A stretch of 64,000 nucleotides of DNA from Methanolobus chelungpuianus (GTDB lineage Archaea; Halobacteriota; Methanosarcinia; Methanosarcinales; Methanosarcinaceae). The position numbers were made by a program, and so were the translations under genes. This document shows positions 1 to 64,000 of this stretch, piece after piece (position 1 is the first letter of the stretch; each line of letters begins with the position of its first letter). The notes below the pieces were generated by a model. The model was given only the letters and a program-made list of their open reading frames with translations. It was not told the origin of the DNA and did not search any database. The stretch is taken from the NCBI RefSeq assembly GCF_024500045.1, contig NZ_JTEO01000002.1, positions 310,001-374,000 on the forward strand, read 5' to 3'.

Positions 1-959
1 CGAACTACTACCGGAGCTATGGTGAACCGGATATATCCGTTTCCGTATTGGGTGACACCGAACTCGAAAGAGGGGAAACGGCCAACCTGGAATTGGTCCT
101 CTCTAACAGGGGAATATTCTATGGTGTCAAAAGCATCACCAGTGTAGGTGCGTCTACTTCGGCCCACGCTCTTTCTTTGCAGGAGCTGGAGTATGAAAAG
201 CTCAGGACGACCGCATATGGGGTAAAGACGAGCCTGGTTTCCGGTACGGAATATATCAAGGTAGATCCCACTACCAGCAGCCAGACGCTGAAAGACCCCC
301 TGTATCCCGGCTCATTGCCAAAGGATCCGCTCGTCTACACCATTACTGTTTCCAATAACGCACCTGCCGGAGTCTATGTGCTGGAAATGCCTGTTACCTA
401 CGAGTATCAGAGTGATGTAAGGATGACCCGGGGAGAGGCAGTGGCCCTGGGCCTGCCGGACCTGGACCATGTCAAATACTATTCTCCTGTAAACACGACA
501 CTTTCGGTTCCTGTTATCGTAAAGCCTGCCGCCAAATTCGAAGTGACGAATGTTTCAGGTGAACTCATAGCCGGCAGGCAGAGCTTTGTCAACATCACCT
601 ATACCAACATGGGCGAGCTTCCTGCAGCAGATGCGGTTGCCAGGCTGATAGTAATGAAGCCGCTCGCTACCGACAGCTCGGTAAGGCCCATGGGTACGCT
701 TATGCCGGGTGAGAGCAGGACCGTATCTTTCAGCATATCTTCAGAGAGGGAGGCGCTTGATAAGATGTATGCCCTTGATACGGAAGTGAAATACCGCGAT
801 GTGAACGAAGACCTTGCCTACTCCGGGAATATGAAAGCCAATGTGGATATGCAGTCTTCGGAGAGACAATTTAACATTACCGCTCTGGCTCTGGCAGGTA
901 TAGTGGTAATGTGTATCGTACTGATCATAAAGACCGTGAAAAAGAATCGCAAAGGATAG
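1..959 (+). CDS. COG1361-type secreted/S-layer-like protein, 5'-truncated
   Basis: The reading frame is open from base 3, so the gene starts outside the window and the ATG at 48 is internal. The first visible codons (N-Y-Y then Y-G-x-P-D-I-S) match residues of the next gene, and the two proteins share blocks such as RTTAYG/RTTAIG, NAPAGVY/NAPAGTY and AKFEV, so they are tandem paralogs. The fold looks like repeated beta-sandwich NEW3/CARDB-like domains. A single C-terminal hydrophobic helix followed by KTVKKNRKG suggests a protein facing outward and anchored by its C-terminus. The N-terminal signal peptide is expected upstream but cannot be seen. The exact role is unknown; a cell-surface or ABC-exporter-associated role is inference. 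Confidence 0.8.
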   Translation, partial: NYYRSYGEPDISVSVLGDTELERGETANLELVLSNRGIFYGVKSITSVGASTSAHALSLQELEYEKLRTTAYGVKTSLVSGTEYIKVDPTTSSQTLKDPLYPGSLPKDPLVYTITVSNNAPAGVYVLEMPVTYEYQSDVRMTRGEAVALGLPDLDHVKYYSPVNTTLSVPVIVKPAAKFEVTNVSGELIAGRQSFVNITYTNMGELPAADAVARLIVMKPLATDSSVRPMGTLMPGESRTVSFSISSEREALDKMYALDTEVKYRDVNEDLAYSGNMKANVDMQSSERQFNITALALAGIVVMCIVLIIKTVKKNRKG

Positions 960-986
960 CATCAATTAGGACAGAGGAGTAAGATC

Positions 987-2093
987 ATGCCTAGAATAGG
1001 AAGCCTGAAGAAAGCAACTTCAATCTTTATATTAATGATTATAATTATGCAGGCCGTAGTGCCTGCAGGTGCGCAGATGGCCGTTATGGACATCAAGCTG
1101 CCTGATTTCTTCAATTTCGACGAGAACTACTATACGGTATATGGCGGTCCGGATGTGAGCGCCACATTCGTAGGAAGCAATGAGTTCTCGCGGGGAGATA
1201 AGGTAAGTATCAATCTCAACCTGATCAACAAGGGCGTTATTACAGGTTTCAAGTCTGAGACAAGATATGACTCCGTATCAACCCTCGATCAGAAGATCCA
1301 GCAGGCAGAGATGGGTTATGAATCACAGAGAACCACGGCTATCGGCATAGTCGCGGTGCTCAATTCAAGCACTCCCTATATCAAGGTCAAGTCCGGTCCT
1401 CAGGAAGCAGGGACGCTGCCCAGCGGCCAGCAGGTCGAAGATCCAATAAAGTTCAATATCGAGATATCAAAGAACGCACCTGCAGGCACTTATCCTCTCA
1501 GGCTCGACCTCTTCTATGGTTATCAGGAGAATGTGCAGATCAGCGGGGATGATGAAACCGATCTCGGAATAACCAATATGGAGGTCGGATTGTGGTATGC
1601 AGTGGGACATCAGAACCAGACAGTGAACGTTATCGTAAAGGATGAGGCAAAGTTTGAAGTGGTGGATGTAGAGGGCGATCTTTATGCAAACCAGGAGAAC
1701 CTTCTCTACGTAATTTTCAGGAACAGTGGTGAGGAGCCTGTGAAAGATGCTATCGTAAGGATAAGCGCAGATACTCCCTTCAGTACAACGGATGACCAGG
1801 CATTCCTGGGTTCTCTTGCACCCGGGGAGACTGCACGGGCGCTCTTCAGGTTGAAGGTGGACGAGTCGGCCGTACCGAAAGATTATGCCATCAACAGCGA
1901 GATCAGATATGAAGACAGTGACGGGCACAGCCGGATCTCCGATACTCTCAAGATAAGGACACAGACACTGCCCGCAAGATCTGCCTTTGACGGGCTTGCA
2001 GCAAATGCAGGGATCCTGGCAGTTATAGTTCTCGCTCTTGTTGCTGTGGCAGGATACTTCGTATATGGCAGGTTCCTGAAAAAGAAGGAGTAA
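987..2093 (+). CDS. COG1361-type secreted membrane-anchored protein
   Basis: This 368-residue protein is a full-length paralog of the preceding gene and lies 27 bp downstream, probably in the same operon. An N-terminal signal peptide is visible (basic residues, then FILMIIIMQAVVPAGAQ at residues 14-30). A beta-rich ectodomain follows, with an Asn-Ala-Pro-Ala-Gly motif near residue 163 typical of NEW3/CARDB-like repeats. A transmembrane helix sits at about residues 340-362, with a short basic tail. The start ATG follows a GAGGAGT Shine-Dalgarno at 974-979. Families of this kind occur in many copies in Methanosarcinales envelopes. The precise function is not known. Confidence 0.85.
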   Translation: MPRIGSLKKATSIFILMIIIMQAVVPAGAQMAVMDIKLPDFFNFDENYYTVYGGPDVSATFVGSNEFSRGDKVSINLNLINKGVITGFKSETRYDSVSTLDQKIQQAEMGYESQRTTAIGIVAVLNSSTPYIKVKSGPQEAGTLPSGQQVEDPIKFNIEISKNAPAGTYPLRLDLFYGYQENVQISGDDETDLGITNMEVGLWYAVGHQNQTVNVIVKDEAKFEVVDVEGDLYANQENLLYVIFRNSGEEPVKDAIVRISADTPFSTTDDQAFLGSLAPGETARALFRLKVDESAVPKDYAINSEIRYEDSDGHSRISDTLKIRTQTLPARSAFDGLAANAGILAVIVLALVAVAGYFVYGRFLKKKE

Positions 2094-2179
2094 AAGAATG
2101 AGGGATAGGGCTTCCTTATCTCCTCCTTCCTCATGTCCGGTTCATCGAACACACTTACCAATCGTTCCTCTGAATCTCG

Positions 2180-2186
2180 TATATAG
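2180..2186 (+). promoter_or_regulatory. TATA box of a probable leaderless trmB-like transcript
   Basis: TATATAG lies 25 nt before the ATG at 2205. Archaeal transcription starts about 25 nt downstream of the box, so the mRNA should begin at or next to the start codon. No Shine-Dalgarno is present in between, which fits leaderless translation. Confidence 0.6.
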
Positions 2187-2204
2187 AAGAATTCTATCGA
2201 TAAC

Positions 2205-3020
2205 ATGGCCACTTTATTTGATTCACTTCGTAACCTCGGACTTACCGCCTATGAAGCCAAAGTACTTGTAGCTCTCACTAAAAAAGGCAGCAGTACTGTT
2301 GCTGATGTTCACGAGCTTTCAGGCATTCCCAGGTCCGCTGTGTATGGTGCTTTGAAAAAACTGGAAGATAAGGGCATTGTTGAGATCCATAACACCAAGC
2401 CTCTGAAATATAAGTGCGTTCCTCCCGAGGATGCGATAGAGAGGCTGAAGCAGGATTTCACGATCGAGTCTTCCAATGCGCTCCGGCAGCTTGAGGATAT
2501 TTACCGTTCAGCTGCTGCAGGTGATAAGGAAGAGGGCACCTGGACAATAAACGGGTATCGCCATGTGACAGAGAAGATGATACAGCTGCTCAGCAGCACA
2601 AAAGAAGAGCTCTTCCTGACAGCTCCTCATCCGTTCTACAGGAAGATACCAGGAGCTACTTCCAGGCTTGCCGAGAAAAAGCAGTGCATGATGCTTGGAA
2701 TATTATCGGAGAAGATAAGCTCCGGCGTGAAGGTCCGTCTTATATCCTATGACCATGAAAAGGCCTTCTTCATATCAGAGGCCCTGCCCGGAGCTCATGT
2801 AAGGCTGTATGCCAGAAAGGAAGGGGAACTGCCTTCCAAAGGCGGTGTCATGGTTGTCGACTCAAGGGAAGTGCTCATAGATATAAAAGAAGCGGCAGGG
2901 AATAAGGAGGATCTGACTGCGCTGTGGTCTGACGGAAAGGAGTTAGTGACCATATTCAGGCACCTGCTGGAAGTCGAGTGGGAATCCTCGGAAGAGATCA
3001 ATGCTTTTCCGAGTGATTGA
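2205..3020 (+). CDS. TrmB-family transcriptional regulator
   Basis: A 271-residue protein. Residues 1-75 form a TrmB-type winged helix: GLTAYEAKVLVAL, then a recognition segment around SGIPRSAVYGALKKLEDKG, then a wing. Residues 110-260 form a phospholipase-D-like/TrmB effector domain (TKEELFLTAPHPF, and VVDSREVLIDI near the end). Family members sense sugars or other metabolites and bind promoters in archaea; the ligand here is unknown. It lies downstream of the two secreted paralogs in the same direction but has its own promoter, so control of those genes is only a hypothesis. Its 3' end overlaps the end of convergent proB by 23 bp. Confidence 0.85.
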   Translation: MATLFDSLRNLGLTAYEAKVLVALTKKGSSTVADVHELSGIPRSAVYGALKKLEDKGIVEIHNTKPLKYKCVPPEDAIERLKQDFTIESSNALRQLEDIYRSAAAGDKEEGTWTINGYRHVTEKMIQLLSSTKEELFLTAPHPFYRKIPGATSRLAEKKQCMMLGILSEKISSGVKVRLISYDHEKAFFISEALPGAHVRLYARKEGELPSKGGVMVVDSREVLIDIKEAAGNKEDLTALWSDGKELVTIFRHLLEVEWESSEEINAFPSD

Positions 3021-4146
3021 ATAATCCTATGTTCTCTTTTTTGACGACGTTATTGTAGTTCTTGTAGCCAAGGATGTCTGCTATCAGGTTGGTATGCTTG
3101 CCTTTAATCTTCTCAAGCTCCTCTGATGTATAGTCCGTTATGCCCTTTGCAAAAACCTCGCCATTACACCTGATCTCTATGATGTCTCCCCTATCAAAAC
3201 TCCCATTGACATTGATTATCCCCGAAGGGAGCAGGCTCATGCTGTCAGTTATGGCATCCTTTGCACCCTGGTCCACTTCTACAGAACCTGAGGCTTTTGA
3301 AAGTATTATCCAGCGTATCCTGTTCTTGTGAACTTCCTGGTTCGCAAGGAACAATGTGCCTATATTTTCCCCTTCAAGCACTCTCCTGACAACGTCATCG
3401 GTGCTGCTGTTTGCAATTATCATGTTGCAGCCGGACATGTGGCATATCTTGGCCGCATCGATCTTTGTGCGCATCCCGCCAACACCTTTCATACTGGTGG
3501 GGCTGCCTCCATAACTCTCCACTTCAGGAGTTATATCCTCGATGACACTGATCATCTGGGCATCATTGTTGCGTTTCGGGTTCTTGTCATAGAGGCCGTC
3601 GATGTCGGAAAGTATTATCAGCAGGTCTGCCTCCGTCTTGCTCGCCACCACGGCTGAAAGCTTGTCATTGTCCCCGAAAGTGGCTTCGATCTCATTGACG
3701 CAGACGGTGTCGTTCTCGTTGATGATAGGGATGACCCCGTAGCTGAGCAGTGTGGAAATACTGTTCCTCAGGTTGAGGTAAGTGAGCCTGTTCGAGAATG
3801 ATTCGTAGGTCAGGAGTATCTGGGCCACTTTCAGGTCATGCCTGGCAAAGGATTTGCTCCACTCCTGCATGAGCACACTCTGGCCCACTGCAGCGCAGGC
3901 CTGCCTGACTGGTATTTCCCTGGGGCGGCAACCAAGACCCAGTATGTCGATACCTATACCAATGGCACCTGAGCTTACCAGGATGACCTGCTTTCCCTGT
4001 CCATGAAGTGCAGCAACCTGGGCTGCCATGCCGTCCATGAAACGATGGTTAAGTCTCCCGTCCTCCGTACTGATGGAAGATGTGCCTATCTTCACTACTA
4101 TTTTATTAAGGCCTTTAAACAGTTCTTTCCGATTGATCACGATCAC
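2998..4146 (-). CDS. proB: Glutamate 5-kinase
   Basis: Catalyses ATP-dependent phosphorylation of glutamate to gamma-glutamyl phosphate, the first step of proline synthesis. The 382-residue protein has the amino-acid-kinase domain (VVKIGTSSI near the start, VSSGAIGIG, INENDTV, FGDNDKLSA) and a C-terminal PUA domain at about residues 285-365. That is the full-length bacterial architecture. It follows proA on the same strand after a 52-bp gap, so the order is proA-proB. No proC is visible in this window. The 3' end overlaps the TrmB-like gene tail to tail. Confidence 0.95.
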   Translation of the reverse strand: MIVINRKELFKGLNKIVVKIGTSSISTEDGRLNHRFMDGMAAQVAALHGQGKQVILVSSGAIGIGIDILGLGCRPREIPVRQACAAVGQSVLMQEWSKSFARHDLKVAQILLTYESFSNRLTYLNLRNSISTLLSYGVIPIINENDTVCVNEIEATFGDNDKLSAVVASKTEADLLIILSDIDGLYDKNPKRNNDAQMISVIEDITPEVESYGGSPTSMKGVGGMRTKIDAAKICHMSGCNMIIANSSTDDVVRRVLEGENIGTLFLANQEVHKNRIRWIILSKASGSVEVDQGAKDAITDSMSLLPSGIINVNGSFDRGDIIEIRCNGEVFAKGITDYTSEELEKIKGKHTNLIADILGYKNYNNVVKKENIGLFNHSEKH

Positions 4147-4198
4147 TGCCTCTGTGTAAGGATATATTAGGTACTTGCTTCTGTGCGTTCACTGCATT

Positions 4199-5554
4199 TT
4201 ATTCCCTATTGATGGTCTCCGAAAGGTCCTTGCTGAGCTTCCTGTGGGTGAACCCGCGGGCATCAGGACCAACGTAATCTGCTACCTTGTGACCGTCACC
4301 AAGTACTATATATTTGTATATCAGGAGTCCTTCCATACCCACCGGGCCTCTGGCATGGAGCTTGTTGGTACTGATGCCTACCTCCGCGCCCTTGCCATAC
4401 CGGAAGCCGTCAGCGAACCTGGTGGACGCGTTCACCATTACGCTTGAGGAGTCCACAAGGTCTGTGAATGCTTTTCTGTTCAATGGGTTCTCTGTGATGA
4501 TCACATCGGTGTGATGGGAACCATATGTGTTTATATGCTCAATGGCACTCTCGATGGAGTCCACGACCCTGATGGAAATAATAAGGTCGTTGTATTCTGT
4601 GGACCAGTCCTCTTCAGTAGCCCTGACAATGCTCTTGAGGAAATCGATGTGTTCAAGGATGGAGTAGGATCTTGCATCGCATCGCATCTCAACGCCTGCG
4701 CTGTCATAAATGCGTGCCATTGCAGGCAGGAACCTGTCAACTGCACTCTCGTGGATGAGCAGGGTCTCAATGGCGTTACAGACTGCCGGATACTGTACCT
4801 TTGAATCAAGGCAAACACTGTATGCTTTGCCAAGGTCCGCATAACTGTCAACATAGGCATGGCATATGCCGTCCGCGTGTCCCAGGACAGGTATCCTTGT
4901 ATTGTCCTGGATGAATTTTACGAATTCGTTGGAGCCCCTGGGGATAAGCAGGTCTATGTATGCGTCCATGCTTAAGAGGTCCTTCACTTCCTCCCTGGTC
5001 TCTATCAACTGGAAAGCACCCTCCGGCATTCCCTCTACGGATTCTGCAGCCTCCAGCAGCAGGTCGAATATCGTACGGTTGGAACACGCTGCCTCGCTTC
5101 CTCCCTTGAATATTGTGGAATTCCCGCTTTTGAGGCACAGGGACATGACCTGGGGTACAACGTCAGGACGCGCCTCAAAGATGACTCCTATCAGGCCGAT
5201 AGGGCAGCTTACCTGATAGAGGTCCAGGCCATTGTCCAGCTCAAGAGCATCGATCGTCTTACCTACTGGATCGTCCAGTCTTATGACATCCCTTATGCCG
5301 CTTATCATCCCGGTGATCTTGCTGTCATTGACCTTGAGCCTGTCGACCATTGCCTGCGGAAGCTCGCCTTTCCTTTTCAGCTTCTCCGCAAGCTCAACGT
5401 CCCTCCTGTTTGCTTCCAGGACCCTGTCGCGGTTCTCGTCCAGCGCCCTTGCCATAGCTTCAAGGGCAGCGTTCTTTGTCACCGTATCAACACTAGCTAG
5501 GACTATTGATGCTCTTTTTGCCTGTATTACCTTGGCCTCTATATCTGTAACCAT
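4199..5554 (-). CDS. proA: Glutamate-5-semialdehyde dehydrogenase (gamma-glutamyl phosphate reductase)
   Basis: Reduces gamma-glutamyl phosphate with NADPH to glutamate semialdehyde, the second step of proline synthesis. The 451-residue aldehyde-dehydrogenase-superfamily protein shows the family motifs PIGLIGVIFEARPDV near residue 115, LKSGNSTIFKGGSEA, the catalytic-Cys region around YPAVCNAIETLL, and RGPVGMEGL near the C-terminus. The length is slightly above the usual 415-430. It is the first gene of the proA-proB pair; the upstream gap to 5743 is AT-rich and can hold a divergent promoter region shared with the TauE-like gene. Confidence 0.95.
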   Translation of the reverse strand: MVTDIEAKVIQAKRASIVLASVDTVTKNAALEAMARALDENRDRVLEANRRDVELAEKLKRKGELPQAMVDRLKVNDSKITGMISGIRDVIRLDDPVGKTIDALELDNGLDLYQVSCPIGLIGVIFEARPDVVPQVMSLCLKSGNSTIFKGGSEAACSNRTIFDLLLEAAESVEGMPEGAFQLIETREEVKDLLSMDAYIDLLIPRGSNEFVKFIQDNTRIPVLGHADGICHAYVDSYADLGKAYSVCLDSKVQYPAVCNAIETLLIHESAVDRFLPAMARIYDSAGVEMRCDARSYSILEHIDFLKSIVRATEEDWSTEYNDLIISIRVVDSIESAIEHINTYGSHHTDVIITENPLNRKAFTDLVDSSSVMVNASTRFADGFRYGKGAEVGISTNKLHARGPVGMEGLLIYKYIVLGDGHKVADYVGPDARGFTHRKLSKDLSETINRE

Positions 5555-5743
5555 GAATGATCATCCGGATAGATTCGTAAAATAGGATATGGGGTATGTC
5601 TCCCGTAACTAGGATATAAGCTATTGCAAATAATTCTTTACACATATATTTGTCGATTACGATTTGAAGTGGGCTCAGGTAGTAAAAAGAGTCAGCATAA
5701 GTGTCGAATAATACTTTTAATCTGTCCTGCATATATTCCTGTG

Positions 5744-6460
5744 ATGCCAGAGCCGGATATCCTCTTTCTTTTAGCCTCCTTTTTCTCAGAGATAGTCGGC
5801 ACCATGGCGGGCTTTGGCTCCTCGGCGATCCTCCTTCCGGTAGCCCTGTTCTTCTTTGATCTCAGAACTGCACTAATATTAGTAGCTATATTCCACATGT
5901 CAGGAAATATTGGCAGGATTGCCTTCTTCCGGCATGGCTTTGACAGATCCCTGCTTCTCAGGTTCGGTGTTCCAAGCATCCTATTCACGATTATCGGTGC
6001 ACTGCTTGTAGATTCTGTCCCGCAGTCTGTCCTGAAGCTGATCCTTGGCATCTTCCTTGTTGGTTATGTCACTCTCTCCATTTTAAGGCCCTCTCTGTAC
6101 AGCCAACACAAAGGAATACCCTGTTTGGCGGCAGTATCCCTGGCCGTGGATATCTCCAGGATACCGGTCTACCTGGCAGGCGGATATCTCCCGCAGGAGT
6201 ACTACCATTTTATTCCGCTGCTTTTCTTGGCGGCTATCACGGGCTCATCCATTGGGAAAAGGACCGTGTCCCTGGTACCTCAGGAGAAATTCAGGACATT
6301 CGTACTGTTCTGCATAGGGGCGGTGAGCATGAAGTTCACCTATGATGGTCTTGACCACTTTTTTTATAAAGGAGATCACTACATCGTTCATATTACTCTT
6401 TCCGCCACCGCCATGATTATCTCAAATGCAATGAGGGCTATTACTATCCATTCCAGCTGA
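5744..6460 (+). CDS. TauE/SafE-like (DUF81) membrane permease
   Basis: A hydrophobic protein with about seven to eight membrane segments, starting FLLASFFSEIVGTMAGFGSSAILLPVALFF, which is a TauE/SafE-type opening (Gly-rich first repeat). Family members export or import sulfite, sulfonates or other small anions; the substrate here is unknown. An upstream in-frame ATG at 5624 would add 40 unrelated residues. I prefer ATG 5744 (or GTG 5741), where the membrane domain begins. The last 73 bp overlap the convergent DUF155-like gene, so one of the two C-termini may be shorter in practice. Confidence 0.75.
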   Translation: MPEPDILFLLASFFSEIVGTMAGFGSSAILLPVALFFFDLRTALILVAIFHMSGNIGRIAFFRHGFDRSLLLRFGVPSILFTIIGALLVDSVPQSVLKLILGIFLVGYVTLSILRPSLYSQHKGIPCLAAVSLAVDISRIPVYLAGGYLPQEYYHFIPLLFLAAITGSSIGKRTVSLVPQEKFRTFVLFCIGAVSMKFTYDGLDHFFYKGDHYIVHITLSATAMIISNAMRAITIHSS

Positions 6461-7443
6461 TTGGAATGCTGGATGCGGACCTCTTCGGACAGCATGGAAT
6501 AATTGTCCCTGATAACTTTGATCTTATGGTTCACGCTTTCACTCCACTGGCTGCTTCTCATTGTCTTCAGGACAGCCGCGTAGACCCTGGCGTAATAGGC
6601 ATCCTCTGTTACCTTGACAAGGTTGTTGACCTTCTCGGTTATCTCGGACAGCTCTGCATTATTCTGCATGAGCTGCATCATTATCTTCCGGTACTTCTGC
6701 CTTCTTCTTAAAGGGGATAGCCTGTCGGCAAGCACGATATCTTCGTACATCTTTCCCATCTGGCGGCTCAGTTCCCTGTCATAGTAGCGTAGCTCAAAGA
6801 CCTGGACGTTAGCAAACTCAATGAGATCGAAAAGATCGGTGGGGCTGTCAGGCTTACAGAGCAGCGCCGAGTCCCAGGAAAGGATGGCAATATCCTCTTT
6901 TGTATAGCTCTGCGAGTCCCTGAAGATCTCTTCTATCATCTGGGGGGAGAACTCCCTTTTTTCTCCTGCAAGCAAGGGTATCGGGTCTATGGAAGCATCC
7001 ATCCAGTCCATGAGGTATACTGTGTAATCCTCAAAGAAATCAGGATTTAAAGCAAAACCCCTGCTGCGAGGTCTGAGTATATCCGCAAGTGTATTCAGGT
7101 GTGTCAGAAACAGGTCGGAAAGACCTTCCTGCCCTGCAAAGAGCAGTCCTGTTTCCTCCAGGAGCGCAAAATCCGATTCCGGTCTCTCATAGACAAAGCA
7201 CAGGCTGATGGCCCCTATATCAAATATGCGGGCAAAGACATTGAAACTGAATGTTTTGCCTTCCTTTTGAACGACCGACTGCCCCATACCGATAGTCAGA
7301 GGCGTGACATCCATTAGAATAGATGTTGGCTTAACGCGCAGGAATCCCGTCCTGGCGGTAGTAAAACTCCTGGCAAGTTCTTTTTCCAGCCAGTCAAGAT
7401 CTATTTCCAGCCCGATATCATAGATCCTGTAGAACCGAAGCAT
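6388..7443 (-). CDS. RMD1/DUF155-like protein with C-terminal membrane anchor
   Basis: A protein of about 351 residues that resembles the RMD1/Sif2 (DUF155) family. It has a mixed alpha/beta N-terminal region with FARIFDIGAISLCF, then a long helical segment (about residues 240-310), and ends with the family-typical Leu-Glu-Trp-hydrophobic anchor (LEWIVIALIAFEIIM). Yeast Rmd1 relatives bind membranes; no function is established in archaea. Start ATG 7443 is preferred because the upstream in-frame ATG at 7476 adds a Cys-rich stretch unlike the family. The assignment rests mainly on the C-terminal pattern. Confidence 0.6.
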   Translation of the reverse strand: MLRFYRIYDIGLEIDLDWLEKELARSFTTARTGFLRVKPTSILMDVTPLTIGMGQSVVQKEGKTFSFNVFARIFDIGAISLCFVYERPESDFALLEETGLLFAGQEGLSDLFLTHLNTLADILRPRSRGFALNPDFFEDYTVYLMDWMDASIDPIPLLAGEKREFSPQMIEEIFRDSQSYTKEDIAILSWDSALLCKPDSPTDLFDLIEFANVQVFELRYYDRELSRQMGKMYEDIVLADRLSPLRRRQKYRKIMMQLMQNNAELSEITEKVNNLVKVTEDAYYARVYAAVLKTMRSSQWSESVNHKIKVIRDNYSMLSEEVRIQHSNQLEWIVIALIAFEIIMAVAERVI

Positions 7444-7699
7444 TATCAAGTTTTTCCATCTCCTGCAGCAGCACAATATGCTTATTTCTGCATGGTGTTC
7501 ACTTGCACTCTCTTGATGCTGTTCATCCAGATATGGGCATTGGTCGGAGTAAATAGATCAGGGGATAACAGGGTATTATTGCCGGACCAATGATGAAACG
7601 CGTGAAGAGGAATATCTAAGCGACTCCTGAAGATTATCTCTTTTTTACGTAGGATATGTTTATTAATAATCGTTAGGTTAGGGCTAGCAGGAGATTCTC

Positions 7700-9526
7700 A
7701 TGAGAAAACGCGAGTATATGCTGGGAAATGATGCGATAGCACGCGGTATAGTGGAAGCTGGGGTGCAGGTAATATCCGGTTACCCTGGCACGCCCTCGTC
7801 CGAAATTATCGGTACCCTTGCGTCAATGAAGGAAAGGAATTTCTATATAGAATGGTCGGTGAACGAGAAGGTCGCCTTTGAGGTAGCTGCAGGTGCTGCG
7901 ATGGCGGGTGTGCGTTCCCTTGTGACCATGAAGCATGTGGGGCTGAATGTAGCTGCAGACCCGCTAATGACACTGGCCTATACAGGGGTCAAGGGCAGTA
8001 TGATAATAATCGTGGCTGATGACCCGTCATGCCATTCCTCACAGAACGAGCAGGATTCCCGCAGGTATTCGCAGTTCTCACTTATCCCTTGTCTTGATCC
8101 TGCCACACCGCAGGAGGCAAAGGACATGATACCTTATGCCGTCGGCCTGTCCGGCAGAATGCAGCTCCCGGTGATATTCAGACCCACGACACGCATCTCC
8201 CACGGTAAATCCGATATCGAACCCGGGTCGGTGACAGAGAATATGCCGATTGCTGAATTCGAGAAGTCTCTTGAGAAATGGGTCATGATACCCAAGAATG
8301 CACGTATGCGCCATCCTCATCTGCTTCAGCTGCAGGAAGATATTTCAAGGGAACTGGAAGATTCACCATGGAACGAGCTTGAGATACGTGAAGGTTCAAA
8401 CTTTGGTGTGATAGCCTCAGGCGTGGCTTCCGTTTATGCAAAGGAGGCGCTCCTCAGGCTGGGCGCCAATGCATCCTTCCTGAAAATAGGGACTTATCCT
8501 GCTCCCGAAGGCAAGATACGCTCCATGCTGCAGAGTGTCGATAAGGTAGTTATCCTGGAAGAGATGGAGCCTATGATTGAAGAGCAGGTGCGCATGATCG
8601 CCCAGGATATGGGTATGCGGGCCAATATCGTCGGAAAGATTAAAGGACCGGTCCCGAGGATTAACGAACTCAATGTCGAGATATGCATGGATGTACTTGC
8701 GGGCATACCTGAAGCAGGGTGCAAGCCGGAAGTGAGCATTATTGCAAGGGCCGAATCGGGAGGATGCGGCCTGGAACTGCCCCAGCGGCCTCCCGTGATG
8801 TGTCCCGGATGCTCTCACAGGGCTACCTTCCATGCCATGAAAAAAGCCTTTGGGAAAGACGCTATATTCCCCAGCGATATTGGGTGCTACACTCTGGGCA
8901 TACTGAATGGGGCAGTGGACACCACTCTCTGTATGGGTGCAAGCATAACCGTTGCAAGCGGGCTGTACCATGCAGGTGAGAAGCGGCCCATATGCTGCTC
9001 CATAGGTGATTCCACATTCTTCCATACCGGGATGAACGGCCTGCTCAATGCCATCTATAACAAGGCAGATATCACTGTGACCATTGTTGATAACCGCATC
9101 ACTGCCATGACCGGGCACCAGCAGAACCCCGGTATGGGGAAAACAGTCACCGGGGAGCCTACAGTGGAGGTCTCCATTGAGGCCCTGTGCCGTGGAATGG
9201 GTGCACAGTTCGTGGAAGTTGTTGATCCTTATGATATTGAAAGGACCGAAGAAGTCTTCAGGAGGGCGAAGGATTTCAAGGGTACTTCCGTGGTCATAGC
9301 CCGGCAGGCCTGCGTAATAGACGCAAAGCGTGCCGGCGTAAGGAGGAAGCCTTTTGCAATAGATGCCGCGAAGTGCACGGGTTGTAAGGTCTGTGTGAGG
9401 ATCGGCTGTCCTGCCATTGAGTTTGACGCGGCTGCAAAACGTGCAGGCATTAATGCCATGTGCACCGGATGTGGTGTCTGTGCCAGGCTCTGCAGGTTTG
9501 AAGCCATAGGGGAGGTGAAGAGATGA
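7700..9526 (+). CDS. iorA: Indolepyruvate:ferredoxin oxidoreductase, alpha subunit
   Basis: Oxidatively decarboxylates aryl pyruvates (from Trp, Phe, Tyr transamination) to aryl-acetyl-CoA with ferredoxin; in methanogens it also runs in reverse to build aromatic amino acids from aryl acetates. The 608-residue protein has an N-terminal pyrimidine-binding domain (GYPGTPSSE), a TPP-binding domain (CPGCSHR, GDSTFFHTG near residue 436, VDNRITAMTGHQ), and two C-terminal 4Fe-4S motifs: C-x2-C-x2-C-x4-C-P from residue about 560 and C-x2-C-x2-C-x3-C from about 589. It overlaps iorB by 4 bp (ATGA). A TATA-like TTTATTAATAA lies at about 7659. SD GGAGAT precedes the ATG. Confidence 0.95.
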   Translation: MRKREYMLGNDAIARGIVEAGVQVISGYPGTPSSEIIGTLASMKERNFYIEWSVNEKVAFEVAAGAAMAGVRSLVTMKHVGLNVAADPLMTLAYTGVKGSMIIIVADDPSCHSSQNEQDSRRYSQFSLIPCLDPATPQEAKDMIPYAVGLSGRMQLPVIFRPTTRISHGKSDIEPGSVTENMPIAEFEKSLEKWVMIPKNARMRHPHLLQLQEDISRELEDSPWNELEIREGSNFGVIASGVASVYAKEALLRLGANASFLKIGTYPAPEGKIRSMLQSVDKVVILEEMEPMIEEQVRMIAQDMGMRANIVGKIKGPVPRINELNVEICMDVLAGIPEAGCKPEVSIIARAESGGCGLELPQRPPVMCPGCSHRATFHAMKKAFGKDAIFPSDIGCYTLGILNGAVDTTLCMGASITVASGLYHAGEKRPICCSIGDSTFFHTGMNGLLNAIYNKADITVTIVDNRITAMTGHQQNPGMGKTVTGEPTVEVSIEALCRGMGAQFVEVVDPYDIERTEEVFRRAKDFKGTSVVIARQACVIDAKRAGVRRKPFAIDAAKCTGCKVCVRIGCPAIEFDAAAKRAGINAMCTGCGVCARLCRFEAIGEVKR

Positions 9527-10119
9527 GTGCTCAAGGAATATCTGTCTTCGATCTTGTGATAGCCGGTGTCGGAGGTCAGGGAGCAATCCTTGCATCTGAT
9601 ATCGTGGGCAGGGCGGCTGTTAAGGAGGGACTGTCCATCCGCGCCGCCGAGACACATGGCATGGCCCAGAGGGGTGGCTCAGTTGTCAACCATATAAGGA
9701 TAGGCTGTGAGCTGGGTTCGATGATACCTCTGGGAGGTGCGGATGTATTGCTTGCACTGGAGCCCAGTGAAGCCCTCAGGTATCTTGATTATCTGGCTGA
9801 GGATGGAATAGTCATTGTGAACACGGCTCCGATACTGCCTGTGACTGTGACTTCCGGGCTTTGCTTATATCCTGGCATAGAGGAGATGATGGCATCGCTG
9901 GAGGGCAAAAGGAAAGTGATAGGTTTCAATGCAACCCGGGTAGCTCTAGGGGCGGGTAATGTGCAGGCCATGAATGTTGTCATGGTGGGAGCAGTCTCGA
10001 ACTACCTGCCAGTTTCTCCTGAGGTCATGCTGGATTGTGTCAGGGAGCTTGTGCCTCCGAAGACAGTGGACGTTAATATAAAGGCATTTGAACTGGGGAG
10101 GGCTCAGACCAGGGTCTGA
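9523..10119 (+). CDS. iorB: Indolepyruvate:ferredoxin oxidoreductase, beta subunit
   Basis: This is the gamma-type domain of the 2-oxoacid:ferredoxin oxidoreductase family that completes IorAB. The 198-residue protein begins with the typical GVGGQGAILASDI motif and contains ETHGMAQRGGSV, the conserved CoA/TPP-side loop of the family. It is translationally coupled to iorA through a 4-bp overlap. The stop codon lies inside a strong terminator hairpin. Confidence 0.95.
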   Translation: MSAQGISVFDLVIAGVGGQGAILASDIVGRAAVKEGLSIRAAETHGMAQRGGSVVNHIRIGCELGSMIPLGGADVLLALEPSEALRYLDYLAEDGIVIVNTAPILPVTVTSGLCLYPGIEEMMASLEGKRKVIGFNATRVALGAGNVQAMNVVMVGAVSNYLPVSPEVMLDCVRELVPPKTVDVNIKAFELGRAQTRV

Positions 10120-10136
10120 GCCGCAACCTAATTTTT
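10101..10136 (+). terminator. Hairpin terminator overlapping the iorB stop
   Basis: GGCTCAGAC (10101-10109) pairs with GTCTGAGCC (10114-10122) around a CAGG loop, a perfect 9-bp stem that includes the iorB stop codon. A T5 run follows at 10132. Convergent galU ends 7 bp further on, so the structure may serve both directions. Confidence 0.7.
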
Positions 10137-10142
10137 ACAACA

Positions 10143-11024
10143 TTATTTTTTATCCTTATGCTTCAGGGCATATGTATTGATATGCTCTTTTATATGCTCT
10201 TTCATATCCTCTTTGTCAAGTGCAAAATCTATGATTGCTTTCACATACTCTGTCTTGTCACCAGTGTCATATCTTTTACCTGTGAACTTGTAGGCGTATA
10301 TTTTCTGCTTACTGTTCAAGAGGCGTATCCCGTCCGTAAGCTGTATTTCGTTGCCGACCCCTATAGTGGTTTCTTTGATGCAGTCCAGTATCTCGGGCGT
10401 AAATACGTATCTACCAATAGCGCCTATGTTGGAAGGTGCATTTGCAGGCTCGGGTTTCTCAATGATGTCCTCAAGTATGTATAGTGAGTCGTCCAGTGGA
10501 ACACCCTTAATTATACCGTAACTGCCGGTCTTTTCATGAGGTACCTCTTCAACCGCCAGCGTGGATCTTCCATATTTGTAGAAGTTATCTATCAGTTGCT
10601 TTGTACACGGTGTCTTATTAACGATGATATCATCGCCGAGCAACACTGCAAAAGGCTCGTCATTTATATGCTTATGGGCGGTAAGTATTGCATCGCCAAG
10701 ACCCTTTGGTTCTTTCTGGCGTACGTAGTGCAGGTCAACCATTGAAGAAATGTCCTGGACGATTTTTAACAGGTTTTGCTGGTTCTTTTGTTTCAGATGG
10801 TGCTCAAGTTCCGGTGAATCATCAAAATAGTCCTCAATGGACCTTTTACTTCTGCCTGTAACAAATATTATGTCATCTATGCCTGAAGCAATGGCTTCCT
10901 CTACTACATAATGGATAACCGGCTTATCAATTATGGGAAGCATTTCCTTTGGCATTGACTTGGTGGCGGGCAGGAATCGTGTTCCAAGCCCTGCTACTGG
11001 AATGACGGCTTTTTTAACTTCCAT
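10143..11024 (-). CDS. galU: UTP-glucose-1-phosphate uridylyltransferase
   Basis: Makes UDP-glucose (or a related UDP-sugar) for surface glycans and protein glycosylation. The 293-residue protein opens with the nucleotidyltransferase signature AVIPVAGLGTRFLPATKSMP and contains the GalU motifs LGDDIIV, IEKPEP and GRYVFTPEI. The length is typical for GalU. It stands alone on the minus strand, and a 552-bp gap separates it from the divergent ribosomal cluster. Substrate preference cannot be read from the sequence. Confidence 0.9.
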   Translation of the reverse strand: MEVKKAVIPVAGLGTRFLPATKSMPKEMLPIIDKPVIHYVVEEAIASGIDDIIFVTGRSKRSIEDYFDDSPELEHHLKQKNQQNLLKIVQDISSMVDLHYVRQKEPKGLGDAILTAHKHINDEPFAVLLGDDIIVNKTPCTKQLIDNFYKYGRSTLAVEEVPHEKTGSYGIIKGVPLDDSLYILEDIIEKPEPANAPSNIGAIGRYVFTPEILDCIKETTIGVGNEIQLTDGIRLLNSKQKIYAYKFTGKRYDTGDKTEYVKAIIDFALDKEDMKEHIKEHINTYALKHKDKK

Positions 11025-11174
11025 ATACTCACATCAGATATTTTTAATCTTAATAATGTATGGGGTATATAATAATATTTTTATCAAATTGTATAAGTTA
11101 AGCTGCGTTATAAATCATATTTATTTTAAGCCTGCGTGTATGCATCTTCAAGTTTCTCTGAAGCGTGCAAAGAC

Positions 11175-11182
11175 TTTAAATA
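11175..11182 (+). promoter_or_regulatory. TATA box upstream of the S10 ribosomal cluster
   Basis: TTTAAATA sits 395 nt before the rpl3 start, in an otherwise AT-rich stretch, and predicts a transcript start near 11205 and an unusually long leader. A second TATA-like TTTAAATC at 11338-11345 could give a shorter transcript. Confidence 0.5.
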
Positions 11183-11204
11183 CTTAATATACGTTTAATG
11201 GCGC

Positions 11205-11576
11205 AACGTTAGCTACAGTGAAGAGTATCTAACAAATTAAGATTACAGTGCGAAAAAGTCGGATTTAACATGAAGTATCAGGGCCTCTTCAAGAATGCCC
11301 GCCGCGCACCAAAATAGTGCGCCAAAGTGCAGATGTGTTTAAATCTTTTCGAGATGATCGCCGGAGTTTACCTGTTAAAGGGTATGCCAAGGTCCGTCAA
11401 CAGTTAATGGAAAGCAGCAGTCCGCTATAAGAGTGCGTGCATATGTACGTGGAGTTCTTATGGCGATCAGACTCCCGGAAGCGGTGATTCTGGTAAACTT
11501 GATGGCTTTTTTGCATTCGGGCTGTGCAGTAATGCATGGTCGATTATGAAGAAAATGTAGAATCAGGAGAATAAGA
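11205..11576 (+). ncRNA. Long, structured leader (or separate small RNA) before rpl3
   Basis: No protein gene is evident in 11025-11576. Several complementary segments are visible. A hairpin GCGCAC/GTGCGC is at 11304-11322. GATCGCC (11356-11362) can pair with GGCGATC (11462-11468). GTTTACC (11366-11372) can pair with GGTAAAC (11492-11498). The last two interleave as a pseudoknot. CTGTT/AACAG (11372/11399) and CGTGC-ATAT-GTACG (near 11436) add local hairpins. A T6 run at about 11507 could end a separate RNA. I do not recognise it as SRP or RNase P RNA. It may be a ribosomal-protein autoregulatory leader. Confidence 0.4.
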
Positions 11577-12590
11577 ATGGCAAAAGGACACAGACCAAGA
11601 CGAGGTTCACTCGCTTACAGTCCTCGCAAAAGAGCAAAAAGCCACATACCGAGGTTCAACTCATGGCCGGAGTCTGCAGGAGCGCCAAGGCTTCAGGACT
11701 TCGCCGGTTACAAGGTAGGTATGACTCATGTTATACTGGTGGACGATGTTAAGAACAGCCTCACTGAGGGTATGGAGATATCCGTGCCTGTCACAATTGT
11801 GGAAACACCTGCTGTTCGCGTTGCTGCGATAAGGGCTTACGCTCACGACAGCTATGGAGACAAGGCTGTTGCAGAGGCATGGAGCTCCGAGCTTGACCCA
11901 AGCCTCGGGAAGACCATACACTTACCAAAGAACGCAAACACCGAAGCATCCCTTGAGAAGATTGGCAGTCTCATAGCAGACGGCACTGTTTCTGATATCA
12001 AGGTAGTCACTTATACTCTGCCAAAAAGCCTGACCGGTGTTCCCAAGAAGAACTCCGATATCATGGAAACTGCAGTAAGCGGCTCCGATGTCAAGGCAAA
12101 GTTCGAGTACGCAAGATCAATACTCGGCGGCGAGATCAAGATCAGTGATGTATTCAACAACGGTGCATTCATCGACGTGGCAGCTATCACTATAGGTAAG
12201 GGCACACAGGGTCCTGTCAAGAGATGGGGCATCAATCTGATGAAGAGCAAACACTCCCGTCAGGGAAGCCTCAGGCAGATCGGTACCCTCGGTCCGTGGC
12301 ATCCTGACCACGTAAGCTGGAGAGTTCCTCAGCTTGGTCAGATGGGCTACCACCAGAGGACAGAATACAACAAGCGTATCCTCAAGGTCTCTACTAACGG
12401 TGAAGAGATCAACCCTGCAGGCGGTTTCATCAACTACGGCCTTGTAAGGGGAGATTATATACTTATCAAGGGAAGTATTCCCGGACCTTCCAAGAGACTT
12501 GTAAGGCTCAGAGATCCTGTAAGGGCAAAAGTGTCCGCGATGGGCGAACCACAGCTTCTCCACGTAAGCACACAGTCTCAGCAGGGGTGA
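11577..12590 (+). CDS. rpl3: Large ribosomal subunit protein L3
   Basis: First gene of the S10-spc cluster. The 337-residue archaeal/eukaryotic-type L3 has the N-terminal basic arm ([17 protein letters not shown]) and the tentacle region [11 protein letters not shown] and KSKHSRQGS, which reaches toward the peptidyl transferase centre. SD AGGAG lies 9 nt before the ATG. rpl4 starts 5 bp after the stop. Confidence 0.97.
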
Positions 12591-12595
12591 AGTGA

Positions 12596-13357
12596 ATGGC
12601 TACAGCAAATATTATCGATTTATCAGGGAATATAAAAGGCAATGTGGAACTGCCTGAGATATTCAACGAAACATACAGGCCCGACCTCATCAAGAGAGCG
12701 GTCGTCGCAGCACAGGCAAACAGGCTGCAGCCCTATGGTACAAAATTGTATGCAGGTATGGAAACATCTGCGGTGTCATGGGGTTCAGGCAGAGGTGCTG
12801 CACAGGTGCCAAGGATCGTCAACGGAAGCCGCGCCGCAAGAGTGCCGCAGGCAGTTGGTGGTAGAAGGGCACACCCGCCAAAGGTAGAGGCTGACAGGAC
12901 CGAGAAGGTCAACAAGAAAGAGAGGCTTATGGCTATCCGCTCTGCCATTGCTTCAACCGCCAATGCGGACCTTGTGAAGGGACGCGGTCATAAGTTCGAA
13001 GCACAGCTTCCTCTGGTTGCTGACAATGCGCTCGAGAGCATAGAGAAGACAAAGGACGTTATCACTTTCCTGCAGGCTGCAGGCGTGTACGATGACGTGC
13101 TCCGCGCAAAGGAAGGCAGGAACATAAGGGCAGGCAGAGGAAAGCTCCGTGGCAGAAGATACAGGAACAAGAAGAGTATCCTTATTGTAGCTTCCGGCGA
13201 TGCAGCAGTCTTCAGGTCTGCAAGGAACCTTGCAGGTGTCGATGTGGTATCAGTCAGTTCACTGAACGCTGAGATCCTCGCACCAGGTACCCACGCAGGC
13301 AGGCTGACAGTATGGACCGAGTCCGCAATAGCTGACCTGGAGGGAATGTTCCAATGA
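12596..13357 (+). CDS. rpl4: Large ribosomal subunit protein L4
   Basis: Archaeal L4 (L1e type), 253 residues. The long Gly/Arg-rich loop ([14 protein letters not shown] and [12 protein letters not shown]) lines the exit tunnel and is characteristic. SD GGGGTGAAGTG lies just before the start. The last 4 bp overlap the start of rpl23, giving translational coupling. In bacteria L4 represses its own operon; whether that holds here is unknown, though the long leader makes it worth testing. Confidence 0.97.
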
Positions 13358-13602
13358 CATCCATCAAGTACCCGTTCATAACTGAAAAAGCAATGATGCT
13401 CCTGGAAGACAACAAACTTCAGTTCATAGTTGATTCCCGCGCTAACAAGAATCAGATAAAATCCGAACTAATGAAGATGTATGGCTTCCCTGTAGCTTCA
13501 GTTTGTACGATGAGCACAATGAATGGCCTGAAGAAGGCTATAGTTACTTTCGAAGGCAGGGACGCTGCCCACGAAATAGCTACCAGGATAGGTCTGATGT
13601 GA
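13354..13602 (+). CDS. rpl23: Large ribosomal subunit protein L23
   Basis: Compact archaeal L23 of 82 residues near the tunnel exit, a docking site for SRP and chaperones in the family. Typical motifs are [11 protein letters not shown] at the N-terminus and the [11 protein letters not shown] helix. It overlaps rpl4 by 4 bp and is followed by rpl2 after 11 bp. Confidence 0.96.
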
Positions 13603-13613
13603 GGTGAACTAGT

Positions 13614-14327
13614 ATGGGTAAGCGAATAATTTCACAGAACAGAGGTCGTGGAACTCCAACATACAGGGCACCGTCTCACAGGTATAAAGCTTCAATGAAG
13701 CATCCCCGTGTAGATGAGAACGAGACCGTGTACGGTGTGGTACTTGAGGTTACACACGACCCGGCCCGCTCCGCACCTGTTGTGAAGGTTTCATTTGATA
13801 ACGGAGAAGAACGCCTGATCCTTGCGCCGGAAGGAATTGCAGTCGGCGACAAGATAGCATGTGGTATCTCCGCTGAAGTAAAACCGGGTAACATCCTGCC
13901 ACTGGCAGAGATCCCCGAGGGAGTCCCTGTATGTAACATAGAGGGCAGGCCGAACGATGGCGGACAGTTCGCAAGGGCTTCCGGAGTGTATGCAACTGTC
14001 GTTTCACACGAGCGTGGCAAGACTGTAGTACAGATGCCATCCGGCGAGATGAAATGGATGAACCCGAGGTGCCGTGCAACTATCGGTATCATCGCAGGTG
14101 GCGGCAGGGTTGACAGGCCGTTCCTGAAAGCTGGTAAGAAATTCCACAAGATGAGGACTAGGGCTGCAAAGTACCCGCGTGTAAGGGGAGTAGCCATGAA
14201 CGTTATCGACCATCCCTTCGGAGGAGGTAACAGGCAGCACCCGGGAAGACCAACCACTGTAGGCAGGAATGCACCTCCAGGACGTAAGGTAGGACAGATC
14301 GCAGCACGCAGGACAGGAAGGCGTTAA
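13614..14327 (+). CDS. rpl2: Large ribosomal subunit protein L2
   Basis: Archaeal L2 of 237 residues. The C-terminal domain holds the conserved [14 protein letters not shown] motif, with the histidine placed near the peptidyl transferase centre in solved ribosomes. The start is ATG 13614 after a GAGGTG Shine-Dalgarno. Confidence 0.97.
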
Positions 14328-14341
14328 CGGAGGAATAGATC

Positions 14342-14755
14342 ATGGCAAAGAAAGCATCATCAAAATTACCAAAACGAAAGGGTGAATATACATACCGTGG
14401 CAAGACGGTTGAGGAACTTCGCTCCCTGAGCCTTGAGGAATTTGCGGAGCTGCTGCCGGCACGTGAGCGCCGCACCATCCGCAGGGGATTCACTGAAGGC
14501 AGGAAGAATGTCATGCAGCAACTCAGGGACGGTAAGGACAGCATACGCACCCATCACAGGGATATCATAATATTCCCTGAGATGGTAGGCAAGCAGATAG
14601 AAGTGTACAACGGTAAGACATTTGTGGAAGTCGAAGTACAGCCTGAAATGATCGGCCACAGGTTCGGAGAGTTTGCACCAACACGTCCGAAGGTCACCCA
14701 CGGAAGTGCAGGTGTCGGAGCAACCCGTTCAAGCAAGTTCGTTCCGCTGAAATAA
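14342..14755 (+). CDS. rps19: Small ribosomal subunit protein S19
   Basis: S19 of 137 residues with the archaeal N-terminal extension (about 45 residues). The core carries [21 protein letters not shown] and [11 protein letters not shown], the family signature near the A-site finger and head. SD GGAGG is 7 nt before the ATG. Confidence 0.97.
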
Positions 14756-14766
14756 GGTGATAGAGT

Positions 14767-15222
14767 ATGGCAAGAATTGGATACACAGTGGACCTGGAAC
14801 CGAAAACATCCTCCAGGGCAATGGGTTCGGAGCTTCACATATCACCTAAGAAATCCCGTGAGATCGGACATGCCATCAAGGGAATGCGCACCGATGTGGC
14901 ACAGAGGTATCTCGAAGGAGTAGTAGAGCTCAAGCAGGCAGTTCCGTTCAAGAGATTCCACGACGGCACAGGCCACAGGAAAGGTCCGATGGCAACAGGC
15001 AGATACCCTGTAAAGGCCGCCGAGGCTTTCCTGAAGATCCTGGAAAACGCAAAGAGCAATGCCGAGTACAAGGGACTGGATGCAAGCAAGATGTATATCG
15101 CACACGTTGCCACAAAGCAGGGTCGTGTGATACACGGTATGATGGCCAGGGCCCGTGGACGTGGAAGTCCCAAGAACACGGACACAGTAAACATCGAGAT
15201 TATCTTAAATGAGGTGCGGTAA
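14767..15222 (+). CDS. rpl22: Large ribosomal subunit protein L22
   Basis: L22 of 151 residues (archaeal length). The tunnel-lining hairpin region and C-terminal [18 protein letters not shown] are recognisable. The stop shares its last base with the ATG of rps3 (TAATG), indicating coupled translation. Confidence 0.96.
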
Positions 15223-16160
15223 TGGCAATAGAGAAGAAATTCGTCCAGGAGGGATATGTTAAGGCCTCCATGGATGAATATTTCGCAAAACAGCTCAACA
15301 AGGCTGGTTACGGAGGTATGGAGCTCAACCGTACCCCTATGGGTACCCAGATCACCATCTACGCCGAAAAGCCTGGTATGGTTATCGGCAAGGCTGGTAA
15401 GGTCATCCGTAAGCTTACCCGTGATATTGACAGAATGTATGACATCGACAACCCGCAGATCGATGCACAGGAAGTCAAGAGGCCTGAACTCAATGCTCAG
15501 ATGATGGCAACACGCCTTGCTTCCTCTATTGAGAGAGGCTGGTATTTCAGGAAGGCGGGCCACAACACCATGAGAGCTATCATGAACGCCGGTGCACTGG
15601 GCTGTGAGATCGTGATCTCAGGTAAGCTCACCGGCGCAAGGTCCAGGGTCGAGAAGATCGTTGATGGTTACATCAAGCACGCCGGGAAGCCTGTTGACGA
15701 TATCGTTGACGAAGGTTTTGCGGTGGCTATCAAGAAGCTCGGAACCCTTGGATGCAAAGTAAGGATTATCCCTCCGGGAGCAGTATTGCCTGACTCCTTC
15801 CACCTCAAGGACATCGCAGAAGAACCAAAGGCTGAAGCAGCAGTCGTCAGCAAGGATGCAAAGGCTGGCGTAAAGAAGCTTGTTGAAGCTGAGGCAAAGG
15901 GCGAGGTCGCAGATGAGGAAGAGATCGCAGAAGCTCTTGAGAGTGAAAAATCAGAATCCCTGGGTCCGGTTGAAACAGAAGCGGATGCAGTGGTCTCTGA
16001 TGTTACTGAAGACGCAAGCACCACTCCCGATGAAGGGCCGGCACCACTGGAAGACGTTGTCAATGAACAGCGCAGGCTTACAGATGGTGTATGGCAACAC
16101 AAGCATGACGGCTATGATTACTGGCATCCCATTGCGCGTGTCCATAAGGAGGAGAAGTAA
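15222..16160 (+). CDS. rps3: Small ribosomal subunit protein S3 with acidic C-terminal extension
   Basis: S3 lines the mRNA entry channel. The KH domain ([15 protein letters not shown] at about residues 49-63) and the C-terminal S3 domain ([18 protein letters not shown]) are complete by about residue 200. A further roughly 110 residues follow: an Ala/Glu/Lys and acidic low-complexity linker, ending in an aromatic/His-rich piece ([19 protein letters not shown]). At 312 residues it is much longer than the roughly 210-230 of most S3 proteins. It is coupled to rpl22 and to rpl29 by one-base stop/start overlaps. Confidence 0.96.
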
Positions 16161-16363
16161 TGGCGATTCTTCGATTGAATGAGATCAGGGATATGTCTCC
16201 CCAGGAAAGGATGGACGAACTTGACAAGATGAGGGACGAGCTTGTGCGCGAGCGTGCTCTCTCATCAGCAGGCGGCGCTCCTGACAACCCCGGCAGGATC
16301 GGGGAACTCAGGAGGACCATTGCCAGGGTCAAGACCATCCAGAAGGAAATGAAGGAGATATGA
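16160..16363 (+). CDS. rpl29: Large ribosomal subunit protein L29
   Basis: Small helical protein of 67 residues at the tunnel exit. The pattern [20 protein letters not shown] and a second helix [15 protein letters not shown] match L29. ATG overlaps the rps3 stop by one base, and the rnp1 GTG follows one base after its own stop. Confidence 0.95.
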
Positions 16364-16364
16364 A

Positions 16365-16676
16365 GTGGAAATCACTGCTTCAAAACTGATATTCCATGAA
16401 CTGATCGGATTAGGTGTTGAAGTAGTGGATGCCACAAACCCTGCGCTGATAGGTATCAGCGGAAGAGTGGTTGACGAAACGAAGAACATGCTCATTGTTC
16501 TGACAAAGGCTGGCAGCGAAATAATGGTTCCGAAGGCTGTCACGACCTTTGTGTTTCGGATACCTGCCCGCTTATCGGGCAAACATGCTGAGAGGCATGT
16601 AAAAATAGACGGGAACCTTCTGGTCTCACAACCTGAGAACAGGACAAAGAACATAAGAAAAATACGCATGAGGTAA
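16365..16676 (+). CDS. rnp1: RNase P protein subunit 1 (Rpp29/Pop4 type)
   Basis: Archaeal RNase P protein that binds the catalytic RNA for tRNA 5' maturation. The 103-residue protein has the Sm-like beta barrel of the family ([42 protein letters not shown]). It starts with GTG one base after the rpl29 stop. Location between rpl29 and rps17 is the classical euryarchaeal position. Confidence 0.95.
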
Positions 16677-16681
16677 TAATC

Positions 16682-17011
16682 ATGGCAAGAGATATAGGAT
16701 TGGATGTCCCAGCCCCGGAAAAGGAGTGCAATGACGTCAATTGCCCCTTCCATGGGCAGCTCCCCGTCCGCGGACAGGTCCTTGTAGGAACTGTCGTCAG
16801 CAACAAGATGGACAGGACCGTGGTCATCCAGCGCAAGCACGAGATGCTTATCAAGAAATATCAAAGATACGAGAAAAGGCAATCCAAGATTCATGCACAC
16901 AATCCTGACTGTATTGATGCAAAGGTAGGGGATATTGTGACGATCGCGGAGTGCAGGCCATTGAGTAAGACAAAGTCATATGTTGTCATCAAGGCGGAGG
17001 CACAGGCATGA
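16682..17011 (+). CDS. rps17: Small ribosomal subunit protein S17
   Basis: Archaeal S17 of 109 residues, an OB-fold primary 16S rRNA binder. An N-terminal segment with C-x4-C (CNDVNC) precedes the core [26 protein letters not shown] and [18 protein letters not shown]. It overlaps rpl14 by 4 bp. Confidence 0.96.
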
Positions 17012-17406
17012 GGGGTATAAGATCGACTATCCCGCGTGCTTTGAACAAAGGAGCACGTATCGAATGTGTGGACAACACCGGCGCACGTGTGGTCGAAATT
17101 GTGGCTGTCAAGGGATACAGAGGTGTCAAGAACAGATATCCAAAGGCAGGCATTGGAGACATGTGTGTCGTGTCCGTAAAGAAGGGCACACCAGAGATGC
17201 GTAAGCAGATCCTTCTTGCAGTCATAGTGCGCCAGAAGCAGGAATACCGCCGCCCCGATGGTCTCAGGGTTGCTTTTGAGGACAATGCCGTAGTTATCGT
17301 AGATAAGGACGGAGTGCCCAAGGGAACCGACTTCAAGGGTCCAGTAGCCAGGGAAGCAGCAGAAAGGTATCCGAAGATCGGAACCACCGCATCCATTGTA
17401 GCCTGA
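17008..17406 (+). CDS. rpl14: Large ribosomal subunit protein L14
   Basis: L14 of 132 residues with the conserved [20 protein letters not shown] and [18 protein letters not shown] motifs. ATG overlaps the rps17 stop (ATGA). It sits at the subunit interface in known ribosomes. Confidence 0.97.
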
Positions 17407-17415
17407 GGTGTGAAA

Positions 17416-17766
17416 ATGGTATCAAATCAACCAAGGAAGCAGAGAAAGGCAAGATACAACGCTCCTCTGCATATCAGACAGAAATACATGGGTGCTGCAC
17501 TTTCAAAGGAACTGCGCGAGAAGTACGGTTGCAGATCTGCAAACGTAATCGTCGGTGACACCGTAAAGGTCATGCGTGGAGACCACGCCGGCACTACGGG
17601 CAAGGTGGAAGCAGTCTCCCTGAAGCACGGTACTATCGTGATCGAAGGGGTCAGTGTGTCCAAGGCGGACGGCACTGAGGTTCCAAGACCTGTCTATCCA
17701 TCCAATGTGATGATCACAACCCTGGAAATGAAGGATGAACGCAGGGAAGCAGTAATTAGGAAGTAG
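17416..17766 (+). CDS. rpl24: Large ribosomal subunit protein L24
   Basis: L24 (L26e type) of 116 residues with a KOW motif ([18 protein letters not shown]). An in-frame GTG at 17410 adds two residues, but it belongs to the GAGGTG Shine-Dalgarno, which is correctly spaced for ATG 17416 and gives the family N-terminus [11 protein letters not shown]. Confidence 0.95.
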
Positions 17767-17774
17767 GTGGTTCT

Positions 17775-18485
17775 GTGGGCAAACATCAAAAGAGAATATC
17801 TGTTCCAAACAGCTGGCAGATATCTAAGAAATCCAATAAGTGGATCACTGCCACAAGGCCAGGTCCACACAACAAGCAGCAAAGTATCCCTCTCGCTGTA
17901 GTCCTGAGGGACATGCTGGGCGTCGTTGATAATCGTGCTGAGGCAAAGCGTGTGCTCTCAGAAGGTAAGGTACTTGTTGACGGAATAGTTCGCAAGGATC
18001 TGCGTTTCCCGGTAGGCTTACTGGATGTAATAAGCATCCCAGTGGAGAACGTAACATACCGCGTGCTGCTGGACGCTAAGGGAAGGCTTGGTCTTCACAA
18101 GATCAATGAAGCTACCGACAACAAGCTTTGCAGGATCAATGGAAAGACTGTACTTAAGGGCGGAGTGATACAGCTCAACCTCAATGACGGTTCCAATATC
18201 ATCGGTTCCAATGACTACAACACAAAGGATTCTATCATCATCTCACTGCCTGACAAGAAAGTGCTCAAGCACATCAGGTACGAGGCAGGTAACCTTGCGA
18301 TGATCGTTGGTGGAAAGCACACCGGTTCAATTGGTACTATCAAGGAGATCAACACGGTCCGCAGTTCCAGGCACAACACGGTATCCATCGCCGGAGATTA
18401 CGACTTTGAGACCATCGAGGACTATGTCGTTGTCATCGGAGAAAAGGAGCCTGCTATCAAGCTGGGTGGTGAAGTAGTTGAGTAA
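17775..18485 (+). CDS. rps4e: Small ribosomal subunit protein S4e
   Basis: Archaeal/eukaryotic-specific S4e, 236 residues. It has an N-terminal RS4NT segment ([13 protein letters not shown]), an S4 RNA-binding motif ([16 protein letters not shown]) and a KOW motif near the C-terminus ([12 protein letters not shown]). The start is GTG after a GGTGG Shine-Dalgarno. The end overlaps the TTG start of rpl5. Confidence 0.96.
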
Positions 18486-18987
18486 TGTAATGAAAGCACC
18501 TGTTGTTGAGAAGGTCGTTGTTCACATGGGTGTTGGAGAAAGCGGTCAGCACCTTGTGGACGCCGAAGGGATACTTGCGGAGATCACCGGACAGAAGGTC
18601 ATCAGGACATACTCCAAGAGGACCCTGCCAGCCTTCAGTATCAAGAAGAACGAACCCATAGGATGCAAGGTCACCCTCAGGGGCGAGAATGCTGAGAAAT
18701 TCCTCACCACGGCACTTGAGATAGTCGAGGGAAAACTTCGTCTGACCCAGTTCGACAAGAATGGGAACGTTGCTTTCGGTATAGAGGAACACACCGATTT
18801 CCCGGGTATGAGATATGATCCTAACATTGGTATCTTTGGTATGGACATCAATGTGGTCGTCAAGCGTCCGGGTTACAGGATCGCCAAAAGAAAGATCGCA
18901 AAAAGTAAGGTCCCTACATCCCACAGGATAACCAAGGATGACACGGTCGCCTTCTTTAAAGAGAGATACTCCGTGGAGGTCATTTAA
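18478..18987 (+). CDS. rpl5: Large ribosomal subunit protein L5
   Basis: 5S rRNA-binding L5, 169 residues ([46 protein letters not shown]). I keep the TTG at 18478 because a GGTGGTG Shine-Dalgarno at 18465-18471 is 6 nt upstream. ATG 18490 is the alternative and removes four residues. It overlaps rps4e by 8 bp, and its stop shares one base with rps14. Confidence 0.93.
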
Positions 18988-19139
18988 TGGTTCAGACCAC
19001 TAAGAATTTCGGACGAGGCGCGTTCGAATGTAAGAGATGCGGCAGAAAGCAGGGTCTGGTAAGAAAATACGGTATTTACCTTTGCAGGCACTGCTTCCGC
19101 GAGATAGCCCACGATATGGGATTCGAGAAATATACGTGA
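18987..19139 (+). CDS. rps14: Small ribosomal subunit protein S14, zinc-binding type
   Basis: A 50-residue gene that fills the gap between rpl5 and rps8. Translation from ATG 18987 gives an S14 with two zinc-knuckle pairs, C-K-R-C and C-R-H-C, and the family end [12 protein letters not shown]. The ATG shares its A with the rpl5 stop TAA. SD GGAGGT lies at 18975-18980, 6 nt upstream. Confidence 0.95.
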
Positions 19140-19149
19140 GGTGTGACAA

Positions 19150-19542
19150 ATGGTATTATTAGATCCACTCGCAGATGCATTATCCACAATAAAGAATGCA
19201 GAGGCTATAGGTAAGAGCTCCTGTACAATTCAGCCGGCTTCAAAGCTCATTGGAACCGTCCTGAAGGTCATGCAGTCCCGTGGATATGTTGGCGAGTTCG
19301 AGTTTATTGAAGATGGTAAGGCAGGAATCTACAAGGTGCAGCTTGTTGGAAGGATCAACAAGTGTGGTGCAATCAAGCCACGCTACTCTGTCGGCGCTGC
19401 AGACTTTGAAAAATGGGAGAAGCAGTATCTTCCTGCAAAGAACTTCGGTACCCTGATATTGACAACCTCCATGGGTGTAATATCACAGTACGAAGCCCGT
19501 GAGAACAACGTAGGCGGACAGCTTCTGGCTTATGTGTACTGA
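19150..19542 (+). CDS. rps8: Small ribosomal subunit protein S8
   Basis: S8 of 130 residues that binds helix 21 of 16S rRNA. The N-terminal [16 protein letters not shown] and C-terminal [23 protein letters not shown] are the family signatures. SD GAGGTG precedes the ATG, 10 bp after rps14. Confidence 0.97.
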
Positions 19543-19559
19543 GACGACGGAGGGAAAGA

Positions 19560-20093
19560 ATGGCAAAAGAGATCAGAACAACAGTTCCCATTCCCAGTGG
19601 TGTGACAGTCACACTCAAGGGGAACCTCATGTCAGTAACAGGTCCGAAGGGCTCCAACCAGAGGCAGTTCTGGTACCCCGGTATTAAGATAGAGATCGCT
19701 GATTCAAAGGTGATCATTGATACCGAGGTAACAAAGAAGACCCAGAGAGCAATGGTAGGTACCTTTGCATCACACATCGAGAATCTCATTACCGGTGTGA
19801 CAGAAGGCTTTGAGTACCGCATGAAGATAGTCTACTCTCACTTCCCTATGCAGGTGAAGGTAGAAGGTAAGAAGCTCACCATAGGTAACTTCCTCGGTGA
19901 GAAGAAGCCCAGGTCCGCAAAGATCCTTGGTGAGACCAAGATAAAGACAAGCGCTGACGAGGTCCTTGTTACAGGTATCAACAAGGAGGATGTTGGCCAG
20001 ACAGCAGCTAACATCGAACAGGCAACCAAGATCAAGGGATTCGACCCGCGTACATTCCAGGATGGAATATACATAGTGGAGAAGACAGCGTAG
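19560..20093 (+). CDS. rpl6: Large ribosomal subunit protein L6
   Basis: L6 of 177 residues made of two repeated L6 domains. The first has [23 protein letters not shown]. The second carries the archaeal pattern [15 protein letters not shown] near residues 105-120. SD CGGAGGG is 9 nt upstream. Confidence 0.96.
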
Positions 20094-20102
20094 GTGATTT
20101 GA

Positions 20103-20492
20103 ATGGATGTAAAAAGCAAACGCCTTTTCAAGGTAAGAAAAGTCCAGAAGGGTAAAAAGCCCCATTTCGTGAGGGCAGACTCTCATAAGTTCAAGCGTCT
20201 GGATTCCAACTGGAGGTGCCCGAGAGGTCTCCGTGGTAAAAAGCGCAGACACTACAAGGCAAAGGGTGCCCTCGTAGAAGCAGGCTATGGAAGCCCGCTC
20301 GCTGTCAAGGGACTCCACCCCTCAGGATACTCTGAGATCCTTGTATGCACAGCTGCCGATCTGGCAGGTCTGGATGCATCCTCCCAGGCGATAAGGATCG
20401 CCGCACAGGTCGGTGCAAGAAAGAAATCGATCATTGAGGCAAAAGCCCAGGAACTTGGTCTGAAGGTCCTGAACCCAAGCAGAGGTGAATAA
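20103..20492 (+). CDS. rpl32e: Large ribosomal subunit protein L32e
   Basis: Archaeal/eukaryotic L32e of 129 residues. The conserved core is [22 protein letters not shown] followed by [19 protein letters not shown] Shine-Dalgarno lies before the ATG. Its end overlaps the Shine-Dalgarno region of rpl19e. Confidence 0.95.
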
Positions 20493-20493
20493 G

Positions 20494-20952
20494 ATGACCG
20501 ATCTTACAAACCAGAAGAGGATCGCATCAGAGGTCCTCGGCTGCGGAGTTCACAGGGTATGGCTTAACCCCGAAGCAGCAGGTGATATAGCTGTTGCCAT
20601 TACAAGAGCTGATATTCGTGAGCAGATCGAGAATGGTAACATCAAGGCAGAACCTATCAAGGGTGTCAGCCGCGGCCGCGCAAGGGCAAGGGATGCCAAG
20701 CGCAAGTATGGGCACCGCAAGGGCCAGGGTAAGAGAAAAGGTAAGAAAGGTGCACGTACCCCGAGCAAAGAGCAGTGGATAAAGAAGATCCGCGCTCTGA
20801 GACAGAAGCTCAAAGAGATGCGTGCAGACGGCTCACTGGATAAATCCACATACTGCAAGGTATACCGCAAGGCAAAAGGTGGAGAGTACCGCAGTGTTGC
20901 TCACCTGATGGCACACCTGGAGTCCGAGAAGCTTATAAAGCGCGAGGAATGA
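20494..20952 (+). CDS. rpl19e: Large ribosomal subunit protein L19e
   Basis: L19e of 152 residues: an N-terminal globular part ([18 protein letters not shown]), a basic middle ([23 protein letters not shown]) and a long C-terminal helix. An in-frame GTG at 20485 is part of the GAGGTG Shine-Dalgarno. ATG 20494 gives the usual start. Confidence 0.95.
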
Positions 20953-20999
20953 TTGATGAAATCGAATTATGTATATGTTTCAATTAGGAGAAGTTAATC

Positions 21000-21521
21000 A
21001 TGGCAACAGGACCCAGATATAAACTCGCTTTCAGGAGGCGAAGAGAAGGGCGCACTGATTACCACCTGAGACTCAGGTTACTCCTCTCAAAGGAGGACCG
21101 TGTGGTCGTGCGCAAGAGCTCAAAGCACATGCAGGTCCAGCTTGTTGCTCCTACCCCTGAAGGGGATGTAACCCTTTCATCTGCAATATCGACAGAACTG
21201 AAGAAGTACGGATACGACGCATCCACAGGCAACACAACGGCTGCGTACCTTACAGGTCTTCTGTTCGGTTACAGGGCACAGGCCAACGGATACGAATATG
21301 GTATCCTTGACCTTGGACTGCAGGTCGCATCACCCGGATCAAGGGTATATGCAACCCTGAAAGGCATCGTGGACGCCGGATTTGAGATCCCTCATGATCC
21401 GTCCATCCTGCCTTCAGATGAGAGGATAAGAGGAGAACACGTAGCAGAGTATATGGAAGGATCAAATCTGCCGGAACTGTTCGACGCAGTTAAGGAAAAG
21501 ATCTCTGCTGACTTCAATTAG
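21000..21521 (+). CDS. rpl18: Large ribosomal subunit protein L18
   Basis: Archaeal L18 (L5e type) of 173 residues that binds 5S rRNA with L5. Motifs: [33 protein letters not shown] and [17 protein letters not shown] 47-bp gap separates it from rpl19e, the widest inside this part of the cluster. Confidence 0.96.
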
Positions 21522-21529
21522 GTGATTAT

Positions 21530-22162
21530 ATGGCATATGAATATGAAGAAGAATGGGTTCCGCAGACAAGGCTTGGAATACTCGTTCAAGAAGGGCAGAT
21601 CACTTCCATGGACGAGGCTATCGACTCCGGCCTCCCTATAAGGGAGCCCAAGATCGTTGATATCCTGTTGCCTGAGCTCGAGGATGAAGTGCTCGACATC
21701 AACATGGTCCAGAGGATGACTGACTCCGGCCGCCGTGTCAAGTTCAGAGCAACCGTCATTGTCGGGAACGGCAACGGTTTTGTAGGCCTCGGACAGGGTA
21801 AGGATGTCCAGGTCGGTCCGGCTATCAGGAAGGCAATAGACAATGCAAAGATCAACATTGTCAGAGTAAGCCGTGGATGCGGTTCATGGGAATGCACCTG
21901 TGGCCGCGAACACACCGTACCTTCAGAGGTAAAGGGCAAGGCAGGCAGTGTCATTGTTGCACTCAAGCCAGCTCCCCGTGGTCTTGGACTTGCTGCCGGT
22001 GACACCGCAAGGAAAGTGCTTGAGAAAGCAGGTGTCAAGGATGTATGGACAAGGACAGAGGGTACTACCAGGTCTACCCTGAACTTCGCAAAGGCAACAT
22101 TCAACGCGCTGCAGAACACAGGCGTTGTGAAGCAGCCGCTCTGCATGGACAAGGAGGCCTGA
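21530..22162 (+). CDS. rps5: Small ribosomal subunit protein S5
   Basis: S5 of 210 residues with the double-stranded RNA-binding-like N-domain ([20 protein letters not shown]) and the C-domain ([20 protein letters not shown]). A TAGGTGATT Shine-Dalgarno ends just before ATATG, showing the 3-nt spacer used by several genes here. Confidence 0.97.
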
Positions 22163-22163
22163 G

Positions 22164-22625
22164 ATGTACGCTTTAGTAAGAGTACGTGGTAATGTCAACG
22201 TAAGGGGATCCATTGAGGATACCCTTAAGATGCTTCGCCTGCACAGGGTAAACCACTGTGTGCTCCTCAGCGACAGCCCGCAGAACGTGGGTATGATCCA
22301 GAAGGTCAAGGACTACGTGGCCTATGGTGTAATTGATGCGGACACACTGGCAGAGATACTTAACAACCGTGGCATGCTCCAGGGTGGCGAAAGGCTCACC
22401 AACGAGTATCTGGCAGCAAATACCAAGTTCGCTTCCATTGAAGCCTTTGCACAGGCAGTATGTGAAGGCAGCGCAACCCTCAAGGATGTCCCCAACCTCA
22501 AGCCGGTCTTCAGGCTTCACCCCCCGAGGAAAGGCCATGCAGGCATCAAGAGGACAGTACAGCAGGGCGGTGTCCTTGGTAACCATGGTGAGGATATCAA
22601 CCAGCTGTTGAAGAAGATGAGGTGA
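22164..22625 (+). CDS. rpl30: Large ribosomal subunit protein L30
   Basis: Archaeal L30 (L7e type) of 153 residues, with [20 protein letters not shown] and [12 protein letters not shown]. It follows rps5 after one base and leads into rpl15 through the shared Shine-Dalgarno/stop region. Confidence 0.96.
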
Positions 22626-22630
22626 TCTGG

Positions 22631-23068
22631 ATGGTAAAAGGTAACACTAAAAAGTTCAGGGGATCACGCACATGCGGTGGAGGAACCGGTAAGAACAGGC
22701 GTGGTGCCGGTAACCGTGGTGGAAGAGGTAAGTGTGGTGGGAATGCCCATCATCAGACCCGTGCAATCCAGCGGGGCTACAACCTTGGTCTGGCAAAGGG
22801 ATTTGTTCGTCCCTTCAAGACTCTCCATGATGCCTCCATCGTCAATGTAGGCGAACTGGACGAGCTGGCAGACCAGCTTGTGGAAGATGGCTTTGCCGAA
22901 CTCCGGGACGGGGTCTACCACATAGATCTTGAAGACCTTGATATTGAGAAGGTGCTTGGTACAGGCCGTGTCTCTAAGAAACTGGCCATTACTGCATGCG
23001 AATTCTCAGCCACTGCAAAGGCCAAGATCGAGAGTGCAGGCGGTTCCTGCACAGAACCTGAAGAGTAA
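22631..23068 (+). CDS. rpl15: Large ribosomal subunit protein L15
   Basis: L15 of 145 residues, with the Gly-rich N-terminal arm ([19 protein letters not shown]) and an archaeal C-domain. An in-frame GTG at 22622 belongs to the GAGGTGAT Shine-Dalgarno, so ATG 22631 is chosen. The stop lies within a hairpin. Confidence 0.95.
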
Positions 23069-23084
23069 TGCCCTCGGGCATTAC
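23065..23084 (+). terminator. Hairpin over the rpl15 stop codon
   Basis: GTAATGCC (23065-23072) and GGCATTAC (23077-23084) form a perfect 8-bp stem with a CTCG loop that contains the stop TAA. A T-rich tract follows. It may end or attenuate the ribosomal transcript before secY, which has its own AT-rich TATA-like region at 23120-23140. Confidence 0.5.
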
Positions 23085-23197
23085 CCGTTTATTTATTGTT
23101 CTATATCGCAAAGAAAGCGTATATTTATTAATATTTAAGATTATTAAGCCATACTCGTTTAATGAATCGTATGGATTTCCCAGCAAGGGTGGAATTA

Positions 23198-24673
23198 ATG
23201 AGTCTTAAGGAAAGTTTAAAACCAATTTTTAATAAACTACCTGCGGTTGCAAGTCCCGAAGGGCACGTGCATTTCAAAAACAAGTTAATGTGGACACTTG
23301 GTATCCTCGTGCTTTACTTTACGCTTGCTAACGTTCCGCTGTTTGGATTGTCACCGGATTCGATAGACCTGTTCGAATCCTACAGAGCATTCTTTGCAGG
23401 AGCTTCCGGTTCCCTGATGCTCCTTGGTATAGGACCGATAGTCACTGCATCCATTGTTCTCCAGTTGCTTGTTGGTGCAGATGTAATAAAACTCGATATG
23501 TCCAATCCTGATGACCAGGCATTCTTCCAGGGTGCGCAGAAGGCTTTGGTTTTCGTGATGATAGTCCTTGAGGCTCTGCCACAGATAATAGGCGGCTTCG
23601 TCATGCCCGATGAAGCAATAGCGGCAGCTCTAGGAGTAGGTATCGGAGTTATCACATTCATCCTGTTCATCCAGATATGTATCGGCGGCATACTGATCCT
23701 CTTCATGGACGAAGTAGTTTCCAAGTGGGGTATCGGTTCAGGTGTCGGTCTGTTCATCGTGGCAGGCGTGTCTCAGCAGATAGTCACAGGTCTGTTCAGC
23801 TGGGTCGGAGATTCCACGGGCCTGCCAGCCGGTTTCTTCCCTAAGTGGATATACATAATACAGAATGTAGGTACTGATTATCTCTTCACTGGCGATGGCA
23901 TAATGTTCATGCTTATCCGCGGAGGTATACTTGCCCTTCTGAGTACGATAATCATTTTCCTGCTTGTGGTGTATGTGGAGAGTACCCGTATAGAGATTCC
24001 CCTGGCACACAGCGCCGTAAGAGGAGCAAGGGGTAAGTTCCCGGTCAAGCTCATCTATGCATCAGTCCTTCCAATGATCCTTGTAAGGGCGTTGCAGGCT
24101 AACATCCAGCTCATAGGTCTTCTGCTCAGCAGCAGGGGCATTACCATACTGGGTGAGTTCCAGGGTTCTACGCCCGTTAATGGTCTCATGTACTATCTGG
24201 CTCCTATCAATAGTCCATACGACTGGATACCTTCCCTTGTCAGAGAGTCTTTCACCAGTTATGGTGTGGCTGCCCCTGCAACATGGCAGATCGGCCTGCA
24301 CGTGCTGGTCGACGCACTGTTCCTGGTGGGAGGCGGCATAATATTCGCATTGTTCTGGATCGAAACCACAGGAATGGGTGCAAAGCCAACCGCAAAGAAG
24401 ATATTCAATTCCGGTATGCAGATCCCTGGTTTCAGAAGGAACATAGGAAGTATTGAAAAAGTGATGATAAGGTACATCCCGAAAGTAACGGTCATCGGTG
24501 GAGCTTTCATAGGTCTCCTGACCCTGGTTGCAAGCCTTCTGGGTACTCTCGGAGGCGCGGGCGGTACAGGACTCTTGCTTGCGGTCAGTATAGTTTACCG
24601 TCTCTATGAGGACATAGCATCCGAGCAGATGATGGAAATGCATCCGATGGTAAGGTCCTTCTTCGGACAATAA
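23198..24673 (+). CDS. secY: Protein translocase subunit SecY
   Basis: Forms the protein-conducting channel in the membrane (Sec61alpha type). About 491 residues with ten transmembrane segments; the opening includes LKPIFNKLPAVASP and the plug region near SLMLLGIGPIVTASIVLQLL. The track-style ATG at 23162 would add twelve residues. ATG 23198 is preferred because GGGTGG lies 7-12 nt upstream and MSLKESLKPIF is the normal start. Close linkage to adk and a DUF106 insertase is usual in euryarchaea. Confidence 0.95.
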   Translation: MSLKESLKPIFNKLPAVASPEGHVHFKNKLMWTLGILVLYFTLANVPLFGLSPDSIDLFESYRAFFAGASGSLMLLGIGPIVTASIVLQLLVGADVIKLDMSNPDDQAFFQGAQKALVFVMIVLEALPQIIGGFVMPDEAIAAALGVGIGVITFILFIQICIGGILILFMDEVVSKWGIGSGVGLFIVAGVSQQIVTGLFSWVGDSTGLPAGFFPKWIYIIQNVGTDYLFTGDGIMFMLIRGGILALLSTIIIFLLVVYVESTRIEIPLAHSAVRGARGKFPVKLIYASVLPMILVRALQANIQLIGLLLSSRGITILGEFQGSTPVNGLMYYLAPINSPYDWIPSLVRESFTSYGVAAPATWQIGLHVLVDALFLVGGGIIFALFWIETTGMGAKPTAKKIFNSGMQIPGFRRNIGSIEKVMIRYIPKVTVIGGAFIGLLTLVASLLGTLGGAGGTGLLLAVSIVYRLYEDIASEQMMEMHPMVRSFFGQ

Positions 24674-24688
24674 GATAAGGTGTTGAAC

Positions 24689-25339
24689 ATGAACGTAGTA
24701 TTATTCGGTCCGCCTGGTGCCGGGAAAGGTACCCAGGCCAAGGAACTGACCAAGAAATACAGTATTCCCCACATATCCACAGGGGATATCCTGAGGGCAA
24801 ATGTCCGCGATGGGACCGAACTTGGCATGAAGGCAAAGGAGTACATGGACCGGGGCGAGCTTGTCCCGGATGCCGTACTCATAGGCCTTATAAAGAACAG
24901 GCTCAATGAGCCTGACTGTAAGGCCGGCTATCTTCTTGACGGTTATCCCAGAACTATCCCTCAGGCAGATGCGCTTGATACTATATTAAAGGAGATTGGT
25001 AAACCCCTGGATGTGGTGGTCAATATTGAGGTCTCGGATGATGAGCTTGTCAAGAGGCTAAGTGGTCGCAGGACATGCCCCAAGTGCGGTGAGAGCTATC
25101 ATGTGATGTTCAATCCTCCCCAAAAGCAGGGGATCTGCGATGTATGCGGTTCCCAGTTGTACCAGAGGGACGATGACCGGGAAGAGGTTATCAGGCAGAG
25201 GCTTGCAGTCTATAACCAGAAGACAAAGCCTCTGATAGATTACTATGTGAAGGCCGGTATCCTTGTCAATATCGACGGCAGTGCCGGTGTGGATGAAGTA
25301 TTCCGGCAGGTCTCCGGGGTAATGGACAATTACAAGTAA
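24689..25339 (+). CDS. adk: Adenylate kinase with zinc-type LID
   Basis: Interconverts ATP+AMP and 2 ADP. About 216 residues; P-loop GPPGAGKGTQ at the N-terminus, AMP site ISTGDILRA, DGYPRT, and a long LID carrying C-x2-C...C-x2-C (CPKCG and CDVCG), which normally holds zinc. This is the bacterial-like long form. Candidate GTG/TTG starts upstream lie inside the Shine-Dalgarno area; ATG 24689 fits best (AAGGTG 5' to it). Confidence 0.94.
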   Translation: MNVVLFGPPGAGKGTQAKELTKKYSIPHISTGDILRANVRDGTELGMKAKEYMDRGELVPDAVLIGLIKNRLNEPDCKAGYLLDGYPRTIPQADALDTILKEIGKPLDVVVNIEVSDDELVKRLSGRRTCPKCGESYHVMFNPPQKQGICDVCGSQLYQRDDDREEVIRQRLAVYNQKTKPLIDYYVKAGILVNIDGSAGVDEVFRQVSGVMDNYK

Positions 25340-25377
25340 AAGATTGACTGATCTATTAAACAAGGTGATGATTACCT

Positions 25378-25998
25378 TTGGCAGCTGCCGAGTATAAGAA
25401 ACAGATGGAGCGGGCCTTGCTCGCTCTGGGTATTTCCCTGATGATAGGCATAGTTATCCTGGGACAGGAGTTCAGGGACTCCCTGGGAAGTGCTGTAGGA
25501 TTTATAATGGATCCTTTGGTCAACCTGCTGGGAGCTAACAACTTTCACATTGTATTATTCATAATGGCAGCCATAACTGCCCTCTATGCAACGCTTATCC
25601 AGAAATACACCATGGACTGGGAGCTCATGCGCAATGTCCAGGAAAAGATGCGCGTCTTCCAGAAAGAGTTCAGGGAGGCCCAGCTTTCCAATAACACTTC
25701 CCTGATGAAGAAGATGGAAGGCCAGCGTGCTGAAATGATGACGGAACAGCTTGAGATGTCCAAGCAGCAGTTCAAGCCGATGGCATATATCAGTATAATA
25801 TCACTGCCACTTTTCATGTGGGCATACTTCTATATCAAGAGCCACGAAGCTGCATTCATGGTCTTTCCTTTCTGGGGAGAGCATCTGCTTACAGACACAA
25901 TACTCGGTCCTTTCCAGTACTGGATATTCTGGTATTTCATAGCATCCCTGGCAGTAAGCCAGTTGATGAGAAAGGCACTTGATGTCGGTGGAATCTAA
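25378..25998 (+). CDS. DUF106/EMC3-like membrane protein insertase (Oxa1 superfamily)
   Basis: A 206-residue membrane protein between adk and cmk. Three hydrophobic segments are seen (about residues 14-40, 55-75 and 120-145, with a further segment at about 173-200), separated by a charged coiled-coil-like cytosolic stretch (MRVFQKEFREAQLSNNTSLMKK). This layout matches archaeal DUF106, the relative of EMC3, Get1, TMCO1 and YidC that inserts membrane proteins. It starts with TTG at 25378 after an AAGGTGATGA Shine-Dalgarno. Direct partnership with SecY is inferred from position. Confidence 0.85.
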   Translation: MAAAEYKKQMERALLALGISLMIGIVILGQEFRDSLGSAVGFIMDPLVNLLGANNFHIVLFIMAAITALYATLIQKYTMDWELMRNVQEKMRVFQKEFREAQLSNNTSLMKKMEGQRAEMMTEQLEMSKQQFKPMAYISIISLPLFMWAYFYIKSHEAAFMVFPFWGEHLLTDTILGPFQYWIFWYFIASLAVSQLMRKALDVGGI

Positions 25999-26526
25999 TT
26001 GCTGTTGACAATAAGTGGCTTACCGGGCAGTGGTACAACCACTGTTTCCCGCATCCTTTCCCAGAAACATGGACTGGAGATGGTTTCTGCAGGCGAGGTG
26101 TTCCGTTCCCTTGCGAAAGAGTATGGTATGACCTTGGCAGAGTTCGGTGAACTGGCAGAATCGGATGATTCCATCGATCTTGAGATTGACGCGCGTCAGA
26201 AAGAGATTGCCGGTACAAGGGACAACATAATACTTGAAGGGAGGCTGGCGGGTCATATGGCACCACATGCTCTCAAAATATGGATCAAAGCTCCCGTGGA
26301 GCTAAGGGTCAGGCGTGTAGTTGCACGTGAATCCGGTTCCTTTGAACAGAAACTTGAAGAAACGAAACAGCGTGAAGCATCGGAAGCTATCCGGTACAGC
26401 ACAATCTATGGTATTAATATAGGGGACCTTTCAGCCTATGACCTGGTCATTGATTCTGCCAGATGGGATCAGTTCCAGGTGGCTGATATCATCTCCTGTG
26501 CAGTTGAACGCTTTTCCGGGCAGTAG
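25999..26526 (+). CDS. cmk: Cytidylate kinase
   Basis: Phosphorylates CMP/dCMP. The 175-residue archaeal CMK type has a short P-loop GLPGSGTTTVSRIL, an NMP-binding EGRLAGHM motif, and the lid RVVARESGSFEQK. It starts with TTG right after the DUF106 stop, so translation is probably coupled. Confidence 0.92.
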   Translation: MLLTISGLPGSGTTTVSRILSQKHGLEMVSAGEVFRSLAKEYGMTLAEFGELAESDDSIDLEIDARQKEIAGTRDNIILEGRLAGHMAPHALKIWIKAPVELRVRRVVARESGSFEQKLEETKQREASEAIRYSTIYGINIGDLSAYDLVIDSARWDQFQVADIISCAVERFSGQ

Positions 26527-26559
26527 CCTTTGGCAGCTTATGATATGAGGTTCTATTAA

Positions 26560-27585
26560 ATGAGTTCAGACATCAGGGAATCTGCCGGGAGCCTGCCCTC
26601 CGAATATCCGCGTGAGATGATCCAAAAGGCTGAAGCAACTACCAATCCTTCCTACGGATGCCCGCCGGCAGATCGTCCAATGCGGGAATATGTGGAAATG
26701 GGTGTTGTGAACCTTGATAAGCCGGGCGGGCCCACAAGCCATGAAGTCACTGCATGGGTCAAGAACATGCTTGAGCTTAAGCGTGCGGGTCACTCCGGAT
26801 CTCTGGATCCGGGCGTCACTGGGGTCCAGCCGATCATGCTTGGCAGGGCTACCAAATGTGTTTCAGCTCTGCGTCTTTCCGGCAAGGAATATATCTGTCA
26901 CATGCGCCTTCACGAGCCTGCTCCTGAGAAGAAGGTGCGCAGCGTATGTTCTGAATTCACGGGTCCTGTTTTCCAGATGCCTCCTGTCATATCCGCAGTA
27001 AAGCGGGAACTGAGGGTCAGGATGATCTATTATCTCGAAGTGCTTGAGGTGAATGACAAGTCGGTACTCATGAGAGTTGGCTGTGAGGCGGGCACTTACA
27101 TGCGCAAGCTTTGCCACGATATTGGGATGGCCCTTGGCACCGGTGCCCACATGCAGCAATTGCGCAGGACCAAGACCGGTCCTTTCAGGGAGGATACGCT
27201 TGTAAGTCTGCAGGATCTGAAGGATGCCTATGTGTTCTGGAAGGAGGACGGCGATGAATCCTGCCTGCGCAGGGTTGTAAGGCCCCTTGAGGAAGGCCTG
27301 GCCCATCTGCCCCGAATTGTCATCCGCGACAGCGCCGTAGATGCCCTCTGCCAGGGTGCCGCACTTGCTGTGCCCGGAATAGTTAGCCTTGACCGGAATA
27401 TTCAAAAAGATGATCAGGTATGCATCTTCACTTTAAAAGGCGAGGCTGTCTCCCTGTCAAGGTCCCTCATGGATGCCAGGGAAATGCTTAGTTCGGAGCA
27501 TGGTATTGCCGCTCTGACCGAAAGAATAATAATGGTTGCTGGCACTTATCCGCAAGGCTGGAAGAGCAAATCCCACGAAACATAA
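26560..27585 (+). CDS. truB: tRNA/rRNA pseudouridine synthase Cbf5 (TruB family)
   Basis: Catalytic subunit of the archaeal H/ACA RNP, and able to modify U55 of tRNA. 341 residues; catalytic Asp83 lies in HSGSLDPGVTGV, KEYICHMRLHE and GTYMRKLCHDIG follow, and a PUA domain occupies the last 80 or so residues. The N-terminal extension of about 45 residues is archaeal. It ends directly upstream of tRNA-Ser. Confidence 0.95.
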   Translation: MSSDIRESAGSLPSEYPREMIQKAEATTNPSYGCPPADRPMREYVEMGVVNLDKPGGPTSHEVTAWVKNMLELKRAGHSGSLDPGVTGVQPIMLGRATKCVSALRLSGKEYICHMRLHEPAPEKKVRSVCSEFTGPVFQMPPVISAVKRELRVRMIYYLEVLEVNDKSVLMRVGCEAGTYMRKLCHDIGMALGTGAHMQQLRRTKTGPFREDTLVSLQDLKDAYVFWKEDGDESCLRRVVRPLEEGLAHLPRIVIRDSAVDALCQGAALAVPGIVSLDRNIQKDDQVCIFTLKGEAVSLSRSLMDAREMLSSEHGIAALTERIIMVAGTYPQGWKSKSHET

Positions 27586-27586
27586 T

Positions 27587-27670
27587 GCCGAGGTAGTCTA
27601 GTGGTAGGGCGCAAGCCTGGAAAGCTTGTGGGGCATCCGCCCCTCGGGAGTTCGAATCTCCCCCTCGGCG
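27587..27670 (+). tRNA. tRNA-Ser (anticodon GGA)
   Basis: Acceptor arms GCCGAGG (27587-27593) and CCTCGGC (27663-27669) pair perfectly with discriminator G at 27670. The anticodon loop reads CTGGAAA, giving GGA. A long variable arm of class II type and the GTTCGAATC T-loop are present. No CCA is encoded. It sits one base after the cbf5 stop codon and could be co-transcribed with cbf5. Confidence 0.96.
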
Positions 27671-27771
27671 TCATCCCAAACCCCGGACTGGTCTTAGTTC
27701 TTTTTACGTAACTCCTATTGTGGGAATACAGAAGCGATTCTTTTTAATCATTTTAAGATCCTACTTAAAAT

Positions 27772-28230
27772 ATGGCTGTTACTGGTGGATGTTCTTTTGA
27801 TTTCTCCGGGATTCGTTTTGTTGAAGGTCCCGTGGGTGTAGACTGGAACGAAGCTTCCCTATTATTTGCGCGTGCTCCACTGGGCAGGCAAAGACGTGAT
27901 CCTGAACAATTAAAAAGGGCTTTTGAGGCCAGTTATGCAGTTGCAGTTGCCTATGACCGGGACATGCTCATCGGTATGGGTCGCGCGCTCTGCGACGGTG
28001 AGTATCAGGCTGCCATCTATGATGTGGTAGTACTGCCGGAATATCAGGGAAAGGGTGTAGGGAAAGAGATAGTTGGCAGATTGTGCGGAAGACTGCCGGT
28101 TGAGAACATTATCCTGTATTCTGTCCCTGGCCGCGAGGGCTTCTACATGAGATGCGGTTTCAGGAAAATGCGTACTGCAATGGCAAAACTGAACCCTTCT
28201 ATGTCAGAGCCGGATAGTGGATATTTCTGA
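27772..28230 (+). CDS. GNAT-family N-acetyltransferase
   Basis: A 152-residue single-domain GNAT. The acetyl-CoA loop is VVLPEYQGKGVGKEIVGRL at about residues 86-104, preceded by IYDVVVLP and followed by FYMRCGFRKM, all family landmarks. The acceptor is unknown. A TATA-like TTTTTAATC at about 27740 lies some 30 nt upstream of the ATG with no Shine-Dalgarno between, so the message may be nearly leaderless. Confidence 0.85.
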   Translation: MAVTGGCSFDFSGIRFVEGPVGVDWNEASLLFARAPLGRQRRDPEQLKRAFEASYAVAVAYDRDMLIGMGRALCDGEYQAAIYDVVVLPEYQGKGVGKEIVGRLCGRLPVENIILYSVPGREGFYMRCGFRKMRTAMAKLNPSMSEPDSGYF

Positions 28231-28286
28231 CAGATCCGGAGAATCATGTCTATGAGAAGACAAAGAAGAAAATAATAAGTTTACGC

Positions 28287-28630
28287 TTACTCTTCCTTGC
28301 GGCGCTGCATGAGGAATGCAAGACCGAGGATTGCTGCTACTGGGAGTGCAACTGTCGGGAACTCGGGGGTCTTCCGCTGAATCGCTGTGAGGCAGATTTT
28401 CAGTATCCCTAAGTTAAATTCTCATGCCTGGATACAACTCCGTAGTGCACATTCTCGCCCATGAAACTTTCTGACATTATAATGCCGTAATTTTCCGTAG
28501 CCCCAATCTTCTGGGTTACCAGCTTTGACGAACTTGTTCCGATGTCATCTATAAGTGTTACTGGATATTGGACACTTGCATTTCCTGCCGGCATCGCTTA
28601 AGCTGGCAATACTAATACTAATCGCTTCAT
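28287..28630 (-). pseudogene. Decayed gene for a PEF-CTERM surface protein
   Basis: On the minus strand an ATG at 28630-28628, preceded by GGAGGGGCA, opens MKRLVLVLPA, the start of a signal peptide, and meets a stop at codon 11. The same frame continues as MPAGNASVQYPVTLIDD to a stop near 28409. In another frame, 28287-28392 encodes Thr-Pro-Glu-Phe-Pro, then a hydrophobic helix (ALPVAAILGLAFLM) and QRRKEE, a textbook PEF-CTERM sorting tag. Signal, body and tag are all present but broken by a deletion or nonsense change and at least one frameshift. PEF-CTERM proteins are processed and displayed by archaeosortases in Methanosarcinales. Confidence 0.8.
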
Positions 28631-28792
28631 ATGTGCCCCTCCCGCCTAATATCGTGGAATAGTCATTTTTATTGGGCCTCTCACATCTATCATATTTTTA
28701 TTAAACCCTCTCGCCTCAACTCTGCTGAACTCTCATTAAATTATAAATAAATAGATTGAAATAGACAAACATGGTTATGGTCTGGTTATAAG

Positions 28793-29902
28793 ATGCGAAT
28801 AAACACGATCCAGTTTCTTACGAACACATCGCACACAATGTCCAACGTGTTCGTTCCAATATTTGCAGCTTCTCTTGGAGCTTCCTTTTTTGAAATAGGC
28901 CTAATAAGCGCTCTTTTCGGCCTGACTTCTTTTGTGTCTTCTTTCATATTTGGTAAGGCCGCGGACATCAACCGTCTGCGCCCTATAGTGCTGATCGGCC
29001 TTGCAGTGTCCGGGATTGCTTTCTTTCTGCAGGTCCTTGCATATGATGCCCTCTCACTCGCGCTTTCCAGGGCTCTCGTGGGTTTCTGCATGAGCATATA
29101 CCCGGCTGCCCTCACGGTTTATATCTACTACCAGAAGGGCAGTATCGGCAAGTTCACTTCTTTTGGCTCACTGGGGTGGATGATAGGCTATCTGCTTGCG
29201 GCTGTGATAGAGGATGTGCACTTTCTGTTCATACTTTCATCTGTCTTCTATTTTGTAGCTTTTCTCAATGCCCTCAAACTAAGGGATATAGAAAAGCCTT
29301 CCATGAAAATCAGCTATTTCTCAGTTGACACCTTTTCCCGCAATATCGGAGTATATCTCTCCATATTCGTAAGGCACATGGGTGCAGTTGCTGTCTGGAC
29401 GATACTTCCTCTTTACCTGGTCCGCCTGGGAGCAACTAACTTCTGGATTGGCGTGATCTATGCAATCAATCCTCTTATCCAGTTCGTTATCATGCGCAGG
29501 ATGGACGGACTTGATAATGAATGGCTTGTAAAGTGGGGATGTATCACTTCAGCTCTGGCCTTTACCTGCTATCTGCTTGCTCCCAGCTTCATCTTCGTGA
29601 TACCGGGCATGGTCTGTGTGGCATTCGGGTGGTCGTTCCTCTATGTAGGAGGAAATCAACTGCTTGTGGAGCGTAATGCTGAAAAAGCCACAGCTACGGG
29701 TATTCTTAATTCAGTGATAGCTGCCGCCAGCATTGTTGGCTCAGTGGCAGGCGGTATTATGCTGGAGCAGTTCGGATATCAGGAAACTCTGATATTTGCG
29801 ATAGTATGCTCTATGCTGGGAATGGTGTTCTTCAAGGTAAGGAACAGTTCCTCACTGACAGTTGCTGACAAGCAGCAGACGGGAAGTTCCCTGAACGAGT
29901 GA
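28793..29902 (+). CDS. MFS-family transporter
   Basis: A 369-residue membrane protein with about eleven to twelve transmembrane segments. The motif-A-like loop GKAADINRLRPIVLIG lies between helices 2 and 3, and the second half begins near residue 180 (GVYLSIFVRHMG). No substrate can be named. TATA-like TTATAAATAAAT lies about 50 nt upstream. It is monocistronic and unrelated to the flanking ribosomal genes. Confidence 0.85.
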   Translation: MRINTIQFLTNTSHTMSNVFVPIFAASLGASFFEIGLISALFGLTSFVSSFIFGKAADINRLRPIVLIGLAVSGIAFFLQVLAYDALSLALSRALVGFCMSIYPAALTVYIYYQKGSIGKFTSFGSLGWMIGYLLAAVIEDVHFLFILSSVFYFVAFLNALKLRDIEKPSMKISYFSVDTFSRNIGVYLSIFVRHMGAVAVWTILPLYLVRLGATNFWIGVIYAINPLIQFVIMRRMDGLDNEWLVKWGCITSALAFTCYLLAPSFIFVIPGMVCVAFGWSFLYVGGNQLLVERNAEKATATGILNSVIAAASIVGSVAGGIMLEQFGYQETLIFAIVCSMLGMVFFKVRNSSSLTVADKQQTGSSLNE

Positions 29903-30020
29903 TCCTATAAGATATTGTATGATGGTCATGTTTTCCGGGAAGTTATTCATCGGATTACAGACCAGTGTATTCTGCTTAAATACTATCTGTTTTACACAAT
30001 AAGGTTAAATACAAAAGATA

Positions 30021-30028
30021 GTATATAC
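30021..30028 (+). promoter_or_regulatory. TATA box of the rps13 operon
   Basis: GTATATAC stands 118 nt before the rps13 start and predicts a transcript start near 30050 and a leader of about 90 nt. TTAAATACAA just upstream at 30005 may add to the box or BRE. Confidence 0.5.
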
Positions 30029-30060
30029 TGCCGAGTCGTGTTCTATTATTAGAATAACAT

Positions 30061-30131
30061 TACCCGCAAAGCCGGGTGTGCCGGACTTTCTGTGTTCCGG
30101 GGCTACGGGATGCATTGCATCCTTAAGGAGG
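30061..30131 (+). promoter_or_regulatory. Three-hairpin leader of rps13 with Shine-Dalgarno-masking alternative
   Basis: Hairpin 1: ACCCG/CGGGT at 30062-30077. Hairpin 2: CCGGA/TCCGG at 30081-30100. Hairpin 3: GGATGC-ATT-GCATCC at 30108-30122. The Shine-Dalgarno AAGGAGG is at 30125-30131. TCCTTAAGGA (30120-30129) is a palindrome that would pair with and hide the Shine-Dalgarno, and it shares bases 30120-30122 with hairpin 3, so the two folds exclude each other. Confidence 0.45.
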
Positions 30132-30138
30132 AAATTTA

Positions 30139-30585
30139 ATGGCAGACGAAGAAATAAGACATTTAGTCCGTATCATGAATACTGACCTTCAGGGAAGTCA
30201 GCCTGTGATGTATGCGCTGACCGGTATACGTGGTATCGGATTGAGGACATCAAGGATTATCGTAGACAGTACTGGTATTGACCCAAAAGGTGTAATAGGC
30301 TACCTTCCAGACGAAGATGTTGCAAAGCTGGATGCAGCTATTGCAGACCTTGAGAAAAGAATGCCCACCTGGATGCTTAACAGGCAGATGGACCCTCTGA
30401 GCGGAGATGACAAGCACCTGCTTGGACAGGACATACTCCTTACCTTCAGAGAGGACATAAACAACCTTAAGAAGGTCAGGGCTTACCGCGGTCTCAGGCA
30501 CGAGAGAGGTCTCAAGGTAAGAGGTCAGAGGACAAAATCCACCGGAAGGCGTGGTTCCACCATTGGTGTGAGCAAGAAGAAATAA
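30139..30585 (+). CDS. rps13: Small ribosomal subunit protein S13
   Basis: S13 of 148 residues in the 30S head, first gene of the alpha-type operon. It has the helix-two-turns-helix [17 protein letters not shown] and the C-terminal [24 protein letters not shown], which contacts tRNA in known structures. A strong AAGGAGG Shine-Dalgarno lies 7 nt upstream. Confidence 0.97.
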
Positions 30586-30594
30586 GGTGATCTT

Positions 30595-31538
<944 letters not shown>

Positions 31539-31575
31539 TTGTATATTAGATCAGTTAATTAATGGATATGAACTC

Positions 31576-32373
31576 ATGACAATGGAAGTTGATGTACTGG
31601 AAATGTCAGAGAGGTCTGCAAAGTTCGTATTGTCCAATGTGAGCGCAGCTTTTGCAAACGGTATAAGGAGGGCAGCGCTCGCTGACGTACCGACCCTTGC
31701 AATAACTTACGTCAACATTTACAACAATACCTCTGTCCTCTTTGATGAACAGCTTGGATTAAGGCTTGCCCTTATTCCTCTAGCCGCAAACATTGAAGAG
31801 TTCGTACCTGTTGAAGAGTGTACATGTGGTGGCTCGGAGTGCCCTGGCTGCAGGGTCTCCCTGACACTGAGCGCTGAAGGTCCGAGGATGGTCTATTCAG
31901 GTGACTTTGTCTCATCCGATGAAAAAGTGAAGCCTGCAGACCCTAATATTCCTATCATCGAACTGAAGGAAGGCCAGAAGGTCGTGCTTGAGGCAATTGC
32001 CCATGTGGGTTATGGCAACCAGCATGCCAGATGGCAGGCCGGTGTTGCGTGCGGATACAAGAACATGCCAGTCGTGACCTTCACAAATTGTGATGGCTGC
32101 GGCGAGTGTGTGGAGGAGTGTCCCCAGGCGATCATTAAAATGGGGCCTGAGGGTGCAGAGATATCACAGGATGATATTCTGAAGTGTATACTCTGCAAAC
32201 TCTGTCAGGGAATCTGTGAGATCGATGCAATCAAAGTTTCTCACGATGAGAATGCCTTCGTTTTCACTATGGAATCGGATGGTTCCTATACGATCCAACA
32301 GTTAATTATAAATGCAGGGAAGAACATTAAGGACAAAGCCGCCCGGATGGGGGAAATCCTAGAGTCCCTGTGA
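31576..32373 (+). CDS. rpoD: RNA polymerase subunit D (Rpo3) with two ferredoxin-type cluster motifs
   Basis: Archaeal counterpart of the bacterial alpha N-terminal domain and Rpb3, used to assemble the polymerase platform. 265 residues; dimerisation parts flank an insert (about 32085-32235) with C-x2-C-x2-C-x3-C-P (CDGCGECVEECP) and C-x2-C-x2-C-x3-C (CILCKLCQGIC), eight cysteines suited to two 4Fe-4S clusters. Some archaeal D subunits have one or none. ATG 31576 is chosen because it opens the family N-terminus; the upstream frame overlaps rps11. The genes rpl18e, rpl13, rps9 and rpoN, which usually follow, are not in this window. Confidence 0.95.
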   Translation: MTMEVDVLEMSERSAKFVLSNVSAAFANGIRRAALADVPTLAITYVNIYNNTSVLFDEQLGLRLALIPLAANIEEFVPVEECTCGGSECPGCRVSLTLSAEGPRMVYSGDFVSSDEKVKPADPNIPIIELKEGQKVVLEAIAHVGYGNQHARWQAGVACGYKNMPVVTFTNCDGCGECVEECPQAIIKMGPEGAEISQDDILKCILCKLCQGICEIDAIKVSHDENAFVFTMESDGSYTIQQLIINAGKNIKDKAARMGEILESL

Positions 32374-32420
32374 TCCGGTCAGGAGAGCTATCTCCTGAAA
32401 TTTATTTAATATGCACTCGT

Positions 32421-32508
32421 GCGGGGGTTGCCCAGCCAGGCCAAAGGCGCTAGGTTGAGGGCCTAGTCTCGTAGGAGTTCGTGTGTTCGAATCACACCTC
32501 CCGCACCA
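32421..32508 (+). tRNA. tRNA-Leu (anticodon GAG), copy 1, CCA encoded
   Basis: Acceptor arms GCGGGGG and CTCCCGC pair with one G-U. Anticodon loop TTGAGGG gives GAG. A long variable arm marks a class II tRNA. Discriminator A is at 32505 and the genomic CCA at 32506-32508. It lies 47 bp after rpoD. Confidence 0.95.
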
Positions 32509-32572
32509 ATCTTCTTTAACTTGAACAGGTATCATTCTGCGTATCCGCCAAGCTCATGCTTGCAAATCAGAT

Positions 32573-32657
32573 GCGGGGGTTGCCCAGCCAGGCCAAAGGC
32601 GCTAGGTTGAGGGCCTAGTCTCGTAGGAGTTCGTGTGTTCGAATCACACCTCCCGCA
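32573..32657 (+). tRNA. tRNA-Leu (anticodon GAG), copy 2, no CCA
   Basis: The 85 bases appear identical to copy 1, starting 152 bp downstream. After discriminator A (32657) the genome reads CTA rather than CCA. A T7 run at about 32662 is a probable terminator. The repeat stops at the tRNA edges; the flanks differ. Confidence 0.95.
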
Positions 32658-32716
32658 CTAGTTTTTTTATGTTACAGATAAAATCTCTGTCAGCTTCTAC
32701 ATTTTCAGCGCGGGGA

Positions 32717-33610
32717 TCACTGATGCAGGCCTTCGATCTTCGTTGAGTGCCTGATCTCTGTGAGTTCGGCCTTCCCTAATGCCTTAAAGAAATGGGCTGC
32801 ACGCATGGTTGCATGCTGTTCCCTCTCTTCTACCCGGGTCTGGTACACGCGTATGGAGCGCAGGAAATCGATCTTACGGAACTCAGGCCAGAAAGGGGCG
32901 CAAAAATAAGATGCGCATTCGTTCCCGTTTGCCTGCCAGGGCAGAAAGTTGGAGACACGCTCGTCGCCGCCTGTACGGATTATAAGGTCTACGTCAGGGA
33001 GGGCAGAGCCTCCTGCAGGATAGAGGTGGCTTGATATTGTGTCTTCGTTGATGTTGCTGAGCTCAATCTCCCCTTTCTGGAGCATGCCGGCTATTTCTTT
33101 GACAGCCTGTACTATTTCCTGGCGTCCTCCATAAGCTATTGCAACATTGAGATTGAACCTGTCATATCCGGACGTCACAAGTTCCACATTCTTTATGGAT
33201 TCCCGGAGCATTTCAGGCAGCTTGTCCGTATCCCCTATGGCGTGTACGCGCATCCGCCTCTCATGCGTTCTCTCATCCTCGCCGATCTCATCGAACTTCA
33301 GCCTTATCAGTTCGAATAGCCTATCCTTCTCTTCATCAGAGCGGCTGAAGTTCTCTGTGGAGAATGCATAGATCGTCAGGTGTTCTATGCCCAGCTCACA
33401 GGACCACTCGATAACCTTCTCCGTAACATTTGCGCCTTTCATATGCCCAAAAGCAGCCATCTGCCCCAGTCTGCGTGCATATCTGCGATTACCATCCATT
33501 ATAATGGCAACATGCCTTGGTATCCGGGCACTTTTGACTTCCTGTGTCAGAAGCCTTTCGTAGCCTTTATAGATCCACGGAGGTATGTGCTTTAGCATAC
33601 GGAACACCAT
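32717..33610 (-). CDS. uppS: Polyprenyl diphosphate synthase (cis-prenyltransferase)
   Basis: Condenses isopentenyl diphosphate onto an allylic primer to make the long lipid carrier used for glycan assembly and protein glycosylation. 297 residues; catalytic Asp is in HVAIIMDGNRRYARRLG (about residues 33-49), followed by YAFSTENFSRS and a C-terminal RTGGDERVSNFLPWQ. Slightly longer than bacterial UppS, as in archaea. It stands alone downstream of the tRNA-Leu pair on the opposite strand. Confidence 0.93.
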   Translation of the reverse strand: MVFRMLKHIPPWIYKGYERLLTQEVKSARIPRHVAIIMDGNRRYARRLGQMAAFGHMKGANVTEKVIEWSCELGIEHLTIYAFSTENFSRSDEEKDRLFELIRLKFDEIGEDERTHERRMRVHAIGDTDKLPEMLRESIKNVELVTSGYDRFNLNVAIAYGGRQEIVQAVKEIAGMLQKGEIELSNINEDTISSHLYPAGGSALPDVDLIIRTGGDERVSNFLPWQANGNECASYFCAPFWPEFRKIDFLRSIRVYQTRVEEREQHATMRAAHFFKALGKAELTEIRHSTKIEGLHQ

Positions 33611-33738
33611 CTAATATGATCAATATCTCGCTCCAATATATCCCGTTTTGCTTTTTCAATTAAAATAAATAAGCCAATAAACGTTACTGGTTATTGAAGC
33701 TTTATAACAAAGATAGAGGCTCCCCAAAAGCCTGATAA

Positions 33739-34050
33739 TTAATAGTTCTCCAGGACCGACTTAACGATATCCCTGTAATCTTCCTTCAGAAGATATATGT
33801 TATGGTCTCCGGTCACATCAATACTGAGAATCCCAAGCCTCGTGTTCATAAGGCCTACCATTGCAGAAACCCCTCTGTAGCTAACGTCAAAATCTGCATT
33901 GTTAAGATGTTCGTACACGTCACCTGTAGTGAATTTTCCTCCACTCAGGAACAACTTCAATACTACTTTACGTATACCTGTATCATCGCGACTGAGATAT
34001 TTTATTAACCTATCCCTTACTCGCTCTTCTATCGTTTCCAGTACAAACAC
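33739..34050 (-). CDS. DUF2551-like small winged-helix protein
   Basis: A 103-residue protein that I match from memory to DUF2551, a family largely limited to Methanosarcinales. The predicted pattern is helix-helix-helix plus wing: RDDTGIRKVVLKLFLSGGKFTTGDVYEHLNNADFDVSYRGVSAM would supply the helix-turn-helix, then a strand pair ILSIDVTGDHNIYLLKEDY. A DNA-binding or regulatory role is inference. It is monocistronic, between uppS and a radical SAM gene with AT-rich gaps on both sides. Confidence 0.6.
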   Translation of the reverse strand: MFVLETIEERVRDRLIKYLSRDDTGIRKVVLKLFLSGGKFTTGDVYEHLNNADFDVSYRGVSAMVGLMNTRLGILSIDVTGDHNIYLLKEDYRDIVKSVLENY

Positions 34051-34169
34051 CTCTTTTTTTAAATATGTTATTTTATCTTATAAAACTATTGTACATGTCA
34101 ACGCGCGCAAGTGTTTCGCGCGATGAAAATCGTACTACTTATATCATTCTAAGATATATAACTTGGCTT

Positions 34170-35225
34170 TTATAGGGGTATCTTCTCCACTACAAACCCA
34201 TTCTCAAAAGGATATCTCTCCACAATGGACACATCCTCAGTGTTCTCTCTCACCAGCTCAGCGACATCTTCAAGTACCCACCAGGCTGTTTCAACAGAAA
34301 GACCTCTTACCTCCATCATCTCCGGAAGTATTCCTTCTTCTGTGAGCAATTCCGTTACTTCCTGGGCAGCCTCAGCATCCTTGCAAAGGATCTGCCCGTA
34401 AACAACGGTTCCTTCTTCTGTTATTTCATCGAACGCCCTTGCAGTGTTGCGGGCGACACGCACAAGGCGTTCCCTCAGTTGTACGGCGTCCTTGTATGTT
34501 GATGAACAGAAGTGCACTTTCCCTGCACCGCCTTTGCGGAACATGTCCCTTGCAAGTCCCATTGAACCGGCAACAGCATTAGATATGTCTCCTTCAAGTA
34601 CAAAACCTTTAAGATTCATAGCTCCTGCATTAGAATCTGAAAACTCCAGCTCGTTGAGATTCAGGAAACAATCCATTTCCCTGGCAAAAGCTGCGACCTC
34701 TTCTATGCCCTCAATGGCAGGAACTTCTATTCCCGCTTCGATATTGCACTGCCTGGCATATCCTATGGAAGCAGCATAAGGGCTTGTTCCAAGCTCCCCC
34801 CACATAGAAACGGGAGGGTGGAACCTTATCTCATCCAGTCCTGCTTCGGCGAGCCTGCTGACAGTGTCCATATCAGGTGCAACGGATGTGTACAGGTGGA
34901 TGTGATGCCCCCGTCCAAACTCCGATCTCAGGAGCCTGATGTAGCGAAGCACTCTCTCAGGCACGAGTAAAGGCTCCCCACCTGTAATCCCTGTGCCAAG
35001 GGCGTCCATGATGCGTGCCTCTTCTATCACGTCCTGGTCGCAGTTGACAGCCCTTTCATTAGCAAAGACCACATCCTTTCGCCTCTCGGCGGAAACCGGG
35101 CAGTAGAAGCAATCCCTATGGCACACCCCAGTGACGAAGAGCACCATCTTGGCACCCTGCTGGCATAGCCTGCAGCCTTCTGAAAGATATGTGTGGAATG
35201 ATCCTGTATTGTTCACTTCGCTCAT
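34170..35225 (-). CDS. Radical SAM protein (COG2108-type, PflA-related)
   Basis: 351 residues. The radical SAM motif is C-x3-C-x2-C (Cys35, Cys39, Cys42 in VCHRDCFYC), with C18-x2-C21 just before it. ITGGEPLL is the SAM-binding GGE motif. This class is described only as related to pyruvate formate-lyase activating enzyme, and its substrate is unknown. The gene faces away from a 61-residue ferredoxin at 35316, a possible electron donor (inference from position). Confidence 0.8.
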   Translation of the reverse strand: MSEVNNTGSFHTYLSEGCRLCQQGAKMVLFVTGVCHRDCFYCPVSAERRKDVVFANERAVNCDQDVIEEARIMDALGTGITGGEPLLVPERVLRYIRLLRSEFGRGHHIHLYTSVAPDMDTVSRLAEAGLDEIRFHPPVSMWGELGTSPYAASIGYARQCNIEAGIEVPAIEGIEEVAAFAREMDCFLNLNELEFSDSNAGAMNLKGFVLEGDISNAVAGSMGLARDMFRKGGAGKVHFCSSTYKDAVQLRERLVRVARNTARAFDEITEEGTVVYGQILCKDAEAAQEVTELLTEEGILPEMMEVRGLSVETAWWVLEDVAELVRENTEDVSIVERYPFENGFVVEKIPL

Positions 35226-35315
35226 TGGCGGACTCTATACTCTGGTCATATATAAGGCTATTTAAACAGTGCAGGCTCAATACTTTAATGTAATATCCTC
35301 CCGATATGCTCCCAT

Positions 35316-35501
35316 ATGCAAGGAAAGGAGGGCCATATAGCGGTCATAGGCTGCAGAAGATGCCGGAAGTGTGACAGTGCCTGTACATGCAGGGCCCTGT
35401 ACAGGGTTGATGGCCTTGCAAGGGTGGATTACAGCAAGTGCACCATGTGCATGGCCTGCGTGAAAGCCTGTCCAAACAAGGCACTGGTCCTTATCGACTG
35501 A
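35316..35501 (+). CDS. Small 8-Cys ferredoxin-like protein
   Basis: A 61-residue protein with two cysteine clusters. The first, CRRCRKCDSACTC near residue 13, is irregular; the second, C-x2-C-x2-C-x3-C-P near residue 42, is a standard 4Fe-4S motif. It is divergent from the radical SAM gene with a 90-bp shared promoter region. The first motif is more spaced and Cys-rich than in normal 2[4Fe-4S] ferredoxins, so one or two clusters are possible. Confidence 0.7.
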   Translation: MQGKEGHIAVIGCRRCRKCDSACTCRALYRVDGLARVDYSKCTMCMACVKACPNKALVLID

Positions 35502-35508
35502 AGCTGCC

Positions 35509-36078
35509 TTATTTCAATTCCCTTCCGATGGAGAACGCTTTGCCAAGGTTTTTTCCGATTCCATAATAATTCCTGGCCTCCGGGCCGAACACCAAGGGCC
35601 TCACCTTGTTAATATCAGGTACTCCATTCTCATCTATCACTGACTCATCAGCCTTGATATCCATTATCTCCCCGATGAACTGTGTATGGAGCCCAATCTC
35701 GAAACTATGGATCAGCTTGCATTCGATCACGACAGGGAACTCTGCAATATAAGGTGCATATACAAGGTCGCTTTTTACAGGAGTTAGTCCAGTGGTCTCG
35801 AACTTGTTCTCGTTCTTCCCGCTTGCCATCCCGCAGTAGTCCGTTTCTTTCACATGGTCTTCGGAAGGGATGTTCACAGTAAAGGCCTCCTTTTCCATGA
35901 TATTGGTGTAACTGTAGGTCGCCTCCCTCAGGGAGATGCTGACGCAGGGTGGATTTGAACAGCAGATGCCTCCCCACGCAACGGTTGCAGCGTTAGGGGT
36001 ACCGAACGCATCATATGTGCCAATAACCCACGCAGGTGCAGGATAAGCAAACGGTTTAGCTCCTATGGATCTTTTCAT
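35509..36078 (-). CDS. Flavin reductase-like / flavoredoxin family protein
   Basis: A 189-residue FMN-binding split-barrel protein. GTYDAFGTPNAATVAWGGICC near residue 22, then SISLREATYSYTNI, is the FMN-binding pattern of flavoredoxins. The C-terminus GKNLGKAFSIG is also family-like. It probably transfers electrons between Fe-S proteins and an unknown acceptor. It ends 8 bp from the convergent mini-ferredoxin gene. Confidence 0.85.
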   Translation of the reverse strand: MKRSIGAKPFAYPAPAWVIGTYDAFGTPNAATVAWGGICCSNPPCVSISLREATYSYTNIMEKEAFTVNIPSEDHVKETDYCGMASGKNENKFETTGLTPVKSDLVYAPYIAEFPVVIECKLIHSFEIGLHTQFIGEIMDIKADESVIDENGVPDINKVRPLVFGPEARNYYGIGKNLGKAFSIGRELK

Positions 36079-36807
36079 GATATCAACTCTCTAAGATATA
36101 TCGGGCCTATCGATATTGAACTTTGCGGAGTGTGCTGCATATCAGACAAGTCCCCTGAAGCCCCCATCCAGCATATATCGGCTGTTCTTCCTGCCTGCAG
36201 GCCTCTTTCCATCCCGAGGGAATATGCTGTCGTTTCCTGCAGATACAGATAAACCCATTCAGGCACACTTCACATTCGGCATGTTTGCCGGTCCCGGTCA
36301 ATAAGGCATTACAGGGATTGCAATGAATGTGGATGAGATAGCAGGCTTTCAGGGGTCGTGCCCGGATGTTGCAATTATGTCTGACAGCAGCTTTCTGTGA
36401 AGTTATAGTATCTCCTGCTCTCCTTATGGTCACAGCTCCAACATGCCAGCCTTGATGTGGAGCATGAGCTCAGTCTGTCGCGGAGCTGAGCCATGGCGTA
36501 AATCACGGAAAGGTCCTTTCCTGGGCCGGTATGGACAGGTCTTTTCTTCCGGTTCACCTCTCCTACCGGGAAATTGTATTCCGGAAATGACGGAAATCTA
36601 TCTCCTGTTTGGATGTTCTCACAAGGAATTTCACTAAGCATTGGAACATTTAGAAATCAATCTGCAGGTTAATTTTTCGGCCGCTATTATTTTAAGCGTG
36701 CTCCTGACTCAGGGAACAATAATATAAAAGTTAGCCTAATACTTTCACACAACTTACTTAAGAGTATAATACCTTCAAAGCCTCCTGATAAAGGCCGGAA
36801 GATAAGG
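36079..36807. other. 729-bp gap without a convincing gene
   Basis: I see no recognised gene. A minus-strand frame at 36107-36433 (108 residues, about 10 Cys, with CNPC, CEVC, CIC and CLIC pairs) could be a small metal-binding protein or the remnant of one, but it lacks a clear Shine-Dalgarno and matches no family I know. Overlapping short frames on both strands are probably chance. TATA-like TATAAAAG near 36723 should serve xseA. Confidence 0.4.
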
Positions 36808-38028
36808 ATGGGAATCTATACAGTTTCACAATTGAACGAGCATATCAAGCAATTGCTATGTCAGGATCCTCTGCTCAGCCAGGTCTGGGTGCGCGGTGAG
36901 ATATCGAACCTCACAAAGCACAGCTCCGGTCATTACTATTTCACCCTGAAGGATAAGGGCAGCCAGATAAGCTGCGTCAGTTTCAGGTCAACCAACCGTT
37001 CCCTCAAATTCGAGCCCGAGTCCACAATGAAGGTGCTGATATTCGGTTCCCTAGACGTATACACTGTGCGGGGGCAATACCAGATCCACATCCTTGATAT
37101 GAGGCCCGATGGCATAGGCGAGCTGTACAAGGCATACGAGCAGCTGCGTAAGAAGCTGGAGGATGAGGGCTTGTTCGATAAGGTCCGCAAGAAGCCCGTT
37201 CCCAGATTCCCGCAGAGGATAGGCATTGCCACATCTCCCACCGGTGCTGCTGTCCATGACATACTGCATGTGCTCAGGCGCAGGTATCCTGTGGATGTAC
37301 TGCTGGCTCCTGCGATCGTACAGGGAGAGATGTCCGCCCCGAGCATTGTGAAAGCCCTGGAGCTCCTCAACAGGGCAAATGTGGATGTCATCATCGTAGG
37401 CAGGGGCGGCGGCTCACTGGAGGACCTGTGGTCCTTTAATGAGGAATCGGTTGCAAGGGCAATCTATGAGTCGCGGGTTCCGGTGATATCGGCAGTGGGC
37501 CATGAGACCGACTACACGATAGCCGACTTCACGGCTGACCTGAGGGCTCCTACACCGTCAGCAGCCGCTGAGATGGCAGTTCCTGACAGTACGGACCTGA
37601 AAAGGCACATCAGTTCCCTGTCACAGCGTATGGAGAAGGCTGCAATACGACATGTTTCCGACCTTTCTGACCGGCTGGATTATCTCTCGGGCAGGATAGG
37701 TCCTGAAAAGCTTAGTGAGTTCCTGAGGCAGAACTACCAGAGAGTGGACGAGCTAAACGTCCGGCTGGAGCGCCATGCGGGAAGGGTAATGGAATCCAAG
37801 CGCTCTTCCCTGGGCAGCCTGGCAGGCCGCTTGAACGCTGTCAGTCCTCTCAGCACGCTGGAGCGCGGATACTGTATAGCGATGAGTATCGACGGGGTCA
37901 GGCCCGTCCGCAGCGTGGATGATGTGGCCAAAGGAGAATCCCTGAGCCTGAAGGTAAAGGATGGAGCCATTCTTTGTAGTGTGAATGGTATAACAAAAGG
38001 CATAGTATTGAAGGACAAGCCGGATTGA
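36808..38028 (+). CDS. xseA: Exodeoxyribonuclease VII large subunit
   Basis: Single-strand DNA exonuclease subunit. 406 residues: an N-terminal OB fold (YTVSQLNEHIKQLL, VWVRGEISNLTKHSSGHYYF), the catalytic region (RIGIATSPTGAAVHDIL, GRGGGSLEDLWSFNEE, PVISAVGHETDYTIADF) and a C-terminal coiled coil. Exo VII is a bacterial enzyme sporadically present in Methanosarcinales, presumably by ancient transfer. SD AAGG is 7 nt upstream. Confidence 0.95.
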   Translation: MGIYTVSQLNEHIKQLLCQDPLLSQVWVRGEISNLTKHSSGHYYFTLKDKGSQISCVSFRSTNRSLKFEPESTMKVLIFGSLDVYTVRGQYQIHILDMRPDGIGELYKAYEQLRKKLEDEGLFDKVRKKPVPRFPQRIGIATSPTGAAVHDILHVLRRRYPVDVLLAPAIVQGEMSAPSIVKALELLNRANVDVIIVGRGGGSLEDLWSFNEESVARAIYESRVPVISAVGHETDYTIADFTADLRAPTPSAAAEMAVPDSTDLKRHISSLSQRMEKAAIRHVSDLSDRLDYLSGRIGPEKLSEFLRQNYQRVDELNVRLERHAGRVMESKRSSLGSLAGRLNAVSPLSTLERGYCIAMSIDGVRPVRSVDDVAKGESLSLKVKDGAILCSVNGITKGIVLKDKPD

Positions 38029-38042
38029 GGAGATAAGAGATC

Positions 38043-38357
38043 ATGGTCAAGGCAAAGAAGCTTGAGAAAGGTGCGGAAGATATGGCAACAGAGAATGCTG
38101 CCGGAGAGGGCCGGGGTGATATTGCTGAGTCCCTTGAAGACGATGCCACATTCGAGGAGTCCCTGGAAGAACTGGAGGCTCTCGTGGACAGGCTTGAACG
38201 GGGCCAGTTGCTGCTGGACGAGAGCCTGGAACTGTTCGAGAGAGGCATGAAACTGGCCCGCATATGCAACCGGAAACTCTCAAAAGCAGAAAGGAAGATT
38301 GAAATGCTCATTGAAGAGAACGGCAGCCTGAAGACCGGTCCGTTCATGGATGAATGA
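38043..38357 (+). CDS. xseB: Exodeoxyribonuclease VII small subunit
   Basis: 104 residues. The XseB core starts at about residue 35 (TFEESLEELEALVDRLERG, then LDESLELFERGMKL) and is preceded by a charged extension of about 30 residues not found in most bacterial forms. A second in-frame ATG at 38082 would shorten it. It lies 14 bp after xseA, with a GGAG Shine-Dalgarno before the first ATG. Confidence 0.93.
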   Translation: MVKAKKLEKGAEDMATENAAGEGRGDIAESLEDDATFEESLEELEALVDRLERGQLLLDESLELFERGMKLARICNRKLSKAERKIEMLIEENGSLKTGPFMDE

Positions 38358-38407
38358 TAGCTTCACAGGAAAGAAGAAAGGATTGTAAGAAAAGATGAGC
38401 TGCAGCT

Positions 38408-39481
38408 TTAAGTTGCAACTTCATCCTCCTCTTCAAAGTAGCGCCTGGCCAGCAGGACCGCACTGCTTCCCAGCAGGATCACAAGGAAGATCGCAATCAC
38501 CATTCCCTCTGTACTGAAGTCCTGCCAGGAGTGGACCGAGGCCCACATGCCGCTGCGGGTCACGAAGGTGGCGAACACCACAAGTATGAATGACGCTATC
38601 GCCAGCAGGGGTGCGAGAAAACCATATTCTCCCTGGGATGTGCGCGTCCTCGCATGCAGGAAAGCAGTCGCGGTTATCCAGGGAATGAGGGACGAGGTTT
38701 CCACTGGATCCCATGACCAGTACCATGCTCCCCAGCCTAATACTTCATATGCCCAGAAACCACCGAGCCCGATCCCCAAAGTGAGGAAGAGCCACGCTGT
38801 GCGCATCCAGTCCCTTGCGATATCTGTCCATCTCCCATCCTTTGTCAGGAGGTTTGCAATGGCTGCAGCAAAGGGTATTGTAAAGGCCGCATAACCCAGG
38901 AACAGCATTGGCGGGTGTATGGCCATCCATGGATTGCGCAGCAGGGGGTTCATACCTTGGCCGTAGGGTACATTGTATAAACTGGCAAAAGGATTCCAGT
39001 TAGTGAGCACCGCGCCTGTGCCTGTGAGGGTGTAGCTTGCGAAGGGATTCTTCAGCACCAGTATCAGCAGGAACACGGATATTATTCCAAGGGACACCAT
39101 TCTGGTGATGTTCATCAGTTTCGTGTCAGCAAGCTTCTTTGTATGTCCGGTGTACTGCACCAGCAGCAGTATGGCAAGTATGGCCCATGCCCAGAGCAGG
39201 AGCGATCCCTCCTGCCCGGCCCAGAGTGCCGAGACCCTGTAATACCACGCAAGGTCAGTGCTGGAATGGCTGTACACGTAGTAGTAAGATGCATTCACTC
39301 TAAGGAGATGTGCCACCAGCACCAGCATGGAAAGCGTGGCTGAGAGCATGCATGCTATTTCCATCTTCCTGGACTGACTGATGTAGCGCCGTTGCCCTCT
39401 GATGTGGTGGGCAAGCGAGAGGATTGTGGCCCCTGTCCCTGTGAGGAAGGCAACCCAGATCAGTATCATCCCAAAGTTCAT
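38408..39481 (-). CDS. CcmF N-terminal half (cytochrome c maturation, heme lyase core)
   Basis: 357 residues and about nine to ten membrane helices. It carries two CcmF hallmarks: WAGQEGSLLLWAW at about residues 87-99, and the tryptophan-rich WWD heme-handling motif at about 242-261 (GWGAWYWSWDPVE). Candidate heme-ligand histidines are His58 and His189 (IHPPM). The protein stops where the full-length CcmF would continue, and the rest is encoded by the preceding gene. Overlap with that gene is 4 bp (ATGA). CcmF joins heme to apocytochrome c outside the membrane. Confidence 0.88.
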   Translation of the reverse strand: MNFGMILIWVAFLTGTGATILSLAHHIRGQRRYISQSRKMEIACMLSATLSMLVLVAHLLRVNASYYYVYSHSSTDLAWYYRVSALWAGQEGSLLLWAWAILAILLLVQYTGHTKKLADTKLMNITRMVSLGIISVFLLILVLKNPFASYTLTGTGAVLTNWNPFASLYNVPYGQGMNPLLRNPWMAIHPPMLFLGYAAFTIPFAAAIANLLTKDGRWTDIARDWMRTAWLFLTLGIGLGGFWAYEVLGWGAWYWSWDPVETSSLIPWITATAFLHARTRTSQGEYGFLAPLLAIASFILVVFATFVTRSGMWASVHSWQDFSTEGMVIAIFLVILLGSSAVLLARRYFEEEDEVAT

Positions 39482-40500
39482 CGTGATCCTCCCTTTGTTC
39501 CATTCTTCCTGCTTTTTGTGGGCTTTTCCTGTGTCTTCCTTGTGGTGCCGAAATCTGCTGCAATGAGCGCGATGATGCCTACCACCATCAGGTAGAAGCC
39601 GCCCCAGAGAAAGTTAATGTAGGGTACGGTCCTCATATACAGGTCAATTTCCCCTTTCTGGAGGCTGATGGCCCTTGGGGCAATGAACAGCTCTTCTGTG
39701 AGGCTACGGTGGATGTAGGTGGTGGTATAACTCTGCCCCCACTTGAAATCAGTGACGTATTGCACCTGACCTTCCTGGAAATAAGCTCCTTTCCTGTAGA
39801 TATCAAGGTTGACCTCCGTGATGTAGGATGAGCCCGGGTAGTTCTGATACGGGTCCCCGGAATAATAGGAGTTCATGCTATTCACCCTGATGGCATAGTC
39901 CTGTCCGGGGAAATGCCCTATGTTACCGGAACTGACCGTATTGGACCCTTCCATTTTCATATTGGCGCTCAGAACGATCCCCAGCAGGATGAACAGTATC
40001 CCGAGGTGTATCAGGTGGGCGCTGACACTCCTGGCAGTAGCCCTGAAAGAATCCTTCTTAAGCGCTTTCCCTATCTTGTAAATAGTGGCAAAGACCGCAA
40101 GCGCGATAATGGGAACTGAGATATCTATTGCCAGATTCCTGAAGGGAGATATGAATGCAAAGAATGCTGCCAGTGCAATGTAACCTCCCACTACGGTCAG
40201 GGTGTTCCTTTGCCCGAGGTAGCCTGCCAGCATGCAGACGCTGAGCAGCACCACGAGGGCTGCGGTGGGCAGGGCTGTCCTGGCATTAAAATAAGAAGGT
40301 TCGAGACGTATCTCTGTCCCGGTGCCCAGTTTCGCAATTAACGGCGTTAACATGCCGACTAATATTATAGCCGCCAGAAGCAGGAAGACGACAACAGTAG
40401 CAAGCATGTTATTTTTCGGTGTCAGTAAAGGCCTTTTATTTTTCATCAGTTGTCTGCTTAAACCTACGATAAGTATGTGATATAGACTTTTCTCTTGCAT
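39478..40500 (-). CDS. CcmF C-terminal half, encoded first
   Basis: 340 residues. Membrane helices at about 30-50, 76-92, 97-115, 122-142 and 165-182 are followed by an extracellular beta-rich domain of about 120 residues (YAIRVNSMNSYYSGDPYQNY) and a last helix at about 300-318, then a basic tail. This is the order found in the C-terminal part of CcmF. It is transcribed first and overlaps the N-terminal-half gene by ATGA, so the two polypeptides are made in the reverse of their order in an intact CcmF. Confidence 0.75.
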   Translation of the reverse strand: MQEKSLYHILIVGLSRQLMKNKRPLLTPKNNMLATVVVFLLLAAIILVGMLTPLIAKLGTGTEIRLEPSYFNARTALPTAALVVLLSVCMLAGYLGQRNTLTVVGGYIALAAFFAFISPFRNLAIDISVPIIALAVFATIYKIGKALKKDSFRATARSVSAHLIHLGILFILLGIVLSANMKMEGSNTVSSGNIGHFPGQDYAIRVNSMNSYYSGDPYQNYPGSSYITEVNLDIYRKGAYFQEGQVQYVTDFKWGQSYTTTYIHRSLTEELFIAPRAISLQKGEIDLYMRTVPYINFLWGGFYLMVVGIIALIAADFGTTRKTQEKPTKSRKNGTKGGSR

Positions 40501-40556
40501 CCACGATGTTTTAAATAGATGTTATACAATCATGGCATAGGAAACTGCGAAAACGG

Positions 40557-41123
40557 ATGAACACAATGATAGAGATACTGGTTACTGCCCTGTGGCTTAT
40601 GCTTCCGGCATATATCCCGAATTCATCTGCTGCTGTCTTTGGCGGCGGAAGACCCCTTGATGGCGGAAAGACGCTCAAGGACGGGCGTCGCATACTTGGT
40701 GACGGCAAGACCTACCGCGGCCTCATTGCAGGCACCCTTTGTGGCATGCTGCTCGGCCTGCTTCAGATGTACTACCTGTCAAGGCAGGATACAATGTTCG
40801 GAGTAACGCTGCCATCCTTTGGTGAGCTTCCCGGAGCCCTTGTGGTTATCTTCACACTGGCCTTCGGAGCACTTATCGGGGACCTTTCCATGAGTTTTGT
40901 CAAGCGCAGGCTGGGGCTGAAAAGGGGAGCTCCTCTGCCGGTTGTCGACCAGCTTGACTTCGTGCTTGGCGCATGGGTGCTGACATACCTGGTCTCTCCC
41001 GGATGGTTCACAGCCAGTTTCAGTTTTTACGTGGCACTTGCAGTGATCATTGTCACTCCTTTGCTGCACGTCTCTACAAACATTGTCGGCTATCTCATAG
41101 GAGTAAAGAAGGAGCCCTGGTGA
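40557..41123 (+). CDS. carS: CDP-archaeol synthase
   Basis: Activates digeranylgeranylglyceryl phosphate with CTP for archaeal polar lipid synthesis at the membrane. The 188-residue DUF46 protein has five predicted helices and the family motifs PNSSAAVFGGGRPLDGG, LGDGKTYRG and VVDQLDFVLG. ATG 40557 or the ATG three codons later may be used. It is divergent from the ccmF pair with 56 bp between, so a compact bidirectional promoter is likely. Confidence 0.94.
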   Translation: MNTMIEILVTALWLMLPAYIPNSSAAVFGGGRPLDGGKTLKDGRRILGDGKTYRGLIAGTLCGMLLGLLQMYYLSRQDTMFGVTLPSFGELPGALVVIFTLAFGALIGDLSMSFVKRRLGLKRGAPLPVVDQLDFVLGAWVLTYLVSPGWFTASFSFYVALAVIIVTPLLHVSTNIVGYLIGVKKEPW

Positions 41124-41229
41124 TCGCGGGGCTTGATTGTGTTCTATTGTAGTTTTAAGCAGTCAGGATGACATTGTTATAAGGTCAGTTCTTAATTGTT
41201 CATAAATCAGTATCAAACTGGTGATCATC

Positions 41230-41775
41230 ATGCCGGGTTCGGAAAACAGCAAACAGTTACTTATCGATGCGCTCAAGGCCTGTGGCGCTGTCAGGTTCGG
41301 GGATTTCACGCTTGCCTCCGGAAAAAAAAGTACATACTATATAGATATCAAGAAAGCAAGCACGGATCCAGGGACCCTGAGAACCATTGCTCAGGAGGCC
41401 TCAAAGATCATAAAAGATATGCAGGCAGACAGTGTAGGCGGAGTTGTGCTCGGAGGAGTCCCGCTGGCTACTGCAGTGTCCCTTGAATCAGGGCTTCCGC
41501 TCCTGCTGATCCGCAAGGAGGATAAAGGATATGGCACAGGCGGGCGCTTTGTAGGTGAGCTCAGGCAGGGCTCCCGGGTACTGCTGCTGGAAGATGTGAC
41601 CACCAGCGGCGGGTCAGTAAAGGATGCAATAGAGGCCATACGCGCGAGCGGAGGCGAGGTGGAGACTGTTATAACTGTCGTTGACAGGGAATCCGGAGCT
41701 ACGGAAAGCTTGGCTTCCATGGGTGTGAGACTTGTGCCACTTGTGAGGGCAAGCGATCTGGTGAGCACTGCGTAG
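41230..41775 (+). CDS. pyrE: Orotate phosphoribosyltransferase
   Basis: Joins orotate and PRPP to make OMP in pyrimidine synthesis. About 181 residues; the PRPP loop is LLLEDVTTSGGSVKDAI near residue 122, and the flexible catalytic loop is RKEDKGYGTGGRF. The GTG at 41221 is part of a GGTGATC Shine-Dalgarno, so ATG 41230 is preferred. Confidence 0.94.
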   Translation: MPGSENSKQLLIDALKACGAVRFGDFTLASGKKSTYYIDIKKASTDPGTLRTIAQEASKIIKDMQADSVGGVVLGGVPLATAVSLESGLPLLLIRKEDKGYGTGGRFVGELRQGSRVLLLEDVTTSGGSVKDAIEAIRASGGEVETVITVVDRESGATESLASMGVRLVPLVRASDLVSTA

Positions 41776-41955
41776 GTCCGGCCGAAACCAAAAGGTAAAT
41801 TATTTATTACAATAGCAAGCACTTAATGCTATTCCAGTTTCGCATGAGACCATGGTGTAATTATAAGTTAAGATCATATCCTAACCAATATAGTCCTATT
41901 CAATGAATCCCTATGAGCAGCCTCTCAGAGGCAATTTAATAACGAGGTTTCAAGT

Positions 41956-43260
41956 ATGAATGTTTTAATAGTAGGTGGTGGCGGGAGGGAACACGCCATC
42001 ACGGCAGCACTGGCAAGGAGCAGCAAGAACCCCTCACTCTTTGCAGTGATGTCAAAGAAGAATCCCGGAATTGCAGGGCTTTGCAAGGATTTCCTTCTCT
42101 CAAAGGAAACTGATGTTGAGAAGGTAGTGGAGTTTGCAGTCAGGAAAAATGCAGAGATAGCAGTTATAGGGCCCGAGGCTCCTCTCTCAATGGGCCTCGC
42201 CGACGCGCTGGAGAATGCCGGCATCAGGGTGGCCGCCCCGAGAAAGGCAGTGGCGCAGATAGAATTCAATAAGGGCTGGGCCCGCAATTTCATGAAGGAT
42301 AACGGGATAGCAGGCTGTCCGGCATTCGAGGTCTTCACGGAAAAGGGGCCAATGGACCAATTCATTGAGAAGCTTGGCGATGTCGCGATCAAGCCAGCGG
42401 GTCTTACGGGCGGAAAAGGCGTGAAGGTCATGGGAGACCAGCTGCCTCACCTGACCGCTGCCATGGAATACGCAGCAAGCCTGCTTGCATCCGGCAGCGT
42501 GGTCGTGGAGGAGAACCTTAAGGGCGAGGAGTTCACCCTGCAGGCCTTTGTAGACGGAGAGCACCTGGCTTTCATGCCCACGGTGCAGGACCACAAGCGT
42601 GCCTTTGAGGGCGACCTTGGGCCCAATACCGGCGGCATGGGCTCTTACAATGATGCGGGAGAGATACTGCCTTTCCTTGTGAAGGAAGATGTTGAGCAGG
42701 CAAAGCAGATAATGCTGGATACCGTGAAGGCCCTGCGCAAGGTCACGGGTATCGGCTACAAGGGCGCATTGTACGGCCAGTTCATGATCACGAAGGATGG
42801 CCCGAAAGTAATAGAGTTCAATGCCCGCTTCGGCGACCCCGAGGCGATGAACGTGCTGTCTCTGCTGGATACCGATTATGTGGATGTCCTGTATGCTATC
42901 GTTTCGGGGACCCTTGACAAGTTTGACGTGAAGTTCAGCAGGAAGGCTACCGTGTGCAAGTATGCAGTGCCTGCAGGCTACCCGGACAAGCCTACAAGCG
43001 ACAGGGAGGTCATCGTTGGCGACATAGGCGATGCACTGCTCTTCTATTCAAGTGTCTATGAGGATGACGGCAAAGTCTATACCACGGGCTCAAGGGCGGT
43101 AGCGGTCGTTGGCATTGCAGATACCATTGCTGAGGCTGAGAAGGCCGCACAGCATGCTCTGGACAATATCAAAGGGGACCTGCATTCCAGGCGTGATATC
43201 GGCACTGCAGGACTTATACAGAAGCGCATCGATCATATGAAGAAGATCCGCGGCAAGTGA
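41956..43260 (+). CDS. purD: Phosphoribosylamine-glycine ligase
   Basis: ATP-dependent second step of purine synthesis (GAR synthetase). 434 residues with [13 protein letters not shown] at the start, an ATP-grasp domain ([24 protein letters not shown]) and a C-terminal PurD domain. Complete, at normal length. It lies 15 bp upstream of argF; the two may be co-transcribed although they belong to different pathways. Confidence 0.95.
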
Positions 43261-43275
43261 ATCGGGGTTGACAGC

Positions 43276-44184
43276 ATGAAACATCTCATTTCAATGTCTG
43301 ACCTTACTCAGGAGGAGATCATAGCTCTCCTGGATGTGGCTACAGACCTGAAGGAAAAGCGTGCAAAAGGCAAGGTCACAGACCTGCTGAAGAACAAGAG
43401 CATAGGAATGATCTTCGAGAAGTCTTCAACACGTACCAGGGTCTCTTTCGAGGTTGCCATGAACGACCTCGGAGGGCATGCGCTCTACCTGAACCCGCGG
43501 GACATGCAGCTTGGCCGCGGGGAGACGATCGGGGATACTGCTAAAGTGCTCTCCAGATACCTCTACTGCATAGTTGCAAGGGTGTACAGCCACGACACAG
43601 TGACTGAGCTGGCGCTCCATTCGGATGTGCCGGTGATCAATGCTCTCTCAGACAGGGAGCACCCCTGCCAGATCCTTGCGGACCTGATGACCATCCGCGA
43701 GTACAAGAACAGGCTCAAGGGCCTGAAATTCGCCTGGGTCGGCGACGGGAACAACGTATGCAATTCCGCCATCCTCGGCTGCACACTGGTAGGGATGGAG
43801 GTTGCCGTTGCCTGCCCGCCCGGATATGAGCCCTACCCTGAGATTGTGAAGCATGCCAAGCGCCTTGGCGGTAAGGTCACAGTGACCAACAGCCCTGCAG
43901 AGGCTGCGAAGAACGCGGACATCCTCTACACTGACGTCTGGGTGTCCATGGGAGATGAGGACGAGCGCGATAAGCGTCTCACGGACCTTGCCCCCTACCA
44001 GATAAACACGAAGCTCGTCAACCAGGCAAAACATGATGTTATCGTGATGCACTGCCTGCCTGCCCACCGCGGCGAGGAGATCTCCGCAGAGGTTATGGAC
44101 GGCCCTCACTCGGTGGTATTCGACCAGGCCGAGAACCGCCTGCACAGCCAGAAAGCCCTCCTGCTCAAACTGATGGCCTGCTGA
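43276..44184 (+). CDS. argF: Ornithine carbamoyltransferase
   Basis: Makes citrulline from ornithine and carbamoyl phosphate in arginine synthesis. 302 residues; carbamoyl-phosphate site [14 protein letters not shown] loop ([10 protein letters not shown]) and ornithine-site [10 protein letters not shown] confirm OTCase. Normal length. SD GGGTTG-like bases precede the ATG, 15 bp after purD. Confidence 0.96.
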
Positions 44185-44200
44185 GGCCGTCAGTAATTTT
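44171..44200 (+). terminator. Hairpin terminator at the argF stop
   Basis: TGATGGCCT (44171-44179) pairs with AGGCCGTCA (44184-44192), one G-U, loop GCTG. The stem contains the stop TGA, and a short T run follows. Confidence 0.6.
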
Positions 44201-44294
44201 CCCTTCCGGTCTTTCCGCTATCCTCCCAAACCCCCATTCCAAACACAAAGTTTAACTAGAAAAAGCGCTACTAAGCATCATTCACATTCACCAT

Positions 44295-44382
44295 GCGGGA
44301 GTCGCCCAGCCAGGCCAAAGGCGCTAGATTCAGAGTCTAGTCTCGTAGGAGTTCGTGCGTTCGAATCGCATCTCCCGCACCA
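44295..44382 (+). tRNA. tRNA-Leu (anticodon CAG), CCA encoded
   Basis: Perfect acceptor arms GCGGGAG/CTCCCGC, anticodon loop TTCAGAG giving CAG, long variable arm, discriminator A at 44379 and genomic CCA at 44380-44382. Its sequence is close to the two GAG copies at 32.4-32.7 kb, especially in the D arm and variable arm. Confidence 0.96.
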
Positions 44383-44908
44383 CTTTTATGAAATTTGTTT
44401 GTTATAATTCTTGCACTAAAGTGTAGGCACTGGCAAAAATTAAACTTTGGTATAATATTGGCCATTAGATTTAAATTTTTATGAACCTTCTTTTAATTCA
44501 ATGCTGTATGCGAAAACAAGAGATGGACATAAATTAAGAGCCAATATCAAAAATAAAAGCAAGAGGATTGAGGAATTTCCACAGTATAGAGGCAAAGAAT
44601 ATTTTTTGCTTAATACAATAAAGCTTGGTTTTAAATGCCAATGGCATGAGATGCTAAAAGAAAACAAGTTATGTCGCACGTAATAATTTTATTTCCCGTA
44701 CTGTATATTAAATATAAGACTTAGTTTATTTTGATATCTGAAATTAGCATCTCTCTTTTTCTCAACAAGGGACTAAGTTGGCTCTCTTTTTTTAATAAAA
44801 GGCATAATTCTACACTAATAACCTATTTCTTATTCAACTTCTAAGAAACCATTTTTACCCCTCCCGTCCATAAACTTCTCCACCTAACTATAAAAGAGGA
44901 CCAACACC
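44383..44908. other. AT-rich gap after tRNA-Leu(CAG)
   Basis: About 525 bp much richer in A and T than the flanking genes. It contains one possible short gene (next entry) and otherwise poly-A and poly-T tracts. Its position next to a tRNA 3' end is where integrated elements often leave remnants, but I see no integrase and no repeat of the tRNA end. Confidence 0.5.
44501..44683 (+). CDS. Possible small hypothetical protein (60 aa)
   Basis: The frame encodes a basic protein with a plausible composition (KNKSKRIEEFPQYRGKEYFLL) in an AT-rich region. No clear Shine-Dalgarno precedes ATG 44501, and I recognise no family. A 66-residue frame on the other strand overlaps it and looks like a signal-peptide-like shadow. 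Codon composition is unlike the neighbours, suggesting foreign origin or chance. Confidence 0.3.
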   Translation: MLYAKTRDGHKLRANIKNKSKRIEEFPQYRGKEYFLLNTIKLGFKCQWHEMLKENKLCRT

Positions 44909-45487
44909 ATGAAAGTAATAGCAATAAACGGCAGCCCCCGGAAAGAGGGCAACACCGCCGCCCTCCTGAAAGAGCTTCTTTCGGGTCTTGAGGACGAGGG
45001 CGTGGAGACGGAGCTCATGCACATAGGCGGGAAGAAGGTTCATGGATGCACAGCGTGCATGAAATGCTTTGAGATGAAGAACGGGCAGTGCGTGTTCGAT
45101 GACGACCCGATCAACGAGTGCATCGCGAAAATGAGGGAGGCTGACGGGATCGTTATCGGATCGCCGACCTATTTTGCAGATGTGTCTACCGAGGTCAAGG
45201 CGCTGATCGACCGCGCGGGGTTCGTGTCAATGGCAAATGGCGGCTTCCTTGCGAGGAAGGCGGGGGCTGCGGTGGTGGCCGTGCGCCGGGCAGGGGCGAT
45301 ACATGCTTACGATTCCATCAACCATCTATTCGGGATATCCAATATGATCACCGTGGGCTCTTCCTACTGGAACCTGGGCGTGGGGCTCAGTCCGGGGGAT
45401 GTGATCGATGATGCGGAAGGCATGCAGACCATGAGGAACCTGGCCTCCAATATGGCGTGGCTGCTGAAGAGGATTCATAATCCTTAG
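44909..45487 (+). CDS. Iron-sulfur flavoprotein / NADPH-FMN-reductase-like protein
   Basis: A 192-residue flavodoxin-like protein. The N-terminal FMN loop INGSPRKEGNTAALL, then GCTACMKCFEMKNGQC, whose closely spaced cysteines (C-x2-C-x2-C, with a further Cys) resemble the 4Fe-4S site of archaeal iron-sulfur flavoproteins (Isf). SPTYFADVSTEVKALIDRAG is the second FMN loop. In methanogens Isf proteins reduce O2 or peroxide with ferredoxin electrons; that role is by family only. SD GAGG precedes the ATG. Confidence 0.85.
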   Translation: MKVIAINGSPRKEGNTAALLKELLSGLEDEGVETELMHIGGKKVHGCTACMKCFEMKNGQCVFDDDPINECIAKMREADGIVIGSPTYFADVSTEVKALIDRAGFVSMANGGFLARKAGAAVVAVRRAGAIHAYDSINHLFGISNMITVGSSYWNLGVGLSPGDVIDDAEGMQTMRNLASNMAWLLKRIHNP

Positions 45488-45539
45488 ATTAAGTTCTGCG
45501 GCTCATTTATAGTCCCGGCTCGTCCTTGTCATAAGGATC

Positions 45540-46943
45540 ATGCTGTATGGGGAAGGCGCTTTCAGCAGGTGCCGGAGCCTGTATCATGTATGGGGTGGTA
45601 CTATAAGAGCTGTTGTTTACAAAGGACCTGAGAAGGTAGCCGTAGAGGAAGTGGATGACCCGAAAATAGAGCATCCGGCAGATGCCATAATCCGGCTGAC
45701 CTCCACTGCCATCTGCGGAAGCGACCTTCACATGTATGAAGGCAGGACCGTCGAAAAGCCCGGCAAGATACTTGGCCACGAGCCGCTGGGAGTGATAGAG
45801 GAAGTCGGCAGCGCCGTCTATTCTTACAAGAAGGGCGACAGGGTGGTAGTTAATTTCAACGTGGCCTGCGGGCACTGCATGAATTGTGTCATGGGGTTCC
45901 CCAGCGCCTGTCTCACCATCAGGTCGGAGACTGCAGGAGGAGCTTTCGGGTATGCCAAGATGGGCAAATATGCGGGCGCGCAGGCGGAAAAGCTCAGGGT
46001 GCCCTTTGCCGACTTTAACTGCACCAAATTGCCGGGAAAGCCAAATGACAAGTGGGAGCATGATTTCGTAATGCTGGCCGACATCTTCCCGACCGGTTTC
46101 TTCGCCACAAAACTTGCATTTGTAATGCCCGGCTTCCCGGTAGCCGTCTTTGGCGCCGGCCCTGTGGGACTGCTGGCGGCATACTCCGCAATACTTCAGG
46201 GTGCAGGCCAGGTTTTCGTGGTGGACCACATCCCTGAGAGGCTGAAGCTGGCAAAAAGTATAGGTGCCATACCGATCGACTTCACCATGAGCGATCCTGT
46301 GGCGCAGATAGAAGCCCTCAGGGCCGAGTTCTCTGTCGTGGACACTCTGCTGCCCGGTGAGGAGAAGATTGAGAGCCTCATGTCCAGCATCTCGAAACTT
46401 GCCGGGAGTGCAGGCATCCAGCTTGACGTGGACCGGAGCGATCCTGTAAAGGTCATTCAGGCATTAAGGGCCGTGAATCCCATGGTCGCGCAGTCGCTGC
46501 TGCCTGGTGAAGAGAAAATGAAAGGGGTTATGTCCGGCATAGATGCTGTGGGATACCAGGCTCTTGACAGGGACGACCCTTCAAGGGAGAACCCCACTCA
46601 GGTAATAAGCGACCTGGTGAGGCTAATCAATCCAACCGGCCATCTTGCTTTGATCGGTGTCTACACTGCGGATGACCCGGGAGCTGCCAATGCACACGCC
46701 AGGAAGGGAGAGTTCATGCTGCCCCTCGGTGAGCTCTGGGAAAAGGGTATGACCGTGGGCACAGGCCAGACACCTGTGAAGAACTTCATAATCCTGCTCA
46801 GGGACCTGATAATTGCGGGAAAGGCCAATCCCGGTTTCATAGTAAGCCACAGGATATCCTTTGACGAGGTGCCGGATGCCTACAGGAAGTTCGCCAGGCG
46901 GGAGGGCGGCTACACCAAGGTGATAATAGACCCTGCAAAATGA
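45540..46943 (+). CDS. Zn-dependent alcohol dehydrogenase, formaldehyde-dehydrogenase-like, with duplicated insert
   Basis: A medium-chain dehydrogenase. The catalytic zinc site is near STAICGSDLHMYEGR and GHEPLGVIEEVG. The usual four-Cys structural-zinc site is reduced: CGHCMNCVMGFPSAC keeps several cysteines. VAVFGAGPVGLLAA (about residues 201-214) is the NAD-binding motif. From residue 251 to 334 there is an insert with two copies of a unit of about 34 residues. At 467 residues it exceeds the usual 380-400. The family start matches ATA 45603 rather than ATG 45540; the latter adds 21 unrelated residues with a poorly spaced AAGGA. Substrate unknown. Confidence 0.85.
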   Translation: MLYGEGAFSRCRSLYHVWGGTIRAVVYKGPEKVAVEEVDDPKIEHPADAIIRLTSTAICGSDLHMYEGRTVEKPGKILGHEPLGVIEEVGSAVYSYKKGDRVVVNFNVACGHCMNCVMGFPSACLTIRSETAGGAFGYAKMGKYAGAQAEKLRVPFADFNCTKLPGKPNDKWEHDFVMLADIFPTGFFATKLAFVMPGFPVAVFGAGPVGLLAAYSAILQGAGQVFVVDHIPERLKLAKSIGAIPIDFTMSDPVAQIEALRAEFSVVDTLLPGEEKIESLMSSISKLAGSAGIQLDVDRSDPVKVIQALRAVNPMVAQSLLPGEEKMKGVMSGIDAVGYQALDRDDPSRENPTQVISDLVRLINPTGHLALIGVYTADDPGAANAHARKGEFMLPLGELWEKGMTVGTGQTPVKNFIILLRDLIIAGKANPGFIVSHRISFDEVPDAYRKFARREGGYTKVIIDPAK

Positions 46944-47088
46944 TCCTCTCCCTCTTTTATGCTTAAATCCGACACGCCCTCTACCGCTGTCCGGTATCGG
47001 CAGAGCGGTAATTGTCCTTAGCTGTAGCTGCTCTTTCGTAGCTGTCCTTCTGTAACTGTTCTTATATTCACGGGACAGAATATCTGTT

Positions 47089-47796
47089 ATGACAACAGAG
47101 AATATTGTACCCTTTGACATGGCAAGGATATTCATAGGCTCCACCCCATGGGGCTTTCTTCTGGAGGTAATATTCAGGACTGCAGTACTGTTCATCATTT
47201 CTCTTGTTTTCATGCGGCTCATGGGCAGGAGGACTGTAAGGCAGCTTACCCTCTTTGACCAGCTCATAATCATAGCCCTTGGTACTTCCGTGGGTGAGCC
47301 GATGGTCTACCCGGACACGGCTCTTCTGTGGGGAGTTTTTGTGATAATTACTGTGGTCCTGATGTTCAAATTGCAGAATACCCTCCTGAACAGGAGTGCT
47401 TTTTACCAGGATCTTACCCTGGGCACGCCTCGTAAAATAATAAGCAACGGGGTAATAGATGTGGAAACGATGGGCAAGGTCTCTACAACCCGTGAAGAGG
47501 TTTTCCTCATGCTTAGGAACAAGAGCGTCAGGCACCTGGGAGAGATTGAGGCGGTGTATATTGAGAGGAACGGGAGCTTGAGCATTTACAGGCTTGAGCC
47601 CGATAAAGTGATTCCCGGCCTCACTACTCTGTCAGACGACCTGCCGGGACATCCCGAACACCACAAAACCAATACACATATTCCCAAATCTGACTACTAC
47701 TCATGTTATGTTACAGGGGAAACAAAAAAGCTGGAGGAAGGTGATATGTTCCCTGCATGCAGGGGAGGTCAGTGGATAGAATCTACGGAACCATGA
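47089..47796 (+). CDS. YetF/DUF421-type membrane protein with C-terminal extension
   Basis: 235 residues. Three N-terminal membrane helices (about residues 20-40, 57-72, 80-100) and the family's conserved block RLMGRRTVRQLTLFDQLIIIALGTSVGEP. A soluble domain follows (VFLMLRNKSVRHLGEIEAVYIERNGSLSIY). Beyond residue 190 an extension with YYSCYVTGETKKLEEGDMFPACRGGQW is unusual for the family and resembles small YjzC-like modules. Function is unknown; a stress or envelope role is a guess from bacteria. Confidence 0.75.
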   Translation: MTTENIVPFDMARIFIGSTPWGFLLEVIFRTAVLFIISLVFMRLMGRRTVRQLTLFDQLIIIALGTSVGEPMVYPDTALLWGVFVIITVVLMFKLQNTLLNRSAFYQDLTLGTPRKIISNGVIDVETMGKVSTTREEVFLMLRNKSVRHLGEIEAVYIERNGSLSIYRLEPDKVIPGLTTLSDDLPGHPEHHKTNTHIPKSDYYSCYVTGETKKLEEGDMFPACRGGQWIESTEP

Positions 47797-47941
47797 CCCT
47801 TTAGAGGGTGGGTGGAAGGGCAGCTGCCTGTAAAGATAATGTCTCCAAGTTCTGTTCCCATAGAAGATGGGGTCTGCCCTTCTCAGCCCGCAGGGGATAT
47901 CCTGCACTCAAAACAGAGTGCCAGGTCCCTCTTTCAGATGC

Positions 47942-48763
47942 TCATTTCCAGGTGATCCTGGCAGGTTCCCGTCCGGGAATGCTGCACACCTTGTACTTAG
48001 GATACCCGAACATCATTGCGTACTGCACTTCATGTCCTTCCGGCAGCCCCAGCTCCTCCTTCAGCTCCTGACAGGAGGATGCCGCTATCTTGAGGAAGCC
48101 TGCCCAGCAGGCACCCAGTCCGAAGGCGGGGGCTGCAAGCTCGAACCATGTAAGGGCAATGATGCTGTCAGTGAAAGCTATTGGATTTGCTGCAGCAGCA
48201 TGTGCGACAGCCACATGAGGGGCGCCCCGGCATATCGGATCCTTCCCGCTCTCATATGCAGCTATGAGTGAGGGGATGACAGGCTTAAGGGGATGCTGCA
48301 CATCGCTGTTCATCAGGCTGCGCATCCAGTCTATCGTAATGCGGGTGAGCCTGCGCACTTTTTCCGGGTCGTGGATGATGAGCCAGTGTACGGGCTGGTT
48401 GTTCATTCCGGAAGGCGAGTAGCGTACGATGTCAAGGATCTCCTCTATGGTTTCCCTGTCTGCCATTTTGCTCAGGTAGTTGCGTACGGACCTGCGCTGG
48501 CGCATGTAAATGCCCAGGGCTCCGGGAGTGATGCCCGGCTTTACTTCTTCGGCTATCTCCGGGTAGCGGGTACCGTATTCAGGGTATATCGCACCCTCAG
48601 GGCAGAAGGATTCGCAATTGCCGCATTTTGAGCAGAATGCTCCTGCCTCATCGGGCATGAATGGGATGCGTTCCTCTCCTTTCAATATAAGTCCCATAGG
48701 ACATATCTGCAGGCAGGTGCCACATTTCGAGCAGGTGTCGGGATCGATGAAGATAGTGGCTAT
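47942..48763 (-). CDS. Ferredoxin-nitroreductase fusion with apparent ATA/ATT start
   Basis: Two 4Fe-4S motifs, C-x2-C-x2-C-x3-C-P (CSKCGTCLQICP, then CSKCGNCESFCP), followed by a flavin nitroreductase domain (RRSVRNYLSK, RYSPSGMNNQPVHWLI). The first ATG (48697) begins only after the first cluster motif. The frame is open upstream to a TGA, and the natural start is at ATA 48763 (IATIFIDPDTC), 3 nt after GGAGTTGAT, a near-perfect Shine-Dalgarno. No ATG, GTG or TTG lies between. About 273 residues. It probably reduces a quinone-, nitro- or flavin-type substrate with low-potential electrons. Confidence 0.85.
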   Translation of the reverse strand: MATIFIDPDTCSKCGTCLQICPMGLILKGEERIPFMPDEAGAFCSKCGNCESFCPEGAIYPEYGTRYPEIAEEVKPGITPGALGIYMRQRRSVRNYLSKMADRETIEEILDIVRYSPSGMNNQPVHWLIIHDPEKVRRLTRITIDWMRSLMNSDVQHPLKPVIPSLIAAYESGKDPICRGAPHVAVAHAAAANPIAFTDSIIALTWFELAAPAFGLGACWAGFLKIAASSCQELKEELGLPEGHEVQYAMMFGYPKYKVCSIPGREPARITWK

Positions 48764-48867
48764 AATATCAACTCCGCTAGTAACTCACAAGAGAAACTAA
48801 TAAACGTTTGCCCCATCCGATTGGGGCTGCGCAATATATCTATATCCTAAAATGCCGTAGCAATAGC

Positions 48868-49641
48868 ATGGCAAGTTACAAGATGCTCGTAAAGGATGTG
48901 ATCAAGCAGGCAGACGTCCTTCTTGAGATCGTGGATGCACGCTTTCCCCAGGAAACAAGGAACAGCCATGTGGAGAGTGATATCATCCGCCTTGGCAAGC
49001 CCTTTATCATAGTCCTGAACAAGTGCGACCTTGTATCAAGGAAAAGTCTCGAAAGGTCCAAATCATCCCTTTCCCCGGTGGCCCCCGCAGTCTTCATCTC
49101 AAGCAAGGACAGGTCAGGCACCACAATCCTGAGGCACAAGATAATGGAGATAGCTGCCATCAACGGCATAAAGGACCGGGATATCCTGGTGGGCTGCCTT
49201 GGGTACCCCAACGTGGGCAAATCCTCTGTGATAAACGGCGTGACAGGGCGGCACAGGGCCGGCACGTCTGCCATATCCGGCCACACAAAGGGAGTCCAGT
49301 TCGTGAATGCAGGCTCGCACATCAAGTTCATCGATACCCCCGGAGTGATTCCTTTTGACGAGCACGATGAGTACATGCAGGGTCTTCTTGCAATAAAGGA
49401 TTCCACCCACCTGAAAGACACAGAAGGGGTAGCCCTCAGGATAATCGAGAAGATATGCGCTGAGAATAAAGAAGCCCTGGAAGCTGCGTACAATATTACT
49501 ATTGAAGGTCAGGACTCTTATGGTATAATGGAGCTTATCGGTATGCAGAGCAATTTCCTCAAAAAGAAGGGCGAGATCGATGAAATGAGGGTGTCCAAGA
49601 AGATAATCGATGACTGGCAGCGAGGGGCGCTTGTCACATGA
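48868..49641 (+). CDS. Circularly permuted GTPase (YlqF/RbgA-like)
   Basis: About 257 residues. The G motifs occur in permuted order: NKCD (G4) precedes GYPNVGKSS (G1), then SGHTKG (G2) and DTPGV (G3), which defines the YlqF/YawG class that matures the large ribosomal subunit. ATG 48868 is chosen because MASYKMLVKDVIKQ is the family start; the ATG at 48808 adds 20 unrelated residues. Confidence 0.92.
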   Translation: MASYKMLVKDVIKQADVLLEIVDARFPQETRNSHVESDIIRLGKPFIIVLNKCDLVSRKSLERSKSSLSPVAPAVFISSKDRSGTTILRHKIMEIAAINGIKDRDILVGCLGYPNVGKSSVINGVTGRHRAGTSAISGHTKGVQFVNAGSHIKFIDTPGVIPFDEHDEYMQGLLAIKDSTHLKDTEGVALRIIEKICAENKEALEAAYNITIEGQDSYGIMELIGMQSNFLKKKGEIDEMRVSKKIIDDWQRGALVT

Positions 49642-49717
49642 CCTGTCCTCTCTGCATCCTGCCTGATCCTTCGGAACAGCTTTAATCCGGCTCACAAATC
49701 TTGGTATGAGGTGCCTT

Positions 49718-49939
49718 ATGTCAGAGAACCGCGGAAAATATTTCGGTGTATGCACATCCTATCATCACTCCAAGGGCTGTAACTGTCCGCGCTGCCCTTC
49801 GTATCCTGAGAAAGGAGTATTCATGTTCTGTGCCAAAGGCAGCAGCGCCAAAGCAAAGCAAAAAGCGGGCTGCCTCTGTGCAGACTGCGAGGTTCACGGC
49901 AAGTTCGGTTTCAAAGGCGATTATTTCTGCCAGCCGTGA
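49718..49939 (+). CDS. Small Cys-rich protein (DUF2769-like)
   Basis: A 73-residue protein with paired cysteines: GCNCPRCPSYP, then FMFCAKGSSAK, then GCLCADCEVHGKF and a terminal Cys. The spacing (C-x-C-x2-C ... C ... C-x-C-x2-C) suits metal or Fe-S binding and resembles DUF2769 of methanogens. Function unknown. ATG 49718 follows a GAGGTG Shine-Dalgarno at 49709-49714; the earlier ATG at 49706 is inside that region. Confidence 0.7.
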   Translation: MSENRGKYFGVCTSYHHSKGCNCPRCPSYPEKGVFMFCAKGSSAKAKQKAGCLCADCEVHGKFGFKGDYFCQP

Positions 49940-49981
49940 TCCCTCGAAAAGGGTATAATCCGGCATGCACTTTAAGGTGGC

Positions 49982-50728
49982 ATGGGAACTGGCATGAGGA
50001 TACATTGCTTGCAGCATCTTGAGTTCGAGACCCTGGGAAATATTCCCGGGTGGGTGCATGACAGGGGGCATGTGCTCACAAAGAGCCTTCCTTATGTGGA
50101 AGTAGAATTCCCGCACACCGATGATTTTGATCTTCTGCTGATCATGGGCGGCCTGATGAGCATATACCAGGAGAATGAGCATCCATGGCTCAAAAAGGAA
50201 AAGGCATTCGTCAGGAGTTCCATCGAGGCTGGAAAAGCGGTCCTGGGCATATGTTTTGGTGCCCAGATGCTGTCGGAGGTACTGGGCTCATCCGTCCGCA
50301 GGAACAATCTCAAAGAAATTGGATGGCACAGCGTTGAAATGGTTGAGTCCTGGAAAGAAGAGTTCTTCCTGCAGGGCCTGTCCGGGAGCTTCACTGTCTT
50401 CCAGTGGCATGGCGATACCTACGGTCTTCCACCGGGAGCAAGGAGGCTTTTCACTTCTGCAGCCTGCATGGAGCAGGGTTTTGTTTACCGGGATAACATA
50501 CTCGCACTGCAGTTCCACCCCGAGGTGAACGGGCAATGTTTATCAAACCTGGTAATGAACTGCAGGTCCGACCTGCAGACTGACGGCAGCTACGTCCAGT
50601 CCGAGGCAGAGATCCTCAACAGGCCGGAGATGATCGAAAGCTCTGCCAGATTAATGTTCTCCATTCTTGGCAGGTTCGAGGACCTTTACAGAAGCTCTCT
50701 GGCAGGAACTGAAGGGGGAAGGCTATAA
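49982..50728 (+). CDS. Class I glutamine amidotransferase
   Basis: A stand-alone GATase of 248 residues related to GuaA-type glutaminase domains. The nucleophilic Cys lies in VLGICFGAQML, and the His and Glu of the triad in LQFHPEVN. No synthetase domain is attached, so it may serve a partner or act as a peptidase-like enzyme; the acceptor is unknown. The start could be 49982 or ATG 49994. The stop overlaps the start of the next gene (TAATG). Confidence 0.85.
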   Translation: MGTGMRIHCLQHLEFETLGNIPGWVHDRGHVLTKSLPYVEVEFPHTDDFDLLLIMGGLMSIYQENEHPWLKKEKAFVRSSIEAGKAVLGICFGAQMLSEVLGSSVRRNNLKEIGWHSVEMVESWKEEFFLQGLSGSFTVFQWHGDTYGLPPGARRLFTSAACMEQGFVYRDNILALQFHPEVNGQCLSNLVMNCRSDLQTDGSYVQSEAEILNRPEMIESSARLMFSILGRFEDLYRSSLAGTEGGRL

Positions 50729-51216
50729 TGTCCTCCGATGAAGATCTGGCAGAGAGGCGGCCTGCAGTCCTCAGGGCCAGAGAACTGTGCAGGACGCGCC
50801 CTCTTATCTATTCTGACCTGGACCATCTCAAGAAAGGATCCACAGGATTCCTGCACGGGCTTGGTTTCACTGACGAGGAGATAGCTCTGGCTCTTGACCT
50901 GGAACTGCGGGAAGTTGAGAACAACCTTAAGGGGACCGGTTTTGAACCGGACCTTAAGAGGATTCTCCGGTTCAGTGACCGCATGCCCTCGAACATAGGC
51001 GACATCATCACTATCTGTGCTCCCGTATGGTTGCAGGAAGGTGCATGCACAACCACAAGGGTGATAGTGATCCAGTGCATTCCAAAAGGTGATAAATGCG
51101 GACTGCTGGTGGAGCTGCTGGAAGATACGGGCCCGAAACTTCCGGTACTGGGCGGTAAGAGAAAAGGTGAGGAAATAGTAGTGCCGCTGGATTGGTATGT
51201 GCCCGGGCCCCGGTGA
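50728..51216 (+). CDS. Hypothetical protein coupled to the amidotransferase
   Basis: A 162-residue protein I do not recognise. An N-terminal helical part (residues 40-70, with GFTDEEIALALDLELREV) looks like a helix-turn-helix. The C-terminal part is beta-rich with an OB/SH3-like feel (GDIITICAPVWLQEG ... VIQCIPKGDKCGLLVELLE). Its ATG shares a base with the amidotransferase stop, so the two are translated together and may form a complex (inference). Confidence 0.65.
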   Translation: MSSDEDLAERRPAVLRARELCRTRPLIYSDLDHLKKGSTGFLHGLGFTDEEIALALDLELREVENNLKGTGFEPDLKRILRFSDRMPSNIGDIITICAPVWLQEGACTTTRVIVIQCIPKGDKCGLLVELLEDTGPKLPVLGGKRKGEEIVVPLDWYVPGPR

Positions 51217-51242
51217 TGAAGCCGGCCCGTTCTCCGTGAAGT

Positions 51243-52106
51243 TCACGGGGGCATAATTTCTTTTTCAAGGAATCTTATCAGTTCTTTCTGATCAAATCCG
51301 GGCCCATGTACGTTATACTTCCCAAGCGGGCAGCGGCCTGTCCTTTCCGGGCCGTGGTAGTCCGAACCGCCTGTCTTCAGCAGCCCGTTTGCTTCTGATA
51401 TATTGAACATTGTCTCTATATGCTCGATTGAACTTTTCCCGTAAAATACCTCAAAGCCATCCACTCCGCAGTTTATCAGGGTCCCGGCAACAAAGGATAG
51501 CATGTCCATCCTCTCATACATTTCCAGAGTCCTGAGCAGGTGTGCACAGATAGCTATACCTCCTGCCTGATGTATTGCCTTGATTGTCTGTGCAGCAGGG
51601 AACTTTTTCATCTCTATGGCATGGGGTGAGGTCTCAGCAAGCCACTCGTAATGGAAATCATAGTTGCTCATTCCCTTGTTCACCACGGATTGCGCGATGT
51701 CGTGACGCGTTGGGATGCCGCTGATATGCTCAAGGTTTTCATGGTCTATGATCCATCCATGTGACTCAAGCATAGAACATACTCTTTCGCAATATTCGTC
51801 TGCATTGCTCTTTGCCTCATCCATCATTCTGAGGAATGTTTCCTCTTCCCTGTCAAATCCGTATCCAAGAATATGCAGTTCGATGTCGGGAAGCTTAAGT
51901 TCGCTGGTGAACTCGATCCCGGGTATGAAGGTAAGGCCTCTTTTCGCACATTCCCTTTCTACGATATCAAGTCCCCCGATGGTGTCGTGGTCTGTGATGC
52001 TCAGTGCCCGTAATCCCGATTCGTGCGCCAGTTTTACGAGTTGTGCAGGATCCAGATCGCCGTCCGAGAATGTTGTGTGTGAATGCAGGTCTACGATGTT
52101 CTCTAT
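51243..52106 (-). CDS. PHP-domain metallophosphoesterase with apparent ATA start
   Basis: Translating upstream of the first ATG (51827) in the same frame recovers the entire PHP N-terminus: DLHSHTTFSDG, ALSITDHDTIGG and FIPGIEFTSE, the metal-binding motifs of the PHP superfamily. The frame starts naturally at ATA 52106-52104, 5 nt after GAGGGTG (52118-52112); it has no ATG, GTG or TTG between an upstream TAG and residue 94. About 287 residues. Relatives hydrolyse 3',5'-bisnucleotides or similar phosphoesters. Confidence 0.88.
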   Translation of the reverse strand: MENIVDLHSHTTFSDGDLDPAQLVKLAHESGLRALSITDHDTIGGLDIVERECAKRGLTFIPGIEFTSELKLPDIELHILGYGFDREEETFLRMMDEAKSNADEYCERVCSMLESHGWIIDHENLEHISGIPTRHDIAQSVVNKGMSNYDFHYEWLAETSPHAIEMKKFPAAQTIKAIHQAGGIAICAHLLRTLEMYERMDMLSFVAGTLINCGVDGFEVFYGKSSIEHIETMFNISEANGLLKTGGSDYHGPERTGRCPLGKYNVHGPGFDQKELIRFLEKEIMPP

Positions 52107-52158
52107 TTTTACACCCTCATGAAAGTAAAGTGATTTTAAGAAAATATCAGCTTTTATC

Positions 52159-52166
52159 TATATAAA
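52159..52166 (-). promoter_or_regulatory. TATA box of the PHP gene
   Basis: TTTATATA on the minus strand is 53 nt upstream of the ATA codon at 52106. It predicts a start near 52137 and a leader of about 31 nt containing the GAGGGTG Shine-Dalgarno. This supports initiation at ATA rather than at the distant first ATG. Confidence 0.55.
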
Positions 52167-52229
52167 GCGATTTGAATAATAATATTCGATAGTAACAAAA
52201 AAAGAATGTTGAGGGTTGCCCTGGTATTT

Positions 52230-53769
<1,540 letters not shown>

Positions 53770-54155
53770 ATCAGCTCACCCTCTCATTGACTGCATGTGC
53801 CTTTCCTGAAGTTATGGACCTGCTTATTTTCTCTATCTTTTTTTCCATAAACTACACCAAGATTTGTGGTTTTCTTTTTTGTGAAATAATGTTCCTACTT
53901 CCTAGCTTCTAATATTTATTATTTTCTATTACTATCTGATTCATATCGATGAATTCTCTTTATTTCTTCAGGCTGCCATCGACAGTAATTCCAGAATGGC
54001 TTGCAGGTCGGTTATTGTTACATAGTCGAAAAATAAAAGGCATGGAGGGTCTCAGGAGCTTGTGCCCTTAGTCTTATTCAAAGGCTATTTATTTCCGTGA
54101 GTTATACCACTCCCATCAAGTTCACTGAATCATAGATCATCACGGAGAATCAAGA
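53770..54155. other. 386-bp divergent regulatory gap between amtB and purB
   Basis: AT-rich with T tracts at 53840-53880 and several TATA-like stretches (AATATTTATTATT near 53913). I see no RNA gene or reading frame. Presumably it holds both promoters and any nitrogen operator. Confidence 0.5.
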
Positions 54156-55493
54156 ATGGCAATCCACCCAATAGAATACCGTTACGGGACAGACGAGATG
54201 AAACACGTCTGGAGCGAGGCGAACCGCCTTGAGAAGATCATGCAGGTAGAGGCAGCGCTGGCAAAAGCGGAGGCGGATATCGGGCTTATTCCCAGGGAAG
54301 CCGCAGATATGATCGAAAAGAGCATCACCGCCGTAAAGCTTGAGAGGGTTAACGAGATCGAGGATGAGATCCATCACGATATGATGGCTGTTGTGCTGGC
54401 TATCTCCGAGCAGTGTGCAGGGGATGCCGGCAAGTGGGTGCACTTCGGCGCAACGTCAAATGACATGCTCGACACCGCAACGGCCCTGCAGTTCAGGGAA
54501 GCCGTTGCCATACTGGAAGAAAAGATGTACAGGCTGCTTGACGTGCTGCTGGTGCAGGCTAGTGAGCACAAGCACCTGGTCTGCGCAGGCAGGACCCACG
54601 GGCAGATAGGCGTGCCCACCACTTACGGCCTGCGCTTCGCTATCTGGGCATCCGAGGTCGGGCGCCATATCGAGCGCCTGGAGCAGCTCAAGCCGCGCCT
54701 GCTGGTCGGGCAGATGACCGGCGCCGTGGGCACACAGGCTGCTTTCGGCAAGGACGGCATTGAGATCCAGAAGCGTTCCATGCAGTACCTTGGCATTGGC
54801 TCTGTGGATGTGTCCAACCAGATCATCCAGAGGGACCGCCACGCAGAGTTCGTGATGTGGATGGCCAGCACGGTGACCACACTGGACAAGATAGGTATTG
54901 AGATCCGCTCCCTGCAGAGAAGCGAGATCGCCGAGGTAGAGGAGAGCTTCAGGAAAAAGCAGGTCGGTTCTTCCACAATGCCCCACAAGCGCAACCCCAT
55001 CAAGTCCGAACAGATATGCGGACTTGCAAGGATAGTGCGTGCGATGGTGGAGCCGGAGCTGCTGAATAACACGCTCTGGGACGAGCGCGACCTGACCAAT
55101 TCCTCATGCGAGCGCGTGATCTTCCCCGAGGCCTGCGTCCTGACAGACCATATCATCAAGCTTTCTATCGGCGTGATCGGGAACCTGAGATTCTATCCCG
55201 ACAACATCCGCCGCAACCTTGACCTGCTCAGGGGTCTCAACATGGGAGAGGCTGTTATGATCGAGCTTGCAAAGCGCGGCGTAGGCCGCCAGGAAGCCCA
55301 TGAGCTCGTGCGCTCCAGCGCCATGGAGGCACACGAATCCGGCAGGCATTTTAAGGAAGTGCTGCTGGCCAATGCAGATGTTGCAAAATACCTGAACGAG
55401 CGGGATATTATGAACCTTGTGGACCCGGACAGGTACATAGGCACCGCCGTGGAACAGGTTGAAGCTGTCATCGGGAAGCTTAAAAGAAAGTGA
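54156..55493 (+). CDS. purB: Adenylosuccinate lyase
   Basis: Removes fumarate from SAICAR and adenylosuccinate in purine synthesis. 445 residues with the fumarase/aspartase-superfamily motifs HFGATSNDMLDTATALQ, RTHGQIGVPTTYG and the signature GSSTMPHKRNP (about residues 270-280). Full length. A strong terminator follows. Confidence 0.96.
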   Translation: MAIHPIEYRYGTDEMKHVWSEANRLEKIMQVEAALAKAEADIGLIPREAADMIEKSITAVKLERVNEIEDEIHHDMMAVVLAISEQCAGDAGKWVHFGATSNDMLDTATALQFREAVAILEEKMYRLLDVLLVQASEHKHLVCAGRTHGQIGVPTTYGLRFAIWASEVGRHIERLEQLKPRLLVGQMTGAVGTQAAFGKDGIEIQKRSMQYLGIGSVDVSNQIIQRDRHAEFVMWMASTVTTLDKIGIEIRSLQRSEIAEVEESFRKKQVGSSTMPHKRNPIKSEQICGLARIVRAMVEPELLNNTLWDERDLTNSSCERVIFPEACVLTDHIIKLSIGVIGNLRFYPDNIRRNLDLLRGLNMGEAVMIELAKRGVGRQEAHELVRSSAMEAHESGRHFKEVLLANADVAKYLNERDIMNLVDPDRYIGTAVEQVEAVIGKLKRK

Positions 55494-55503
55494 AAAGAGG
55501 TGA

Positions 55504-55537
55504 TTGAGGGTTAATAAACCCTCAACTGATTTTTTTT
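55504..55537 (+). terminator. Strong terminator after purB
   Basis: TTGAGGGTT (55504-55512) pairs with AACCCTCAA (55517-55525), loop AATA, a perfect 9-bp stem followed by CTGA and eight T. It separates purB from the convergent rubrerythrin gene. Confidence 0.8.
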
Positions 55538-55548
55538 CTTCGAGGTTT

Positions 55549-56040
55549 TCAGTCCACTTTATCGTATTTGGACGGAGGCGCTCCGCAAACCGGGCAATTA
55601 TCCTCGGGTTTGCCTTCGTGTGTATGGCCGCAGACACTGCAAACGTAGTAATCTGCTTCCTCATTCTTTCCGATATCCTCCAGGGCTTTTTCAAATAGCC
55701 TGGCATGGATCATTTCCACTTTGTTTGCGACCTCAAAGCTCCATAGAGCCCGTTTGTCTCCTTCCTTCTCTGCCTCTTCTATGAATTCCGGGTACATAGT
55801 CTGGAATTCATACTTCTCACCAGCGACAGCCTCTTTCAGGTTGTCCATTGTGGTCCCGATACCACCCATGCGCTGAAGATGGTTGTGGGCATGGACAGTT
55901 TCTGCTGCAGCAGCAGCCCTGAATAGCTTTGCTATCTGGGAATACCCTTCTGCATCTGCTTTTTTTGCAAACGCCAGGTAGGTCCTGTTAGCTATAGACT
56001 CGCCGGTAAATGCCGCTTTGAGGTTTTCTTTAGAGCCCAT
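55549..56040 (-). CDS. Rubrerythrin
   Basis: Non-heme diiron peroxidase of anaerobes that reduces hydrogen peroxide. 163 residues: a ferritin-like domain with glutamates and histidines for the diiron site (GESIANRTYLAF, AAAETVHAHNHL, EVANKVEMIHARLFEKAL), then a rubredoxin-like C-terminal site with C-x2-C...C-x2-C (CSVCGH and CPVCGA). Complete and monocistronic. Confidence 0.96.
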   Translation of the reverse strand: MGSKENLKAAFTGESIANRTYLAFAKKADAEGYSQIAKLFRAAAAAETVHAHNHLQRMGGIGTTMDNLKEAVAGEKYEFQTMYPEFIEEAEKEGDKRALWSFEVANKVEMIHARLFEKALEDIGKNEEADYYVCSVCGHTHEGKPEDNCPVCGAPPSKYDKVD

Positions 56041-56079
56041 ACATTATTTCTCCGTTCTGCTTTTTATATCGATTCGTAT

Positions 56080-56430
56080 TTAACACATGCCCAAAGCCTT
56101 AAGAAGTTTCTCCAGGTCTGCTTTTGATGTCTGGACAAAAACACCTCTCGTCCCCGAGATAAGTACTGTCCAGTCCCCGCCGCTGTACATCCAGTTGTGC
56201 TGGGGCACCCAGTTCATCTTGAACAACTGAGTGTAGGCAGTGGCAAGGGCATCGAAGTTCATGTTCACTGCCCCGCAGAACTTTGCGGTCATTTCTGCCA
56301 TTTCTTTGGACATTTCCATCTTGGCCTTGTAATCAGACAGTTTCCCGTCAGCGCTGAATATTCCGGCAGCCATAACACCTTCGAATTTCAGCAGTTCGTC
56401 TAATGATAGATTGCATTCTCTTCTTTCCAT
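56080..56430 (-). CDS. DUF2173-like (roadblock-fold) protein
   Basis: 116 residues with LDELLKFEGVMAAGIFSADG near the start, a central amphipathic helix and VLISGTRGVFVQTSKADLE near the end. This is the pattern of DUF2173 proteins, often found beside sulfur or redox genes; function is unknown. It lies 39 bp upstream of rubrerythrin in the same direction, so the two may be co-expressed, suggesting a redox-stress link (inference). Confidence 0.65.
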   Translation of the reverse strand: MERRECNLSLDELLKFEGVMAAGIFSADGKLSDYKAKMEMSKEMAEMTAKFCGAVNMNFDALATAYTQLFKMNWVPQHNWMYSGGDWTVLISGTRGVFVQTSKADLEKLLKALGMC

Positions 56431-56609
56431 ACTCTAACCCCACTTCAAGTTAAAAGGACCCAATTATCCTTATGAAAAAAGAGGCATATTGACTTATATA
56501 AAGGTATGGCAGTGCCTCTACAATTCCCTAAAAATCGCATACTATAGGTGTATTTGCTCATGTCGTAAACAGCAATAAAAGATAGAAGGGGCAGAAGATT
56601 AGAAGATGC

Positions 56610-59441
56610 TCATTTAGCAAGCATCTTCTTCAGGAACTGCCCAGTATGGGATACCTCGTTCTTTGCAACTTCCTCGGGCGTCCCTTCCGCTATGACTTCT
56701 CCGCCCCTTGCGCCGCCCTCAGGACCCATGTCTATTATCCAGTCCGCGGTCTTGATCACATCAAGGTTATGCTCGATGACGATCACACTATTGCCTGCCT
56801 CCACCAGCCTTTGCAGAACCTCGAGCAGCTTCTTCACATCATCAAAGTGCAGTCCGGTTGTGGGTTCATCCAGGATGTAGACGGTCTTTCCAGTGGATCG
56901 CTTGCTAAGTTCGGTTGCCAGCTTGACCCGCTGGGCCTCGCCTCCTGAAAGGGTCGTGGACGACTGGCCGAGTTTGATATAGCCGAGGCCCACATCGTAG
57001 AGTGTCTGCAGTTTGCGGCTGATGGCCGGTATGTTCTCAAAGAACTCCAGGCCCTCCTCCACTGTCATATCCAGCACCTCGGCGATATTCTTGTCCTTGT
57101 AGGTGACTTCCAGTGTCTCGCGGTTGTAGCGCTTCCCATGACACACCTCGCAGGGCACGTACACATCCGGCAGGAAGTGCATCTCGATGGTGATTATGCC
57201 GTCTCCTGAACAGGCCTCGCACCTGCCGCCGCGCACATTGAAACTAAAGCGGCCAGCCTGGTATCCCCTGGCACGGGCAGTCTTGGTCTGTGCGAACAGC
57301 TCCCTGATGGGAGTGAAGAGATTTGTATAAGTGGCAGGGTTGGATCGCGGAGTTCTTCCGATGGGCGACTGGTCTATGGTAATTACCTTGTCCACATGCT
57401 CCAGGCCCTCGATATCCCTGAACTTCCCGGGGATCTCCCTGGCCTTGCTGAGCTTTCTGGCAAGCACCTTATTCAGGGTCTCATTGATGAGCGTGCTCTT
57501 ACCCGAGCCGGAAACCCCGGTGACGCATACGAGAATGCCCAGCGGGAACTCCACATCAACATCCTTGAGGTTGTTCTCGCCGGCTCCGTACAGAACAAGC
57601 TTGTTTTTAGAATTGCGCCTCTTTTCCGGTATATCGATGGTCACTTTTCCGCTGAGGTATTTTCCAGTAAGGGAGTCCTCATTTGCCATTATCTCATCAG
57701 GGGTGCCTTCGGCCACGATTGCACCGCCATGAATGCCAGCTCCCGGACCCATATCCACCACGTGATCGGCGCTGCAGATGGTCTCCTCGTCGTGCTCCAC
57801 CACAAGCACGGTATTACCGATGTCCCTCAGGTGCCTGAGGGTGTTGATAAGACGCAGGTTGTCCCTCTGGTGCAGGCCAATGCTTGGTTCGTCAAGGATG
57901 TAGAGCACTCCCATGAGGCTTGAGCCTATCTGCGTGGCAAGCCTGATACGCTGAGCCTCCCCGCCTGAAAGTGTCAGGGTAGCCCTGCTCATTGTCAGAT
58001 AGTCCAGGCCCACGTCCACCAGGAAGCCAAGTCTTGCTTTGATCTCTTTCAGAATAAGACGGGCAATGGAATACTCGCGCTCGTTCAGCTTCGTTTCCAG
58101 CAGCTGGAAGAAGTGCAGGCAATCCTCCACGGACATATTGGTGACTTCGATGATATTATATCCATCCACCTTAACCGCAAGGCTGGCAGGCTTGAGCCTC
58201 TTTCCATGGCATACCTGGCAGGGCTTTGTACTGATGTAGCGCTGCATTTTGTCCTTGCTGGTCTCGGATTCCGTGTTCTCGAATATCTTGGAAAGGCTCG
58301 CGATGACCCCTTTGAATCTGCCTGTATGCCGCCAGGTTCCTCCATTCCTGCCAACATGGGAAAAGGAGATGGGCTCATCACTTCCGTGGAATATGACATG
58401 CTGTATCTTGGGGTCCAGTTCGCTGAAGGGAACGTCCATGGAGAATTTAAAATGCCTTGCAAGCGATTCCACGGACTGCATGTAATAGCCGTCCTTGGTC
58501 TTGCTGTTCCAGGGTTCAATGGCACCCTGGGCAAGGCTGAGGCTCTTGTCCGGAACTATCAGATCAGGATCGAACTCCATTGCAGTGCCGAGGCCGTGGC
58601 ATTCGGGACAGGCACCCTGCGGACTGTTGAAGGAGAACGCTGCGGGCTCCATTTCCTCAAAGCCTATGCCGCACTCGGAGCAGGCAAGGTTCTCGCTGAA
58701 TGTCAGCTCCTCTCCGTCAATTATCTGTACCGTGAGAGTGCCGCCGCTCTTCTCAAGCGCCGTCTCCACCGATTGTGAGAGCCTTTCCTCTATGCCTTTC
58801 TTGATCACAAGCCTGTCCACAAGCACTTCTATGTTATGCTTGACATAGCGTTCGAGTTCGATATTGTCCGCATCTTCCAGTAAGTGGACCTCCCCGTCGA
58901 TGCGGGCCCTGGTGAAGCCGTCGGCAAGCAGGTCTGTGAGGAGTTTCCTGTACTCGCCCTTCCTCTCCCTTACAACAGGGGCAAGCACGTGTATCTTTGA
59001 ACCTTCGGGCAGCCTCATGATGCTGTCCACTATCTGGTCCACGCTCTGGGTGGCTATGACCCTGCCGCACTGGGGGCAGTGCCTTATGCCTATCCTTGCA
59101 AAGAGCAGTCTGAAGTAGTCGTATATCTCGGTAACCGTGCCCACAGTGGACCTGGGGTTCTTGCTTGTGGTCTTCTGTTCTATGGATATGGCAGGTGATA
59201 AGCCCTCGATGTATTCCACATCCGGCTTTTCCATAAGTCCGAGGAACTGCCTGGCATAGGCTGAGAGTGATTCCACATATCTCCTCTGCCCCTCGGCATA
59301 GATGGTATCAAAAGCGAGTGACGATTTCCCTGAACCGCTGAGCCCGGTTATCACAATGAGCTTATCCCGGGGCAATGTCAGGTCAAGGTTTTTAAGGTTA
59401 TGTTCTTTTGCACCTTTTATTACTATATTACTCAAGGACAT
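56610..59441 (-). CDS. uvrA: UvrABC excinuclease subunit A
   Basis: Damage-recognition ATPase of nucleotide excision repair. 943 residues with two ABC modules (Walker [10 protein letters not shown] and GVSGSGKST), signature [13 protein letters not shown] and [13 protein letters not shown], and zinc sites (CSECG...CPECHG, and CEACSG...CEVCHG). Typical bacterial length. uvrB and uvrC are not in the window. An inverted repeat GAAGATGCT/AGCATCTTC at 56602-56628 spans the stop and may act as terminator. Confidence 0.97.
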
Positions 59442-59702
59442 GTCTGTATTTTCATAAGGTGGTTAGTAAGTAAAGTTTGCGGTAACTATGTTCATGAATA
59501 CGTTTCAGGCATATCCTGCTTTTCGCTGGCAGGCAAAACATGTCTTAACATGAGCTGGCAAAAATTAATTCGCTGCCCGCAAAAGTCTTTCAGACAAGGT
59601 TATATCCTGTAAAACACTATTAACCCAGGAGAGCATATCCTATAAGGATAACAGGACAGATGATACAAAGGATAATATACTGATGATACTGAGGCTTAGA
59701 TT

Positions 59703-60584
59703 ATGGTAAAGTGGAAACGGGACCTGGGACTGGAAGCAAGGATGGTAATTACGATGTTCCTGCTGGCTGCGGTTTACCTGTTTTTCCTGGCAGCTCTTAC
59801 TTATCTGGAAACTCCTGCGGGGTTCATGCTGATATTCATAGCCTTGTTCATGGGGCTGCAATACTATTATTCTGACAGGCTGGTGCTGTGGTCAATGAAC
59901 GCCAAAGTGGTTTCGGAAGCAGAGGCACCAAACCTTCACCAGACGATCACGAGGCTGTGTGCGATGGCCGACCTGCCCAAGCCCAAGGTAGCTATTGTGA
60001 GAACCCCGATGCCAAATGCCTTTGCAACAGGAAAGGGCCCCAAAAGCGCTGTGGTAGCGGTCACCACCGGGCTGATGGACAGGCTCAACCAGGGAGAGCT
60101 CGAGGCCGTACTGGCCCATGAGCTGAGCCACGTCAAGAACAGGGACATGACCGTGCTGACCATAGCCAGTTTCCTCTCCACAGCTGCCTTTTACCTTGTA
60201 AGGTATGGAATGTACTTTGGCGGTTTCGGCAACAACAGGAAAGGCGGAGGCAGTATAATCCTTGTATGGGTCATTTCCATTGCCGTATGGGTGATCAGCT
60301 TCCTGCTTATCCGCGTGCTTTCGCGCTACCGTGAACTTGCTGCCGACAGGGGTGCAGCCATGGTCACAGGCAATCCCGGCAACCTGATCTCTGCGCTGAT
60401 GAAGATAAGCGATACTATGCCGAAGATACCTACGGAAGACCTGAGGAAGGCCGAAGGTATGAACGCGTTCTTTATCGTACCTGCTTTATCGGGTTCTTCT
60501 GTCATGAGCCTCTTCTCCACACATCCGACAACGGAAAAGCGTATAGCTGAGCTTGAGAAGATGCAGAGGGAGATGGAGTCCTGA
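59703..60584 (+). CDS. htpX: HtpX-type membrane zinc metalloprotease
   Basis: 293 residues. Two N-terminal membrane helices (about 15-33, 38-54) precede the catalytic HELSH (139-143), with the third ligand Glu in SRYRELAADRGA and two further helices between. It degrades damaged membrane proteins. It shares a base with the following pspAB start (coupled), placing it in a membrane-stress module. Confidence 0.93.
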   Translation: MVKWKRDLGLEARMVITMFLLAAVYLFFLAALTYLETPAGFMLIFIALFMGLQYYYSDRLVLWSMNAKVVSEAEAPNLHQTITRLCAMADLPKPKVAIVRTPMPNAFATGKGPKSAVVAVTTGLMDRLNQGELEAVLAHELSHVKNRDMTVLTIASFLSTAAFYLVRYGMYFGGFGNNRKGGGSIILVWVISIAVWVISFLLIRVLSRYRELAADRGAAMVTGNPGNLISALMKISDTMPKIPTEDLRKAEGMNAFFIVPALSGSSVMSLFSTHPTTEKRIAELEKMQREMES

Positions 60585-61156
60585 TGGGCCTGCGGGATAT
60601 GTTCGACTCGGTGCTTGGAAAGAGCAGGCTTCCTGAAGCAAAGACGGACCGCTTGTTTGCAATATCCACAGCAGTTGTGACCATGGAGATGAACCTGAAC
60701 CTGGCTCCATCTAGCTCAGCAGGCATTTGTTTTAAGTCTATGGATGTATCGCGCTATCAGGCGGTCAGGGAGGAGATAGAAGGCCTGCTCAAACACAGCG
60801 CGGCTGAGACGGGCACGGATTACCGGCTGGAGAAAGATGAGTACAATTTCCTCTGGGTAGTGCTTAAGGACCCTGATTTTGAGGATCTTGTGACCAATGT
60901 CCATATGATCTCCCAGACTCTCATTGAGAGTGGTTTCGGGGAACAGTTGCTGTGCGCCGTTTACAGGTTCGAGAGCAGCGGTCCTGTCTACTGGATATAC
61001 AACTTCAAGCAGGGAAGCTACTATCCCTTCGTGCCAAGGGAAAAGAACAAAAGGGACAACTCCATGGAAATGAGGCTCAAGTCACTCATAGAGAAGGAGC
61101 TGCCCGTCGAAAAAAATCTGGAAAAATGGTATCCTCTCTGGGGAATGCCATTCTGA
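60584..61156 (+). CDS. PspA-associated protein PspAB
   Basis: 190 residues starting GLRDMFDSVLGKSRLPEAKTDRLFAISTA, the pattern of PspAB, a type III chaperone-like protein found with PspA in archaea and actinobacteria. No membrane helix. Its ATG overlaps the htpX stop. It faces pspAA tail to tail with a 6-bp gap. Confidence 0.8.
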   Translation: MGLRDMFDSVLGKSRLPEAKTDRLFAISTAVVTMEMNLNLAPSSSAGICFKSMDVSRYQAVREEIEGLLKHSAAETGTDYRLEKDEYNFLWVVLKDPDFEDLVTNVHMISQTLIESGFGEQLLCAVYRFESSGPVYWIYNFKQGSYYPFVPREKNKRDNSMEMRLKSLIEKELPVEKNLEKWYPLWGMPF

Positions 61157-61162
61157 GTCTGT

Positions 61163-61441
61163 TCAGCCTTCCAGCAGACCGTCGCCTGCAAAAATTTGTC
61201 TTGCTTCCTTAAGGCTCAGGTCAGCAGGCGGGACTATGACATCAGACTCCTTGAGGTCGCTGTCATCAAGCTTTTTTCCCTTGGACCTTATGCAGTCAAG
61301 GAGCTTTGAGAGCTCGGTCCTGTATTCCTCCTCCTTTCCCTCTGCCACCAGTTGCACTATCCTGTTGTCGATGATATTGAGCTCATCGAACAGGCCGCTT
61401 GGCACCTCGTACTGCCCTTCCTCGGATATCCTTATTATCAT
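61163..61441 (-). CDS. PspA-associated protein PspAA
   Basis: A 92-residue protein (IIRISEEGQYEVPSGLFDELNIIDN, then a helical end) matching the PspAA domain that pairs with PspA in archaea. It overlaps pspA by 4 bp (ATGA), so the two products are translated together. Confidence 0.8.
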   Translation of the reverse strand: MIIRISEEGQYEVPSGLFDELNIIDNRIVQLVAEGKEEEYRTELSKLLDCIRSKGKKLDDSDLKESDVIVPPADLSLKEARQIFAGDGLLEG

Positions 61442-62136
61442 TTTCCCGCCTCCTTCTTCAGCCTTGCAAGCTCGCTGTCCACGCCGGACTGTGCATTGAG
61501 CTTTGCAAGCTCCCGGTCTATATCGTCGCCACTGCTTGTGAAGTCTTCAAGGGTGCCTGCCTCGATGAGCTCATCAAGGGCTGAGGCACGGGCCTTCATG
61601 TCCTCGGTCTTGTTCTCGGCTCTCTCGATGGCAAGGCCCACATCGGCCATTTCCTCGCTGATGCCCGATACGGACTCGCTTATCTTGACCTGGGCCTCGG
61701 CAGCAGAGTACTGTGCCTTGATGGTCTCCTTCTTTGTCCTGAAGACCTCCACCTTGGTGGAAAGACGCTTCTCCGCAGCCACAAGTTTCTCCTGCTCCTT
61801 TTCCAGTTCCGCGATCTGCACATCAAGTCCCTGTATCTGTGTGCTGAGCGCACTCTTCCTCTCAAGTGCCAGCCTTGCAAGATCCTCCCTGTCGGCCTTG
61901 ATGGCATCCCTTGCCTGTGCATCGAGCTTGTCTATGCTCTGCTGGAGCTTCGAGCGCTGCAGCTGGAGCCTCTTCTTGGAGGTGGCTACCTCCGCAACCC
62001 CTCTTTTCACATTTTGCAGCATCTCGAGCTGTTTTTCGTAAGAGTAGTCGAGTGTTTCCCTCGGGTCTTCCATCTTATTGAGCATTTTGTTCATTTTAGA
62101 CTTAACCACGATTTCCATTCTATTGAATAAACCCAT
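61438..62136 (-). CDS. pspA: PspA/IM30 membrane-remodelling protein
   Basis: 232 residues, almost all coiled coil (about residues 25-215). GLFNRMEIVVKSKMNKMLNK at the start is the amphipathic membrane-binding helix of PspA/Vipp1, and EDPRETLDYSYEKQLEMLQNVKR is conserved. ATG 62136 after GGAGGAAGATC is preferred to 62163. These ESCRT-III relatives stabilise damaged membranes. Confidence 0.92.
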   Translation of the reverse strand: MGLFNRMEIVVKSKMNKMLNKMEDPRETLDYSYEKQLEMLQNVKRGVAEVATSKKRLQLQRSKLQQSIDKLDAQARDAIKADREDLARLALERKSALSTQIQGLDVQIAELEKEQEKLVAAEKRLSTKVEVFRTKKETIKAQYSAAEAQVKISESVSGISEEMADVGLAIERAENKTEDMKARASALDELIEAGTLEDFTSSGDDIDRELAKLNAQSGVDSELARLKKEAGK

Positions 62137-62412
62137 GATCTTCCTCCCGGTATATTTCCTCAAGTAGTGATATTGGCTTATGTTGTATCTGTCTGTCGGA
62201 TACTTTAAATTTTCTTTACTGTGTACTATCTAAGTCACAAAAGCATATCATATTTATCCTGCAAGAGTGCCTGCTACTTTGAGCAATTATGATCTTCTCA
62301 GATGCAGGGTCACTATTTTGTACTTTTTCATACCAGGTGTATTTTTCTAACGCTCATCTATATTAATATGTAGAAACCAATCATAAGATACTAATTAACA
62401 GAAGGAATCGAT

Positions 62413-62910
62413 ATGAAAACACTGGTAACGTACCTCTCACAGACCGGAAAAACACAAAAAGTAGCTGAAGCCATCTATGGAGAACTCACAGAGGAAAAGG
62501 ATATTAAGCCAATCTCTGAGGTCAAGGACCTTGCAGGATACGACCTTGCCTTCATAGGCTTCCCTGTGATGCAGTTCGACATCCCTCCAAAGATGCGTAG
62601 CTTCATTGAGAATAATACCAAAGGCAAGAACATTGCAGTGTTCATGACGCATGCTGTCCCGGAAGGTTTTGAAGCTATCCAGTCCTGGACAGGTTCAGTC
62701 AGGCAGACCGTGGCAGACGCTAATCTCCTTGGGATATTCGAATGCCAGGGTGAGCTTGCCCAGCATGTTATCGATATGCTGCTCAAGGCGGAAGACCCCC
62801 AGATGAAGGCATTCGGCGAGATGGGACCATCCACGAAGGGACAGCCTGACGAGAGCCGCCTTAAGAAGGCGCGCCAGTTCGCCAAGGAAATCCAGTCCAA
62901 GGTTAAATAA
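62413..62910 (+). CDS. Flavodoxin-family protein
   Basis: 165 residues; FMN loop LVTYLSQTGKTQKVAEAIY, then GFPVMQFDIPPKMRSF and FMTHAVPEG in place of the aromatic loops. This is closer to the flavodoxin-like redox proteins of anaerobes than to classic flavodoxin. An upstream gap of 276 bp carries a TATA-like AATATGTAG at about 62367. It is paired with a Cys-rich 65-residue gene 23 bp downstream. Confidence 0.85.
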   Translation: MKTLVTYLSQTGKTQKVAEAIYGELTEEKDIKPISEVKDLAGYDLAFIGFPVMQFDIPPKMRSFIENNTKGKNIAVFMTHAVPEGFEAIQSWTGSVRQTVADANLLGIFECQGELAQHVIDMLLKAEDPQMKAFGEMGPSTKGQPDESRLKKARQFAKEIQSKVK

Positions 62911-62933
62911 GCAAGTTTAAAGGAGACCGCCCC

Positions 62934-63131
62934 ATGTCAGACCAAAAAAAAGCTCCGGTATTCTGCGAGAACTATTGCTTCATATGTAAAGGCGCAAGGG
63001 CCGGAAATAGTCTCTTTAAGAAGCTGCAGAACATAGAGTTGAAGATAGTCGGGAAGAACGGATGCATATGGGGTAAGGCAAGGACACAGTACTACGGTGT
63101 CACGCCAGACAAGCCATTGCCTAAAAAATAA
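62934..63131 (+). CDS. Small Cys-containing protein paired with flavodoxin
   Basis: 65 residues with C-x3-C-x2-C (CENYCFICKG, residues 11-18) and one further Cys in NGCIWGKAR. Basic and without membrane segments. The spacing C-x3-C-x2-C resembles the radical SAM triad but the protein is far too small, so metal binding is more likely. It probably shares a transcript with the flavodoxin; the function is unknown. Confidence 0.65.
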   Translation: MSDQKKAPVFCENYCFICKGARAGNSLFKKLQNIELKIVGKNGCIWGKARTQYYGVTPDKPLPKK

Positions 63132-63190
63132 GGATCAGATAAAAGGCCGGTTTCTGCCTTTTATCCTTCTTAGTCCTGTTTTTCTGTTCC

Positions 63191-64000
63191 TCAGTTAGCC
63201 TTGATGTACTCTATCATCTTCGGCGTCAGCAGCGGTGCGATCTGAGGCAGCATATTGGGCATCAGGTTCGCCATTGCCGCAGGCATGAGGTCAGGCATCT
63301 GCTCCTTCATGTGTGGGGGCATGGGCACTCTCTTCTCAACCGCCACGAGCATCTTCGGCATGACCTTGGGCATCAGGGACGGCATGAGCAGGGGCATCAT
63401 TTTTGGCATCATGGGCTTCATGAGCGCATCCATGCCCGGCACGTACTTGACAGTCTTCATCATGGCCTGCATGTATGAAGGCATGGCGCCTATCATATCC
63501 GGCAGCAGCTCAACCATCATCTCTGTCATGTTCTCGGGCTCCATCAGCTCGATCATCTTCTCGAAGGTGACCCAGGCTCCCAGTGCCACATTGGTGGTGT
63601 CCGGGATATCGTACCCCAGGCTGCGGGCTGCCAGCGCTCCAAGGTCCTGTATCTCCATGTTGACATTGTTATCCCTTGCGGCCACCCTGAACTGTACAAG
63701 ACAGCAGGGACAGAGCGCGGCCATGATATCAGCCTTCTGGTCCTTCGCCTCCTGCAGGCGAACGTTACCGATCTTACTTGCCACCTCCGGCTCATCGATA
63801 AGCGTCACGACGGAGCCGCAGCATAGTGCTCTCTCCCTGTTGTGCTCCATTTCCCTGAACTCCACACCCGGTATGGCCTTGAGCAGTTCCCTGGGGGCGT
63901 CGTATATGCCGGCACCCGCCCTTCCGATATGGCACGAGTCGTGCCATGCCACAACCTTGTTCAGGGGCTGCTTGAACTTCGGCTTGAGCACGTCAAGCTT
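63191..64000 (-). CDS. HdrD/GlpC-like Fe-S (CCG-domain) protein, 5' part outside window
   Basis: Only the C-terminal part is visible; the frame is open to the window edge, so GTG 63991 is internal. It contains a CCG-type cysteine-rich domain (HDSCHIGRAG...RALCCGSV and LCPCCLVQFR), as in heterodisulfide reductase HdrD and glycolate oxidase GlcF, which holds a noncubane cluster. The last 100 residues are made of Met-Pro repeats (MPKMMPLLMPSLMPKVMPKM) ending PKMIEYIKAN. The redox partner is not visible. Confidence 0.85.
   Translation of the reverse strand, partial: KLDVLKPKFKQPLNKVVAWHDSCHIGRAGAGIYDAPRELLKAIPGVEFREMEHNRERALCCGSVVTLIDEPEVASKIGNVRLQEAKDQKADIMAALCPCCLVQFRVAARDNNVNMEIQDLGALAARSLGYDIPDTTNVALGAWVTFEKMIELMEPENMTEMMVELLPDMIGAMPSYMQAMMKTVKYVPGMDALMKPMMPKMMPLLMPSLMPKVMPKMLVAVEKRVPMPPHMKEQMPDLMPAAMANLMPNMLPQIAPLLTPKMIEYIKAN

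Follow-up and report, generated by a model that had tools for sequence, protein, structure and literature searches.

A probable AUA start codon in a PHP-domain gene of Methanolobus chelungpuianus and a probable set of AUH starts in Methanosarcinaceae

By comparing orthologues, we found that a PHP-domain phosphoesterase gene of Methanolobus chelungpuianus is very probably translated from an AUA codon (position 52106), guided by a Shine-Dalgarno sequence (SD) and decoded by the ordinary initiator tRNA. The gene appears to belong to a set of Methanosarcinaceae genes, partly order-wide, that start with AUA, AUC or AUU (hereafter AUH). AUA initiation had been proposed for this gene in the initial annotation, and the comparisons support it, with ATA at the same place in 12 other Methanolobus species and ATC or ATT elsewhere. 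They also point to a start class wider than that annotation saw, comprising the three AUH codons and spanning at least the family. All window positions below refer to the 64,000-nt stretch of DNA that was analysed (positions 310001-374000 of contig C2 in the 2.6-Mb genome, G000), and the features are collected in Table 1.

Table 1. Features of the PHP locus, its companions in the window and the other candidate AUH genes
Feature	Position	Strand	Basis or comment
PHP-domain phosphoesterase gene, ~287 codons from ATA	window 51243..52106	-	Pfam PF02811 and intact orthologues; AUH in both species
In-frame TAG closing the PHP frame upstream	52158..52160	-	sequence
Predicted ATA start codon of PHP gene	52104..52106	-	aligned column ATA/ATC/ATT/ATG in orthologues; onset of third-position bias
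Shine-Dalgarno GAGGGTG, 5 nt before ATA	52112..52118	-	GAGGGTG/GAAGGTG in Methanolobus; other genera mostly have GAGGTG
TATA box TTTATATA	52159..52166	-	sequence; TATA-like element at same place in close relatives
Out-of-frame ATG-AGG-GTG-TAA across PHP SD	52109..52120	-	not conserved, hence not the start
P-II (GlnK-type) gene, upstream of PHP gene	52230..52562	-	PF00543
amtB, ATG start (53769) behind same GAGGGTG as PHP	52573..53769	-	sequence
Ferredoxin/nitroreductase-type gene, ATA at start	47942..48763	-	ATG at same position in relatives; AUG/AUH swap, ATA in G000 vs ATG in G026
Dehydrogenase-like gene (zinc alcohol/formaldehyde type), GGGGTG followed by an apparent ATA start	45603..46943	+	unproven; TIGR02819 below cut-off
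HAE3-type transporter	C2:307496		AUH in both species
Hexulose-6-phosphate synthase/RraA (Hps-RraA)	C2:82392		AUH in both species
Replication factor C small subunit (RfcS)	C2:245096		AUH in both species
Isopropylmalate/citramalate/homocitrate synthase-type gene	C2:668650		AUH in both species
LarA-type racemase	C2:197015		AUH in both species
Gene with AUG/AUH swap	C2:397488		ATG vs ATC
Gene with AUG/AUH swap	C2:381155		ATG vs ATA

The PHP gene and its start region

The PHP reading frame (52157-51243, minus strand) opens after an in-frame TAG, and between this stop (52160-52158) and the ATG at 51827, which is codon 94 counted from the ATA, we found no ATG, GTG or TTG in the frame. The sequences encoding DLHSHTTFSDG and SITDHDT lie 5' of this ATG. 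The ATA is separated from the GAGGGTG by the spacer TAAAA, and the same GAGGGTG precedes the ATG of amtB. On all these points our reading of the sequence agrees with the initial annotation. From the transcript start inferred from the TATA box, the 5' UTR would be about 30 nt long. Since relatives conserve the codon as well as its SD and TATA box, the coincidence of an ATA with these elements goes beyond chance.

The predicted protein scored above the cut-off of PF02811 (44.5 bits; cut-off 26.4) and matched solved PHP phosphoesterases and a 5'-3' exoribonuclease, with similarity over its full length to PDB 7ug9, 2yb1 and 3e0f. Similarity to NF041577 (3',5'-nucleoside bisphosphate phosphatase, 122 bits) and NF047791 (RNase RNM/AM, 114 bits) spans the length of the models. 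The conserved metal-ligand pattern is shared with PHP phosphoesterases of these types, but the scores are far under the equivalog cut-offs of 400 and 375, respectively. Across 19 PHP sequences, H8, H10, D15, H40, E65, H78, H189, D249 and H251 are invariant, and we take the invariant H, D and E residues to be the metal ligands of the family. The orthologue is intact in 18 of the 27 Methanolobus genomes. In another of them (G014, C33:5722-6547) it is disrupted by in-frame stops and found as two overlapping pieces (L025, L053).

Conservation of the start and alternative readings

Comparing the start codon among close relatives, a check suggested by the initial annotation, gave 20 comparable orthologues with ATA in 12, ATC in four, ATT in three and ATG in one. 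ATA occupies the column in 12 further Methanolobus species (G023, G021, G010, G026, G015, G009, G006, G019, G001, G025, G005 and G022), ATC in G012, G013 and G007, and ATG in G011. Outside the genus, we found ATC in Methanosarcinaceae UBA470 and ATT in Methanococcoides EBM-47 and two Methanomethylovorans, behind the SD GAGGTG (GAGGTT in one Methanomethylovorans) and with in-frame stops 3-4 codons 5' of the start. The orthologues of Methanohalophilus and G033 start with ATG, and that of G016 is ambiguous, with several possible starts including ATG. We also counted pairwise differences at codon positions 1/2/3. Among six close species there were 57/38/54 in the ten upstream codons and 86/60/398 downstream of the start, and among seven other species 55/58/46 upstream versus 90/72/585 downstream. 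The third-position coding signature of the gene thus begins exactly at the ATA codon.

Because the orthologues keep an AUH codon and the coding signature starts there, error, recent mutation and decay are excluded for the PHP gene. The initial annotation had offered a sequence error or a recent ATG-to-ATA change as its alternative. The nearby nitroreductase looks like just such a case, with ATA here and ATG in six relatives, but at the PHP start 12 independent Methanolobus genomes carry ATA and seven more genomes ATC or ATT, which leaves this alternative a practically negligible probability. We consider it extremely unlikely that the gene is decaying or that translation starts solely at the ATG at 51827 to yield a truncated protein. 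Standard gene finders would choose that ATG and one copy, in G014, is disrupted; however, the frame is intact in most Methanolobus genomes, and purifying selection acts on the first 93 codons, with 35 synonymous against 15 non-synonymous changes 5' of the ATG (comparison with G026). These codons also encode the invariant residues D6, H8, H10, D15, H40, E65 and H78.

Another reading is that ribosomes begin elsewhere: they might use the out-of-frame ATG (52120) and then shift frame, or initiate on some other non-standard codon further upstream. In G000 and several relatives an ATG does overlap the SD, and an ATT or ATC stands immediately before the start column in some species. Yet the ATG is absent in eight orthologues (G026, G009, G006, G019, G001, G025, G005 and G022), so that a frameshift from it is excluded as a shared mechanism, while the codons upstream of the ATA bear no coding signature and the in-frame stops of UBA470, Methanococcoides and Methanomethylovorans lie close by. 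We therefore regard a start elsewhere as quite improbable, and keep the AUA at 52106 as the predicted start.

The initial annotation had counted three apparent ATA starts within 7 kb, of which the PHP start held. For the nitroreductase, the aligned start is ATA in G000 versus ATG in all six relatives examined (G023, G015, G026, G013, G007 and G012), which looks like a species-specific ATG-to-ATA change; the ATA may still work as a start, or may mark a failing gene or a sequence error. The dehydrogenase start is unproven because an in-frame ATG lies upstream at 45540. We found this gene in one other genome only (G015); its start there is likewise ATA, with a canonical codon in frame 21 codons before it.

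Candidate AUH starts in other genes

We screened contig C2 (694 kb) against the syntenic 940 kb of G026, that is one contig and one species pair, using the distribution of synonymous and non-synonymous changes to set the coding boundary in 528 orthologous pairs. In 14 of these pairs the first canonical codon lay inside the coding part. Of these first matches, eight were not kept: in six, an ATG stands a few codons within the estimated boundary, and the other two were C2:73094 and C2:381130 (a CGGC-type protein). After filtering, six clear genes from the pair screen or from follow-up lists carry AUH in both species, and three more carry it in one species (Table 1). For scale, pairs with a canonical start in both species comprised 289 ATG, 33 TTG, 28 GTG and 21 mixed. 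The six plus three AUH genes among 528 pairs (>1% of genes) are a lower bound.

A single-genome scan for an SD followed by ATA, ATC or ATT in the 136 genes that lack a canonical start combined with an SD was only weakly suggestive. In a loose test on all genes without a shared canonical start, AUN codons were not enriched behind SD-like motifs (ATN 13/126, GAN 24/214), because most such genes start outside the interval examined. The case for AUH starts rests on the orthologue comparisons, not on the single-genome scan or on this codon-box statistic. At C2:381130-381498 (minus strand), we noticed a short IAVIRCDIVSETCPG protein with no canonical start in either species, where the SD GCGGAGCTGAT precedes ATA in G000 and ATC in G026; this is possibly a further AUH start.

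Wider sampling extended the pattern. The HAE3 transporter has an AUH codon at its start in all 25 sequences from eight genera (ATA 14, ATT 6, ATC 5, ATG 0), and LarA in 16 of 17 (ATC 14, ATT 2, ATG 1); many Hps-RraA orthologues have AUH as well. The isopropylmalate-synthase-type gene has ATT in 16/16 Methanolobus, ATC in G030 and G037, and ATG in G042. Its TGA-GGG-ATT is kept through most of the family, with an SD-like GAGG unusually near the ATT, and since the next codon varies (ATA, GTA, GCA), the ATT rather than that codon would be the start.

For RfcS, 38 of the 48 sequences have AUH without an adjacent ATG, and nearly all sampled Methanosarcinaceae have AUH at the start column, as do two more families of the order; GGAGGG or AAGGAGG precedes it at the usual spacing. 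The start region is preceded by a stop, either directly or one codon further upstream, in G027, G048 and G052, which makes an upstream canonical start impossible there. Some RfcS and Hps-RraA orthologues do have an in-frame canonical codon further upstream; RfcS of two other families has TTG, or ATG one codon earlier, and G033 and G035 have ATG at the column. ATG fills 3 of the 1056 cells in internal Ile columns of RfcS; at the start column, by contrast, it occurs alongside AUH. In the large-genome relatives G036, G032 and G027 (L285, L287 and L288), we also observed ATG-GAG-GAC five codons before the ATT, the ATG overlapping the SD; a gene finder would choose this ATG in G036 and G032, and in G027 a TAA lies between the ATG and the ATT. 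On trees, we counted seven AUH-to-AUH changes for the transporter (24 sequences), eight for RfcS and three for PHP, and changes between AUG and AUH numbered zero for the transporter and two for PHP.

Proposed initiation, significance and known systems

The initiator tRNA gene (C2:68849) is ordinary, with A1-U72, a GGG/CCC anticodon stem and the anticodon CAU, and the 16S rRNA carries the anti-SD tail GGATCACCTCCT (C9:1559). No special initiator tRNA was found in G000, hence the simplest mechanism would be the normal initiator with a third-position mismatch; an altered initiator tRNA as the cause of AUH starts was discarded on the same normal gene. Elsewhere among the tRNA genes, G000 has unusually many tRNA-Cys(GCA) genes, eight in number (C4:192189, C5:108543, C6:262968, C6:285632, C6:286490, C6:288378, C6:290526 and C9:4891), with a cluster of four inside 5 kb of C6, and two adjacent tRNA-Leu(GAG) genes lie in the window (32421-32508 and 32573-32658, plus strand).

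We propose that pairing of GAGGGTG or GAAGGTG with the 16S tail would place the 30S subunit, and that the ordinary initiator tRNA (CAU) would start on AUA despite the third-base mismatch and insert methionine. The third base of these starts would then drift among A, C and U, rarely reaching G, and the weak start would probably be kept by selection, for low translation or for sensitivity to initiation fidelity (e.g. to aIF1). Initiation at AUA, methionine as residue 1, weakness and regulation are all inferred from sequence. According to work cited in PMC8211752 and PMC6237735, archaeal aIF1 discriminates against non-canonical starts, for which reason AUH starts should be weak and fidelity-sensitive.

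Whether a regulatory role goes with these starts is less certain. AUH starts may simply be tolerated through leaky initiation and kept by drift, which we hold to be a serious possibility, though short of an even chance. AUG/AUH swaps occur in several genes, and the AUH genes have no obvious common function, both of which fit such drift. The transporter start, in contrast, underwent at least seven changes among AUA, AUC and AUU, and never to AUG, across 24 sequences, where free drift should yield AUG. Since a freely drifting third base should reach G more often, this suggests selection against AUG at AUH starts. Our tentative proposal is that Methanosarcinales keep a class of AUH genes, among them that for the essential clamp-loader subunit RfcS, as a regulatory device through which translation would follow start-codon stringency (aIF1/aIF1A).

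Annotation pipelines usually allow ATG, GTG and TTG only, so that proteins with AUH starts, among them a biosynthetic enzyme and a core protein of replication, would be truncated or wrongly extended in databases. With more than 1% of the compared genes concerned, AUH starts may be routine in the gene expression of an important order of methanogens that includes tractable model species, and they would be natural targets for studying directly how archaeal aIF1 discriminates between start codons. The start-codon tallies of a published ribosome profiling study of M. mazei (PMC11456600) list ATG, GTG, TTG and CTG. In the open literature searched, we found no report of an AUA, AUC or AUU start in archaea; within that scope, a regulatory AUH class would, if true, be the first reported in this domain.

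In bacteria, infC (and pcnB) has an AUU start codon that is SD-led, read by the ordinary initiator tRNA, and weak enough to be open to fidelity control. The PHP gene would resemble infC in its SD, its ordinary initiator and its conserved codon of the AUH set. Unlike in bacteria, where few genes are involved and infC itself encodes a fidelity factor, the archaeal starts would affect several unrelated genes, the three AUH codons interchange, and the PHP product is of the phosphoesterase/nuclease type rather than an initiation factor. In Streptomyces, sigR has a GTC start codon repressed by IF3 (PMC5472188), likewise a non-standard start on a chromosomal gene; there, in a different domain of life and with a different codon, the start serves control by an initiation-fidelity factor, a role proposed here for the AUH starts. 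Finally, certain chloroplast genes (PMC9845219) have conserved non-AUG starts proposed to tune translation; these too are evolutionarily kept, but in an organelle and in other genes than the AUH starts described here.
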